A DNA stretch of 64,000 nt from Prorocentrum cordatum (Eukaryota; Sar; Dinophyceae; Prorocentrales; Prorocentraceae), in assembly GCA_963575745.1 (NCBI GenBank), contig CAUYUJ010015029.1, positions 62,001 through 126,000 on the forward strand, given 5' to 3'. The notes under the pieces were generated by a model. That model was given only the letters and a program-made list of their open reading frames with translations, was not told the origin of the DNA and made no database searches. Shown here piece by piece: positions 1 through 64,000 of the stretch (the first letter of the stretch is position 1; the number at the start of each line of letters is the position of its first letter). Position numbers and translations under genes: made by a program.

Positions 1-83
1 GTGTCCCTCCCGCTTTCGGCAAATGTGCCTCAAGTGGTACCACTTGAGGCGTGTCAATCTAGCCCGCAATCCGGGCACAAAGG

Positions 84-282
84 TCCACGCCACGCGGAGC
101 ACCAACCCCACACGAAACACCCCACGATAGACTAACGGTAACACAACACAAGACACACCAGCCAACACTACACGAAGCGCCCCACGAAACACCCCACGAT
201 GCACTACACGGGATACCCAACGAAGCACCCCACGCAACCCCCCACGAAACACCCCGCGAAACCAACCACGGAACACCCCTAT
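84..282. repeat. CACGAAACACCCCACGA-type minisatellite
   Basis: Imperfect tandem copies of a roughly 17-20 bp unit built on CACGAAACACCCCACGA recur through this stretch, with short non-repeat interruptions around 130-165. The apparent open frame across it is low complexity (W/G/S/V) and is not a gene. No flanking repeats or element ends were recognised. Confidence 0.7.
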
Positions 283-307
283 ACTACACCGCGGGCGCCT
301 CTTTGGG

Positions 308-1654
308 TTGCTACTCTTTGAGCGCCTCGCTTGGGCCGCTGAACAAGGAAAAACATTCGCGCGACTTGCATTCGAGGATGCCCTTCTTTGCGTCGCGCGC
401 GACGTGGCCACCGTCCACAGCGAAGGCCGACGTCGGCAGCTTCTTTTGGCATTTGCCACTGCGCTGGTAGGCTTGCCAACTGCGCGCCGTGAGCCCGTCG
501 GTGACGCAATCTGCGAACGCTACCTTACTATTCCTTGCGAGGTGCCCACTCAGTTGATCGTCGCTGATGTGCCCCTGCTGGGCGAACTCTTTTCTGCCGC
601 GCCTGCTGCGGCCCACGCGCGCCACTCTCGCTCCTTTTTTCGCCCGATATTTTTTTCTGGTTGCGAGCCGCGTGATTTTCATTCCAGAGAATCACCCCGC
701 GATGTGGAGCGCAGCGCGTCAATGACGTCGCTTCCGCTTCTGCCTTCCTCTCGCGGTGGGCGGTATCTGCATTTGCCCCTCGCGTCGCCCTTTCTTTTGC
801 TTCGGCGCATGTCCGACGCAGTCTTTCTCCAGCCGCGGCGCGTCTCTCCAATTCGCGTTGCTACTGCGCGACTTGTTCTCCGACTTGCACTTCGCGCAGT
901 ACTGAGTCCCAATCAGTTTCGCCTCCTCCCCGTCGCCATATCCCGCAACGCCCCGATCGCCGCCATGCCGCGTCGGAACGTCGCTCTCCGCTTTGGCTGC
1001 CCATCCTCCACGCATTTTGCGCCATTTCTCGTCCGCACTTTTCACCGCCGCCGCGCATTCTTTACAAAACGCTAGCCGTTCTTTCCCCTGGAACTCGTAC
1101 TTCGTGCGCGCTTCAACCAGCAACCTCCGCCGGCGCCGCCCGCGCTGACCTCGTGGCATTAGTTCCGCCTCCCACTCATCCCAATCAACTCTCTCACTTC
1201 GGAGCACTTGCAACGGCTTCTTAGCGCCAACCATCTCACCTTCGTTGCGTGGCTCCCTATCAAAGGCAGGAAAATCGAAAGGTTCTCTCGCCTGCGCGCG
1301 CGCGCTGGCAACGCAACCTGACATCCCTGCGCTGAGTGCGCCGTCGCTGCCAATGACGGGGTGATAATAAACTTGGTGCGTTTCACACTCAATACAGGAT
1401 GCTTCCGACACCCATACAAGAACCAGTGCCGCCCTTTCTATGGGAAGATCGGGTATACGCCTGGCTCCCAGCCTGGCAGGCGCAACTCCTTCGCATGAAA
1501 GTCCAACACAAACGCTCTCGGTACATGCAATGAGACCTCCTCGTGGAACACCCATCCATGGATCGTCGCTGTGCGCTCCCGCAGGAGCTGCTTCTTCGAC
1601 CGATCCAGGTGATCTCCCAAAGCTACGGGCACCCCTGCGTCGTGAGTTGTTCAC
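308..1654 (-). pseudogene. Decayed Cys-rich (zinc-knuckle-like) reading frame, unrecognised
   Basis: On the minus strand one frame runs from about 1654 to 308 and is broken by two in-frame TGA codons, at 719-721 and near 692-694. The translated product is rich in K/R/E and has spaced Cys pairs: SCIEC, FCKECAAAV, QYCAKCKSEN, and, after the stops, GKCQKKLP and ECKSRECF. This pattern of repeated CxxC pairs separated by helical charged segments suggests small zinc-binding modules, like the Cys-rich hypothetical proteins common in dinoflagellates. No catalytic motif is visible. The stops could mark a pseudogene, or one or more introns could remove them; I saw no clear splice evidence. Function is unknown. 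Confidence 0.35.
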
Positions 1655-1999
1655 GATCCTCAGGGATCTCCCAAGCGACCCCTCTCGGAGGCCGCCCGCG
1701 CCCCGCGCCTGGGCCCCGCCGCGGCGGCGGCGGCGAGCGGGGGAGAAACGCGCGGCCGCTGAGGGCCAAGGGGCGGGCCGCGCTTAAGGCGGCGCAGGCG
1801 AGTCGGCCGCCCGCGCCGCAACGCCGGCCCCCGCCAGCCGCGCTGCCGCGCGGTCCGGCACGCGGAACGCAGACGCAGACGCCCACCATCAACTCCGCCG
1901 ACCTCTTATGGGTGTCTGGGCGTGTGAGATGCCTTCCCCCCAGAATCCCCCCCTTCGGACTACAACTGGGAGTTTGACCTCCCCCCCTGGCCCGGCACG
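1655..1999. other. GC-rich non-coding stretch
   Basis: Very GC-rich DNA with long Pro/Arg/Ala frames in several phases, as expected from composition alone. No protein motif, RNA gene or clear repeat unit was recognised. Confidence 0.5.
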
Positions 2000-2739
2000 A
2001 CCCCGCACCGAACGCGTCCTGGGGAAGCAGAAGCCCCAAAATGGGCCAGGAGGTCACCAAGACGCCCCCGAGACGGTCCAAGAGGGCCTCGAGACGCCGA
2101 AACATCGTTCAGAGACGCCCACGATAGCCTCCAGACGGCTTCCGAAGCCCCCATGATGACGGCCCAAGAGGCCCCCAAGATGCGTCCTAAGAGGGTCCCA
2201 AGAAAAAACAAATCGGCCCATTCCGTTGTTAAACGTATATGTTTACCAGATCCGCCTTGTGGGCTTTCACGACGTCCAAGACGGGCCAAGGAACCTTCAA
2301 TATCGCCCAAAGACGGCAAAAAAACCCAAGACAATCCAAAAGGGCCCCCAGTCGGCTCCATGAGAGACCCCACAAGGCAATGTTTCGAGCCTTCGGCCCC
2401 AAGACATCCCCAGCCTACCCCAAGAACCCCTCAAGATGCCCCAAGGATCTCCCAGGACCCCCCCAACAAGCCGAGATACCCCACAAGAAACCCAAATACC
2501 ACCTCCAAGACGCCCACGTGAAGCCTCCCACGACATCGCATCAGCCATCCCAAGGCCCGCAAGCCCGCAATCCAGACACGCTGGCGGGATACACCGCAGG
2601 CCATTCGAGAACCACTCCTCCGGGTTTGGGACCGATACCTGCCGTTTGTGAACGATGGTCCACAGGACCACGCCCCCGAAAAAATCCAGGGGTCGGCGGA
2701 TGTGGCGTAAGCCTATAGAGTCACCCAGAACGCTCCCCC
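2000..2739. repeat. Degenerate GGCCCCAAGA repeat block, copy 1
   Basis: The DNA is a drifting array of 10-12 bp units of the form GGCCCCAAGA or CCCAAGACG. All frames translate to Pro/Arg/Lys-rich or, on the other strand, LGxLLG/SWG-rich low-complexity peptides, so the many open frames are artefacts. The block ends at 2718-2745 with AGAGTCACCCAGAACGC, a degraded version of the end sequence shared by the next two blocks. Confidence 0.65.
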
Positions 2740-3740
2740 CCAGGGACTACGCCACATCCGTCGACCCAGAGTGGCCACCCCCATTTGGGGTTCAAAAACG
2801 TACCAAAACCGATGTCAAATCGATGATTCGGGACTTTGGGCCCACTGGGAGGCCCAATAGGGCCTCAAGACGGCCCCATATGGCTTCCAGACGGGCGAGG
2901 ACGGCTCCAAGACGGTCCACGATGGCCCCAAAAGGGCCCAAGAAACTCCGAAGACGCCTCAAGAGGGCCCCAAGACGACCCCCAAGAGTGCCTCCAGAAG
3001 CCAAAACCATTAATTTTCCCGATCGTGTTTTATGATTTTAGCGTTCTCGCCTTTCTCGACTCTCAGAAGCCCATGGCCGCCCAGGCAGCCACCAAAATTG
3101 TCCCAAAAAGGCCCAAGCAGCCTCCAAAAGGGCCCCCAAACAGCCCAGGAGGGCCCCAAGACGGCCCAAAGGGGCCCCCAAGGCGGTCCCAAAAAACCCT
3201 GAGACGGCCCAAGAGGACCCCAAGAGAACCCCAAGGCGGCGGCGAGAGGCCCCCAAGACGGCCTCCGAAGGGGCGGAACGGCGCAAAAACGCCCCAAGAC
3301 GGCCCAAGACGCCCCCAAGACGCCACGAGAGGCCCCCAAGAGGCCCCCAAAGGGCTAAAAAAAAAACCCAAGAGGCCTCCAAAAAGTCCCCAAGAGGCCT
3401 CAAAGAAGCCCCCACAAGGCCACACAACGACTGGAGTGTAATGTTATTTTTCTCCCCCTGGGCGATCTGCGGCGCAGCGCCAGCCAGGTGGAAGTTGGTC
3501 ACGGCGGCGCCCATGATTAGAGCCGGCCCCGGAAGGGAAGATGGGGAGGGAGTATGAAAAGGAGGGGGGGAGAGGCCCCAAAGAAGTCCCCAAGAGGCCC
3601 AAAGAAGCTCCCAAGAGGCCTCCAGGAGGCCCCCAGGAGCCTCCCAAGAGGCCCCGCGACGACGTGACTGTACGTGCTCCGGACGTGCACCCCGCGAAGC
3701 GAGAGGAATCACCCAGAACGCTTTTCTTTTACCACGTTCG
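2740..3740. repeat. Degenerate GGCCCCAAGA repeat block, copy 2, with conserved end
   Basis: The block opens with a less repetitive leader containing TACCAAAACC and an AATCGATGA-like segment, continues as GGCCCCAAGA arrays, and closes with a conserved end. Positions 3667-3713 match 4486-4532 essentially base for base (ACTGTACGTGCTCCGG ... GCGAGAGGAATCACC). A partial extra end (CAACGACTGGA) lies at 3425. With copy 3 it forms a higher-order repeat of roughly 0.7-1.0 kb. Confidence 0.65.
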
Positions 3741-3867
3741 GAGGTGACGCTTTGCCGGAGGCAGGTCTGCGGAGGCGATAATGCAACGTATCCTATGTAT
3801 CCAATGACTGCACAATTGCTGCATATTGTATTATGTTACGTTACCATGTCTCTCCCCCTAACCTCCC

Positions 3868-4555
3868 CCCCGAGGCCACGCCATCCCCACCGACCCAAGA
3901 TGCCCCCTCCCCTCCTGGGCCTAACAACCTACCAAAACCTGACGAAAATCAATGAATTGGGCCTGCTGGCCCTCTTAGGGGGCCCACAGGGCTTCAAGAC
4001 GGCTCGAGATGGCCTCAAGACAGCCCAAGACGGCCCCAAAACGGCCCAAGATGGCCCCAAGAGGGCCTAGAAAGACCCCAAGACGCCCCAAGAGGGCCCC
4101 CAGAGGACCCCCAATGGCACCTCCAGAAGCCAAAAATCATTGCCAGGACGGCCGAAACAACCTCCGAAGTGACCCCCAGGCGGCCCAAGAAGCCCTCAAG
4201 AGGGCCCCAAAACGGCCCAAGAGGGCCCCCAGGCAGCCCAAAGAGGCCGCCGAGATGCCCCAAGAGGCCCCCAAGACGGCCCAAGAGTACCCCAAGACAG
4301 TCTCCGAAGGGACCAGACAGCGCACGAGAGCCCCCAAGACGCCCACACGGGGCTGCGGGAGGCCCCCAAGAGGCCTCCCAGAGGCCCCCAAGAGGCCTCC
4401 CAGACGTCCCCGCGAGGACCCAAGAGGCCCCAAAGAGGCCTCCAAGGGGCCCCCAAGAAGTTCCCAGAGGCCCGACAACGACTGGACTGTACGTGCTCCG
4501 GACGTGCACCCCGCGAAGCGAGAGGAATCACCAAGAGCGCTTTTCTGTTAGAGGA
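3868..4555. repeat. Degenerate GGCCCCAAGA repeat block, copy 3, with conserved end
   Basis: Same organisation as the preceding block: a leader with CTACCAAAACC and AATCAATGA, a GGCCCCAAGA-type array from about 3980, then the conserved end at 4476-4550. The end repeats the 3667-3713 segment exactly and continues with a diverged AAGAGCGCTTTTCTGTTA. No coding capacity beyond low complexity. Confidence 0.65.
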
Positions 4556-4919
4556 TGAATCTGGAACGCTCTGGATGAGGAACTTCGATGGGCATCTTCC
4601 CAGGGGACGTTGGGTCAACTCTCGTTTCGCTAGCACTTAGGCCCGCGTCATCGAGAAGATCCCAGGCACTTGCATGCCTGGAATGTGGTATCGCACCGTT
4701 GAATTGAACACCCCCTGGGACTCTGAAAATCTCCGGCAGATGGTCCTCACTGGCTTCGTAGATGACACCGTCAACAAGATGTTCGAAAGTAGCAGAACAG
4801 GAGGCTCGACACTAGACAACCTGGAGCTAGGCAGCACGATCGAGAACAACAGAGTCGACGCAGGCATGAACGGCACTGGGGCCCTTCAGAGCACCAGCAA
4901 GCAAGACAACGTAGAATAT

Positions 4920-6056
4920 GTTAGGGGTGCTGGAGAACACAGCGTGAGCAGGTTGATTCGCAAGCAACACAGCCGCATAGCTGGCAACACGATGCGTCAT
5001 GTGGTATCCTTGGACCCCGAACTAGCTAAACGACTTAGGGCACAACACGCAGCTTACTACTCCATGGGCAAGTCCTGGACCACTAGAGAAATGAAACTTC
5101 GGGTCAAGAGTTCTCTGCATAAAGGTTAAAGGTCTATTTGTCAGCATGATGGCGCGCAGTGGGCTAGAAGTCAGTGTCAAGAACACAGAACCGCTCACCA
5201 GCAGCGACCTGGTCTCGCTGGAGTTCATCGTGCGCCAAGGTTGTGGTACTTTGAGGCACCGCCGAATGGGATGAAGATGTCGAGCATGTTGCCAACTGCT
5301 CCACCCGGGACATCCTCAGAAAATTTCGGGTTGCCCCCCCCCCTACACCTTGAACCGAGAATCAAAGATTCGAAATTGTTCCAGAGCGTGGTTTAGGAGC
5401 GCGTCAACAATCGACGATTCTTAACCACATGCTTCGGGACATCTTGTGTCGACGGTGCTGTCTTTACAGAGAGCGGGGCTACACACGCTCACGCTCGTCC
5501 GTGGGCCCGCCAGCTGGGGCAGGATGTCTTTGCACTTCGGGAGCTCGAGTGGAAAAAACATGTGGGAATTGTGTCCAGGTCTGTTTGGTATTATTTTTTT
5601 ATGGCTCCGGGATACTTATTAATCCCGATTGCGACGAACTTCGAGCTGCCTTTTTCGTCATATCAAACGACCCGCCCAGAGGATCATGCAGCAGGTGGAG
5701 GAGAGTCCGTGTGCCATCAACTGCTGGAGGACAGGTCCCCTTTCAGCACCAGGTGGCCCACAAAACATGCCCTCACGAAACACATCGCTAACCCGATCGG
5801 CGGCACGCACGGAATACTCAAGATTGCTCGGACCCGGGCTAAAACAAACAGGTGTCCCCTGTGTCACAGCACCTTCCAAGACAAGTTTGCCGCCACACAT
5901 CACGTCGCTGCGAATCTTCGACGACAGTACTGCCCAACCAATCGAGCACGATTCGAAGATGAACTCATTGTACCAACATCGATGTCCTGCCAGTTATGCG
6001 AGGAAACATTTGAAGACATAACGCTCTGGTTCAATCGCGCCCGTGAGCACTGATCC
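4920..6056 (+). pseudogene. Decayed LINE ORF2, RT thumb to C-terminal zinc fingers
   Basis: Two open segments in different frames look like the back half of a non-LTR retrotransposon polyprotein. At 5017-5115 the peptide LAKRLRAQHAAYYSMGKSW resembles the region after the RT thumb in dinoflagellate LINEs. At 5562-6053 the end of the protein carries two C2H2-like fingers: CPLC with THH (Cys at about 5853) and CQLCEETF ending REH (Cys at about 5988, first His lost). A run reading KHIANPIGGTHGI precedes them. Frames change near 5130 and 5400-5560. The 5' limit is uncertain, and the catalytic YxDD box was not found upstream. Confidence 0.55.
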
Positions 6057-6189
6057 CCGCTACTGCATCCAGTCTTCGGCATACGTGGACCACGTGGCAG
6101 TTTTGTTTCTGAATCTCGTTCGGGCAGCAAGCCAGTGGAGTGCAGCTGGCAGAAGTTTTTCGCCGAGAACTGGACTCCACAACTCACTG

Positions 6190-6925
6190 GACCCAAAAAT
6201 GGGCGATGCCAAAGCGACGGACAAGAGCTGGCTAGTCAGAGATCTGTCCAAGAACTTCGCGGTCGGGGCGGGTTCCAAAGCCAAGGCAACCAGAGACGGA
6301 TAGGCGGTCGGAATGGAGGAGGAGGAGGACAGAGAACTGGACATGGAGATGCTCTCCACCATGCAAGGTTGATTCTGCAACTCGAAGCTCAAGTCCGCCT
6401 CCTCGATCACGAACCTATGATCACAGCCGTAGTAGGGCGCAAACACCAGCTTGTGATCGACGGCGACAAGGCGTACCAAGAGTTCGTGAAAGCTTGCAAG
6501 GCCGACCCCTCAGTGAGCAGGGACCTCCAGACTCCAAAGTGGCCTACAGAGTTCTGTTCGTCTTTAAAGAGTGGTCCTTCAAGGACACCTCGGTACCACG
6601 CTCCATGATGGAGTTCGACATAGGAGTTGCTCATCGCCATGCAAAAAAACACTCCAGACCCGATGCCATCGCCATGTAGATCAAGGAAGCAGCAGTCTTC
6701 CCGATTTCCGACAAGCCAGGGCAGCCACAGAAGAGCAGGCTCTTATTCAAGCTCCTAGGACAGGTGCTGGTGCCAGGCGGCGAAGGCCAGCGACAATAAC
6801 TACTGGCGGCGCCGCAGCAGGAAGTTCACCCAATATACGTCTCGAGTACACAGGAACTCCCGACAGCGCTGCTGCAGATCAAAAGGTGCCCTGTTCGAGG
6901 TCAGGCACAGCGGATGCAAGATAGC
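6190..6925 (+). pseudogene. ORF1-like fragment of a LINE, decayed
   Basis: A Gly/Arg-rich start (GGRNGGGGGQRTGHG, about 6300) is followed by a helical segment LQLEAQVRLLDHEPMITAVV and then GDKAYQEFVKACKADPS. This order resembles the frame at 32.2 kb (LAKLTLQLANERRS...) and the general shape of dinoflagellate LINE ORF1 proteins. At 6494-6679 another frame gives VLFVFKEWSFKDTSV. Frames shift near 6500 and 6580. It lies directly behind the dead ORF2 end at 6056 in the same direction, so it may be the front of a second, tandem element. Assignment is by general resemblance only. Confidence 0.35.
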
Positions 6926-7684
6926 CATGATCAAACCTTCTCGCGGCAACCTCGTCCGTAAACCGATACCGAAGCGGAAATAGATCGACCAAGATGGCGC
7001 AATTAGAGATCAAGTCTTCTTGCTCTGGATTGGGTCTGTGCTAATTCCATACACGTACGCCTACGAAGCTGCGCGCTCAATGGTGGGTGCCTCCCAATGA
7101 TTTGAAACACTTTGCCTTCCCCGCCCCTCGTCGCTCACTGCTGGACACCGTATTCCAGGCGTCTCCTGGCAGGGGAGTTCACGCGTGGCAACCACAAACA
7201 CTGAATGCCGTGGTGAAGCTAGGTTGGCGGCGCTCCTGCCGCGCCTTCGATGTGCCCCCCCTTCGGTCTTGCACGCCGTCTAGGCTTCCCCGAGCGCGTC
7301 TGCAGATGCTGTGCCCTTCGCGCACAAGTCATCGATCGCGGGCTAAATTGGCTGCAGAGCTTCCGAACTGCGGCGGCGAGGCACTGCTTGCCGCCCGTCT
7401 GCAATATGAGGGCCTGGGTCAATGAGGACTCCCCGCTCGCCTCCCGATCCCTCGACCGCTTTCGTTGGCCCAGCGCGGCGGTGGGCCAGGCTCCCGTGCA
7501 GCGACCTCCCTGCTGCACGGTCATCTGCCACTCTTGCAGGTGCACGGCGCTCCGAATGGAGCTGCGAAGCAGAGGCCGTGACCACCTAAGGCCGTACTTA
7601 TCCCCCCCCCCAGGTTCACGCCTGCGCCTCGAGACTTGCAGCCTGATCTGAACGTGTGAGAGTGAACGAGCTCCTCCCTTCGTT
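6926..7684. other. No gene recognised
   Basis: Mixed-composition DNA with short overlapping frames in both directions. No motif, repeat array or RNA gene was recognised. The 3' part (7080-7640) is Pro/Arg/Cys-rich in translation, without a conserved pattern. Confidence 0.4.
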
Positions 7685-7738
7685 CCGAATTATATTCTCC
7701 TCCACCAGCTGCTGCTGCTGCTCCTCCTCCTCCTCTTC
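7685..7738 (+). repeat. TCC/CTG microsatellite at the 5' edge of a truncated LINE
   Basis: Starts CTCCTCCACC, continues as CTG triplets and then TCC triplets to about 7738. Recognisable LINE ORF2 sequence starts directly after it. It is the 5' partner of the TCC tract at 9768-9853. Confidence 0.75.
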
Positions 7739-9715
7739 CGCCACGGTGCCTTGGGCCTCCCGCGCTACGAGCTTGAGAAGATCCGTGCACAAGCTGCCAC
7801 TTGTTCTGACTATTGGAGCCCAGGTGCGTCCACGACTAGTGTCTTGCACGTTTTGGAGGAGGAGGAGGAGGAGGAGGAGGAGGAGAGAGGAGGAGGGGGG
7901 GAGGAGGAGGAGGAGGAGGAGGAGGAGTTCAACGACTACAGGGACGATCCTGTGTTTCGTCTCAGGGTGGTGCAACTCACTACCCTTGCTGAAGTGTGGC
8001 AGGCACTGCCCCCCCAGGCATCCGGGCAGGAGTGCGTCGAGCGTGGTCTCGCCTCGGCGATGGTTTCGCCTGGAAGTCTGCTGCCGAGCGGTGGAAACTC
8101 GTTCGTGGCCCGACTGCGGCTGTTTACGTCGCCCTTCTGGATCTGGAGTGGGTCCCTCGTGCCGCTGATGTGTGGGAAGTTCCTGGACAACCTCATTTCA
8201 GCTTATCCGATCCCGATTGTCGGTATCATCTCGTTCGGTGTGTGCAGGTGTGGAGTGTGGGGCGAAAACTGCTGTACATGCGTGTGCTCAAGGCCTTGAG
8301 CACGGAGCTGAGTGCAGTATATTTCGCCGTCTCCATCGCAGTCTCCTGCGAGATGGTGATTTCCAACGTGCAGCGATGCTCGTAAACATTGTTGTTGGAT
8401 CGTGCTGGCCAAAGGGTCGTCTCCAGGATTCAGGATACGCATCTAACGGGGAGTGCCTAAGATGCGCCGACCAGAAGGAAGATACGAAACACCATTGTTG
8501 GAATTACCCGTGTAATGATCACATGCAGAACGCAGCTGTCGTGACTACTACCTTATTCCACAAGCTGATGCTGCCGCCCACGACTCAGCCTACTGGCCCC
8601 ATGGATTACCCTCGTTGGCTAGCACCGTGGGCTTTGTGCCTGCCCCTGGCTCCTACGTGTGGTCCTGGGGACCCTTTGGGCCTCAGCAGGTTATCGAGGG
8701 TGGAGCCTGGGGACTGGATGGCTCTTGAGGCAAGCCTGCTCAAGATGATCGCTTGAGAAGGCGTGGACGGTTCGCGGTGCGTCTTGGGAAACCCCGTGCA
8801 GGCCAACCTCGTCTCAGTGCTGCATGGTGTGGTAGCCTCCCCACTGCCGGGCAATCTAGTCCGAGGGCAGAACTGCTCGCCCCCCTGGACCCGATGAACC
8901 GCAGTATTGGATGTCTTGAATGCTATACCGACTGCCTGCCTCTACGCCGTGCCATGTCTAAGTCGCGAGCTCACATGTCCCGGCACTCGCCCATGCTCGA
9001 TCTGTGGGCTCGGATCTGGGATGCGATCGATCGGTGAGGTCCTGGCAGGATCACTGTGATGTGGACTGAGTCTCATGCGACTGAAGATGCAGGAACAAAT
9101 CGCCATTGGGTCAGATGAATTGTTTCTGAATTGGTGTGCAGATTTCTTTGCAGGATGGGCTGCTGAATCGAAGGCAGTCCCTCCCCAGATTGTCCAGCAG
9201 GTCGTAGACCGTGATGTCCTTACCCACTCTGTCCTGTGTAGACTGCTGGCCACCAACATGGAGGTGGCCACCCAGTGCACGCGCCTGGCGGCTCATCGTG
9301 TCGGCCGAGCTGCACCCAGGCCCTGTTCTCTCTTTTCTCTCGGCACCAGGCAGGCCCGCCTTAGAGAGGCGGGGCACTCCTGTGCCAAGCGTGGTGAGAA
9401 TTTGATATGTCAGGTTGTAATCGAAAATTGCTGTTGCGAGGTTCCTTGCGAAGGTTCCTCCCTGGTCCGTGCTCTCGCCCAGAAGTGTGGACCCTTGGGG
9501 CCCCATCTGGACCACCCTCTGTTTCCCAGGGCTCACGGCTCACATCAGTTAGCCGTGATGCGAGCTGTGCCCATTGTGAGGGCTATGGTGCATTCAATTC
9601 TGTGAACCTGAGCAGGCAATGTCCGACCCACCTCTCTAAGATTGGGGAGGATGTGCTCCGTCATTTGTAGAGGGGTTTGTCGCCCAAGAGCGGTGTCCCA
9701 TTCCCTGATGTGTGA
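7739..9715 (+). pseudogene. 5'-truncated, frameshifted LINE ORF2 related to the intact element
   Basis: The plus strand encodes, across three frames, the back 40 percent of the ORF2 found intact at 14746-19422, starting at its residue ~911. Matching landmarks, in order: YWSPGA (7811), YRDDP (7939), LLDLEWVP (8138), FRRLHRSLL (8323), ECLRCADQKEDTKHHC zinc knuckle (8453), SPRAELLA (8857) and YTDCLPLRRAM (8922) of RNase H, MLDLWARIWD (8994), LNWCADFFAG (9127) and the final RGLSPKSG ... stop TGA at 9713-9715. Intact ORF2 ends RGLPPKSG. Frameshifts lie near 8000, 8200, 8750 and 9050-9080. The RT catalytic part is absent. A GAG tract interrupts it at 7853-7927. This is a dead copy on the opposite strand to the intact element. 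Confidence 0.85.
7853..7927 (+). repeat. GAG microsatellite inside LINE coding sequence
   Basis: About 24 triplets, mostly GAG with a short GGG-rich centre. It encodes a Glu/Gly run inserted between TTSVLHV and FNDYRDDP, where intact ORF2 has TTALAVRRQYRDDP. The reading frame is preserved on both sides. Confidence 0.85.
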
Positions 9716-9767
9716 GTGTTCGAGCGTGCCCTCGCTTGACCAGGTCCCCACGGCCCCCCCGAACCAA

Positions 9768-9853
9768 TCCTCCTCCTCCTCCTCCTCCTCCTCCTCCTCC
9801 TCCTCCTCCTCCTCCTCCTCCTCCTCCTCCTCCTCCTCCTCCTCCTCCTCTCC
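9768..9853 (+). repeat. TCC microsatellite, 3' tail of the truncated LINE
   Basis: About 28 nearly perfect TCC triplets. They begin 52 nt after the ORF2 stop codon (9713-9715). In the intact element the TCC tract begins 55 nt after the corresponding stop, so the tract is likely the element's 3' terminus. Confidence 0.8.
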
Positions 9854-10024
9854 GTCTCATCCTCATCCTGGGCCTCGTCATGCTTCCTTCCCTTCCGGCA
9901 CGCGGGAGCGAGCACAGCGGTCGTCCCACCATCTGCCTCGCGCGATTCTCCAGCTCCACCATGCGGATCTGCCGGCACCGCGCTGCACGGAGCGGGCGGG
10001 CAACCTCCACTTACCACCTCCATG

Positions 10025-10127
10025 TCCTCGTCCTCCTCCTCCTCCTCCTCCTCCTCCTCCTCCTCCTCCTCCTCCTCCTCCCCCTCCTCCTCCCCCTCCT
10101 CCTCCTCCTCCTCATCCTCCTCCTCCG
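10025..10127 (+). repeat. TCC microsatellite
   Basis: A second tract of TCC triplets with a few CCC interruptions, about 170 bp beyond the first. The Leu, Ser and Pro runs seen in translation come from it. No LINE end was recognised next to it. Confidence 0.8.
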
Positions 10128-10630
10128 CCTTGCATTTCATCCCTGCACCTCCTGCTTCTGCCTGAGAGCCCAGCATCGCGCAGCAACGTCATTACGAGCG
10201 CTGTCGTTTCTGAATCTCGGCGCCCGACGGTTTTTCCAAGGCCCTGTTTGGCTCCTCAAAGCACAGCACGCAACGAAACACAGTAGCAGGCACGAAGTCG
10301 AGAGGAATGTGGGCCACGTCGTGCAACAAATGCTGCCGAGAGTCGTGTCTTTCCCCGCGTGCCCCCTCCTCCTCCACCATGTGGGCCTGAGGTCGCAGGT
10401 TGCTACGAACACACAGAGCGAGCGCGGGCTGGCCAGAATAGGCGGGTGCGGGAGGGAAGGGCGAGCACGAGGACGAGTATCCCGAGTACACCTCGGGCGA
10501 AGAGCAAGAGGAGGGGCCCAGGAACGCGGGGCAGGGAGCACGACGAGGGGGACTGCAGTCCGCCGACCCCCGCTTGCCTGGGGTGAGAAGGCGTGTGAGA
10601 TGATTGGGCGTCCCCCTCTCGGGGATCTTC
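10128..10630. other. No gene recognised
   Basis: Overlapping frames in both directions without recognisable motifs. The longest frames here are extensions of the TCC tracts. Confidence 0.4.
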
Positions 10631-10850
10631 TGACCCGGGTCAATCCAGACCCGGGTCAGCAGGAAACCCAAAACTGCAATGCAGGAAAACAAAAACTGCA
10701 CCGCAGGTCTTCGCAGACCCGGGTCAGCCAATACGCGCGGCCGCCTCGCGGCCACGAGCGGCTCCCTAACCCGGGTCAGCCAGAGGGGGTCTTCGCAGGA
10801 TCCTGCAGGATCTGGCGCCCTGGCTGACCCCCGTTTGCATTGACCCCCGT
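10631..10850. repeat. Cluster of GACCCGGGTC palindromes
   Basis: The perfect 12 bp palindrome TGACCCGGGTCA lies at 10631-10642. GACCCGGGTC recurs at 10648-10657 and 10716-10725, and AACCCGGGTC at about 10769. Between and after them are small direct repeats (AAAACTGCAnnGCAGG, GGTCTTCGCAG) and the near-palindrome CAGGATCCTGCAGGATC. Function unknown. Confidence 0.7.
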
Positions 10851-10929
10851 CTCAAGGCTCCCGACCCCTCCCCCTTTCCCCCTCCCCCGGGGTCCAAAGC
10901 CTGGTGTAGGGGGGGGGAGGGGCTCCCTG

Positions 10930-11480
10930 GCGCACCCTGGGAGACTCCGGCGCTCCCAAATCTGCCTTCCGTGGCTTCAAGAACATCCCAAGACGGTCCA
11001 GATCGATGGACGTTGGGCCCAGGACGCCTACGATGGCTCCAAGACGCCCCAAGACGCCTTCGAGACGTCCCAAGCGAGGCCCGAAAGCCTTCCCAAGAGG
11101 GCCCCGAGAGGCAAAATCAATGTGTCCCATCGGTTTTCCATTGTTCCTGGCGTTATCGCCGTCTCGAGCTTCCGACGCTCTAAGACGGCCCAAGATTCTC
11201 CGCAGACCGCCCCAAAACTGCCAAAGATGCCCCTACGAGGTCCCAGGGACTGCCCAAGAGGGGTCCATGACGGACCAAAGAGGGTCCCAAGACGGCCAAG
11301 AATCGCCTTAAGAAGGCCCCAAGAGAGGTCAAGAGAAAAACCACGAACCGAAGATCCGGTCTTTCTGCCCCGAGAGGCCCCCCAAAGGCTCCAAGAAGCC
11401 CCCAAACGGCCCAAAAGAGGCCCCCGATAAGCAGCAAGATGCCCGCAAGAGGCCCCAAAACGGCCCCTTAGACGCGTCAA
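10930..11480. repeat. Degenerate GGCCCCAAGA repeat block, copy 4
   Basis: Same drifting 10-12 bp unit as at 2.0-4.55 kb (CCCAAGACG, GGCCCCAAGAG). It has an internal non-repeat segment near 11115-11175 containing AAAATCAATG, which parallels the leader segments of the earlier blocks. The conserved end sequence of copies 2 and 3 was not found here. Confidence 0.6.
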
Positions 11481-11514
11481 AAGTGCCCAGCAGACGGATG
11501 CGAAAGTTTCCTTA

Positions 11515-11800
11515 AATCGTGACTGGGGCGTGCGTGACCTGTGTGACGGGCCAAACGCGCTGGGGCGTGGGCCAAGTGGGCAAGTGTAACACGTTGGAAC
11601 GAACGAAACGCGCCAGGGCCTGGGCCCTGTGGGCAAATTTGGGGCCCGTTGTGACACGCGGTGCGCGCTAGGGGTGGGGCCTCGTGGGCATCTGTGACCC
11701 GTTGTGACGGGCTGAACGCGTTGGGGCGTGGGCCCTGTGGGCAGTTTGTGACCTGTTGTGACGGGCAGAACGCGCTGGGGCGTGCACCCCAGAAATCAGC
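11515..11800. repeat. About 58 bp tandem repeat, roughly five copies
   Basis: Successive copies share GTGACCTGTTGTGACGGGC, then AACGCGCTGGGGCGTGGGCC and CTGTGGGCA. Copies start near 11519, 11590, 11648, 11693 and 11748, and diverge strongly from one another. No coding potential apart from repeat-driven frames. Confidence 0.65.
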
Positions 11801-12385
11801 TTTAACGAAACAAGTCGCACCTGTCTGAAGGGACTCCGCCAGGCTCCCCCACAAAACCCAAGAAGTCCACAAGAGCCTACAGTTAGTGTCCAAGAAGCCC
11901 ACGACGCCTCAACTGTGGACTCGTCCCCTCGTCGTGGGGGGCGGCCGAATGGCGTACACGCCGGTCGGAAGAAGTAGGTAAAAACATGAAGTAAGAGGGC
12001 GGATAACGTAGATTGGGATCGTGCCCGCCCAAAATATAACAAACAACAACCTAAGCATATCGACTCTTGAAGTAGGAAGGCGCTTTGACAAGATTGGGTT
12101 TTGGGAGTCCATACAGCACATCCCTACTTTCAACGACCGGCGCGTAAGGCCCCTGAATAGTCCGTCCTGCGCTGCTGCTCCACATGCAGGCTCTGATGCC
12201 AGCGCCGCTCGAGAGGCTGCACCCGACGAGGGCAGACGGGAGGAGCGGCGCCCCCTGGCCCGGGCAATGAAAAGCATGAAAGTGGGGGCTTCGGCTTGCC
12301 AAGGGGGGTCCTAACATTCCCCGAATCGGAGCTTGCCTCTGTAGGGCTCCTAGCGGATTCATATGGTTAGGTGCGGTTTGGCGCC
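11801..12385. other. No gene recognised
   Basis: Short frames in both directions (for example plus-strand 12021-12314) without recognisable motifs. I see no repeat array. Confidence 0.4.
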
Positions 12386-12389
12386 GATT

Positions 12390-12518
12390 TCGGCGGCATG
12401 CCCGGGTGCCCGGGTGCCTGGGTGCCCAAGTGCCCGGGTGCCCTATCGTCCTATCGTCCTATAGCCCTATAGCCTTATAGCCCTATAGCCCTGTTGCCCC
12501 ATAGCCTTATAGCCCCCA
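12390..12518. repeat. Two adjacent 10 bp minisatellites
   Basis: About 12398-12442 is built of GTGCCCGGGT-type 10-mers. It passes directly into ATAGCCCTAT-type 10-mers from about 12443 to 12518, including TATCGTCC and CCTTATAGCC variants. Both arrays share the 10 bp period, so one may have evolved from the other. Confidence 0.75.
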
Positions 12519-12889
12519 AAAAATATGATTGGGGCATTTCTCCGGTATCATATTTTTATTTGCGTCGGCGGCGAAGCCAAGGAAGTCTGCGCTAGCGGAA
12601 ACGCCTGACCGGGGGTGCCGCTATGGCGAATTGTGCCACCATGCAAGAGGGGGAGCAGGAGGAGGGCGCGGCCGAAAGAGGGGGCGAGTCAGCCTCGCGC
12701 ACCTGCTTCTTGTGCACATGTGAATGCAAGCGCCACCCGACGCGTCAGAGTGCACGTCCCGAGGCAGCCGCGCCGGCAAAAACAAGGGTCAAGGAGGAAA
12801 AACTGGTCGCGCACGCGGAAACAGATATTGGAGAGTCGCAGCCCGCTCGGCACACAACGCTGAATGTAAACAGGCCGTGACCTGTCATT

Positions 12890-13330
12890 ATCATCCCGCA
12901 GCCCCCCGCCAGACCGCCCGCCCAGGCCAGCGGCGGGCGGCTGGACACCGCGCGCGAAAGCGCGGGGCAGAATTGTGCGCACGAGACGCGCGACTCGCAA
13001 GGCGAGGGCGGGGGGGCCCGCCCCCCCACCCACCCGGGCCAGCGGCGGGCGCATGGTGACTGCAAGCCAAGCCGCGCGGCGAACTAGCGAGGACGGCGCG
13101 CGCGGGACAGGGCGTGGCGCCAAATGGAAATGGGTCGAAACGTAAACGGTAAAACGCGGCGACGCCACGCGTCGCGCCTGGGCCAAACGGACGAACTGGA
13201 GGCTCGCGCCTGGATATGGCGGACTTCGCGAGACGACGGCGGCGGGGCCCCCCGCCCAGCCACCCGCTCGGGCCAGCGGCGGGCGCGCCGAGACACGCCC
13301 TGATCGCACCGCCCCCGCTGCTCCCTTCAG
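12890..13330. repeat. GC-rich repeat with GGGCCAGCGGCGGGCG core
   Basis: The core GGCCAGCGGCGGGCG occurs at about 12926, 13038 and 13268, each time preceded by a C-rich run such as CCCGCCCCCCCACCCACC. Spacing is irregular (about 110 and 230 bp). The long frames on both strands are explained by composition. Confidence 0.5.
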
Positions 13331-13379
13331 GACAGATTGAATTTCCTTGCGCGTCGCGCGCCCCCCCCTGCTGCGTCGT

Positions 13380-13660
13380 AGGATGGAGGCCCCAGGAGGC
13401 GCTAGGAGGTACCCGGAGGTACCGCGAGACACCAGGAACACCCAGGAAACACCACAAGGCCACAGGCTCCAGAAGGCTCTAGGAAGTCGCAGGAGGTCCC
13501 AGGAGGCCCTCAGAAGCACCATAAAGCACCAAGAGGCCGCAGGAAACCCCAGGAGGTCCCAGGAGCCAGCATGAAGCCACAGGAGGCACTGGGAGGCCCC
13601 AGGAAGCCCCAGAAAGCCCGAGGAGGCCTCAAGAGGCCCCAGGAAATTTTAGGATGCCCC
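13380..13660. repeat. GGAGGCCCCAGGAAGC minisatellite
   Basis: Imperfect 15-18 bp units of the type AGGAGGTCCCAGGA or AGGAGGCCCCAGGAAGC run through the whole interval. It resembles the GGCCCCAAGA blocks in composition but has a distinct unit. Confidence 0.7.
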
Positions 13661-13975
13661 AAAAAACCCAGCAGGCAGGCCCTGGCCGCAGTGGCCTGGT
13701 GCGCTGCCGGCGTCAGTTGGGCAGCCTGTCGGTGGCTCTGGTGGTGTCCTCTGGATCTGCGTGGTCGCCACGGGATGCTGGCGAGTGTCCGAAGGGGCCC
13801 GCCGGAGGAGGCGCGCGCGGGTCCATGCCTGCGACCACCCAGGAACGTCGCCAGAAAACCACATCCAAAAACTTGTCGGTATTTTGTAGTTCCCAAGACA
13901 ATATGTAAAACATCGGATGGCTATTGGATGAGAGAACTGATTGGATATGTAGAAAAAACTGCGGCGGCCTCCAGG

Positions 13976-14105
13976 GGAAAGTTTTTGGATGAAGCCCGCC
14001 CCCCCAGAGGAATTTTTTGCATGCACGCCGGGGGCTCCCTGGGGAAGCTTTCGGATGAAAGCCGGGGCGCCCCCATGGGCAGTTTTTGGATGCCCCCCGT
14101 CGCGT
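13976..14105. repeat. About 34 bp tandem repeat, four copies
   Basis: Copies start near 13976, 14010, 14042 and 14078. Each has GGAAGTTTTTGGATGAA or a variant followed by a G/C-rich second half. Copies are clearly related but diverged. Confidence 0.65.
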
Positions 14106-14135
14106 GCGAAGGTGGGCGTGGGCTACAGTGTTCCT

Positions 14136-14345
14136 TGTCCTCCTGGGTATCCTTCTCCTCCCCCTTCGTTATCCTCCCTCGTCGTCCTCCCTCGTCCTAA
14201 TGTTCATTCCCCTCGTTCTGCTCCCTCGTCCTCCTCCCTCCTCGTCCTCCGTCCTCCTAGTGTTCCTCCATCGTTGTCCTCCTCCTTCCTCGTCCTCCTC
14301 AGCCTCCGCCTCCTCCCTCGTCGGGATCCCCCTCCTCGTCGTCCT
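14136..14345 (+). repeat. Imperfect TCC/TCG pyrimidine-rich tract
   Basis: A long C/T-rich stretch of interrupted TCC and TCG triplets. It creates low-complexity Ser/Pro/Leu frames. No LINE end was recognised at either edge. Confidence 0.6.
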
Positions 14346-14666
14346 CATTCGTCGTCTTCGCCCTTTTTCGCCCTTTCCCCCCTCTTCCTTGCTCGGGACC
14401 CTCTCGAGACACCCCTCCAGTGCCCCCTGCGGCACGTCGGGTGGGCCTCCTACTCCTCGGCCCCCTCCTCAGTTGCCTGCAAGGGCGTGCTGCCGCAGGC
14501 GCGGCCACGCACGTTGCGCACGCAAGCGCGCACGCCCTCCCCTCGACGGCCGACCATCCTGAACGCACCGCGTATCCGCGCCAGCCCGCGCAAGCGATCC
14601 CGAAGTGAACTACCGCGCTCAGGGGGGCGCGGCGGCGACCAGCACATCAGCAAGCCGTGAGCAGGT

Positions 14667-14690
14667 GGAGGAGGAGGAGGAGGAGGAGGA
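14667..14690 (-). repeat. TCC tail of the intact LINE
   Basis: Eight TCC triplets on the element's coding strand (GGA on plus), beginning 55 nt after the ORF2 stop. The tract corresponds in position to the TCC tract behind the truncated copy at 9768. Confidence 0.8.
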
Positions 14691-14745
14691 CCTTTGACCT
14701 TGCTCTGGTGGGCCTTCCCTGATGGACAGGGACCCTCGGTCAACA

Positions 14746-17700
14746 TCACCCTCTCGCAGGGAACTGCATCCCGCTCTTCGGCGGCAGCCCTCTGGAGAGC
14801 CTTGACAAAACGCTCAGCCCCGCTTTCGTGGGAGGCCGAGGCGGCGTGAGAGTGGGGGGGCATTGCCCAGCGAGGAGCTGAGCAGTGTCGACACAATACC
14901 TCCCGCACACCGTGCAATACAACACTCCTCTGAGAACGCACAGATGATGAGAAGAGTGGGCCTTGGGGAAAGCTGGATGGCGAGGCGCAGCGGCTGGGCC
15001 ATCTCGCATTGGGGGTGGACCAACACACCGGCCAGGGCGAAAATCACAAAGCCTGCCGCGGAAGGCGGCAAATTTACGATGGCAAACCTGACACCGAAAC
15101 AGACCTTTAGCCTTCACGGGCGCGTGGCCAGCGGCGAGGAGCCGCTGCCGACGAGTCACGTCAGTGGGCAGTGCCCGAGGGCGGGGAGGCTGCCTACCGA
15201 CGCGATCGGCCTTATTCTGGGGGCAGGTGATGCTGACCTCCCGATTGACATCGAGCAGTCTATGCAAGACTAGGGAGGTCAGCAAATCGATATCAGAAAC
15301 CAGCTTGACATAGTCGGGGTGAACCTCCCCTTTGGCAGCGGCCACACCAGCGAAATAGTCTGCACACGAATTCAGAAAGAGCTCGGCCTCGGAGAGGCCC
15401 CATGCCTCGCTCAGCGAGGCGGTCACATGGGATTTAGTCCAGAGCATCTCGACATGGCCTGATCGACGATCAAGACGATCCCAGATGAGGCACCACAGAT
15501 CGAGCATCGGCGACGACTTAGCTATGGACGACCTCGGGCGCCTCATCGCCCGCGCCAGTGGGAGGTAATCCGAATGCACCAAGATGTCGCCCGTGGAGTG
15601 CGCGAGCAACATATAGAAGGCGTACAGCTCCGATCGAGGACTGCTCTGCTCGAGGGTGGGGAGGGTCCCGCACAACACCCCGTCGAACTGGAAGTTGCCA
15701 GCAACACTCTGGGAATCTAAACGAACCATCGCCCACCCACATCGACGAAGCCTCCAATCCTTAGCCCACTTGCCTCCAGAGCCATCCAAGCCCCAGGTAC
15801 CTCCAGAGACGACGACGCCTTGCTCCAGAACGCCCCACCCGAAGGTCTGGGAGGTCGGCGGAGGAATCTGATGCACGGCGGCAGCCAACGTAGGTAAACC
15901 CCTCGTCCAGAAAGCACTATCATGACTGGCAGCATTGAGGGCCTCGGGGCAGAGGTGCTCGGACTGGTGGAGGGCATTCGAGTCGATGGAGGAGTTACAC
16001 GTACACTGCCATACTCGATGCATCATCGTCTCCTGCGCCACTCCACAGCGCTGGCAAACGCCATTGGACAGATAGCCTGCCTGTCGAAGCCGTGCCTCGG
16101 GCCAGCAACCACCTATGACGATGCACCACAACAAGGCGGCATCCTGGTGGGCCCCATCCTGGACCAGCTGGGCATGCATGCGACGGAAGACTGTGAAATC
16201 AACCCCTGCTTCCAAACCGGCACCACAATAATGATTTGCGGCAGCTCCCCAGACCCCCTGAGCCACGGCCTCCTTCACACACGCGTCGAGGTAGAAAAGG
16301 ACATCGGGGGATGTCGTATCAAGCACCATAGTGTGTGTAGCCCATCGGGTGGGCGAGTCAGGGGCCCAACCAAGGTCGAGCAAAGTACAAATCACAGCAC
16401 CAATTGGGCCCTTGACAGTCCGCCATCGCCGTTTTGCAGAGAGGGCGAGCAGCTTGCCCTTCAACTTATCCCAAGTACGGTCAACTCCTTTACGCATACC
16501 GGGGGAGAGGCCATGCCAAACACTAACCAGCGCCTGCAGTTGCTCTCGCCTAAGCCTGTATGCCGGGTCATCTCGATACTGACGTCGGACAGCCAACGCA
16601 GTAGTAGTGCAAGCTCCCGGGGACCAGTAGCCTGAACATTTTGCAGCGGAGGCCCGAAAGGCCTGGACCTCAGAAGGTGGTAAACCTATGACGCTGTGGC
16701 TCCACGTGCCCACGCTGAGGACTCCAGGTTTGAACAGCTTCCGAGATCGGCCACACAAGCGGGCCAGGAATTGCAGTTTACGACCCCGCCTGAAAGCAAT
16801 CCTCCGCCTCAACCTCACCTTGGCACTGCACCTCCTCCTCCCCGTCGTGGTCATCACCGCAAGATCCTTGACGGCCTCCAAAACCTTCACGGGGACCCCC
16901 AGCTTCTGGAATTCAGACAGAGCAGCTTTCGCCAAGGACGTAGAGGAGGCCACCACTGAGCTCTTAGGGAAGACCTTGCAACCTATGGACGTGACGTCCT
17001 GGAAGAAGGAGAGCACGGCCTGCGGGGCCACCATCAGGATGTACTTACTCGTGCCGTGCGCATATTGCGTTATGTCGTCTACATACGACTGCACAGGGAC
17101 ATGCGGTATACGAGTGTGTGCGCGCTCCAAGACATCGTGCAACAACGCCTTGACCCAGGGCATCGACTGTGTGCAACCAGCCAAGATAGAGTTGCCCGTG
17201 GGCAAGATCTGCGAGAGGGCACCCTCGACCTCGAGCACGCGCGGGCTCGTGTGAACGAGGAGGCCAAGGTACAACAAACAGGGTGGGTACTCAACCTTCA
17301 GCGCAAGCTGGATGAGCAACGCCACGACGACACTATCAAAGAACTTCTCCATGTCCCAGTGCGCGGCCAGGGACTCGAAGCCTACGGATCCTGCCACCTC
17401 ATGCGACAACGCACGCAAGAGGGCACTCTGGAGGGCTGAGGAACCTCTAATAGCAGAGTCCCAGAAGTCCGTATGCTGCTGAGTCCACTCGTCAATCATC
17501 GACCCCCACATGCGACAATACACACGGTACATAGTAGCGCATTTAGATACAGCACGTTCATCATTCGCGCTCTTGGAAAGCATCGCCATGATATTGAGGA
17601 GGCATTGGGTGGGGAACATGAGCTCGTGTTCCACACGGTTAAAGATCTGCACGACCCCGTCGAGCGAATTGCCAGGCAAAGTTAACCACTCACGAGGGGG

Positions 17701-19422
17701 CCATTGATCCACGCCGAGCGCCGTGGGACTCGAAAAACAATGGCAAGCCTGGACCAGGTCACGCACCTGAAACTCAGACGACTCCATGGCAGCGAGCTGA
17801 GCGGATGCACGAAGCTCCCCAGGGGACGCATTGAGGAGGCCACGATGTTGTTCACTGGGGTTCCACCAACCTCCCCAAAACCTCTCGCGATGCTTCATCA
17901 TATCGTCGTGCGTCTGTGAAATCCCATCGAAGCCCTTGAAGTATTCAACCGCCACCCGATCATCCGCCTTAAGCCATCTGTGTAACTTAGGGGCCCCACT
18001 GGGAAGACAGGCTTTCAACCATTCACGAATCCCAGAATCGTTGGCGGAACGAACTTTGGTCCAAGCAGATCTGCAAACGTCGGTAGCCTGATCGATGAGG
18101 GCCTTGACCTCGCCAGGCGTCGTGGGCGGAAAAGACGACACTTTAGCCCGCCAGTGCGCCTGCTGAACCCCGCGCAGCGGCTGCAGATGCTGCAGCGGTT
18201 GGTCGGCAAGGCCGGCGAGAAGAGACCAAAGCTGAGAGGCGCGGCGACATCTCGAACCAGCTTTGCAAAGACATTTCCAATAATCGTAGAGACGGGTGTG
18301 GACCAGGGACCAGAAGCACAGGTCAGGGCAAGAGAAACTCTGCTTGTAACGCCCATGCCGGCGAAACGATCCAGAAAACCCCTGCAGCCCCAACCCCCGT
18401 TCCAGAACGCGATCGGGTTCGACAGCCGCGCACGCCCGAGAAATGCGCACATGCTCGGCAGACCTGGGCCAGAGAGCGCACGCCCCAGACAGATCACTAG
18501 ATAGGTGTTCACGCGCATGCTCCAAGAAGGCATCAGCAACATCCTCGGGAACGGACGGGTCCAAATCATCCTGCAAAGCCATGTTGACATAATGCAACCA
18601 AACGTGATCAGGCCCAACAGCGGGTGGGAAAGCAACGCACTTCAGACGACGCTCAACCACGAGACGGAGGACATCAGAATCAACAGTGGCAGATATACAC
18701 GCGTGCGTCTTGAAGGGGGCGTCCAAGAGAGCCTGAACCCGAACCGCCTGGGCCAGATCCTGGGAGCAGACGAGGTAATCAATCATAGTCTCGCCCGTGT
18801 TACATGTGAACTCTACGTTATCAGGGACCACGGGAACAGAACGGGCAAGCTGAAACCATCCAGAACTAGCAACCTGGTCAGGGGAATTGTTGAAATCGCC
18901 CAAGAGCAGCCAGGGAACAGACAACGACATGGTGAACTGGCAAATCTCCTTCATCCTATCGAGGCATTCGCCAACCATCCCGATAGAAGCAACCAGGTTA
19001 CAAACTCCAATTCCCAAGGAGAACCCATTGAGCTTCACCTCCAAGAAAAGCCAACAGGCGCCAGAGCCCACTTGGACCACCACAGGAACCTGGGTGAGGA
19101 ACCTCTGGAACGCCAGGCCCTTCTGGGTCAACACTGCAACACCTCCGTGCGTACCACCTCCAGGGGAATCAATCGCATGCTGGAAGTAGGGGGGCCATCC
19201 CATAGCACGGGCTTCTTTCTTAGCTTGCTGAACGTTGCCCCGCCGGACGCGGTGTTCAGCCATGAGGAAAGCATCAACCTTAGAGACCTGAGCTGCCGCG
19301 AAGCCCTTAGTTAACGCAGACCAGGAGGTGACGTTGCAAAAGAGAAGAGACAGCTCTTGCCCGCGAGAGCGCGCTCGACGGCGCTCGGCGGGCGCCGCGG
19401 GAAGCAAAATCTGGCGGGGCAT
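14746..19422 (-). CDS. LINE ORF2: endonuclease / reverse transcriptase / RNase H
   Basis: 1558 residues from the ATG at 19422, the first Met after the ORF1 stop. An alternative in-frame Met at 19506 would overlap ORF1. The order is typical of RNase H-bearing LINEs. Exonuclease-endonuclease-phosphatase domain, residues ~26-240: FCNVTSW, MAEHRV (Glu56), HGGVAVL, LLLGDFNNSP (Asp176, Asn178), TMIDYL (Asp215), ending KTH240 where most relatives have SDH. Reverse transcriptase ~560-830: LGVDQWPPREW, SANDERAVSK, WDMEKFFD (Asp690), PTGNSILAG, and the catalytic SYVDDITQY at 779-787. Zinc knuckle CQRC...H...C at 1123-1140. RNase H ~1205-1360: GLDGSGG (Asp1213), SELYA (Glu1265), HSDYLPL (Asp1285), SCADYF (Asp1355). 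C-terminal Cys/His clusters (CQVCHRKF, YCTVCGRYC) may bind nucleic acid. Predicted role is target-primed reverse transcription of its own RNA. Confidence 0.9.
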   Translation of the reverse strand: MPRQILLPAAPAERRRARSRGQELSLLFCNVTSWSALTKGFAAAQVSKVDAFLMAEHRVRRGNVQQAKKEARAMGWPPYFQHAIDSPGGGTHGGVAVLTQKGLAFQRFLTQVPVVVQVGSGACWLFLEVKLNGFSLGIGVCNLVASIGMVGECLDRMKEICQFTMSLSVPWLLLGDFNNSPDQVASSGWFQLARSVPVVPDNVEFTCNTGETMIDYLVCSQDLAQAVRVQALLDAPFKTHACISATVDSDVLRLVVERRLKCVAFPPAVGPDHVWLHYVNMALQDDLDPSVPEDVADAFLEHAREHLSSDLSGACALWPRSAEHVRISRACAAVEPDRVLERGLGLQGFSGSFRRHGRYKQSFSCPDLCFWSLVHTRLYDYWKCLCKAGSRCRRASQLWSLLAGLADQPLQHLQPLRGVQQAHWRAKVSSFPPTTPGEVKALIDQATDVCRSAWTKVRSANDSGIREWLKACLPSGAPKLHRWLKADDRVAVEYFKGFDGISQTHDDMMKHRERFWGGWWNPSEQHRGLLNASPGELRASAQLAAMESSEFQVRDLVQACHCFSSPTALGVDQWPPREWLTLPGNSLDGVVQIFNRVEHELMFPTQCLLNIMAMLSKSANDERAVSKCATMYRVYCRMWGSMIDEWTQQHTDFWDSAIRGSSALQSALLRALSHEVAGSVGFESLAAHWDMEKFFDSVVVALLIQLALKVEYPPCLLYLGLLVHTSPRVLEVEGALSQILPTGNSILAGCTQSMPWVKALLHDVLERAHTRIPHVPVQSYVDDITQYAHGTSKYILMVAPQAVLSFFQDVTSIGCKVFPKSSVVASSTSLAKAALSEFQKLGVPVKVLEAVKDLAVMTTTGRRRCSAKVRLRRRIAFRRGRKLQFLARLCGRSRKLFKPGVLSVGTWSHSVIGLPPSEVQAFRASAAKCSGYWSPGACTTTALAVRRQYRDDPAYRLRREQLQALVSVWHGLSPGMRKGVDRTWDKLKGKLLALSAKRRWRTVKGPIGAVICTLLDLGWAPDSPTRWATHTMVLDTTSPDVLFYLDACVKEAVAQGVWGAAANHYCGAGLEAGVDFTVFRRMHAQLVQDGAHQDAALLWCIVIGGCWPEARLRQAGYLSNGVCQRCGVAQETMMHRVWQCTCNSSIDSNALHQSEHLCPEALNAASHDSAFWTRGLPTLAAAVHQIPPPTSQTFGWGVLEQGVVVSGGTWGLDGSGGKWAKDWRLRRCGWAMVRLDSQSVAGNFQFDGVLCGTLPTLEQSSPRSELYAFYMLLAHSTGDILVHSDYLPLARAMRRPRSSIAKSSPMLDLWCLIWDRLDRRSGHVEMLWTKSHVTASLSEAWGLSEAELFLNSCADYFAGVAAAKGEVHPDYVKLVSDIDLLTSLVLHRLLDVNREVSITCPQNKADRVGRQPPRPRALPTDVTRRQRLLAAGHAPVKAKGLFRCQVCHRKFAAFRGRLCDFRPGRCVGPPPMRDGPAAAPRHPAFPKAHSSHHLCVLRGVLYCTVCGRYCVDTAQLLAGQCPPTLTPPRPPTKAGLSVLSRLSRGLPPKSGMQFPARG

Positions 19423-19456
19423 TCTGGCACAGTCCGTAACTGCTGCCACGCCAGGG

Positions 19457-20827
19457 TTAAAAACGCTGCGGGCCTCCAGCCTCGGCAGCCGCGGGAACTG
19501 CATTAAGCTGGGCGGCCGCTGCCTGACAGAAAGATGTAAAGTAGTTGTTGGTATGATGAGCCACCGCGCGGCGGGCGCGCTTGGCAGCGCGGGCATCAGC
19601 GGCGCGCTGGACCAGCACACCGTACTTCTCCGACTCCTCGGGGTTAAGACCACGGTCAGCAGCGCGCTTGCGAAGATCACGAAGCTCAGCGAGATCAGGA
19701 TCGTCGCCCGCGTTAGACGCCGCTTCCGACGCCGCATCGTCCATGGGGAGGTCGGGGGAGTGCTGCTGCTTAGCCATGTTCCACATGGCCCTCCACTGTT
19801 CGGCTCCGATGGCCGACCTGCCCTCGAAGCGGACGAGGTCCGCTTCCTCCAGGGTGTGCAAGTTCTGCTCGACCCAGGCGAAGTCCACGAAGCCAGCCGG
19901 CGTGATGCCCGGGAGGATGGGCCCGCCAGGCGCCGCGCCGCCGCCCCCAGGCGGGCCGGCGGCGGCTGCGCCAGGCGCCACGCCGCCACCCCCAGGCGGG
20001 CCGCCAGGACCCTGAGGCGGCGGGCCACCTCCAGGCGGGGCCCCAGGCCCAGGAGGAGCAGCACGAGCAAGAGCCGCCAGGCGGGCAGCCTCGGCCTGGG
20101 CCGCCGCAGCCTCTCGGGCCAGGCGCTCCTCCGCGGTGCGGACCTCCTGCATGTACTGCTCAGCATTGAACAAGTTCTTCTGGGCGATGGCCTCGCGCAG
20201 CTCGGCTGCCATCTCCTCCCAGTACTGCTTGGCCTCGGCGTGATCCAACTCCGCCTTGGCAAGGTTATCCTTGTGCTTGACCGCGGTGGACAAGCGCTGT
20301 TCGACGGACACCTGTGCGATCCGCTCAGCGCGAGCCGCCGCCTCCACGGCCTTGGAAAGCTCCGTGAGCTTCGCCGAGGCACGCTTGTCAAGCTCCGACT
20401 GAAAAGCGGGCTCGGGCGGCTCTGGAGGCGCAACAGGCCGGGGGCCACCCTCTTCAGCCTTGCGCTTGGCCGCCTCGAGCTCCTGGGCCATCGTGGGGAA
20501 CTTCGTCGCCAACATCGCGAGGTGTGCGGCAAGGTCGGCAGGGTCGGCAGGGGCAGTGTTCCCCTGGTCGCCGACGCCCATCGCTGCCTCGCCACCGCCA
20601 CCGTCGCCGACGTAGCAGCCACCGCAGCGACTGCAGCACCAGTTCTTGTGGTAGTCGAAGTCCCAATGGCCACAGGTCCCGCAGACGCTGTAGGCGAGGC
20701 GTGCGGCATCACGAGCGCGGCGACGACCACCACCGCCATCGCCACCACCGCCATTGCCGCCGCCTTTCTTCCCATTGCGACGCCACCCGTTGGCCTGCTT
20801 GACCCACGGGTTGTACTCCCAAACCAT
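19457..20827 (-). CDS. LINE ORF1: zinc-ribbon and coiled-coil nucleic-acid-binding protein
   Basis: 456 residues. The start at 20827 is the first ATG of a long frame, about 157 nt downstream of the spliced leader, and the stop lies 34 nt before the ORF2 ATG. A basic Gly/Arg-rich N-terminus (residues 1-45) precedes a Cys cluster CGTCGHWDFDYHKNWCCSRC at 49-68 (plus Cys71), which looks like a zinc ribbon. Residues ~98-245 are a charged Ala/Glu/Lys-rich coiled coil (ELEAAKRKAEE, LREAIAQKNLFNAEQYMQEV). A Pro/Gly linker spans ~250-305. The last 150 residues are helical and end in a basic stretch (RAAKRARRAVAHH). LINE ORF1 proteins typically bind their RNA and form particles; that role is inferred from position and architecture, as no known domain is certain. 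Confidence 0.75.
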   Translation of the reverse strand: MVWEYNPWVKQANGWRRNGKKGGGNGGGGDGGGGRRRARDAARLAYSVCGTCGHWDFDYHKNWCCSRCGGCYVGDGGGGEAAMGVGDQGNTAPADPADLAAHLAMLATKFPTMAQELEAAKRKAEEGGPRPVAPPEPPEPAFQSELDKRASAKLTELSKAVEAAARAERIAQVSVEQRLSTAVKHKDNLAKAELDHAEAKQYWEEMAAELREAIAQKNLFNAEQYMQEVRTAEERLAREAAAAQAEAARLAALARAAPPGPGAPPGGGPPPQGPGGPPGGGGVAPGAAAAGPPGGGGAAPGGPILPGITPAGFVDFAWVEQNLHTLEEADLVRFEGRSAIGAEQWRAMWNMAKQQHSPDLPMDDAASEAASNAGDDPDLAELRDLRKRAADRGLNPEESEKYGVLVQRAADARAAKRARRAVAHHTNNYFTSFCQAAAAQLNAVPAAAEAGGPQRF

Positions 20828-20984
20828 GGTTGACTCAAGACACCGCTCCGGCAGGAGCGCAAAAAATCAACTCTGGGCCACGGGCCAGCGCACAGCCTAG
20901 CCGTGGTTGCAAGAGGTTGGAAGCAAGCCGCGGACTAGCGGTATCCAGTCAGCCTGGAGGCAGTCAGCCTCCCAGGAAAGCAGT

Positions 20985-21005
20985 CTTGAGCCAAAATGGC
21001 TACGG
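20985..21005 (-). other. Dinoflagellate spliced leader (DinoSL) at the LINE 5' end
   Basis: On the minus strand the 21 nt read CCGTAGCCATTTTGG then CTCAAG, identical to the conserved DinoSL after its variable first base. In dinoflagellates this leader is added to nuclear mRNAs by trans-splicing. Its presence in genomic DNA directly before a LINE marks retroposition of a processed transcript. TCC repeat abuts it on the 5' side. Confidence 0.95.
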
Positions 21006-21217
21006 GGAGGAGGAGGAGGAGGAGGAGGAGGAGGAGGAGGAGGAAGAGGAGGAGGAGGGGGAGGAGGAGAAGGATGGGGAGGAAGAGGAGAAGGAGGAGA
21101 GGAGGAGGAGGAGGGGAGGAGGAGTAGGAGGAGGATGAGGAGGAGGCGGATGAGGAGGAGGAGGAGGGGGAGGAGGAGGAGGAGGAGGAGGAGGAGGGAG
21201 GAGGAGGAGGAGGAGGG
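21006..21217 (-). repeat. TCC microsatellite at the 5' edge of the intact LINE
   Basis: About 210 bp of GGA/GAG triplets on the plus strand (TCC on the element's strand), with AAG and GGG interruptions. It directly touches the first base of the spliced leader. Long Glu/Gly/Arg or Pro/Leu/Ser frames arise from it. Confidence 0.85.
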
Positions 21218-22423
21218 CGAGCAGGCACACAACCAAACGCAGGGATTAGGCCAGGAAGCCATGCCCAGGGAAGTTGATTGAAGGAAGGGCGCCTGTGAGC
21301 CAATCGTGAAGCGCGAAGGCGAAGAGCGGCGAAACGATCCTTGGAGGGCCCTGAGCAGAGAGGAGGATGGAGCAGGAGGGGGACACAGGAGGGTGGAAGG
21401 AACGCAGCCAAACAGACAAAAAGGAAAGGAAATGGGGTTTCGCGGCCAAGGGGGGGGCGAAGCAAATAGAGGTGACGGGGGATGAATCTACCAGGAGACG
21501 GGGAACCGAAGGGGGGATAAGGGATGTGATAGGCATTGAAGGAACGCTGAACAAAAACGTGGATCGAAAAGACAAGGAGAGAAACACATTTAAACGACTT
21601 AAGCGAATCTGCGGGCCTCGTCCGACCCCGCCCTCGCTCCCATGGCAGGAGACTTGGCTTCGGCGGACCCCGGGCGGGTCGGTCCAAAAATTCTTCTTCT
21701 CACCGCGGCACTCCGCCTGGAGCAATGCTGGACGCTAGGTCGGGCCCCGCCACGCGCGAGGAATGCGCCGCGATCTGCTCCTGCCGCGCAAACCGCAAAA
21801 CCGGAAGATAGCATCTCCAAGAAGTTCCAACGCGATAGCTTAATGCTGGTGGCGCCAAGCTTCAATGCGACACTTCTGGCACTTAGAAAACCGTCGCATT
21901 GGTAAAGCGAGCCTGGCACGACATGTGGGTTTGGGACATTGCACAATCTGGTTCCGCAAGTTTCAAGAGCTCCCAAAGAGAAAGTATAGGAATCCAGAAT
22001 GGGCGATATGACTCACTGCTCTTGGTCAGAGGTGAAGAGCAACAGGGCAGTTAATGTGCACGGTGCGGCTGCTGATGTTCGGGGAAATGGCTCTCGCGCT
22101 TGGCGTCGGGGGCGAAGAATGCAACTCCACCCGTAATATCCGAGCTTGCTGTCGGAAACGGAACGGTGCGCCTTGGTGGGGGTGCTGATTAAAAAAGGTT
22201 TGCAAATAACTGAAAGTCGGCGGCGTTGCCGTGGGTCTCCTGGGTCGCGCTCGCCGCGAGCTGCCTCGCGCGCGGGGTAAGGATGGCCCATTCGACAGCC
22301 AGCCTGGCAGCCCATCGCCCGAGAAATGCTTGGGAGCTCCATGATGCGATGTTGAAGAACTTCTCTGGACGGGCGCAAGAATTATGGGGGCCATCGCGTG
22401 CTAAAGCCACTGCTACGCAGACG
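21218..22423. other. No gene recognised
   Basis: Mixed sequence with several frames on both strands (for example minus 21246-21725 and 22013-22394). None shows a recognisable domain. A purine-rich segment extends to about 21600. Confidence 0.4.
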
Positions 22424-23474
22424 TTAGATCTTCGAAGGTTGCCGCCACATGTCTCCAGGCAGGAGCAGCAGCGCCAGGCCAAGTGACCGCAGCCAGGTCT
22501 GTTGCGGACTCGCCAGTGGTCGCTTTGACGATGGGTTGCCGTTGAGCGAGAGTTCGCCCGAGGATGTGTGAACATGTGGGTTGGGAAGCGGGAACTTGCC
22601 AGCGATGGGTCCCCTGGGTTGTTTGAATTGAGAGTCTTGGCGAGGCATGTTTGGGAACGTGATTGCGGATGCGTAGAAAGAAATAGATCCTTCTGCTGTG
22701 CTAATTGCGACGGATCTCGATTCTTGTCCGATTCGAAGGGCCTTGCGTAGACTAGCAGCGCGAGGACGAGGGAACACATCACCGACATTGGATGTACAAA
22801 CAAATCCTCTGGCAAGGACATTGGGCTTGGGCGCGATGGAAAAATCCACGCTGGCACTGGCGAGCCACTCCGTGAAGGAGGCCTTGAGGGCGTTAGCATT
22901 AAACCCGGCGCTCGCTCCACACTCAAAGGTACCGTAGCGAGTGTCTCTGTTCCAGTCGCCGAGGGAATCGATATTGACAAAGGCGCGCATGGCTTCGGCA
23001 ACTGCCAATGCACGACTGGTGGCAACGACGAAACCGGCAATGTCCTTCTTGCGTAACACGGCGTTGTCAGGACGTCGTTAAATATAGGCAGTGTCTCAAT
23101 CACTTTCTGGTCTGCCCACGAGTTCGGCGGTCGTCTTGGCGATCGAGGCGAACAAAGCCTGTTTGGGCGCAAACCGTGGCTTGTTTAGCGGTCATTTCGT
23201 CGATTGCAACAGCAGCAGCGTCCACTTGTCCTTCCAAAAGATCTTGTACTTCTTTCCGAAGACGAGCTCGTACCATCGCAGCTGGTTTTGCTGCACCAGC
23301 AGCCCATGGGTCGAAACCGTGAGGACAATAGAACAAAAACACATGAGGTTCAGCCGATTGTAATGGAATGTCATGCGACCCGTGAATGTGAACGCGTGGA
23401 TCTGAACGGCGAGTTCCCGACCGAACCGCGGACCAGCGGTATCCGTGGGAAGGCAACGGGCGGTTTGCCCTCAC
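22424..23474 (-). other. Unrecognised candidate coding remnant
   Basis: Two adjacent minus-strand frames read like genuine protein rather than low complexity. The upstream one (23474-23100) includes ARLRKEVQDLLEGQVDAAAV and IDEMTAKQATVCAQTGFVRL. The downstream one (23059-22424) includes DIAGFVVATSRALAVAEAMR and LKASFTEWLASASVDFSIAP. They could be one broken gene joined by a frameshift or intron near 23060-23100. I do not recognise the family. Retroelement origin is possible given the neighbourhood, but no endonuclease or RT motif was found. Confidence 0.3.
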
Positions 23475-23954
23475 ACAGGAAGTGTTGAGTCACAGCTGCT
23501 GCAGGGGGAGGAAGAGGGGGAGGAGACGGATACAGGTGAGGAGGGTGAGGGTGGGCATGGGGGAAAGAGAAGGACGGCATATGGAGAAGGAAGGTCGAGG
23601 GAGGCGATGGGGAGGCACAGGGAGGGGTGCAGAAGAGGGGTGGACAAGGAGAGGGACAGGTATGGAAACGGAGAGGGACAACGACGTCGTCGCCGAGGAG
23701 GACCAGGAGCAGAGCAGCGAGGGGAAGCCGAGGAGGAACCCGAAGCCGTGGAAAACGCCAAGGCAGTCGGCGCCTCATCCTCCTGCTTCTGGTCCCGATG
23801 GGCCGTCTGCTTGCTCGCCTGGCTTCCGCGCGCCGGGCGGTTTGGGGGGGGGGGGGGGACGGGATGAGAGGGGAGGGGGGGGGGGAGGCGGGAGAGTTCA
23901 CGCCGCGGGTTGAGGGCCTGGCTTGCCAAAGAGAAGGGGAGGGATATGCCCTCC
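23475..23954. other. Purine-rich non-coding stretch with G runs
   Basis: A/G-rich sequence with long homopolymeric G runs near 23845-23860 and 23875-23885. No gene was recognised. The G runs could form quadruplexes. Confidence 0.5.
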
Positions 23955-24014
23955 TCTTCCTCCCCCTCTCCTCCTCCTCCTCCTCCTCCTCCTCCTCCTC
24001 CTCCTCCTCCTCCT
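23955..24014 (+). repeat. TCC microsatellite
   Basis: Uninterrupted CTC/TCC triplets for most of about 60 bp. It lies 170 bp upstream of a spliced-leader relic and dead LINE on the same strand, separated by a purine-rich spacer. Confidence 0.8.
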
Positions 24015-24183
24015 AAGACGCGGAGGGCGGATGGGAGAGGGTAAGGGGACGAGAAAGGCAATGAGAACAAGCAAGAGGGGAAGGAGGAGGAGACTGAGGG
24101 GAACGGGGAGGAGAGAAGGGAGGACAAGGAAGGAACTGAGCTCGGACGTCACCCCATACCTGCACTAAGACAAGGACGTCGCC

Positions 24184-24207
24184 CCGTAGCCATTTTTTGG
24201 TCTCAAG
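24184..24207 (+). other. Diverged spliced-leader (DinoSL) relic
   Basis: Reads CCGTAGCCATTTTTTGG, then T, then CTCAAG. Compared with DinoSL it has two extra Ts in the T run and one T before CTCAAG; all other positions match. GGGCTCAAAAG follows at once and may be the 3' end of a second, older relic. The dead LINE coding region begins about 95 nt downstream. Confidence 0.8.
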
Positions 24208-24299
24208 GGGCTCAAAAGGACCCACAAGCCTCAGAAAGTGCCCACAACTTTCTGGACCATTCTTACCTTTCCGTTCCAACACCTCTGCTCCCACAACGC

Positions 24300-26169
24300 C
24301 ACCATGGCTACCCCGAAAAAGCCCGCGACCTCGACTGTGCTTGTGCATCGAACACCACACGGGTACGTATCCTCTGCGTCTCTGGTGAAAGAGAAGCTCG
24401 AGAAGGTCCAGCGCTTGAAGGCGGCATTGGATCCTAAGACACCAGGATCTGTGTCTCAGGAAACCCCTGCGCAGTCTGCAAACTTGACCACAAATTCGTG
24501 CCGAGTTGCAGAATACGGACTGGACATAGTTATTCGCATCCTGCTTTACGTTAGCCGCTGCAGGCCTCATCGTGGATAGGGCGAAGAAATCCACCCCGAC
24601 TCTCACCGCAGTCGCCCAGAGATCCACCCACGCATGAATTAACGCAGCGTGCGTGGAGCCGATCAGGAGAAATTGAAACACCTGGGACCTCGCTTGTCAA
24701 TTGTCGACAGGACAAACGTTGCCGCCGTCATTACGACAAGTACATTCAGCGCATGCTGGACATGCGCACCTCGGGCCAAAAAATGGTGCATATTACGTGG
24801 TTCGTTGCTTCTCCGTGCTGGCAAAGGGGTCAATCGGAAATCCTCCGACGCAGTCAACGAGAATCGTGGGCTTTGTCTGCTCGTGCAAAGCCGATTTGCT
24901 AGCACATACTTACTGTGAGGGACTTGTGCTCCCGCCTGAGGTCGACAACACGTACTTTTCCGCACATCTGCCAAACGCGTCCCCAATGACCACCTGTATG
25001 CCCGTACGGTGCCATTCAACGTTGCGTATCTTAGACAGGCTGCAGGAAGACAACGGCACTGACCCGATGAACTACCATGCCGGACTCTGGGGAAATAGGC
25101 TTCGCAGTTGGCGATTTCGACTGCCTGCTTGAACGCGTGCTGTTGCATTGTGGCCAGCGGCCTGAATGGTGGATGTTACATTGCTTGTTCCCTTTCTTCA
25201 AAGAGAAGATGCGCTCCAATCCTTCATATTACCGTGGAAAACATCTCACATCCCAACTCAACGAAGTAGTCGAATATTGCTTCGCTAGCGTGCTGCTCCC
25301 GTTCTTCGAGTTCAGTAAGACAAATGGAGGCCACCAATTCGCTTATCACACGAATTGGGGCTACAGAGACGCTTTGACCCACATGTTGTTTTGCTGGATC
25401 CGCGCAATCTGCAGTGGCTGGCGCGTTGGGGTGTTCTGCTCGGACCGTGCTGGAGGTTTTGACAGGGTCAACTCCGACCTTCTCGTGGGCCAAATCGTGC
25501 GCGGCTGGGGTTTGCGAGCCTTTTTTGAAGGTTATCGGGTCGCGGTTTTCGGGAAGACAGGCGAATGTCAACGTAGATGGAAATCTCTCGGAATCTTTTT
25601 TGCTCTTTGACATGGTGGTCCAGGGCACCGTTACGGGACCGCCGTTCCAGAACGTATTCGATGGTAATGCCGAAATTGCTGTGCCCTCGGCCAGCTTCAC
25701 AAAGTGCGTTTCCGCTGACGAACTCAGCTGTTGTAAAAAAAAGAATGCTGCGCGCATCCATTGCCAGACTACGCTTCGCGATTGGGGCGCAGCCAACCAG
25801 GTGGCTTTTGAGGCGGCCAAGGAGAGCGTGCACATTCTGGACAACGGCGGGCCGCAGGAAAACATTTCAAGATCCTCAAAGTTCTTTTCGATCCCAAATT
25901 GGTCATGTACCGTGCCGTTCGGGAACTCGTTCGCGAAGCATCTTGGCGGTTTCGCGCGCTGCCCAAATCAAGCAAGTTCTACAGCAAAGCCGAACTCTTC
26001 AGACTGTGCCATGTTGTCTCTTTCGTCGGCGGCGCTACCTCAGCAAAATTCTACGCAACTCGTGCAGCACGAACTCCGTCAGACGGCCTGCAGGCAACGT
26101 TTTTGTAGTCGGTTGAATTTCCCGAAGACCAGGCCTTGCGGCGCCTGGCGTGATGTCGACCTCGCATGA
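24300..26169 (+). pseudogene. Decayed LINE with reverse transcriptase, second lineage
   Basis: Coding sequence is spread over three frames. About 24700-24960 reads like the linker before RT (HYDKYIQRMLDMR, KADLLAHTYCEGLVLPPEVD). At 25077-25600 come RT boxes YYRGKHLTSQL, FAYHTNWGYRDALTH and CSDRAGGFDRV, with the first catalytic Asp at about 25443. A frameshift near 25540 leads to QGTVTGPPFQNVF (25621) and CVSADELSC (25711), where the usual FADDLN box has lost its second Asp. The thumb and C-terminal pieces (WGAANQVAFEAAKESVHIL, KFYSKAELFRL) follow to 26169. At least three frameshifts or stops and a mutated catalytic site make it dead. A start at 24304 (MATPKKPATST) is plausible for an upstream protein. 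Confidence 0.8.
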
Positions 26170-26288
26170 GCATGTAATGGCGCGTGGGGTTCGATCGGCA
26201 AGGTGGCGCTCGTCGACGATATGGTCTTATTGGTGATGTCTTCAGATCTGCAGACGGTGGTGAATTGCATGGGTCACGTACTGGAAAT

Positions 26289-26372
26289 CAGAGTGAGGGG
26301 GCCGAACGGTCATTCATTGTCCCTGGGCGCGTGGCTGAATAGGGACTTCGTGGTGAGAATTCTGCTTGTTGC
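26289..26372 (+). repeat. Direct repeat flanking the composite block, left copy
   Basis: Shares GAGTGAGGGGGCCGAACGGTC, split by small indels, then TCCCTGGGnGCGTG and GAATAGGGA with TCGTGGTGAGAATT, with 27809-27890, about 1.5 kb away in the same direction. Confidence 0.75.
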
Positions 26373-26394
26373 GTTGTTGAGTTCTCACTTCTGA

Positions 26395-27317
26395 AGAATA
26401 ATTATTGGTGATGCCCCCCACCGGTGCATATTGTTTTTTCTCCATCAAAGTGTGCCCCTCGACGCTCGCAGGGTTACAACAACAACGGCTCCCGCCTAAG
26501 ACTTCCTTACAGTTTAGCCAGGACCCCCGCTCCCGCCCGAGACTTCCTCGCATTTTATGCAGGCATCGCGCTCTCGCTTTGGACTTCCTTACAATTTATT
26601 CAGGAATCGCTCTCCCGGCGCTCTGGAGTCGCGCTCTCGCTGAAGACTTGCTTGCAACTTACTGAAGAATGGCCTTGCGTTGGAATTTCATGCAATTTGC
26701 CCAAGCGCCGCGCTCCCGACACCCAGGCACCCAGGAGTCGCGCCCGTTGTGGCCCCATGTGCGTGCCCTTCGTGGCCCAGCTGTCGCCATTTGTGTCCTC
26801 CTCATTGTCCTACGTGGCCCATTTGCTACCCTCAGTGGCCCCATAGTTGCCTTGTGTGGCCCCGCATTATCTGCATTTCGTGGCCCCCGCTCGTTCGCGC
26901 TCTTCGTGGCCCCATACGCATTCCCTTCGTGTCCCCGCTGTCGCCCTTCGTGGCCTACTCCGTGCCCTTCGTGGCCCTGCTGTCGTTCTCTCTCGCTCTC
27001 GCTTTCGCTCGTCGTCGCCGTCGTCGTCGTCGTCGCGTCGTCGTCGCCGTCGTCGACGTCGTCGTCGTCGTCGTCGGTCGGTCCCCTGTCCGTCCCTCTT
27101 GGGGTCGGGTCGACGGTCCGCGGCCGCCCCGCCGATCAGCGCTGCCGCTGGCCAGGCCGACGGTCCGCGGCCGCCCCGCCTCTTGCCGGGGCCCGGCCAG
27201 CAGGGAAGAAAGGTATACCCCCCAAAAGGGGTTCGATCGAAGACGAAGAGGGCGGGTATCGAGGGTTTGGGAAAGACGCGTTATTAGACACTCGAGCATA
27301 TAAGGGCGAACGGTCTT
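26395..27317 (-). repeat. Composite repeat unit, inverted copy
   Basis: Read on the minus strand this is the unit tandemly repeated at 44.2-46.9 kb. It begins at 27317 with a diverged GACTGTTCGC block (plus-strand GGGCGAACGGTCTT), has CCTCGATACCCGCCCTC and the CCCCAAAAGGGG hairpin at 27220-27231, then a variable spacer. Next come about four approximately 40 bp GAGAGCGCGAT repeats (26500-26700). It ends with GTTGTTGTAACCCTGCGAGC and AATAATTATTCTTCAGAAG at 26395. The spacer here holds GTGGCCCC-rich DNA (26740-26960) and a GTC tract (27005-27080). Confidence 0.75.
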
Positions 27318-27780
27318 GAAAATAATTGTTGTTGTTGTTGTTAGGGTTGTTGTTGTTTGTTGTCGTCGTCCCGCCCGCGACCCACCCCGCGACCCACCCC
27401 GCGACCCAACCCGCAACCCACCCAGCGACCGACCCAGCGACCCACCCCGCGACCCACCCCGCGACCCACCCGCGACCCAGCCCGCGACCCATCCGCGACC
27501 TCCCCGCGGCCCACCACGCGACCCACCCCGCGACCCACCCCGCGACCCACCAAGAAAAACCACCCGGACCCGACAACTGACGTTTACCAAACAGCCCTGG
27601 GCGTTTACTAAACAGCCCTGCCCTGTTCGATTCATTCCTTGTGTACGTTTACTGAACGGCTTCGCTTGCCGGGATGATTATTATGGGGTGGATTTCTGCC
27701 CTCTACACCCGCGACCCAACAGCGACCCACCCGCGACCCATTTGCGACCCACCCGCGACCTACCCACATTGGTTTAACGA
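27318..27780 (-). repeat. TTG tract plus CCCGCGACCCA minisatellite and conserved tail, copy 1
   Basis: TTG triplets (27325-27362) are followed by about fifteen 11-12 bp units of CCCGCGACCCAC (27370-27555). A conserved tail follows (CCCGGACCCGACAACTGACG, TTTACTAAACAG twice, CTACACCCGCGACCCAACAG, CCTACCCACATTG). The tail is about 90 percent identical by eye to 30536-30768. Frames through it give low-complexity ATHPATHP peptides, not genes. Confidence 0.85.
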
Positions 27781-27808
27781 AAAATCGGCGCCTGCGCCGG
27801 GCTCGTTG

Positions 27809-27890
27809 TCAGAGTGAGGGGGCCGAACGGTCATTGTCCCTGGGTGCGTGACTGAATAGGGAGCTCGTGGTGAGAATTATGCTTGCGTTG
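27809..27890 (+). repeat. Direct repeat flanking the composite block, right copy
   Basis: Near-identical partner of 26289-26372. It is followed by TTG triplets (27892-27976). Confidence 0.75.
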
Positions 27891-27976
27891 CTGTTGTTGC
27901 TGTTGTTGTTGTTATAGTTATTGTTATTGTTGTTGTTGTTGTTGTTGTTGTCGTTGTTGTTGTTGTTGGTGTTGTT

Positions 27977-28395
27977 GAATATTATTACTTCTAAAGAATA
28001 ATTATTGTTGGGCCCCCTGGTGCACGCCCCCCTCGCCGCGCCTAGGCCGCAGCCACATTTTCATCATTTTCGTTAGGAAGTCTCAGGCAAAACGGGGGAG
28101 TCCGGATCCGGTTGTTTTGTTGACGCCCGCTTTCCCTTTCAAAAAACAGTATAAAATGACATGTCTTGTTCTAACATAACCAAACTTCAAGAATCCTTTG
28201 CAAAAAATGGCACGAAGTGCACACTCGCGCGCGCAAGATGAAATCCTTCCAAAACCTTAGTGTTCGCAGCGATTTTAACATAAAAACATCAAAAAACAAA
28301 TGGTTTTTCAACCAACAAATTGTCAAAATCTCATCCCGCGCGCTCTTGCGGATTCGTAGGAAACCCAACACTTTTTAAACATTTCTGTCAAACGG
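27977..28395. repeat. AT-rich dispersed repeat, copy 1
   Basis: Contains TCTAAAGAATAATTATTGTTG, split by single differences between copies, then CCTAGGCCGCAGC, TCCGGATCCGGTTGTTTTGT, ACATAAAAACATCAAAAA and AATGGTTTTTCAAC. The same order is seen at 29075-29480. It is distinctly AT-richer than its neighbours. No coding frame. Confidence 0.75.
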
Positions 28396-28678
28396 GTTTT
28401 TGCGAGCAACTTTTTCGAACTTCTGCGACAACGGTTGCGCACCTGCCAGGGCCATCATCCCTGTCAAATAATACCATGCGGGACACATTCGTTTTTTCTT
28501 CGCGCGCGCACGCCGAAATCTCCAAAAACCATTGGGCTTCTTAAGAATTCTAGCACCGCGCATCATAAAATCACAACCATCGGGACAACCATCGAGACAA
28601 CCATCGGGACAACCATATCCTCTCTCTCTTGTGTATTCCCACATCCCTCAGGAATTTGCCCTAAAGATGTGATCAACT

Positions 28679-28740
28679 ATCTTGTGAGTACGTATCATGT
28701 GTATCATGTGTATCATGTACCATATGCATCATATGCAACA
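28679..28740. repeat. ATCATGTGT short tandem repeat
   Basis: Units of GTATCATGT repeat about four times, then decay into ATATGCATCATATGC. There is no gene in the surrounding 28400-28760 stretch. Confidence 0.7.
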
Positions 28741-28764
28741 GATGTTCTGTGGAAGGCTTAACAA

Positions 28765-29065
28765 CTTCTGTGGGTTAACAAGGCTTAACAACTTCTGTGG
28801 GTGTACGAACGTAGGCTTAACAACTTCTGTGGGTGTGTACTCCACGCCAGTGTAGTAGCCACGGTCGTCCGCAGGCCACGAAGTGAAGTGTCCGAACGTC
28901 ATAGGGCGGGAAGCTGGGTGTGGGTGGTGGCGAAGAGTCGTGTGGATATTTGGTAGAGCTTGCACTGCCCCCCCACAAAGTGGGGGTATTGGCTGGCGTC
29001 GCATGAAAACCCTGGCACTGGTGAGAACACTGAGCGTTCGGGTAAAGTGATTGTTGTTGTTGTTG
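28765..29065. repeat. Dispersed repeat, copy 1 (ends in a TTG tract)
   Basis: From about 28823 the sequence GTGTGTACTCCACGCCAGTG to AACACTGAGCGTTCGGGTAA is about 95 percent identical by eye to 29991-30207, and both copies run into TTG triplets. Before it, GGCTTAACAACTTCTGTGGG is repeated three times (28758-28835). Confidence 0.8.
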
Positions 29066-29815
29066 TTGTTGAACATTATTTCTAAAGAATAATTATTGTT
29101 GGGACCCCTGGTGCACGACCCCCCTCCAAAACCTAGGCCGCAGCTACATTTTCATCATTTTTTCGCGAAAGCTTCAGAAAAGTGGATTGTCCGGATCCGG
29201 TTGTTTTGTTGTTGTTTTCCCTTGCAAAAAACACTATAAAATGAAAATTCTTGTTCTTACTTGATCAAATTGCAAGAATCCCTTGCAAAAAATAAGGTAA
29301 AGTGGACATTCGTGCGCGCAAGACGAAATCCTTCCAAAACCTTAGGTTTCGTAACGATTTTAACATAAAAACATCAAAAACCCAATGGTTTTTTAAGAAA
29401 AAATTGTCAAAATGTCCTTCCGCGCGCGCTGTCCGAATCCCACAAAACCAATGGTTTTTCAACATTTATGTTACATGAGCTCGCGCGAGCTACTTTTTCT
29501 TGTTCTAACATAATCAAATTTCAATAATCCCTTGCAAAAAATAAGGTAAAGTGGACATTCGCGCGCGCAAGACGAAATCCTTCCAGAACCTTAGGTTTCG
29601 TAACGATTTCAACATAAAAACATCAAAAACCCAATGGTTTTTCAAAAAAAAATGTCCAAATTTCATCCCGCGCGCGCTGTCCGACTCCCACAAAACCAAT
29701 GGTTTTTCAACATTTATGTTACATGAGCTCGCGCGAGCTACTTTTTCTTGTTCTAACATAATCAATATTCCCTTGCAAAAAAAAGTAAAGTGGACATTCG
29801 CGCGCGCAAGACCAA
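29066..29815. repeat. About 245 bp tandem repeat, two full copies and a fragment
   Basis: Starts with the AT-rich repeat also found at 27977. From about 29255 a unit containing CTTGTTCTaAC, CCCTTGCAAAAAATAAGG, TAAAGTGGACATTCG, CGCGCGCAAGACGAAATCC, AACATAAAAACATCAAAAAC and GAGCTCGCGCGAGCTAC is present at 29255-29500 and 29501-29745, with a fragment at 29746-29815. Each unit ends with the perfect palindrome AGCTCGCGCGAGCT. Confidence 0.8.
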
Positions 29816-29984
29816 CAAAAAACACGACGATCTCAGGAACTTGCCCCAAAAATGTGACCAACTCCGCTCTCTCTGTCTCTCTCTCTGTCTGCTCTCTGTC
29901 TCTCTCTCTGTCTGTCTGTGTCATGTATTGTATGTCACAATTGCAGGATGCTGGGCACACGCGCGCCCCGAATAAGTGACCAAG

Positions 29985-30209
29985 TTCTGTGGGTGTGTAC
30001 CCCACGCCAGTGTAGTAGCCACGGTCGTCCGCACGCCACGAAGTGAAGTGTCCCAACGTCATAGGGCGGGAAGCTGGGTTTGGGTGGTCGCGAAGAGTCG
30101 TTTGGATATTTGGTAGAGCTTGAACTGCCCCCCCACGAAGTGGGGGTATTGTCTCGCGTCGCATGAAAACCCTGGCACTGGTGAGAACACTGAGCGTTCG
30201 GGTAAAATG

Positions 30210-30249
<40 letters not shown>

Positions 30250-30770
30250 TTGTTGTTGTTGTTGTTGTTGTTGTTATTGTTTGTTGTCGTAGCCCCGCCC
30301 GCGACCCACCCGCGACCCACCCCGCGACCCACCCCGCGACCCACCCCGCGACCCACCCCGCGACCCAACCCGCGACCCATCCGCGACCCAACCCGCGACC
30401 CACTCGCGACCCATCCGCGACCCAACCCGCGACCCACCCGCGACCCAGCCCGCGACTAACCCCGGGACCCATCCGCGACCCACCCGCGACCCACCCCGCG
30501 ACCCACCCCGCGACCCACTCTCAAGGGAGGAAGAACCACCCGGACCCGACAACTGACGTTTACTAAACAGTTCTGGACGTTTACTAAACAGCCCTGCCCT
30601 GTTCGATTCATTCCTTGTGTGCGTTTGCTAAACGGCTTCGCTTGTCGGGGTGATTCTTATGGGGTGGATCTCTGCCCTCTACACCCGCGACCCAACAGCG
30701 ACCCACCCGCGACCCATTTAAGATCCACCCGTGACCCACCCGCGACCTACCCACATTGCATAATTTGTGA
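29985..30770 (-). repeat. Second copy of the 28.8 kb repeat plus TTG / CCCGCGACCCA block and tail
   Basis: 29985-30207 repeats 28823-29045. It is followed by TTG triplets (30210-30285), about 18 CCCGCGACCCA units (30296-30520) and the conserved tail (30536-30768) seen after 27555. A multi-kilobase segment (27.3-29.07 against 29.07-30.77) therefore appears partly duplicated and rearranged. Confidence 0.8.
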
Positions 30771-30972
30771 AACTTTCGCGCCTGCGGCGGGCTTCTCCAG
30801 AGTCTCGCAAACTGACGACGTCCCCACCCAACCCTCACTCTTATCCGAATCTGCGGGGTGCTACGCATAGCTTGTGAAACTTTGGCGCCTGCGGCGGGCT
30901 TCTCCAGAGTCCTGCAAACTGCCGGCGTCCCCACCACCACCCCACTCTTATCCGCATCTGCGGGGTGCTACG
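30771..30972. repeat. About 100 bp tandem duplication
   Basis: Two consecutive copies, about 30768-30865 and 30866-30966. Each reads AGTTTGTGAAACTTTnGCGCC with small changes, then TGCGGCGGGCTTCTCCAGAG and ends TCTGCGGGGTGCTACG. The reverse complement of this unit lies at 43745-43865. Confidence 0.8.
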
Positions 30973-30977
30973 TATTC

Positions 30978-31520
30978 CACGAGTTTGGGCTCAAGGCGAA
31001 CATGATCAAGCTGGAGGTTCTGGTGCTGGCGATTGGCCCTGGGAGTGCGAAGGTGAACAAGCGCATCAGGAGCGGGCGGCTCGTCTTCCAGATGTTCGGC
31101 CAACAGCTCGTGGTCAAGAAGCAGGCGCCGTACCTTAGCAGCGTGCTCGACGTAGACGGGAGTTCGAGGCCAGAGGAAGCGGCCCGACTGGCGAAGGCTA
31201 AGTCTGCACATGATCGGTTACCGGCCAATGTGTGAAAGTTTCGTACTCTTTCGACGCAGGTGAAGCTCAAGTTGTGGCAGTCAGTGGTTTTCTACACCTT
31301 GCCTTAGTCCATGGAAGCTCAGACGCTGGGAGTGGTGGGTATCCGATTACTGCAACGTTGGCATCGTATTCGCAGGCGCCTTCGTGCACCGACGACTGAT
31401 AGTCAACTGCGGTGGCGGCGTCTTTGTACTGGCAGTCCCTTCCGAAGGGGGAGTTCGGTGCTGCTGGCGCGGTTCGCCTATACCTCCTGGAGACTGAGCG
31501 CGATCCCGAGGAGCTCGAGC
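30978..31520 (+). pseudogene. LINE reverse transcriptase fragment (thumb region)
   Basis: HEFGLKANMIKLEVLVLAIG and KKQAPYLSSVLDVDG, followed by a helical stretch with AHDRL, match the order after the YxDD box of many LINE RTs: GLxxNxxKTxxL, then YLG, then a helical region with an R/K-L ending. A frame change at about 31233 leads to KFRTLSTQVKLKLWQSVVFY, the typical next segment. From 31311 a further frame (GVVGIRLLQRWHRIRRRLR) continues it. The catalytic core is missing. It starts abruptly after the 100 bp tandem repeat, which suggests 5' truncation or repeat insertion. Confidence 0.6.
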
Positions 31521-31958
31521 CGGAGGAGTCCGAGAGGGCGAGGAGCGCCAGGGTCTCGACGCTTCATGCCGTCTTGGTCAAGCTGTGTTTGCGTCTGGCG
31601 GAAAGAGAGAGTGGCGGAGGGCGGGGCACCAGAGGACGCAGGGCCCGCAGCAGCAGCTTGAGCTGGTGGAGGTGGCGCAGAGCGAGGCTCCGTCACCCGT
31701 GGGCCTGACGGACCCCTGCTCGGACGATCCCTGGCTGAGCATGGCTTTCCCGCGTACCCCCGGTGATCTTCGACAGCGTCTCGATGTGGAAGGGCGCAGA
31801 GGGGGCGGAGGCGGAGGTCGTCCACTGCCCTGAGGGCGGCCGCCATGCCGCGGCGCAGCTGGCTTGAAGGTCCATCGTAGCCAGTGGTGCGGTCGGTGAG
31901 GAGAAACGGCGGCGCATGATGGCTTGCGGCATCGGCGCTCCGCGCTGATCCATGCGAA
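31521..31958. other. No gene recognised
   Basis: Arg/Ser/Ala-rich overlapping frames on both strands without a conserved pattern. Probably decayed sequence between two retroelement pieces. Confidence 0.35.
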
Positions 31959-33128
31959 ATGAGGAGGCCCGAGATCGCGGCCGTGGCCGAGGCAGAGGAG
32001 GGAGGTCCGAAAATGGCCTGTCGCACCCTCCCCTTAGGGCCCTTGATAGAGGGTCCGGAACCACAACATCGACCGCAGATCAACCATCAATCGTTTCATT
32101 TTTCCGCAGTGCTGCTCAGGCTTAGGACGCGCGGATCGTGCCGGCATCTGCGCCGCCCCGTGAAGTTCGGGGCTCCTCAGCAAATGGCGGCGGCGGCGGG
32201 TGGGCGGAAGCGGCAGGCGGCGCAGACGGCGGCGGCGGGATCGGCGGCTGCGGAGGTGACGAACGCGGTCCAGCAGTAGATGAACGAGGCGCTGGCGAAG
32301 CTGACGCTGCAGCTGGCGAACGAGCGGCGCTCCAACGCGCGGGAAGAGAACGTGGTGTTCGTGATGAAGGCGGCCTCCGAGTTGGCCAAGGCCTTAGAGT
32401 GGGCGGAGGGCGAGTACGCGAATGCGGGGGACTCAGCCCGAAAGCCGGCCCAGAACGCCCAGGAGCCGTTCCGCGGCAACCCCAACGGCAAGAAGCCCGA
32501 CGCGCTGCTGGTGAGCCTCCTCCTGCGCGTGACGCAGGCGTTGGTCAACAAGACTGGCGGGGTTGCCAACGTTCCCTCCTCGAAGCCTTGCGAGGAGCAT
32601 CTGAAGGAGGTGTAGGAGGAGGAGGAAACCTCGGACGACATCGCGGCGGCCCTCGGCGTGCTGGAGCCCCGGTCACAGGACACGACGAGCGTGAGGGCCA
32701 AGAGATGTTTCTCGGTGGAGGTGAAGGACGAGGAGCAGGAGCAGGAGGAGGAGGAGGACGAGGTGACGGGCGAGCTGGTGACGTGGATCACGGCCCCGTC
32801 TCGCGAGAGCGCGCTGGCCGAGGCGCTCGAGCTCTTGCGGACGCACCGGGCGCTCTGGCTCCAGTCGGCACCTGCCTCGAGGAGGACACGTGCCCTGTGG
32901 CGCAGGCGGCGACGGAGGTGGAGAGCTCAGCACGGGCGAGGGTGCGAGGCCGAGAAAGCCCGAGAGGAAAGGAGCGAAGCAGCACGGGTTCGACGGAGGG
33001 AGCGGGTCCGCCTTCTTCTCCGAGGAGTCGTGCGGCGGCTGCCCGTGCCAGAGCCGCCCGCCGCAGGCGCGGCGGGCGCGGCGCGCGCGGGCCTGTCGGC
33101 ACCCGGCGCTGCGACCCCGGCGGGGTGA
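31959..33128 (+). pseudogene. ORF1-like frame with two in-frame TAG codons
   Basis: One frame runs from 31959 to 33128 and is broken only by TAG at 32277-32279 and TAG at 32613-32615. Around the first stop the peptide is basic (GGRKRQAAQTAAAGSAAAEV), then helical (MNEALAKLTLQLANERRS, FVMKAASELAKALEWAEGEY). It continues through LLVSLLLRVTQALVNKTGGV to an acidic block after the second stop (EEQEQEEEEDEVTGELVTW). The architecture resembles LINE ORF1 proteins and the frame at 6.3 kb. Simple explanations are two nonsense mutations in a dead copy, or read-through. No RT frame follows directly. Confidence 0.45.
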
Positions 33129-34164
33129 CTCGAGCGGGCTGGACCAGCTCGGCGAAAAAGGACCATGGGGCTCGAGCGAAGAAAAGAACGGCTCGCTGCA
33201 TTCAGCTGCCCACGGCAAGGCCCACCCTGTACTCTGCGCCCTTTCCCCGCCCATGTCGGGCAGCCTCGAGAGCCAAGGCTTCGGTGGAGGAGGACGCGTG
33301 CACAACAGGGCGCCCCGCGATGTAGTCGAGCCAGGCATGCATCCCATGACGCGCAGATCGATTTTCGGTATGGTGTGTGCTTGAAGTAGCCATCTTCATC
33401 CAGCATTTCGTCGTCTGCCCCTCTGAGAAAAGTTCTCGAGAAAGTTACGGCCCACGACCGTTGAGGCCATCAGGTCAGGCCAATGTGCTTGGCGCAAAAC
33501 GTTCAGCGTGCCGAGCCGCGCTCCGCAGTTACCTTTTTGCGCGAGTTCCAGTCTGAGGTGTCTCGTCGACGAAAAATACGGGGAGAGGAGAAGGGGGGCA
33601 CGTGGAGGGAGTTGATGGGTGGATGTAGGTAAGCCAGGAGCAGTGAGGCAATCAGGGATAGCCAGGGATAGGAAGACGGGGAGAGAACAACAAGGAGACC
33701 CGTGGAAATCAGCCAACTGGTCGGCAATCGTTGAAACTGCTCCTAAGCACCCTCCCCGAAGCTATACTGGCCCAAGGGGTGGGGATGGACGACACTCTTG
33801 GAAGACAGGGGTACCCATGGTGACCAGGGCGAGAAGGACGAAGAGGCTTAACACGAAAGGAATGAGGTGGGGCAGAAGAGAGAGAGGACGCAGGGAGTGA
33901 GGGGGGGAGAGGGATGGGAGAGATTGGGTTGGGTAGGGGGAGAGGTGGAGGAGGTAGAAGGGAATGCGATGATGTAGGGTGAGCGAAGAGCGGGGAAAAA
34001 AGGGGGCATAGGCGGAGGGAGTGGGCGGGAGGAACATGATGAGAACGTGGATGGGGAGACATGTCCAGGAGGCCGCTCGAGGGCCAAAAAGTGCCCAAGC
34101 ACAAGTGGCGACACCATCCTCGATCCTCGTTCTCCCCTCCTCGCTTCCTTCGCTCCTTGCCCGC
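33129..34164. other. No gene recognised; purine-rich part
   Basis: Short frames without motifs. From about 33560 to 34060 the plus strand is rich in GGGAGA/GGAGG. The sequence ATCGTTGAAACTGC and its surroundings show no repeat relationship that I could detect. Confidence 0.4.
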
Positions 34165-34202
34165 ATAGGAGGAGGAGGCGGAGGAGGAGGAGGAGGAGGG
34201 GG
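34165..34202. repeat. GGA microsatellite
   Basis: About a dozen GGA triplets with one GGC interruption. Confidence 0.75.
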
Positions 34203-35029
34203 GACACTTGGACGAACCATGACGCGCAGCCGACAGCGCCTCGTCTCGGGGGGCAGGGGGTCACCGAGGAAGGAGTCGGATGCGGGGAAGTGGGGGGGGG
34301 GAGGGCGGGGCGCCGAGGGCGCGGACGAGGGCGGCAACGATGACGGTAACAGCGATGGTGGTGGCGATCACGACGACGACGACCGGAAGGCCGACGACTG
34401 CGTCGATGCTGGTGACGACGATGGCGCTGATGTCCATGTGGAGGTGGTGAAGGTAATTGTGATGATGGCGGCAATGGCGGCAATCGGCGATGACGGTAAC
34501 GACGGTGGTGCAATGGCGCTGATGGGGGTGATGAGGACGTGCGCGCGCAACCACTCAATACATCTGATATTCTTTTTGTCAACAACCATCGGTGTGGCTC
34601 ATATGTTTCCGAGGAGCTCTAAACGTGAAATGGTGTTGGAAAGACTTCGACACGCGCGAATGGTCTTATTTGACGGACTCGTGCGCTGGGCGCATGCTGA
34701 ATCAACGCGGATGTACCGCGCTGTAAGAGGATGATGTGGGTTCTGGACGATATTGCTAATATCGCATGCCTCCCTTCTCATTCCAGCAAGTGCACGCGGG
34801 ACTACAGTCTGCAAACGTGTAATCGACAAGTGAAGGGATGTTCCATTGTGATGTGTCGAACTGTTCGCAAAACGAATGTGCGTGTGGATGTTGTGAAAGG
34901 TGTTAGGAACGGGCGATTGCAACATATGTTTTTTCCCAACCATCTTGTGGTGTTGGGTCCTCGTTTTGAAGAGACGGTGCCCCGCGTCCTCCTCTCCTCT
35001 CCTCCTCCTCCCCCCTCCTCCCTCCTCCC
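34203..35029. other. No gene recognised; GAC/GATG-rich segment
   Basis: 34330-34540 is a loose array of GACGAC/GATGGTG-type triplets giving Asp/Gly/Val-rich translation. The rest (34560-34990) is ordinary mixed sequence with short frames and no motif. Confidence 0.4.
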
Positions 35030-35034
35030 GTCAT

Positions 35035-35065
<31 letters not shown>

Positions 35066-35086
35066 ATCATCATCATCATCCCGCTT
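35030..35086. repeat. ATC microsatellite
   Basis: About 18 CAT/ATC triplets with CGT and AAC interruptions. It directly precedes the first unit of the 89 bp array. Confidence 0.8.
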
Positions 35087-35988
35087 CGTGGCCCCATAGA
35101 GAGCTCCACCGAAGGCCCCAGCGTCTGCGCTCGCATGCGGCTCCACCCCTCTTTTCGGCACACCCTCACACGCTTCGTAGCCCCATAGGGAGCTCCACCT
35201 AAGGTCCCAGTGGCGGAACTCGCATGGCGCCGCCGCCCCATTTTGGCACACCCCTCACACGTTTCGTGGCCCCATAGGGAGCTCCACCTAAGGTCCCAGT
35301 GGCGGAACTCGCATCCACCTTTCGTCACCAGTGCCCCATAGGGAGCATCGCCGAAGGCCCCAGTCTGCCGCCCGCATGCGTCATAATTTGGCACACCCCA
35401 GTTTCGTGGCCCCAAAGGGAGCTCCACCTAAGGTTTCCAGTGGCGGAACTCGCATGGCGCCGCCGCCCCATTTTGGCACACCTCACACGGTTCGTGGCAC
35501 CATAGGGAGCTCCACCCCTGGTCCCGGTGGCGGAAATCGCATGGCGCCCCGCCTCATTTTGGCGCGTTCGTGGCCCCATAGGGAGCTCCACCTAAGGTCC
35601 CAGTGGCGGAACTCGCATGGCGCCGCCGCCCCATTTTGGCACACCCCTCACACGCTTCGTGGCCCCATAGGTAGCTCCACCTAAGGTCCCAGTGGCGGAA
35701 CTCGCATGGCGCCGCCGCCCCATTTTGGCACACCCCTCACACGTTTTGTGGCCCCATAGGAGCTCCACCTAAGGTCCCAATGGCGGAACTCGCATGACGC
35801 CGCCGCCCCATTTTGGCACACCCCTCACACGTTTTGTGGCCCCATAGGGAGATCCACCCCAGGTCCCGGTGGCGGAAATCGCATGACGCCGCCGCCCCAT
35901 TTTGGCACACCCCTCACACGTTTCGTGGCCCCATAGGGAGCTCCACCTAAGGTCCCAGTGGCGGAACTCGCATGGCGCCGCCGCCCGA
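35087..35988. repeat. 89 bp satellite array, about 11 copies
   Basis: The unit reads GTGGCCCCATAGGGAGCTCC, then ACCTAAGGTCCCAGTGGCGG, AACTCGCATGGCGCCGCCGC and CCATTTTGGCACACCCCTCA. CCCCATAGGG boxes lie at about 35090, 35181, 35270, 35334, 35408, 35498, 35574, 35664, 35752, 35840 and 35929. The regular spacing is 89 bp, with three shortened copies. Later copies are more alike than the first two, suggesting recent local expansion. A stray partial copy lies at 36652-36671. Confidence 0.9.
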
Positions 35989-36651
35989 GCACAGTCGTTT
36001 TTGATGGTTTGCCAACGAAGGAGTCGAACGTGGAGACGCACTCCCTCGCCAGGGCGCTAGGCTTCACCGAGTTTATCCGCCAGGCTTGACTTGAGCAGCG
36101 ACACGCCCGAGCCTCGCCGTCTCTCGACGGTCTGACTGTTTGGCTTCGCGCCGCGGGCAACCCGCGCGCGTCGCTGGGACCCTCTCGGGGCGACCAGCGC
36201 GTGACCCGGAAATTTCGCGCAGCGCTCTGCCCAGAGCCTCGCTCGCCCCCGTCGTCTCTCCGCCCAGCGGCCACAGCCTTGCCCGCTATCAGCCAGCCTG
36301 CTCGCTCTCCCTGCTGCGCGCAGCGGGCGACCCGCGCGCGTCGCCGGGACCCCTTCGGGGCGACCAGCGCGCGTCGCGGGGACTCCGTGCAGCGCCGCGC
36401 CCGCAGCCATGGACATCGGCGCGCACGGGCAAAGAGGCGGAAAAAAAAAGGGAAGGAAGCGGGCGCGGTCCTCGCGAGGAGCGTGCCGACGTGGGCGTCG
36501 ACACTTATGTACGTTGATTCGCACGCAGACTCATTCACAGTCAGACTCCACTCGCGTTCAGGCTCACCCGTCCTCAGCCTCTCGCACTCAGACCGACCGT
36601 CTTTGTTCGTATTGTGTACCCCGCCACGAATTTCGGTACGCCCCTCGCACG
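35989..36651. other. GC-rich stretch with one duplicated segment
   Basis: GGGCAACCCGCGCGCGTCGC, then GGGACCC...CGGGGCGACCAGCGCG occurs at about 36163-36210 and, slightly changed, at 36327-36375. Otherwise Pro/Arg/Ala-rich frames on both strands without motifs. Confidence 0.5.
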
Positions 36652-36671
36652 GTTCGTGGCCCCATAGGGAG

Positions 36672-37139
36672 CGCGGGCGAAGATGGTACTCACAATTGCG
36701 GTATTCACAACTGCATATGGTTGGGTCCTTCGTCAGGCTACTTGAGATTAACGAGCGTGCGCACGCATCACTTGACAATGATCAGGGTGGTGCCGATACT
36801 GGCCTGGCTGGGGTGGTGTGATTTCCTTTGGAACATGAGCGGTGGGGCGGCACTATCTGGAACTCGCCCTTTATCCAGGGGGTGTGATCAGTCTGGCATC
36901 GGGAGGGTGCCAGACTCTCGGGAGCGGCCACGAGGGGGGGGTCCAAGAGGGGGGGTGGTGCGAATCATGACCGGCGGCATGTGCGCGGCCCAGCGGGGGA
37001 GGCCAGGGACGTAATGAAATACGAAGAGGCGCCATGAAGTCAGGGGAAATATCATGGCCCACGCCATGAAACCCCCCCCTTCTACAGTCATCACCCCCCT
37101 CTTTGCCGCCCCCGAGACTCGATGTCTCCTTCTTCCTCC
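36672..37139. other. No gene recognised
   Basis: Mixed sequence without repeats or recognisable frames. Confidence 0.35.
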
Positions 37140-37500
37140 GAAGAGATCCTCTGCGCGGCGCGGGGCGCACCCTCGGGGCGGGCACCCGGCGAAACCCCTC
37201 GGCACACCTCCCCCAGGCGCGGGGCGCCCACGAGGCGCCGAGTGGCCGGCACCGGGCGCCGCCTCGGCGTGCCTCCCCCCGGGGCGCGGGAGCCCAGGGA
37301 GCGCCCGCCCGAGGCGCCCACGGGCGGCAGCCAGGCAGACCCCCGGAGGGCTTCCCGGCGCGCGGCGCCCGCGAGGCGCCCACGGGCGGGCACCCCTGGC
37401 GGTGCCTCCTCGTGACGCGCCCTCTGGCGCGGGGCACCCACGAGGCCCCCACGGGTGCCCACGGCGGGGCAGCAGACGGACCCCCGGCGGGCCCGTCCAG
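37140..37500. repeat. GGCGCCCACGGGCGG-type GC-rich degenerate repeat
   Basis: GAGGCGCCCACGGGCGGC and related strings recur irregularly (for example 37310, 37374, 37430, 37450). Translations are Pro/Arg/Gly-rich in every frame, so none is taken as a gene. Confidence 0.5.
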
Positions 37501-37569
37501 TTCTGGCAGGGAAGCACACGCAAGACGTCTCAGCGAAAACACCGTTCGTGAGATTGGAGAAGGAGAACA

Positions 37570-37634
37570 GGAGAGAGAGAGAGAGAGAGACAGAGGCACA
37601 GAGATAGAGAGGGAGAGAGAGATGAGGAGGGTGG
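37570..37634. repeat. GA-rich dinucleotide tract
   Basis: Runs of AGAGAGAG interrupted by GCAC and TAGAG. Confidence 0.75.
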
Positions 37635-39984
37635 ATAATGCGGCGGATGTGGAGGAGATGGTGGAGGGCTAGGCGCATGGAGAGCAGCATGAGAAACCCC
37701 TCCACCTCCTTCAGCCCTCCTTCCTCCTGGCTGACCCGCGGATCGTGTGCCTCGGCATGGTCTTTGGACACCTCGCGCGCGACCCGGGTGGACAGACTTC
37801 GTATCTCTCCCGCAGCTTCCTCCCAAACTGCACGGATGTCACAGAAAAACGGGATCACTGAAGCAGGCATGCCCCAACTGGCAGATGAGAATGCAGGCCC
37901 ACCGATGCGCTCTCAATCTCCCGCCCTCTGCATTGGCTGCTCCCCTCCTGTGCAGGATTCTGTCCATGTCCAGCGATACCACCGCTTCTCCAGCGTATTG
38001 CTTCCACATACAAACTTTGTCTGGAACACACAATCGGCCACGGTAACAAGGCTGGATGATATTATCATGATATGCGTTGCGCTCGACGCCCCCCTGCCAG
38101 CTAGGACACCACCATGTATGTAGTCGCAGAGCACAAGGGCCCCTTCAACGACGGCTAGAGGCAAGCTCATAGTGGAGGCAGAATGCAGTCCAGGGCAACT
38201 GCTGCACAAAAGCAGGGGCTGTGCGATTGCGCTCGGGCGAGGATTCCAGCAGTCAGACATCAGACAGGTGTGGGGCAGTCCTGCCCAAGCGTGGGGAAGA
38301 GCGCTCGGCATCAGGGTCGAGTGGAAACATTTGGACTATTGCTTCATCGTTCTCAACCGAAACACAATAATGACGTTGGCCACTACCTCACCACTGTGCG
38401 TACGCTGTAGACATGACAGGAAACAGGTACTGATTTGTTTACTGCACAGATGCTGCCCGATAGTGTACACAGATGCTGATGTTGGCATCGGGTTGTGGCA
38501 GCCTTGTGACGAATCAGTGGTGGAGCAAGCAGCCCCAGAGGCACGTCGTGGCGGAGCATGAGAAGCGTTACGTCGGATCCATGTCCCACATCATCCTCTC
38601 GCGTTCTGCACAAGGGGAGGACATGAGCCCATATCTTTAAGTGAAAAGAGCGACACTTTAATTGATTACATCATCGCCCTGAGAAGGTATGACGAGCAAG
38701 CCAACAGTTGCCACACTCTCAGGACATTGGGGGCCCAACTCCAAACGCATCGCGGCAGGCCTCCTCCATATCGTCTGCTTCTTTTTCTGGAACTCGATGT
38801 GTCGAAAATCTCACGGTCGCCCGCCTAGTGAAAGAGCCGTGCCTTGACAAAGACAAGCTCCTTGATGCGCTGAAGGGCGAGGGTGATGGCAAAGAACATG
38901 CTCTTAACCAGGTGGAGCAGACAAAGGAAAATGATCAGGAGACTTGAAGACCTTAGCTAGATTGTGGAACACCGAATGCTGTCTGTTCCTACCTGGATAC
39001 TGTCTTGATGAGGGCCGGCCACGGTTGCTTTCGGGAGCATGCCGACCCCACTCGACAAAAACATTTCCAGCGTGCTGAGCTGGGAACAGCGCGGCGAGGA
39101 CGATGCAGACCTGCACGAAATCAAAGAGAAACTGGCGGCCCTCTCCCAGACGCTCAAGCTGCAGCGACGCCAGGAAGCGCATAGTCGAAGCGAGATGCTG
39201 CCTGAGGAAATGAGACTGCATGGGAACGCAACAAAAAGATCTTTAGCAATGCGACTTTCTCGCAAAACACAACAATGCCGGTTCGGACCCCAAAAACAAG
39301 ATTTGACATTGGTGCGTACAAGTACGGTAAGTCGCCAGACGGGCAGGGTGGTATGTCAGCAAGAGAGGTACCTTCTCCAGTACATCCTAAACCTACGTTT
39401 CCACGACCGCTCCGCCCACCGACATGGCCGAGACGGATGATGCGAGAGCGCAGAGGCGATCCAGAAGGCCCCAAGAAGGAGAGGAGCCCCAAAGGGAAAT
39501 TACCCCACCAGTGAAGCTCTGACAGATGCGCACGCATGCACTCCAAGGATGTGCTAGTTCGTCAACGTTCTGGTCTGGGACAATCGGACAAAAGTACTTG
39601 ATATGCAATGCCGAATGATCAGGAACCTCGACCTGGCCCTGACACAACGACAGCGGCGCCAAAGCAACGACGCCGCCCTACAGAAGAGCACAGCCCACGG
39701 TCCCAAAGGTGAGCATGTGGTTCACCTCTTCTCCACTCTTGGGAAGTCTTCCTATGCCAAGCTGCCCCGAGTGCCCGCCGATGCTCATGACTTTGTTTCG
39801 TCAGGCTAGTGCAAGCTGGTAGGAGTTCTGCTGCAGGCTTTGGAGATCTCCCACGCGTTCGACAAGGGGGACTGGAGGGATCCAGGCAAGACGGTGGGGA
39901 TCTTCGCGTCTCCGCTGGACGATGCCGATCCGGGAAAGCAAAAGTATCGAGAGAAGAGAATCTAACAACCGACTTACAAGGACT
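37635..39984. other. No confident gene; possible decayed retroelement pieces
   Basis: Several protein-like fragments occur without a recognisable family. On minus, about 37870-37660, SVIPFFCDIRAVWEEAAGEI is followed by helical sequence. On plus, about 38640-38700, SDTLIDYIIALRRYDEQA faintly recalls the end of a LINE endonuclease (IDYI). On plus, 39039-39200, EDDADLHEIKEKLAALSQTL could form a coiled coil. None is long or conserved enough to name. No tandem repeat was seen. Confidence 0.25.
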
Positions 39985-41400
39985 GCAGTGACGGAGCCTT
40001 GAGCCCAGGAAAGCTAAAGAGGAAAACAGGACAAATAAAGCAACCAAGAAAAACATTTGCTTTCACATGGTAAACAAAGTAGTAACTAGGAAGATCCGTG
40101 ACTGTCGGTACTCTTATGGTGCAGACGCTCCACACTGAAATTCTTTTTGCAGCAGCATTCACACAAGGATTCCTTGTGTGGCGACTTTCCACAATGATTC
40201 CAAGTGTGGGTGACCTGTACGGGCCTGGACATTTAGAATATTTGTTTGTAACAGCCTTGACAACATAATTCGTTTTGTGGCGGCCTTACGACAGCGTTTC
40301 ATAGTGGGGGTATCTGCAGTGGCGGCACCTTGAGCCCAGGAAAGCTGAAGAGAATAACAGGAAAAACAGGAAACACAATGACAAAACATATGTTTTCACG
40401 TGGCAAAATAGGGAACAGTTAGGAAGACCTGTGACTGTCGGTATTCTTACGGTACGGACGCTCCACACTTATAATCCTTTTGCAACAGCCTTTACAAACG
40501 ACTTCCTTGTGTAGCGACCTTCAATAAGGATTGCAAGTGCGGGGGATCTGTAGTGGCCTTCACACATAGAATCCGTGTGCAACAGCCTTTTTTTTTAAAA
40601 AAAAAGAGCTTGATTTTCTGGCTGCCTTCCAACAATGGTTTCCATTGCGGGGGGGATCTGCAGTGGCGGCACCTAGAGCCCATGAGAATTAAAGGGGGAA
40701 ACAGGAAAACCATGAAAAACAGTACAACAACATTTGTGGTTCCACCTGGGAAATAAGAAACAGCTAGAAAGACCTGTAACGGTCGGTATTCATATGGTGC
40801 AGACGTTCCACGGATTAAATCCTTGCGCAGCAGCCTTTTACAAACGCATTCCTTGAGCGGCGAACTTATACAAGGATCCCAAATGTGGGGGATCTGCAGT
40901 GGCCTTCACACTTGGAATCCTTTCGCAGCAGCCTTTACAAAGGGAGCCCTTGTGTGGTGACCTTTTTTTTCAACAAGGTTTCCATGGTGGGGGGGGTCTG
41001 CAATGGCGGCGTCTTGGGCCCAGGAAAGCTAAATACTAGACCAAGAAAAACATGTCAGCCAGTAGAAACCATGTGTGTTCACATGGAACAACAAGAAAAA
41101 GCAGCGACATCTGTGACTGTCGCTGTTTTTCAAGTTTTGCCTGCTTTTCTTGTGAAAACATAATGCTTGTACTGTGTTTCATGTTTTTCTCCGCCCTCCC
41201 CTGGGCGCCCTGGGGTCTCCGAGCGGCCCACGGCCCTTCCTCGCAGCAGCACGGAGGAGGGGAACACAGGAAAAACATGAAACACATTAAAGAACCATGT
41301 GTTTTTTTCACCTGGAAAAGCAAGGCAAAAGCAACGAAACCTGTGACTGTCGCTGTTTTTCAAGTTTGTCCTGTTTTTTCCTTGTGGAAACACATATGAA
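39985..41400. repeat. About 335 bp tandem repeat, about four copies
   Basis: The marker GAGCCCAGGAAAGCTnAAnA begins copies near 39999, 40331, 40671 and 41016 (spacings ~332, 340, 345). Each copy then has AAACAGGnAAA, a TTTCACnTGG box, GACTGTCGGTA with TTCTTA, and CAGACGCTCCAC, followed by shorter internal repeats with ATTCCTTGTGTGGCGAC and GGGGGATCTGCAGTGGC. The last part (41010-41400) repeats CTGTGACTGTCGCTGTTTTT at 41112 and 41340. No protein frame. Confidence 0.8.
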
Positions 41401-42135
41401 GACAAACAAATGCTTTACATGTGTTCCTTCCCCCCCCCGGGCGCCCTGAAGCGCTCGAGCGGGCTACGGACCCCCCGCCCAGAATACGTTTGCCTCGGGC
41501 CATAAGGCCTCAGGTGATTACAGTTCGATTGGGGTTGCGTGTGTGTTGTAAAATCAGATTACAAAAAGCGGATCGCTGATCAAGATGGGTTGTTCGTTGT
41601 TTGCGAGAGAGAGAGGGCCTCACAGCGTTTTCCGTGTTCCTCCTCCTCCCCCTCCTCCCCCCCCTCCTCCCCACCCCCATGGTCGTCGTCATTGTCGTTG
41701 TGCTCGTCATCGTCGCCGTCGACCTTGGCGTCCTTGTCCTCGTGGCGGCGTCGCTGTCGATGCTGTCGTCGTCGTCGTTATCGTTGTCGTGTCGTCGTGC
41801 CGTCGTCGTCGTCGTCGTCGTCGCCGTTGTCGTCGTCGGCATCGTCGTCGTCCCCTTCGTCGGGGAGAGGGCGGACCCCAAGCGCGCACGCGGCCTGGCG
41901 CCTCTTCGGCACTCCTCCCGCCGCCGCGTCCATCCGCCGCGACGCGCCCGCGCGTCTGGGGAGACGCCTGCAAGGGGGGAGGAAGAGGAACAAGGGGAGA
42001 GGGGAGCAGGCGGAGAAGGGGGGGAGGAGAAAGGGAGAGGAGAAAGGAGGAGGAGGGGGAGGGGGAGGAGGAGGAGGAGAGGGGGGATGGGGGGGAGGAC
42101 GAGGAGGCGAAGGAGGAAGGCAGGAGGAGGAGACG
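41401..42135. repeat. Mixed microsatellites: TCC, GTC and GGA tracts
   Basis: TCC-rich at 41638-41680, GTC triplets at 41685-41870 with interruptions, and a GGA/GAG tract at 41980-42135. The many Val/Arg/Ser/Thr-rich frames here come from these triplets. 41401-41637 holds no recognised feature. Confidence 0.7.
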
Positions 42136-43744
42136 TCACGGCTCCGCGGGTGACCTGTGGTCAGCCATTCGTCCGAGATTCACGTCCTCGACGCGCCCAC
42201 CTCTTCGAGCCAGAGCTGATGCTCTGATGGAATGAAGAGGCTCCTGCCCCAGAGGACATGGACGGGCCGTCCTGCCCGAGATTCCTGCCTCTGGCGCGCC
42301 CCCGTCGGTGATGGCGCCGTCGGTGGCGCAGACAGCGTGTATGACACGACTGACTCGCGGCGGAGCATCGTTGTCACGCCATTCAGCGCACGAGTGCGAA
42401 CACGCTGCCGCATGATTTGCTGCAGTCGTGCATGCACGTGTCGCCGAGGCTCGAATCTAGACGTCGCCCGACATGTTCCAGAGCCAGACTGAGGGAAAAA
42501 CTGCGCAATCGCACGTTGAGAACTCTTTGGTTCCATCGGCCTGGTTGACCAGCAGGGCCAGGCACCAACCGCGCTTGCAGAGAAAGACCCGTCTGGCGAC
42601 GAGGAGGCCGACCCCCGCAAAAGAGGCGCGCGAAAAGCTTGCGGCCGCCCGCAGGGGTCCAATATGGGCGTGCGGCTAAGAACGTTTTTTTGATGGAGGC
42701 GACAGAACAAATGGTTTCTGCGGCATGGCTGCGCCCATAACTGCGTGCCAGGAAGGCGGGACGACGGAGGGGTGACGATTTGGATAACATCTGGGGCCAG
42801 ATGGGCGGGCAGGGTGGCCCCTGGGGGCTGGCGATTCGAAGCGTCAGGGACAGACGACACATCGGCTCGGGAACGGACCAGACCGCGCCGCCATCGGCGC
42901 GGCATTGGATCGGCCTCCGATCGTTTTGGATCGAGGTAAAGGCTCGACCCCTGCAGGCAGGATAACGAGTCGGCTAGCGCCGATTTGGATCGGACCGATA
43001 TCGGACTCGAAGCTTGGGGATCAGGCTGGATCGAATCAGACCCTGGCAAGCTTTGGAGAGCTCGGGAACCAATTCATCCTCCTCCTCCCTCTTCTGCCCC
43101 TCTTTCTCATCGCCCCACGCACGGTCTCCCCATGTAGACCAGATTAGGAAACTGCGGAAACCAAATGTAAACTTGACATCTCCAAGTGGTGCACACTGAT
43201 GGTTCTGCTGGACTCCCTAACCGACATGGCGACTTTCCCGCTTTGGCAAGACATCACTCGCTATTCCTATGACGCCACGCGCGCGCGGGGCGGAGCGCAG
43301 ATGCGCCTTGCACCGTGGATTTCCTGACGAATATGCGAATAGCACGTGCCACGTTGAAAGTTCGAGTTGTGAGCGCGAGAGATTCGATTGGTCTCCTAAG
43401 CAAGCGCGACGGCTCTCCAGTGCAGCTGCGCTCAAATCGCCATGCCCCCGCCGCCGCGCGCGCGCGAGTATCCCTCAGATGCTGGACAGTGTGATGGGTA
43501 CGCCATGGGAACGCATGATAAATCTGGAACCCAAGGGGCGAGCCATGGATTCGCTTGGGACCCCAAACCACGGTTGGCCAGACAACTCGCAATACCTGCG
43601 CCGCCGCGCGCGCAGCTGCGCTCTCCCTCGCGATCACGGCCGGCCGAAGGGATCCCCACGTTTTAAGTCGGTAGTCCGTCGAGATGGCGCGCGCCTAGGG
43701 CTCGCGTCGGTCACCCTCGGATGCGGAACGCCTGAGAATTGAGT
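42136..43744. other. No gene recognised
   Basis: A minus-strand frame (43049-42180) and several shorter ones lack recognisable domains and have Arg/Pro/Ser-rich composition. The string CGCCGCCGCGCGCGC occurs at about 43448 and 43599. Decayed coding sequence is possible but unsupported. Confidence 0.35.
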
Positions 43745-44195
43745 TCGCGTGCGTAGCACCCCGCAGTTGCGGATATGAGTGAGGGGGCGGCGGGGACGTC
43801 GGCAGTCTGCGAGGCTCTGAAGAAACCCGCCGCAGGAGCGTAATTTCACAATTTGTACAACGAGCCCTCCGCAGGTGCCGATCTTTTCGCGAATTTAAAG
43901 CCATGTGGGTGGGTCGAGGGCCGACTCGCGGGTGGCTCGAGAGTGGGTCGCGCGTGGGTCGCGGGCTGGGTCGCGGGTGTGTCGCGGGTGGCTCGCGGGT
44001 GGGTCGCGGGTGAGTCGCGGGTGGGTCGCGGGGCCGGTCGCGGGTGGGTCACGGGTGGGTCGCGGGCCGGGTCGCGGGTGTGTCGCGTGAGGACCGCGGG
44101 AGGGTCGCGGGCCTTGTCGCGGGCCGGTCGAAGGCGGTCGCGAGGGGGACGACGACAACATACAACAACATCAACAACAACAGCAAACATCAGTT
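43745..44195 (+). repeat. Inverted counterpart of the 30.97-30.2 kb segment
   Basis: 43745-43865 is a diverged reverse complement of the 100 bp unit at 30866-30970 (GTAGCACCCCGCAG, then AAACCCGCCGCAGGAGCG, then ATTTCACAATTTGTA). 43915-44140 is the GTGGGTCGCGGG minisatellite, about 18 units and the reverse complement of CCCGCGACCCAC. 44155-44190 holds ACA/CAA triplets. The conserved tail found at 27556-27780 and 30536-30768 is missing here. Confidence 0.8.
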
Positions 44196-44198
44196 TGA

Positions 44199-44968
44199 GA
44201 CTGTTCGCTTCTATCTGCCCGCATGCCATTCAACACGTACATCCCAAACCCTCGATACCCGCTCTCTTCGTCTTCTATCGTGCCCTTGGTGGTAGGTATT
44301 TCTTACCTGCAACGTGTATTTCATGCAGCCCCATACGGCACGGAAAAAGATAAAAGGATAAAAGAAAGGGACACGGTGGAGGGAGGAGGATGGAACACGA
44401 GAGAAGCAGTAGTAGGAGGGGGGCGAGAAAAAGAAAACACGTGGCAGAACTTGACGGGCAGATCGAGCGGCTAGACCCTAACAGGCGGGTCGGGAAGGCT
44501 GGCCAGGCGGCCAGGTCGAGCAGGAGGCTTGCTGGAGCGTGCGTCCTGCATGAATCGCGAGGAAATCTCGAGCGATAGCGCGACTCCCCAAAAAATCGCG
44601 AGATAAGCCAATGCGAAAGCGTGACTCCTGAGTGTCGAAGGCGCGGCGTCTGAATAAGTTGCGAGGCAGTCCCATGCGAAAGCGCGATTTCTGCATACAT
44701 TGTTAGGACGTCCCGCGCGAGAGCGCGATGTGGGAAAACATTGTGAGGTAGTGTCTGGCGGGAGCCGCTGTTGTTGTAACCCGGGGGCCAGGGGCGCAGT
44801 CTGGTGACACCTCGATTTCGCTGGTAAAAAACGGGGTGCGAGCCCCGGGCGAAGCACTTGCTTAAAAAGTACAATCGTTACCCGGGAGGGGGGATCAACA
44901 AAAATACTTCTTTTGAGATGAAAGCTCAAAAACAATAGCAACACCACGAACAACTACAATCAGATTAA
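44199..44968 (+). repeat. Composite repeat unit, tandem copy 1 (770 bp)
   Basis: Begins GACTGTTCGCTTCTATC at 44199. In order it carries CCTCGATACCCGCTCTCTTC, a degraded C/G hairpin, TTACCTGCAACG, a purine-rich spacer, GGTCGAGCAGGAGGCTTGCTG, and about four 40 bp repeats with GCGAGAGCGCGAT. It closes with GAGCCGCTGTTGTTGTAAC, GGGGTGCGAGCCCCGGG and GGGGGGATCAAC. A perfect CGCGC-GAGA-GCGCG stem-loop lies at 44714-44727. Confidence 0.8.
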
Positions 44969-45710
44969 GACTGTTCGCTCCTATCAGCCCATGTGCTCAT
45001 CAAAACGTATATCACGAGCCCTCGGCACCCGCCCTCGTCGTCTGCGATCGTACCCCCTGCGGGGGGTATATCATCCTTACCTGCCACGCGCATCTAGTGC
45101 AGCCCCTAAAGGGAAGAGAGGACGGGTGGAAAGGGGAGGGGGGAGAATGTACCACGAGAGAAATTAACCAATCGGGGGGCAAGGAACCTAAAACAAATAG
45201 AACCAAACGGGTAGATCGGGTGGGCAGACCCATAGCGGGCAGGTCGGGAGAGCGGGCCCAGGCGACGAGGTCGAGCAGGCGGCTTGCTGATGCGTGGGTC
45301 CTGCATGAGTCGCGAAGAGGTCTCGAGCGATAGCGCGATTCCCAAGTAAATCGTCCGAAAAGCCAGAAGAGCGAGAGCGTGATTCCTAAGCGCACGGGGC
45401 GCACCGTCCGCATAAATTGCGGGGAAGTCCCACGCGAGAGCGCGATGCGTACATGAATTGTCAGGAAGTCCCGCGCGAGAGCGCGATTTGGACAAACACT
45501 GTGGGGAAATATCAAGCGGGAGCCGCTGTCGTTGTAAACCAGAGGCCGGGGGACCAATTTGAGCCTAGTGACTTTTCCTGCTTAAAAGCCAATGTGCGAG
45601 CCCCGGGGGGAGCACTTCAATGGAAAAAAACACAATGGTCACAGGACGGGGTGATCAGCAATCATTATTCTTCAGCAGAAAAAGTTCAACCACAACAACA
45701 ATCATTATAA
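44969..45710 (+). repeat. Composite repeat unit, tandem copy 2 (742 bp)
   Basis: Same module order as copy 1. The hairpin TACCCCC-TGC-GGGGGGTA lies at 45051-45068. GGTCGAGCAGGCGGCTTGCTG is at about 45269 and the perfect CGCGC-GAGA-GCGCG at 45472-45485. It ends with TGATCAGCAATCATTATTC and CAA triplets. Confidence 0.8.
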
Positions 45711-46925
45711 GACTGTTCGCTCTTACCTGCCCGCGTGTCATTCCAAATGAGTTCCCCACTCCCTCGATACCCGCCCTTTTTGTCTTCGATCACACCCCCT
45801 TTGGGGGAATTATTTCTCTTTGCGGGGGCGGCGGGCTTAGACAGGCGTGCAAGCCTGAACGGGCGGACAATCCTTCGTGGGCGTACATGTGCCGACATTG
45901 GAATTAAGAGGAGGGGGAGAACGAGGGAGAGTGGGAGGAAGGGAGGGGGAGGGACGAAAGAGCAGGGGAAACGCCAGGAGAGAAGGAGCGAAGAGGGGGG
46001 CGGTTGCTTAGAGGCATACAGAGAGAAAGAGAGAGAGAGAGGCACATAAAATAAACACAGATCAGAGAGGTAGAGGAAAAGAAAGAGAGAGGGGAGAGAG
46101 AGAAAGAGAGAGGAGGCAGAAGAGGGGAGGGAGAAGGGAGGAGGGAGAGGAGGGAGAGGGGATAGGGCCGAGAGACATAAGGATGAGCGAATAGAGGAGG
46201 GAGAGAGAAGGGAGGAGAGGAGGGAAGAGGGAGGAGGGAAAGGGAGGAGGAGCAGGAAGGTAAGAGCGTGAACGTTCGAGGAAGTCCTAGGCGAAAGCGC
46301 CGTTCCTGAAGGAAGTCTCGGGCGGGAGCCCACGACGGGCGGGCGATCCCCTGACAGGCGGGTCGGGCGGGTGGGACATTCAACCTGAGTATGGCGAGAG
46401 CGCGATTACTAAATCATTTGTAACGGCGTCCTTGGCGCAGCGTGTTTCCTGAGCGTCGAAAGCGCGATTTCTGAATACATCGCATGGAAGCCACAGGCGA
46501 GAGCGCAATTCCTAAATAAGTTGTGAAGGGCTCTTTGGCGGGAGCGGGGGTCGTGGTTAAATTGCGAGGAAATCTTGATTCAATTGCAAGGAAGTCTCCA
46601 GCGGGGGCGCCGTTCCTGGGTAAATTGTGAGGAAGTCTCAGATGGGAGCGGGGGTCCTGACTCAATTGCGCGGAAGTCACAAGCGGGAACACCAATCCTG
46701 GGTAAATTGTGAGGAAGTCTCAGGGGCGGGGGTCCTGAGTAAATTTGGAGGAATTCTCAGGTGGGAGCCGTTGGTGTTACAATCCGGGGGGCCAGGGGCC
46801 CAGTTTGAGCACCACGATTTTCCCTGACAAAAAACAGGGTGCGAGCGTCGAGGGCACACTTTGATTGAGAAAAACAATATGCACCAGTGAGGGGGGATCA
46901 ACAATAATTTTTCTTCGGAAATGAG
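45711..46925 (+). repeat. Composite repeat unit, tandem copy 3 (about 1.2 kb)
   Basis: Begins GACTGTTCGCTCTTACC at 45711, with CCCCC-TTT-GGGGG at 45795-45807. The spacer is expanded by a GAGAGA/GGAGGG-rich purine stretch (45900-46260). About ten diverged 40 bp AAATTGTGAGGAAGTC / GCGAGAGCGC repeats follow (46260-46760). It ends GGTGTTACAATCCGGG ... GGGGATCAACAATAATT at about 46912. Confidence 0.75.
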
Positions 46926-46929
46926 AATT

Positions 46930-46998
46930 CAACAACAACAACAACAACAACAGCAGCAGCAGCAGCAACAACAACAACAACAACAACATGAGCAACAA

Positions 46999-47031
<33 letters not shown>

Positions 47032-47062
47032 AAGCAACAGCAAAAACAACAGCAGCAACAGT
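46930..47062 (+). repeat. CAA / CAG microsatellite
   Basis: CAA triplets, then CAG triplets, then alternating CAACAG and CAAAAG. They close the third composite unit, where the earlier copies have short CAA tracts followed by GACTGTTCGC. Confidence 0.85.
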
Positions 47063-48359
47063 CATGTTACCCCAACGCTCCATGATTCTACATGCAGCAT
47101 GCATCCATATGGCAACTCTCAACATCATGTGCGGATGCTTTCTTGCACAGGGGGGTCCGATATTCCCTTGCCCAGATCTCCCGCTCGAGGCACTTCAACA
47201 TCTCCAGCCCGGATGGCACATCGCCTTCGCAATCGCCCTGCCCATACCATGCTTCTAGTTATCACCACGTCTGAGTGGCCCAAAACCTCTGGGAGAGGCC
47301 CCACAACCATTGGGAGACCACCCTGAGCCCAGTGGACAGCCTCTGGAGCCCGTTGGAGAGCCCCTGGAGCCTTTCAGAAAAACTTCAGGACCTCTGTGAG
47401 AACCATGAGGGCCCCTGGGAGACGATGTAATTTGAACTGGAGGATTTCGGGCCATCCTGAAGGAGGTCTCGACGCAATTTTTCGAAAAAAGGCTTGGATA
47501 GGAGGAGATTCTCAACCCCGGGGAAGGAAGAAGAGAAGAGAGCAGGAGGAGGCGGAGGAGGAGGAGAAGGAAGGAGGAGAGAAGACGAGGGGAGAAGAGG
47601 AGGAGGACGACGACGACGCCGACGAGGACGACGGGGTGGACGCCGCGGGCTCTCGGGCCGCCCCTGGCACGCGGAGCGCGCCAGGGAGGCACCGGTGCAG
47701 ACCTCCGACAGTGCATGCTGCATTCCCGAAGATCGGCACTGGGGACTAGGAAAGTCCCAGGGCATCTGGGAGTCTTGTGATCTGGGCAGCTTGGCCGACT
47801 GTCTCTCTCACTCGGATCCCCTGCCGACATCTCCGCGTGTTCAGAAGAGGAAAGCAACCAACCCCTGGGTGCACCATGTCATCCGCCGCCGCCTCCTCCT
47901 CCTCCTCTTCTTGATTCCGCCCTACGCACCATGAATGGGGCACTGATTTTAAACACTCGGGGGCTCTCACCCGAGGCCCAGGGAATGGCTTCCATCACTC
48001 GAGGACCCGTTTCCCTCAGGACCCCTTTCCCTCATTGCGACCTGATGCCTCCGTCCTCCCTCATGCTTCCCGCCTCGCTTGCGAGAGGCCTCGACAATGC
48101 GAACCTTCAAGCCAGCTCGCCCGCCTGCACCTCGGGGGATGCTAGTCCACAGCCGAACTGCACAGCCCTGAAAGAGTCCATGAGTAATGCCACACCAAAA
48201 ATTTACCGCTCGCATGGAGAACTAGAGCCTTCTTACTGACAGTGAACGCACGAAGGGTGACACAAGGAGAGGGACAGAGAGAAGGACAAGGGCGAAGAGA
48301 GGATACACGGACTGGAGAAATAGCTGGAGAGCGGTGGCGATCGGATGCAGGAGGCAGGA
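47063..48359. other. No gene recognised; GGA- and GAC-rich patch
   Basis: 47285-47420 has weak GGGAGANCCC repeats. 47520-47640 is a GGA/GAG then GAC-rich patch. The frames around 47750-48240 show no motif. Confidence 0.4.
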
Positions 48360-48457
48360 GGAAGGAGGAGGAAGGGCGGGAGGGGGGGGGGGGCGATGGC
48401 GTCGACGACGACGTAGAGGGCGGCGTCTACGACGATGACGACGACGACGGCGGCGGA

Positions 48458-48495
<38 letters not shown>

Positions 48496-48546
48496 CGACG
48501 ATGACGACGGCTGCTACGACGACGGCGACGATGACGACGACGCATA
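48360..48546. repeat. GAC microsatellite
   Basis: After a G-rich run (48378-48394), GAC/GACGAT triplets extend to 48546. They encode Asp, Thr or Val/Arg runs depending on frame. Confidence 0.8.
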
Positions 48547-49784
48547 GGCACGCCCGCTCGCCTCCCAGGCGACGCGGGCGCTGCGCGCGCGAGGGCGAGC
48601 TCAAGCCGCCCGGCGCCTGGCGCCGCTGGGCGCGGCGCCCTCTGGGGCCTGCCGGCAAGGGGGGACGCGGAGAGGACGAGCTGGCCGAGGGGGAGCGAAG
48701 GGAAGCGAGGAGGGAGGCGGGAGGAGCGAGGAGGGAGTAGCGAGGCGCGCGAGAAGGCGCGCGGCGCCTCCGCCGCCACGGCTGCATCGAGGGGTGACTT
48801 CAGAGGGCGAGGTTGGCGAGGGGGAAAAGGGATGAGGGCGGGGTCGGCGAGCAGGAGAGGGGGGGAGACGACTGCCATCTAGGGGGAGGGGGACGGAGGA
48901 AGGAATCGGAAAATCTGAGTGGTCCGAACTAATTGTTTTGGGGGCAATGTAGGCCAACCGACACCCGCAGAAGGCAGCATACCCTCGGCGGCACAGATCA
49001 GGCGGAACGATGATGCGACAACGCTGAGGTGGGACGGCGCGTGAAAGAGGGGGGTGGGAGGAGAGGGGACGGAGTGACGCTTCGTAATGGCAGCGGCCCG
49101 TGAGGGGCGGGGGGGGGTAGTACCATCCACCTCGGGCCGAAGGCCAAAACTGCGCTGAACCCCCCGCCTCCGAGGGGCGGAGGGAGGGACTCCGAGGGTA
49201 CTACGGCCCATGGGGGTGCAACAACGTCCATCTCAGCTCGAGGGCCACAGACGGGCTGAATCCCCACCCCTACTGCCAGCTCAGTGCTACCCACTGGGTG
49301 GCAACACCGGGCCGACGTCCTCGACAGCTGAGCCTCGCCTCCGCCGCGAGGAACCGCCGCCGGGCGTCGCATCCGCGCGGGAGCCATCCGCAGGCGCAGA
49401 CGGGCCCGTTGAGAAAAGGCCTCCGTCCCCGCACCGTCCGCGAGGGGGGCGCGCGGCCTGCCTCGCCGCCGGATCTGTGCCGCCACCGCCGCGCGGCCCG
49501 CGCGCCGACTGGCGCTGGAAGGGCACGGCGCCGCGCGGTGGGCTGCCGCCGCATCGTCGGAGAACCCCCCCGCGAACGCCACCCGCGGCAAGCAGACCCC
49601 CCAGGGGGTGGGCAGCCCGCGGCCGCGGCCCGCGGGTGCACGAGCAGCAAGAGAGGAGCGCCCCGAGCAGCGCTTCGGCGCTGCGGAGCCCAAGTGTGGT
49701 TCATCAGACGCAGGACCTGATCCAGCGAGGCTCTAAATGGTCCGAGGAACATGCGCAAGAAGAGGAAGAGGAAAACGAGGAGGA
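48547..49784. other. GC-rich stretch, no gene recognised
   Basis: Long Arg/Pro/Ala-rich frames on both strands without motifs. Weak repeats such as GGGGCGGAGG near 49110-49190. Treated as non-coding. Confidence 0.4.
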
Positions 49785-49945
49785 GAAAGAGGAAGAGGAG
49801 GAGGAGGAGGAGGAGGAGGAGGAGGAGGAGGAGGAGGAGGGGGAGGAAGAGGAGGAGGAGGAGGAGAGGAAGAAGAGGAGGAGGAGGAGGACAAAGAGGA
49901 GGAGGAGGAGGAGGAGGAGGAGGAAGAGGAGGATGAAAAAGAAAA
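49785..49945. repeat. GGA/GAA microsatellite
   Basis: Purine-only triplets (GAG, GAA, AAG), about 150 bp, with a single non-purine interruption. Confidence 0.8.
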
Positions 49946-50261
49946 AGAGGAGCAGGCGACGAGAATGCGGGGGGTGAAATCGTCACCGGCCACGTCTAGA
50001 GACCCCGCGGCCCCCTGCCAATGTCGACGCCGTCCTCGCTGGAGGGATCAGCACCGAGGAAGGAGGAACCGCGAATTGCAGCGGCGACAGCAGACGATTC
50101 GGCCGAGTCGCGGGTGCACGCGGGGGCCGCGCAGCGGGGCGCGCCTGAAACGCGCGCGCACAGGTCGTCGCGCAGGACGACAAAGCGAGGCAAGCGGGGG
50201 GAGAGGCGGGGAAACACAAGGACCAGAAAGGCCATCGCACACGCAGCGGCTGCCAGCTGAT

Positions 50262-50400
50262 GAGGAGGAGAAGGAAGAGGAGGAGGAGGAGGAGGAGGAG
50301 GAGGAGGAGGAGGAGGAGGAGGAGGAGGAGGGGGAGAGAAGGAGGAGGAGGAGGAGGAGAAGGAGGGTGAGGAGGAGAAAGAGGAGGCGGAGGAGGAGGT
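50262..50400 (-). repeat. TCC microsatellite at the probable 3' side of a minus-strand LINE
   Basis: GAG/GGA triplets on plus (TCC on minus), purest at 50275-50335. They lie downstream of the decayed minus-strand LINE that starts at 56045. Whether this is the element's own tail is uncertain, because its stop codon was not identified. Confidence 0.6.
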
Positions 50401-53400
50401 GAGGGGCATCGCAGGAGCAGGAGCAGGGTTCATCGCGAATGGCGGGGCGAAGAAGAGCCAGACTGGTGAGAAATTAACTGCATCGGCGAGGTGCAAGCAA
50501 GACCTGACGGCACTGTTCACAAGCGTGAGAAGAGGGAGAGAAAGAAGGACGCCAGGAAAATATGGAGCGGGCAGAGAGGAAGAGGGGACACGCAATGGAC
50601 GGGAAATGGACGCGCAGTCAGAGGAGATCCTCGACCACGAAGGGCGTCTCCGAGACGAAACCGAACGAGCGGGCGACATGAAGCTCGAGGGCTCAAACGA
50701 GGCACTGGGGGAACTCACACTCACAATCCAATCGTCATCGGCGGGGGCACACGGCGGAGGAGGAGGCCGAGAGGACCCTCTCGACGACGGAGGGGTATCA
50801 ATCAAAATGGACGGTGCCGACGGCGAGGACGAGGCTAACTGCGCGAGCCTCGAGGGCGGCACCGACAGTCGCGAATGGGCCCTGGGCGTCGACGGCGCTC
50901 TCGACGGCGAGCCCTGAGAGCACGAAGATGGAGGCGCCCGGGCAGGCGCGGGAGACGAAAGGCAGGAAGACGCCGAAGAAGACGAGGAAGAGGTCGAGGG
51001 AGCACCAGAGGCACCACGAGACTCGAGCGCGTGAAAGATGGCCTTCTCCTCAGCTGACATGCGGGGGGCATGGCCACTCGCGTCGAACGCGCACCTGGAG
51101 GCGCGCAGATCCAAGCCTGGGGCTCCGACAGCGGCCGCGCTGGGACCGCCCGCGCCGCTCGGCAGGCGGAGCGCGTCGCCGCCCGCCAGCGCCGACGCCG
51201 CCGCGTGGAGAGTGGGCGACATCAACGACCCGCGCTCTAAGAGGGGCAGCGGGCAGGGCTGCGCGAGCGCCCGACGCAGCGCCACGCGGAGCGGGCGACA
51301 GCGGGCGCAATTCCGCAGAGCGCCAGGCGCGCCGCGGCAGCCAGAGGCGCTGGCGGGCTTGTCCAGCGGGCGAATCATGCGCGAGGAGGTCAGGCATGCG
51401 TCCTCTCATGTCCGCAGCACAGCCCAAGTCCGCGAGCGCGAGCAGCGAGAGAGCAGAGCCCAATGACCTCGCTCCACAAGATGAGGTCGGCCTCTCGGCC
51501 CCGACGACCGAGCAAATCTCTGAAGCGGATGCCCAGCAAGCCAGCGAAGGGCTCGTCGCGAGGTGCCCGCGCAAGAAGAGCGAGATGAGCTGCGCGCCCG
51601 GCCCGAGGGCGGAGACTGAGAGCGCGCGCGAGCTCGCCCCGAGCCGCCGAAAAGCGGACGCGAGCACCCCCTCCATGCACTGGCGCGGCGCACTGGCAGC
51701 AACGGCATCGGCCATCATATCTGCGAAGGTGGGAGAGAGAGCCAGAAGCTCGGGTAGGGTCGGCCCGTCCGCAGCATATTCAGGGCGTTCCACATCGGGT
51801 TCGCGCCGGCATGCGCCTGCAGCTGGGCCGGGGGCCGCGCGTCTGGGAATGGCCCGGCGCCCCAGGCGCCGAGGCTGAACGCGCCCGGCGGCGCGCGAAA
51901 GACTAGGCGGCCAGCTCGAACGTCAGCAGCCTCGGCGGCAAGCGTGACAACTGAGCCACATGCGATGAGTTGCTAGCAGCGCGAGCGTTGTGCGAGATCG
52001 AGGAGAGGCTCCCTGGAGTGGCGCCCGTCCAATAGCGTGCGATATATGCCTAAGCTTGGCGACAAGGTCAATTCACCGCGTCTCGGCCGTTACTGCAGGG
52101 CCCGCGTGGATCCCAAGATAAACCAGGGATGGGGCAACCTCAATGTCAGCCCAACCAGGGGCATGAGGTGGCGATCTCGGCCGCTACTGGGGGCCGCCCT
52201 GTACTTGGAGACCTTCAGGGAGATATTTACAATGTATTCTGCGCAGGCCATGGCCAGGACCACCCGAAACTCCCTCAACGAGCCCCCCAGTGTCATCGGC
52301 GCAGGCCCCCGCGAGGCCCGGGCCAGGAACTTCGATCGATTCGCTGAGGTCCTCAAGAAAGACAGACAATCGCGCTGAGGGCGCAATCGCAACGTGCCCG
52401 AGAGAGCGCGCCCCTGCACAATGACACTGCGGAGCCAACAGAGCCTCTGGAACACGCCCCGCACTTGGGCAAGGTCCTCGATCGCCGAGGACAGGAGCGG
52501 ATGAACTCCAAGCAGGCATTAGGCAGGCCGAGGGACTCCAGCACAAAACGAGAGGTACGCCTTATTCAGAGGGGGGGGGGAACTCGGCCGAAGTCCAGAG
52601 AGCGCAGGGGGAGAACGTCCAAGGAGTCGCCGATAGCTGGCGAGCGGAGACGTCGAACTCTAGGACAGCGGTGTCGGAGTTCCGCCGGAGAACGAAGCCG
52701 CGCTGGCGCGGCGGCGCTGCAGCCAGGAGCAAAGGCCGCAGCGCTGCGCTCACAATCGCAGACAACTGGACGCCAGTGTTCCGCAACCCCCACACTTTGT
52801 CAGGAGACCAAACGCACCTGGCATCGCGAAGCTTGCAACCGCGATTGCTTCGGGGGGGAAGGCCAGGATGGCGGCATTGGCCGCGTCGAACAGACCCTGG
52901 CCGCCCAGCAGCCACTCGAGCGCCGACAGCAATATGTCCACGCCTGAGGGGGGAACAGACCACTCAGCATGCGGGGCGCCATGGGCGCCCTTCGCGGAGT
53001 CCTGGGCGACCCCCCAGGTGTCGACGAAGCAAGCGAGGCGCAGCAGGAGGCAGGTGCGCCCCAGAAAAATCAGGCAACCATTTTACCTCTGGCCCCGCCG
53101 CGGCCCCCCGATCCCGGGCAATCTTAGATAACGCAGGGGCCCGGCGCTGCCCCGGAGCCCGCGCGCGCTCCTGAGGGCCCGCGGCGACGCCGCGATCGAT
53201 CGAAGCAATCCCAGAAAGAGCAAGGCGACGTCCAAATGGGGGGCCAGATTCCAGATGCGAGCTCTACGTTCAGCGCCTGGAAGGACGAGGCGAAGCTTGC
53301 GCGAATCTCCCGACGCCCGCCGCAGCGATGCCAAACCCGCCTTCTCTCACTCAGCTGCATTACTCTGGGCTCTCACGGACCACCTCCGACGGGACGGCGG

Positions 53401-56030
53401 ACGCAACAGCTCAACGCGAGAGGGGCCGATGACGACGCGATCGCCAGCGGCGTGGCGCGACGCGAGGAGACGGGAGACCAGGGCTCGACCAATTCCCCCA
53501 AACCGCGCGTGCCAGAGAACGCGCCAGCAACGCGAGATTGCGCGGGTGCTTGGGGCCTGGCCTTGAGCGCGGCGCCCCGCGCCTCGCGGCCTGCTTCTTA
53601 CAACGGTCAAGTGCTAGGTTCAAGACGCGCGGGCGGAGACGTGGGCGACCCGTCCGCGCAGTCCACAATCATCTGCAAACGCTGCTGGAAGAATGGCCCT
53701 CTGCACGCAAGTCTCGGCAGCGCCCGCGCCGGCGCGGGGCGTGGAGGGCGAGGGGGGATGGAGACGACGACCGCTGTCCGAAATCAAGTCGCCAGCAATT
53801 TGCGCAGCTGGTTCCACGACCGACGAGAGGGCGAAGTGCTGGCAGGCGAGCCAGCTCGGGACGGGGCAGAAAATGCGGTCGATCATCGCCGCTGAGTTCT
53901 GATCACGCACATGGCGCGTCGGTTCCTGCCTCTCCAGCTCGATCGCGCGCGCCAGCGCCGCCCTCCGCTGCGGCGCCCGAGAGCGGCGTTGCCTCGAGCT
54001 GCGCTGGGCCGCCATCGCCGGAGCACGGAGGGCGAGCGAGTCAGCCTCGGAAAACTTGCTGTCGCCATTGACCATGACGATTTACGCCTGCGGGTCGGGG
54101 GCCACGCGCTGCGAGGCCGAATGGATGTCATCTGTCGCAAATCTCGCCCCCACGAACGTCAGCCCTCGATTGCGCGCTGTAGACGACCAAAGGGGGCGCG
54201 GGCAGGACGCCGCAAGAAGTGGGGCACGCCCAGGCACGAGCTCAGTCATATGCGACTTAATCTAGGAGCCTCCCTCCCGAGCAAGCGGCGGTAGCAAAAT
54301 TGCGACGACGACGACGACGCGAGTCTGACTGGCGCGGTTGTCAATGCAAAAACTGGCGCACGCTGAGACGGCGGGGCCCGCGGTCTTCAGGAAGACGCGA
54401 GTTTGTAGATCATCTTGATGTCATTCTCGCAGGAAAATGATTGTACTCCGCGGCGGCGATCGAGCAAGGTCGCCCCTCGTCAGGCTTGCATCTCCCCCCG
54501 CAGCTGGCAGCCGGGCTCGACAGTTCCAGGCGGCGAATCTCAGCGGCGGGCGAGGCCCACCAAACCTAGGCCGGGTACGCTGGAACAGGCTGTATACGCG
54601 AACGAGGCCAAGTCTCCTCGGCCCCGGAGACAGCGCGCGGGCGGCGCACGCCCGCGCGCCGCTGCTTGAGCCGACCAGCCTCGCTGAGGTTGTTCGGCCC
54701 CACAGAGGGTCTGGGCGGGCTCTTCGCCAGGAAGCACTTCGACGCGAGCGATTCGACTCCAGCCGACCGACGACGCCGCGACGCGCTCCCTATCCATGGA
54801 GATCTCCGAGGTCGGGCAGGTCTCGGCCAGGGCCTTGCGAAGGAAGTGGAGGACGACCTCGTGGCAGATCTGCTAGAGTTCTCCTGGGCCGAAGTGCAAA
54901 CGGCACGGCGCGCCCGAGCCAGCCTCCGCCGAGAACTCGTGCCAGAACCATCCGCCCTCTGGAGGTAGCGCAAGAGCATGCTGGCGCGCCTCGCCGTGGA
55001 CGCGGCCAGGCTCGAGAACTGGATGGCGAAGCTCTTGGTGGGGAGGTTGACCAGGGCCCTGAACTCGAAGTCCGACTCCTCAAAACCAAGAGAGGCCACC
55101 CAATGGGGCGAGAGAGGATTTGACCGCATCCGTGGTCGTGGATCTCCGCCGCAGGGACCTACATCTCCGCGCGAACGCGACCACCTGCGTGGCGCCGAAG
55201 TTGCGTTCAAACCCGCTGTGCACGAGCGGGGCGGGGCGAGGCTTCTGCTAAGCGAAAGCCAAGAGCTTGCAAAGCTCGGCCATCTCTGCCCGCAGGGCAG
55301 CAAACTGGTCATCATGCGCGCCAAGCCGCCCTACAGCATCCGAGATGCGCTTGTTCGTGGCGCCAAATTGTGACTGGAGCTAGCGATGAGCACCGCCCAC
55401 CTCAGGTCGAACGGCATCCATGATACGCTTGTCCACAGCACCGTCATCACGCGCGGCCACCTCCTTGCGGAGCAGGTCGACGCAGGCCAGGATCTTCGCG
55501 ATGCTGCCAGGTGTCTTCTTGGCGACCGAAGCCGGGACGTCGGCCGAGACGGTGGGCCTGTAGGTTTCCAGGACGTCGAGGCACGCCTGGCGGATTATGG
55601 ATTCCGAACAATCGCCCATGTCTTCGCCCATGTGTTCGCCCATGTATTCGTCCATGTCGCCATCTGGGCCAGCTGTATTGCTACTCTTGCGCGAGCGGGA
55701 GTGCCAGCATTGATCAGCTGCATCACCAGCAACAGCAGAAAAATGACGGTCACCTTTGCCAGCCCCCGCAGGGGCCTGCGAGAACTGCGACGGGAATGCC
55801 AGGCAAACGTCGAACGCCTGGACGTCGGCGGGGGGGGATATGCTGCCCGTCCGTCGCCACGCCACTAAACTGAGCACTGTCCCGCACAGGAACTGGAAAT
55901 GCGTCAGCTTACGCGCGCGAGCCCATGCTGGTGCGAGAGACGTGGCAATGCTCCAGCATGAGCTCACAAAAACATCCTGCTCTGGTCTCGAAATAGGGGC
56001 AACCACCCTCTGGCCGAGGGACATAAGCAC
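50401..56030 (-). pseudogene. Decayed LINE with endonuclease and reverse transcriptase, third lineage
   Basis: On the minus strand, after a truncated spliced leader (56045-56031), coding segments appear in order but in several frames. A coiled coil (SIAKILACVDLLRKEVAARD, then FGATNKRISDAVGRL) lies at about 55510-55270. A domain that often precedes the endonuclease in dinoflagellate LINEs (FEESDFEFRALV, SFAIQFSSLAASTARRASML) lies at 55100-54940. The endonuclease end (VNGDSKFSEADS at 54072, AAMIDRIFCPVPSWL at 53890) follows. RT is represented by LRNTGVQLSAIVSAALRPLL and PPRQRGFVLRRN (52786-52680), VLESLGLPNACLEFI (52545) and the catalytic-site equivalent GACADDTGG (about 52306). Many frameshifts make it dead. 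Below about 51.0 kb the Ser/Pro-rich frame cannot be assigned. Confidence 0.7.
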
Positions 56031-56045
56031 CTTGAGCCAAAATGG
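56031..56045 (-). other. Truncated spliced leader (DinoSL) at a LINE 5' end
   Basis: Minus strand reads CCATTTTGGCTCAAG, the last 15 nt of DinoSL, lacking the first CCGTAG. The break falls exactly after AG, which is where DinoSL relics begin when a leader-bearing gene is trans-spliced again. A TCC tract touches it on the 5' side, and dead LINE coding sequence follows. Confidence 0.85.
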
Positions 56046-56240
56046 AGGAGGGGGAGGAGGAGGAGGAGGAGGAGGAGGAGGAGGAGGAGGAGGAGGAGGA
56101 AGAGGAGGAGAAGGAGGAGGAGGAGGAGGAGGAGGAGGAGGAGGAGGAGGTGGAGCAGGAGGAGGAGGAGGAGCAGCAGCAGGAGGAGCAAGAGGAGGAG
56201 GAGGAGGAATAGGAGGGAGAAGAGGAGGAGAAGGAGGAAC
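56046..56240 (-). repeat. TCC microsatellite at the 5' edge of the third LINE
   Basis: About 190 bp of GGA/GAG triplets on plus (TCC on minus), with a few GCA and AAG interruptions. It adjoins the leader at 56045. The long poly-Pro frame running through it is an artefact. Confidence 0.85.
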
Positions 56241-56782
56241 ACAATCTAAGATGTCCTGGGGAATGCGTCCGTTGAGTTTATGTTGTTTGCTCCCGCCCCA
56301 CAAGACAATGGCCGCCCAGATGCGTGCGCTTCCACCCCGCAGGGCCCGTGGGCAACCGCAACGAAAGCGGGGGGCATTGACCTCAGGACGTGTTTCTCGC
56401 ATTCTGGCGTAAGAGGGTGGGGAAGGCAATCACGAGACCCATCGGGCCGTGGCTGTCGAAGGGTAGCGGTGCCCCGCTGGGCGTAGCTGGCGGAACACAT
56501 GAAAAGGCGCCTGCAACCGTACCCCTTAGGGCGTGGCATAAAAGGAAGGGGAGGATGCGGGAATGAAGAGGATGATGAGTAAGGGGGAGGGGGAAGAAGG
56601 ACGGGAGGTCTCATTGAAGGCAGGGGGGCAATGAAGGGGGCGAGGGTGGAGGAATGCGCGACGAAGAATGGAAGGTCATCCGCGCCCCTTCCACCCAACC
56701 CTCGCCCCGTCTTCGCATCACTACCCATCCCCTCCTTATACAACTCAGCCTACTCTTTCCCGCCATTCCTCTCCATTGGCGC
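56241..56782. other. No gene recognised
   Basis: Short frames only. No motif or repeat array. Confidence 0.4.
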
Positions 56783-57110
56783 CCTCCTCCTCCTCCTCCT
56801 CCTCCTCCTCCTCCTCCTCCCCCCTTCCAGCATCGTCCTCCTCTTCCTCCTCCCCGTCTTCTCGCCTCGGTTCCTCCTCATCATCATCCTGATCCCCTTC
56901 TTCGTCCTCATCAGCATTCTCGTCAACATCACCCCAATTGTTCATCTTGAACCCCTATCAGCATTATCAACATCATCAGCATCACCATCAACGTCATCAT
57001 CGTCATCGTCATCGTCGTCAGCATCATCCGGATCATGCGCATCAGCATCATCATCAGCATGTTCATCACGACCACCGTCATCATATCCTGCATCCTCGTC
57101 ATCCTGGTGG
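56783..57110 (+). repeat. TCC tract followed by CAT/ATC tract
   Basis: TCC triplets at 56784-56822, then a C/T-rich transition, then CATCAT / CGTCAT triplets at about 56960-57105. Poly-Pro, Ser, His and Met frames come from these. Confidence 0.8.
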
Positions 57111-57839
57111 TGCTGCGGCTCTTCCTAACCAACTTCCACCACATCGTGCTAACTGAGCTCGCCAGAAAGGGGGGAATCCACAGCATCGAAGGAACACGAA
57201 ACCCGCATCATCATCAATAACCTAAGCGCGCAAGTCCCTCACCGAGCCCTGACTATAACTGCCGTCACTACCAAATGCGCCAAAATCGTCATATTCGCGT
57301 TCCGTACCTCTCGTCCTACACACCAGATTCTGAACGAATCATTACCACCACCGCTGTATTCATCTTTGTCGTCTCATCGCCCTCTGCATGGTGAGCGCCA
57401 TTTTCGCACGTGGTCAAGAACGCCACATCCAACCCGAATCCCACCAGTTCTCTGGACGCAAGTGGTTGAAGCCGCTTCCCCTTGCAGCCAGAAGCTTTTG
57501 TGGAACAGATGGGTCGGCGGGCTAAGTCAACATCCGAATGATCTGGCCTGCATGTGCCGTCCATAGAGGATGAGGGAGACCAAAGGGCAGGGAAATGATG
57601 CGAAGGGGCGGGGGCGAGAGCGAGGCGAGCAGCCGATCGGGCAATGTGTGGTTGCCACTCGCACGCCAGGGGAAGCGCGAGCGCCTAGGGCATGGGGCGA
57701 TCACTACAAAGGGCTAACACATCAATGGTGTCATGGTCGGTCGGTTTGGCAACCGACTGGTGGAGGAGAAGGGCGAGAATTACAAGAAGGAGGAGAGGAG
57801 GAGAAGAGAGAGCAGAAGGAGGAGGAGGAGGAGAAATGG
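57111..57839. other. No gene recognised
   Basis: Mixed sequence; purine-rich from 57760. No motif. Confidence 0.4.
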
Positions 57840-58520
57840 AGGAGGAGGGTAGACCAGCGTAAACTCAAGGCCCATCCACGATATTGCAATAGACCCTCCC
57901 TCCGAGTTCCCTCTTCATGAGCCCCCACCTAATGTTCCATCGAGGGCAATGCCCCGTTGGAAGTCAACCGTTGGAAAACCTGGGACCGTGCCAAAACACC
58001 ATGCCTGGGACTTCCACGCCGCGGATCACCACCACTGTATCGACTTAACGACTCCTGGAGCTTCAGCACCGCAAATCAGTGTGACTGTTGCGCCCAGACG
58101 TTCCGACATCCTGTCTAACGTACTTTCTGGGACGGTCACCATGAGAACCCTTGAAACTGCTGCGGACACTGAAGACGAATACGCGCGGCGCTAAGGCGAT
58201 AACCACATTTTGAAAATGAACCCACCGGCATCCGTGGAAATCTTGCAAAACGTCCAAGTCGAAAGCGTGCGGCGCTAAGGCGAGAACCACATTTTGAAAA
58301 GAGACCGTCCTCCATCTGTGAAGCTCTTGCGTTTTTTGCAAAACATTTGTTCGGGGCGCGAATGCGAGAGCAACATTTTGAAAACGGGCCGCGTTCCATC
58401 TTGTAGCTCTGGTCGCGGCGCAAAAGCGAGAGCCGCATTTTGAAAACGGCCCGCCCTCCATGCGCGAAAATCTTGCGACTGTTTAGGACGGGTGTGCGCG
58501 GTGCTAGGGCGAGAGCCGCA
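57840..58520 (+). repeat. Composite repeat family B, copy 1
   Basis: A purine-rich lead passes into TAGACCCTCCCTCCGAG. Next comes a segment with GCCCCGTTGGAAGTCAACCG, CGTGCCAAAACACCATGCCT and GTGACTGTTGCGCCCAG. Four consecutive 65-85 bp units follow at about 58185, 58265, 58355 and 58415, each with GCGCTAAGGCGAGAACCACA or a variant and TTTTGAAAA. Same order as 60800-61510 and 61640-62250. Confidence 0.8.
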
Positions 58521-60799
58521 TTCTGCTGCGCTGACGCCCCAGACGGCCTTCCAAGGGCCACCGCGGGGGCCAGAGGGCCCAGAAACCATCAGACAGCCTC
58601 CCCCTCCCTCTCCTGCTGCGTCTCGCCGTCGATCCTCCCTGACCGAGGACCCAAGGCTTAGACCATGTCTGCATCCTGTCATTGCCTCTGGGGGCCTCCA
58701 GGGGCCTTCAGGCCCTCCACAGGCAAGATCTGGGGCGGCAGCCCCAGAAAATCATCGAAATCTGGTGGCTCGTCCGTCGAACTTAGCAGTCTCTGCGGCC
58801 TGGGGTTTGGGCCTGCTTGAATGCTGGCCCTTGGCTGGCCGTGCCCACTCTGCCTCCCCGCCCCGCGCGCAGGAAAGGGGGAGAAGAAGGAGAGGGTCCA
58901 GGATACACCCCCGGCCACCTTTGCTATATGATGGGCGGCGCACGGGCGGGGAAACACCAGCCCTCGGCAGCCTGAGCCGAGGAATGGCTGATGACGACGG
59001 ATCCCGCGAGGAGGGAGTCAACTGGGATGTGCGGGAGACACTTGCAGATGCGCCAGCGATGCTTCAACACACCCTCCCGTCCCAAGTCCCCTCCCCAGTC
59101 GCGTCCCTAAACCCTACAGGTGATCCTCCCTCTCCACTACGAAGTACTCCACTACGGTGCTCTCCACTAGGGCGTGCCACAGTTGATCGACAGCACCGCT
59201 CCGAAGGCGCGAGGCGCCCAAGGCGGAAGCGACATTTTGAAAAACGATCCAGCCTCGATCGGGGCATGCTGGAAACATTTGTGGGGCGCATGTCGGGCCG
59301 CGCACAACGAGTGATCCTGGGCCACGGCGACCTCCGGCGCGCGGCTACAGGGGGCCGCGGGGGGTGGGAGGGGGCGGGGGGGGGGCAGCTCCAGGCGCGC
59401 AAGCCAATTCCGTGGCGACCCCCCTGGGCCCACACCCAGAGGTCTCTCCGAAAGCGGGGATGGCGATGGCGACGCTTGCCGAATGCCGAGCGCGCTCCTC
59501 GCTCGTGACCGTGGCGCTGGCCTCGCCCAGCGCTTTGGCGAACCAGGCGCGCACGCCGATGCTGTGGTGATCCCCCTGGGTCCGCCTCGGAGGTCATTCC
59601 ACACACGGCCCACTCCTACGCGCACGGCCGAGGTGTGCACGGCGCGAAAGCGAGACCGACGCTGCAGGGGCGCGCAGGCCACTGCTGTGGGGATCATTAC
59701 TGGTCCCGCACCAGACGTGTGCACTCCTGCGTGCACGGCCGAGGTGTGCACGGCGCGGAGGTTGAGACCGACGCTGTGAACACCTCCACCCTCCGTCCGT
59801 GTAGCTGCTGGACAATTCCCAGGCCACGAGATATTCTTAAATCGCGAGACGACTCCAGCGAAGCTCCTGGTGGTGCGACCAGAAGGAGGTGGCCCCAAGA
59901 GAAAAGGGACCTAAGAAGAGGGGTGGGAAATACGAACGGGGAAATAGCAGGAGGGCGGACGAGGATGGGGCAGGAGGGAAAGATGGCCAAACCAGCCAAC
60001 AATGTATATGGTGAGATTCGCAGCGTAATTCGCGCCCTATCGTGGGATTCGCCGCTGGCTACATTCTTCGCAGCCTGCAGCGATTAAATATCATCGCGGG
60101 TGCTGCTACTAAAGCGGTGCGCGCGAGAGAGGGCAGAGAGAAAGCGGACAGCGCGACAAGGGAGGAGAGGAGGGAGGAGGGCAGGAGGGGTTTGAAGGTT
60201 GGGACGGGAGGGAGCACAGTGAAGGGGGGGGGGGGGGCGGAGAGGGTCCCTCCCCCTTCGCCCCGCTCCCCCACCCATCCCCCCGGGATGGAGGGAGGGG
60301 GGGAGGGGGAGGCGTGGAGCGGGAGACCATGTAGGGACGCTTGCGGAGGCGGGGAGGAACAGACCTGCACTCCCCAGTGGGCACACTGAGCCCTCCGCGC
60401 GCGCCCGAGGCCAGGGCCTTCCGGAGCACGGGTCGGCCCAAAGTCATACACGGATTTAGATCGAGGATACAACCTGTGGGACGCCTAGGGCTCCTGCTGG
60501 GTCTCAGTGGGCCTCCAGGGGCCTCCGAAGCCCTGGTGACCTGCGGGTATCTGGCTCTGGGGACATCTGGGGGAATCCTTCCTTTCGTGGCGGAAGGGGC
60601 AGTGTGGAAGTGGAGGAGGCGGGGCCACAACGGCAGCAGCAAGAGAAGGGCCAGGACGACGAGGAAGAGGACGAGGGCGGGGTGTGGAGGAAAAGCGGGC
60701 GGAGTGGAAAAAGGGGAGAAGAAGAGACGAAGAAGAAAAAGGAGAAGAAAGGAGAGGAGGCAGACGAGGCAATGAATGGGAGGGAGCGGGGAAGGAGGA
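58521..60799. other. No gene recognised; one stray family B unit
   Basis: Pro/Arg-rich frames without motifs. One isolated family B unit lies at about 59205-59245 (AGGCGGAAGCGACATTTTGA). A run of about 14 Gs lies near 60224-60237, and a GGA/GAA-rich patch at 60655-60760 leads into copy 2. CGAGGTGTGCACGGCGC occurs at 59628 and 59741, a short direct repeat. Confidence 0.4.
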
Positions 60800-61510
60800 G
60801 GAGAGGCCAGTGTAAATGCAAGACTCGTAGAAGATGTTGCAAACCCTCCCTCCGAGCACCCTCTCCAAAGGCCCTTTACAATGACTCATTTTAGCTGAAG
60901 AAAAAGTCCCACTGGAAAACAACTATTTGAAAATCCTGAAATGCGCCAGGACACCATTCGCGGGAGTTCTCGCCGCGAATCACGGTACCGATGCGTCGTG
61001 GCGATCATGGGTCGTGCCAGAACACCATTCCTTGGAATCCAACACCATGAAATCAACGTCACTGTTGCGCCCTGAAGGTCCGACATCGTGCCAATGCACC
61101 ATTTCTGAAGCGTTATCCATGTGAACAATTTCAACCCGCTGTGAATTCTGAAGGCGAATGTACGCGGCACCAAAGCGAAAGCCGCATTGCCGCGTTCTGA
61201 ACAGGGGCCACCTTCCATCCGTGGTATAACGAACGCGCGCGGCGCTAGCACGAGAAACGCATCTTCAACACGACCTGCCCCCATTCGCTAAACTGCTGCA
61301 GCTTTTTAGACGGATGCGCGCGGCGCTAAGGCGAGAGCCACATGTTGAAAACCACCTCTCCTCAATCCGTGAATCTAAGACGCGAAACACATTTTGAAAA
61401 CGGCCTGTCCCCAATACGTGAGACGTTTGCAAATCTGTTTGGGACGGTTGTGCGCGGCGCTGAAGCGAGGGCCACATTTCGAAAGCGGCCCGCCTTCCAT
61501 CCGTAAAGCT
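60800..61510 (+). repeat. Composite repeat family B, copy 2
   Basis: CAAACCCTCCCTCCGAGCAC is followed by CCAGGACACCATTCGCGGGA, then CGTGCCAGAACACCATTCCT and CACTGTTGCGCCCTGA. Units with CGGCGCTAAGGCGAGAGCCA and TTTTGAAAACGGCCTGTCC follow between 61150 and 61500. Confidence 0.8.
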
Positions 61511-62250
61511 GCTCCAGATTTCAAGCTTCAAGATCATAAATGGTGAAGAGATATCGAACGAAGCGCCCTGCCCGCTCTTCCGACTGGCGTTGGGGCCCGA
61601 CAGGGAGGAGTTATTCACAAGGGGAAAGGATCCCATGTAAACCCAAGACGCGTGAATGAGCTCTCAATTAAACCTCCCTCAAAATGCTCTTTTCATAGAC
61701 CCCATACACAAAATGAGCTCATTCCCGAAAGCGCCCCGTTGGAAGACAACCGTCTAAGGAACCCGAACCGGAGCAGAACGCCATTCTTGGGACTCCAGCG
61801 CCGCGAATCAACGCGACTGCTGCGCCACAGCAACCTTGAATCGTGCCAGAAAACCATTCCTGAGACTCCAGAATCACGAGTCAACGTGACTGTTGCGTCC
61901 AGGCAAGCCTACATCGTGCCCGAGCGCCGTGTGTAGGACTTCAACCCTGCGAAAGCTTGAAACTACCTTAAACGTTTCATGCGGGTATTCCTGGCGCAGA
62001 GGCGAAAAACACATCTTGAAAAGGAGCCGCCATCCACCCGTGAAGCAGCCGCACAATTTGAAGACGGTGCGCAGCACGAAAGCAAATAAGTAGAATTTGA
62101 AAAGGAACCACCCTACATCGGCGAAGCTGCTGCACAATTTTGAAACTGTTGGGCGCGGCGCTGATGTAGCATGCTGGGCACTTGAGCCACGTAAAGACGA
62201 TCACCACATTTTGAATACGGCTAGCCCTCCATCCATGAAGCTGTTGCAAA
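61511..62250 (+). repeat. Composite repeat family B, copy 3
   Basis: From about 61655: AAACCTCCCTCAAAATGC, then GCCCCGTTGGAAGACAACCG, GCAGAACGCCATTCTTGGGA, CAACGCGACTGCTGCGCC. Terminal units with GGCGAAAAACACATCTTGAA and TTTTGAATACGGCTAGCC follow at 61985-62230. 61511-61654 links copies 2 and 3. Confidence 0.75.
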
Positions 62251-63534
62251 TGTCAAATTCCAAGAGCTTAAATGGCGAAACGGTCTCAGGCGAAACGCAC
62301 GGCCGGCTTCACCGATACTTCTGGGGACGCCAAAAAGAAGAACTACTAATAGGGTACATGCATGGCTAAACGGAGGCGCAGGATGGGGGGGGAAGGCAGT
62401 GGAGTGACAAAGACAAAATGACTACTAAATACTCAGCGAAGACAAAGAAGCCAGGGCAATGACTCTTGAAGTCCTCCCGGCTATTCGATTCACTTGGGAC
62501 TGCTCCTTCCTCCTGCTCGTCCTCGACCCCCACGCACCCGCATTCCTGTTCCTCCTCCTTTTCCTCCAAGATCCAAGTTTTGTTCATTGTCCTCCTCCTC
62601 TCCCGTTCTTCCTCCTTCTCCTCTGCGTCCTCCCGCGCTCCCTCCTCCCGATCTGCCTTTGCTACTCCTCCTCTCTCCCGCCCTCATTCCTTCGCTCCCC
62701 TCCCCTCCTCTCCTTCCCCGCTCCCCTTTCCCCCTCCCTCCATCCCTCTCTCGCCTCCCTCACCCCCTGATTCCGAGGTTGGCGCGGGAACCGCCCCTAG
62801 CACGCTCAGAAAATTCGCCCCCAAAATGGTTACCTCAGCCTGGACGGTCGAAGAAACTCAGCAACGCGGTCAACAAGTTAACCAGCGTCCAGCCATACAA
62901 CTGCGAGGCCTGCTGTCCCCGAAACGGCAGTCGGGGAGGCGGGCGGCGGAAGAGGAGGAGGAGGAGGAGGAGGAGGAGGAAGAGGAAGAAGAGGAGGAGG
63001 GTAGAGGAGAGAAGAGGGAAGAGCAGGGAGAGGGAGCAGCAGAAGGGAAGGGGAGGATGAGGAGGACAAGGAAGGAGCAGAGAGGAGGAATGATAGGATG
63101 AGGAGGACCTACGCACATCATCAGGGATGGGGCGATACTCACAGCCGTGCTGAATAATTGGATCACCGATCCCCCGCATGGAATTCGTTGTTGCCGTCTC
63201 AAACACCGAACCTGGGGACCAGCCTTCCCGTCACAGATCGCCTGTCGATGGCCCCAGGGCGCCCGAGAGCGGCCCCAGGAAGGTGCTCCCACAGATCCGA
63301 CCTGTCGTTTTGTCCATATGCCCCCCCCCAACCCCCGAGCCCAGCAGAGTCCCGACCCTCTCCCCAGGGCCAGCGTTTCGTCCCGAGTCGTTCTGTGGCG
63401 GCCCGGGCCCCTGGGACAGGGGCCACAAGGGCCGAAGACAGCAAAAACCATCCGTTCTGCTCCTGCTCAGTGCGCTGGAGGCCTGGGCTCTCAGGGGGAG
63501 CCTGGGAGGCCTGGGGGGCGGGGGGGAGGAAAAG
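62251..63534. other. No gene recognised; TCC-rich and GGA tracts
   Basis: 62505-62760 is loosely TCC/CTC-rich. 62953-63002 is a GGA/GAA tract. The remaining frames (for example plus 63158-63534) have no motif. Confidence 0.45.
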
Positions 63535-63597
63535 GAGGAAGAGAACGACGAGGAGGAGGAGGAGGAGGAGGAGGAGGAGGAGGAGGAGAAGACAAGA
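63535..63597. repeat. GGA microsatellite
   Basis: Purine-only GAG/GAC-started tract, mostly GGA triplets at 63551-63590. Confidence 0.8.
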
Positions 63598-64000
63598 GTA
63601 CAAGAGCTAAGAGTCCAAGTGAATCGCGAGGACACAGCATCAACAAAAAGGGAACGCATCCCCGAACAGACCTCAAGGGATGGAGGCGGCAGCGGCATCA
63701 GACCCCACCTCCGGCGTCTCGCCGTCGCCCGTGGGCGCCGCCGCGGCAGGCACCAGCTCTGAAAAGATGAACGGCCCCAGCCGCTCCCCCGAATTCGGGT
63801 GGAGCCCCCGCTGGGCCGCCTCCAACATAGACTGGATTCGTGGATCCCGCCGCCCACCCCGCCCTCAACACAGACCCTACAGAGGCCGACGGATAATCGA
63901 TTCGGTCTGACGGCATGCGCACCGCATCGACAATAAATGGCCACTCGGTCGATCCACTCGACCACATGGCCAAGCCCAAATCAATGAGGGTTGCACGCCC
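63598..64000. other. No gene recognised at window end
   Basis: A plus-strand frame at 63680-63910 (SSEKMNGPSRSPEFGWSP) and an overlapping minus frame are both open. Neither has a recognisable domain, and the window ends before any could be confirmed. Confidence 0.3.

Follow-up and report, generated by a model that had tools for sequence, protein, structure and literature searches.

We analysed a 64-kb stretch of Prorocentrum cordatum DNA (64,000 nt; hereafter the window), whose GC content was 53-68% in 4-kb steps. A full-length LINE was located at 14690-21005 on the minus strand, between two (CCT)n arrays. Its parts followed one another on that strand in the order spliced leader (SL), 157-nt 5' UTR, ORF1, ORF2 and short 3' UTR. 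Minus strand positions 20985-21005 read CCGTAGCCATTTTGGCTCAAG, which is the 21-nt DinoSL core with 0 mismatches. The preliminary description of this DNA had reported a perfect core directly 5' of a LINE with both ORFs open, and the sequence confirmed it. The features are given below in the 5' to 3' order of the element.

21006..21216, minus strand: 5' flanking (CCT)n microsatellite found with TRF, (GGA)n on the plus strand; counted as target array and not as element, CCT-rich DNA lying also 5' of other copies
20985..21005, minus strand: DinoSL core, the 5' terminus of the LINE; perfect match, at the same place in 30/30 related 5' ends read
20828..20984, minus strand: 5' UTR, 157 nt
20953..20976, minus strand: 5' UTR hairpin 1, CCTGGGAGGCTGACTGCCTCCAGG; a stem with different bases persists in other subfamilies (by eye)
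20927..20946, minus strand: conserved 5' UTR motif GGATACCGCTAGTCCGCGGC, possible hairpin 2 (CCGC..GCGG)
19457..20827, minus strand: ORF1, 456 aa, open
14746..19422, minus strand: ORF2, 1558 aa, open; endonuclease, reverse transcriptase (RT), zf-RVT-like finger and RNase H
18889..18900, minus strand: endonuclease motif GDFN; weak Exo_endo_phos match (E 0.0034), below the Pfam cut-off
17071..17088, minus strand: RT motif C, SYVDDI; a motif reading, with a low-confidence model (pLDDT 48)
15772..15792, minus strand: RNase H motif GLDGSGG
14690..14745, minus strand: 3' UTR, ending in ..GAGCAAGGTCAAAGGT directly before (CCT)n, without long poly(A)
14667..14689, minus strand: (CCT)7CC of the 3' flank, regarded as the remainder of the target array

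ORF1 gave no Pfam match; a Cys-rich finger was recognized by eye in the vicinity of its N-terminus. ORF2 contained the RT motifs WDMEKFFDS and SYVDDI (including YVDD), and its Pfam scores stayed under the cut-offs: Exo_endo_phos reached 17.6 bits against a cut-off of 24.5, and no RVT_1 match was obtained for the window ORF2. Four homologues were found at E ≤ 0.001, the best being P0003 (24% identity over 1499 columns). P0003 scored 26.6 bits for RVT_1, just below the cut-off of 29.6, and 33.8 bits for RNase_H, over the cut-off; the homologues P0004 and P0005 were above the Exo_endo_phos cut-off, and P0006 passed that of RVT_1. The predicted structure of the RT region (pLDDT 48) matched PDB entries including G2L4 RT, human LINE-1 ORF2p and R2. 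Comparison of ORF2 with that of a related copy, L040, gave a dN/dS of 0.114 over 916 codons at a dS of about 1, indicating that the protein has been under selection. An RT, an N-terminal AP-type endonuclease, 5'-truncated copies with the 3' end intact and a target-site duplication characterized the element as a LINE of the AP-endonuclease type. A decayed ORF2 relative with up to 47% amino-acid identity was present elsewhere in the window (7742-9569, plus strand), and a Pfam search of ten other window ORFs returned one sub-threshold DUF5320 match.

The last bases of the 3' UTR, at 14690, were GGTCAAAGGT. Three to five A, then G, were found at the 3' ends of the window copy, L039, L040, L041 and L043; more distant copies had only two A (L052, L054, L062, L064) or one (L063). 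The dinoflagellate polyadenylation site is given as AAAAG/C (PMC2488372). From leader to poly(A) site the element looks like the copy of an mRNA, with GGT or a similar sequence between the A run and (CCT)n.

In many subfamilies the SL was followed by a hairpin with a varying stem, the motif GGATACCGCTAGTCCGCGG and a possible second hairpin. Two pairs of hairpin 2 changed on both sides in the alignment, with a covariation term of only -0.04 kcal/mol. The folding energies of 14 5' UTR sequences gave z values of -2.5 to +0.7, not clearly better than shuffles, and the best fold of the window copy's own 5' UTR paired the conserved motif differently from hairpin 2. Because the covariation was weak and the energies were not clearly beyond shuffles, we treat these hairpins as a lead only. 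In an Rfam search of 13000-28500 at E ≤ 1, none of the 24 matches reached the gathering score and every one lay in low-complexity DNA; no HDV-like ribozyme was detected in the 5' UTR.

Leader sequences at the 5' ends of the family

At up to 3 mismatches, 20985-21005 was the sole DinoSL core match in the window. The P. cordatum assembly (4.128 Gb searched, in 21,875 contigs) held 14,218 exact cores (7201 + 7017). A chance or contaminating 21-mer match beside an unrelated LINE has a negligible probability and is refuted by three results: 100 shuffles produced 0 core matches, the reversed pattern used as a genomic control gave 0 + 0, and the same junction recurred at 30/30 loci read.

The full DinoSL has 22 nt, DCCGUAGCCAUUUUGGCUCAAG, in which D is U, A or G (PMC2606063). 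The base directly before CCG in the window copy was C, so the leader's 22nd base (D) is either absent or indistinguishable from the flanking (CCT)n. At the 55 distinct AGG-flanked SLs among those listed, this base was T in 39, A in 9, G in 6 and C in 1 (hand count), as expected from D being U, A or G. Flank and leader can be told apart at these sites, and there copying seems to have extended to the leader's first base.

We used the first 306 nt of the element as a query and read 30 loci, the window's own included, among 40 scored matches of 300 candidates. All 30 related 5' ends began at an SL-like 21-mer, 25 of them without mismatch, and the mismatches amounted to 6 in 630 SL positions. Mean ungapped pairwise identity was 0.98 in the SL versus 0.58 in the next 60 nt, the latter value being lowered by alignment shifts. 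Since the SL was near-invariant and the neighbouring UTR had diverged, the leader appears to be renewed while the adjacent UTR drifts. In a comparison of 1.5-kb flanks with simple repeats masked, the upstream sides were alike in 3 of 435 pairs and the downstream sides in 118 of 435; with so few upstream similarities, nothing was conserved 5' of the SL. The three upstream-similar pairs (L013/L014 and L024/L025, 100%; L016/L018, 94%) lay on different contigs and represent duplicated regions, uncollapsed alleles or one place found twice, so that the 30 5' ends correspond to about 27 distinct insertions. The preliminary description had expected many copies to have the SL-UTR junction in common, which was borne out in 30/30 related 5' ends read. 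It had also named full-length copies extending past the SL into conserved element sequence as the result that would speak against its view; these were sought and were absent in 30/30 loci.

L065 and L066, with 95-96% identity at the 3' end, lacked an SL. Both began within the element (nt 1983 in L065, nt 6009 in L066) and beside (CCT)n, and they look like 5'-truncated copies. L067, a 76% relative with a match of 226 nt only, was too diverged for its 5' edge to be placed, and no CCT was found there. At the loci L001, L007, L012, L023 and L027 an ATG followed the SL immediately (CTCAAG-ATG); if that ATG is used, the leader would be the entire 5' UTR there.

Further information came from SLs followed by a remnant of an earlier leader. 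L039 (the same as L010; 96% identical over 6.5 kb) carried the SL plus a 15-nt relic, CCATTTTGGCTCAAG, its 5' end reading GCGCAG-CCATTTTGGCTCAAG-CCATTTTGGCTCAAG-ACTGC. This arrangement is as expected if trans-splicing had acted a second time on the transcript of an SL-bearing genomic copy and had used the AG within its leader. The same relic, cut at the AG inside the SL, is known from host genes (PMC3229502). An SL with relic was present at 1202 of the 14,218 genomic cores. Twelve such loci were read: CCT-type sequence preceded 10 (weak in L076, 0.31, and L068, 0.50), AGG preceded L071, neither array preceded L078, and L077 had two relics. With the SL at the 5' limit and relics in re-spliced copies, the family has the features of DinoSL-tagged sequence derived from trans-spliced mRNA.

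The SL might instead be inherited as part of the element, with transcription starting at or just upstream of it and no new trans-splicing in each round. A parallel exists in the PCP gene of A. carterae: its genomic sequence carries an SL (21/22) precisely where the mRNA begins, and the authors left initiation there without trans-splicing possible (PMC2488372); moreover, 29/30 related 5' ends read had no relic. However, relics cut exactly after CCGTAG (the 1202 places, L039/L010 and L061) point to re-splicing, and the SL hardly varies whereas the UTR next to it does. We therefore judged it unlikely that the SL is mere inherited sequence. The claim of the preliminary description that the LINE transcript was trans-spliced before reverse transcription gains support, at the level of sequence, from the SL as 5' limit in 30/30 and from the relative with SL and relic. 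With no relic in 29/30, the terminal CTCAAG would be the acceptor in most rounds, provided that most rounds start from SL-bearing copies, a proviso suggested by the absence of 5' ends other than the SL.

(CCT)n arrays at the insertion sites

Both the full-length and the truncated copies of these LINEs lie in (CCT)n microsatellites, a finding that adds to the preliminary description. In the 60 nt before the SL of the 30 loci, the fraction of CCT-type trinucleotides was 0.45-0.97. All five readable full-length 3' ends (window, L039, L040, L041 and L043) entered (CCT)n, as did L080, the 3' end of the L030 copy; the 3' ends of L042, L044 and L081 were left out owing to N runs. When a 3' flank was called CCT-rich at a CCT-type fraction of at least 0.4 in the next 60 nt, 14 of 20 copies qualified (20 loci of the 48 matches listed), compared with 34 of 3000 random window stretches. 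The 6 others were L048, L052, L053, L054, L056 and L064. (CAT)n was seen beside the LINE 3' end in L053 directly and in L041 after its (CCT)n.

Target-site duplications were found in two copies. In L040 the same 15 nt, TTCCTCCTCCTGTTC, flanked the element on either side without a mismatch. The L030/L080 copy had CCTCCTTCTCG before and CCTCCTTTCTCG after it, with CCTCCTT(T)CTCG in common (11 nt with one indel); this duplication was read by eye, and a scripted comparison gave no match owing to the one-base indel. In mismatched controls, the L040 5' flank gave no alignment with the window 3' flank, and the window 5' flank aligned with the L040 3' flank over 40 nt with 3 mismatches. Because a mismatched control can align, only non-CCT letters are diagnostic of a target duplication, and pure CCT arrays such as those of the window are not. 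Insertion into simple repeats, a feature of microsatellite-targeting LINEs, was observed.

These flanks bear on two other explanations. The LINE could target SL RNA genes in the manner of SLACS/CZAR or NeSL-1, so that the SL would be flanking target sequence; the position of the SL exactly at the junction agrees with this. Yet the five full-length copies with a readable 3' end had (CCT)n on both flanks, the 5'-truncated copies kept (CCT)n and lacked the SL, and both target duplications were CCT-type. Insertion within SL RNA genes is accordingly highly improbable, the repeat being present on both sides. The arrays could also have been made by the element or have expanded later, through tail slippage or a carried 5' or 3' repeat, rather than having been there as a target. 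Arrays lie on both sides of many copies, microsatellites expand easily and the array lengths vary, which makes this a minor possibility worth weighing. Against it, the L040 and L030 duplications have non-CCT letters on both sides, L065 has the variant unit CCTCCCT in the stretches on both its sides, and the array that holds L039 comes after another LINE's 3' end.

The 5' flank of L039 consisted of that other LINE's 3' end and its array, and the 3' end of L061 was followed by (CCT)n and then by another SL with relic. In these neighbourhoods, elements have accumulated head to tail within a single array.

Genome-wide, array counts were taken on the reverse strand, with one row per SL; forward counts, inflated by several starts per SL, were not used. 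CCTCCT occurred at most 12 nt before 2716 of the 7017 reverse-strand cores (38.7%) and AGGAGG before 973 of the 7017 (13.9%). For all window positions, CCTCCT was present within 12 nt in 1.6% or 3.4%, depending on the strand. Among the first 100 cores listed, 43 had CCTCCT and 18 had AGGAGG, and 38 or 39 had neither within 12 nt (hand count; the CCTCCT listing covers 99 of these cores). Given AGG arrays before 13.9% of the SLs, the arrays are oriented preferentially rather than strictly, or differently from one family to another. L003, L071 and other SL copies lay after (AGG)n, which is the array in the opposite orientation; perhaps these belong to LINE families that have the other strand as target.

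Several further traces were noted. A decayed SL with 13/21 bases (by eye) was seen in the window at 23484-23504 on the minus strand, with CCT-rich DNA upstream and the motif GGATACCGCTGGTCCGCGG 39 nt on, at 23444; we regard it as an old SL-LINE 5' end. On the plus strand, 24184-24207 held an SL with three inserted bases, CCGTAGCCATTTTTTGGTCTCAAG, perhaps followed by a second relic and probably another old retrocopy; a tblastn search downstream of it with this ORF2 and its homologues gave no RT match. At 56031-56051 on the minus strand, (CCT)n was joined directly to CCATTTTGGCTCAAG, which is the SL without its first six bases. The first ORFs of three arbitrary SL loci (L002, L003 and L006) resembled LINE ORF1 with Cys fingers (by eye), which suggests that many genomic SLs may mark LINEs. 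Since several arbitrary SL loci resemble LINEs, counts of genomic SLs need not equal counts of retrogenes.

Proposed replication cycle and comparison with known systems

The locus holds a full-length, SL-initiated LINE between (CCT)n arrays, and most likely (probability about 0.8) it arose by reverse transcription of a trans-spliced LINE mRNA at (CCT)n targets. In such a cycle, the RNA would start upstream of the element and read through the array and the genomic SL. The host would then add a new SL at an AG inside the genomic SL, either that of CCGTAG or that of the terminal CTCAAG. Splicing at the inner AG would leave a relic, and splicing at the terminal one would put a fresh leader in place with no mark of the event. 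The ORF2 endonuclease would nick the AGG strand and prime reverse transcription there, possibly through base pairing with the CCU-rich RNA. The (CCT)n lying on the 5' side of each new copy may in turn help as a polypyrimidine tract in the next round of trans-splicing; for A. carterae acceptors, AG and no other simple consensus has been described (PMC2488372). The read-through is the firmest of these steps, because an acceptor at the element's first bases needs an RNA begun upstream. The data are consistent with a LINE that would lack a promoter of its own, as the preliminary description had proposed.

LINEs usually need their own promoter and easily lose their 5' ends. Tentatively, and at somewhat less than even odds, we suggest that dinoflagellate LINEs gave up their own 5' end, the host SL serving as terminus. 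Landing in (CCT)n would provide a polypyrimidine tract before the leader's AG, so that every insertion would come self-equipped and the leader would be renewed each round, and the same LINE machinery would be the engine of thousands of SL-tagged host retrogenes. If this is true, host trans-splicing acts as a universal 5' end, and the microsatellite is the landing site and perhaps the splice context. The SL would be a searchable tag for full-length LINE copies. The LINEs would also offer a candidate, open to testing, for the unnamed enzyme by which dinoflagellate retrogenes arise, in which case (CCT)n junctions like these are to be expected at host retrogenes.

Retrocopies tagged with an SL have been known before, as have LINEs that target microsatellites and LINEs inside SL genes. 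In the parts of the open-access literature available to us, we found no description of a LINE with a host SL as its 5' terminus, or of dinoflagellate SL-LINE/microsatellite junctions. Microsatellites are targeted by Waldo/Mino of the R1 clade and by the R4-type Dong. These resemble the present LINEs in inserting into simple repeats in a preferred orientation; they differ in that the target here is (CCT)n in a dinoflagellate and the 5' end is an SL. SLACS/CZAR of trypanosomes and NeSL-1 of nematodes are SL-gene-specific LINEs. They too lie beside an SL; however, the SL gene is their target, whereas the LINE studied here starts with the SL as its own sequence and has (CCT)n for a target.

L1Tc/ingi are likewise LINEs in a trans-splicing host, and in them a common 5' sequence, Pr77, activates transcription and the transcripts are unspliced (PMC8190864). 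In contrast, the SL end found here would imply a transcription start upstream of the element. SymbioLINE-Dnmt and other Symbiodinium LINEs are also dinoflagellate LINEs with two ORFs, and the available sections of their description make no mention of an SL 5' end or a microsatellite target (PMC5890265). Unlike in SymbioLINE-Dnmt, no Pfam domain was found in ORF1 here, and hence no DNMT.

A DinoSL retrogene of a host protein gene does not describe the present locus, the sequence of which is that of a LINE. Slamovits and Keeling in 2008 reportedly described DinoSL-tagged retrogenes and mRNA recycling. Like the LINEs studied here, DinoSL retrogenes combine a genomic SL and relics derived from trans-spliced mRNA copied into DNA (PMC6050394, PMC12014239). 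A review gives the type of mediator of dinoflagellate retroposition as unknown, its authors favouring Ty1/copia (PMC6050394). The retrogenes are host genes moved by an unnamed enzyme, whereas here the tagged mRNA is that of an enzyme-encoding LINE, which forms a family of many copies.
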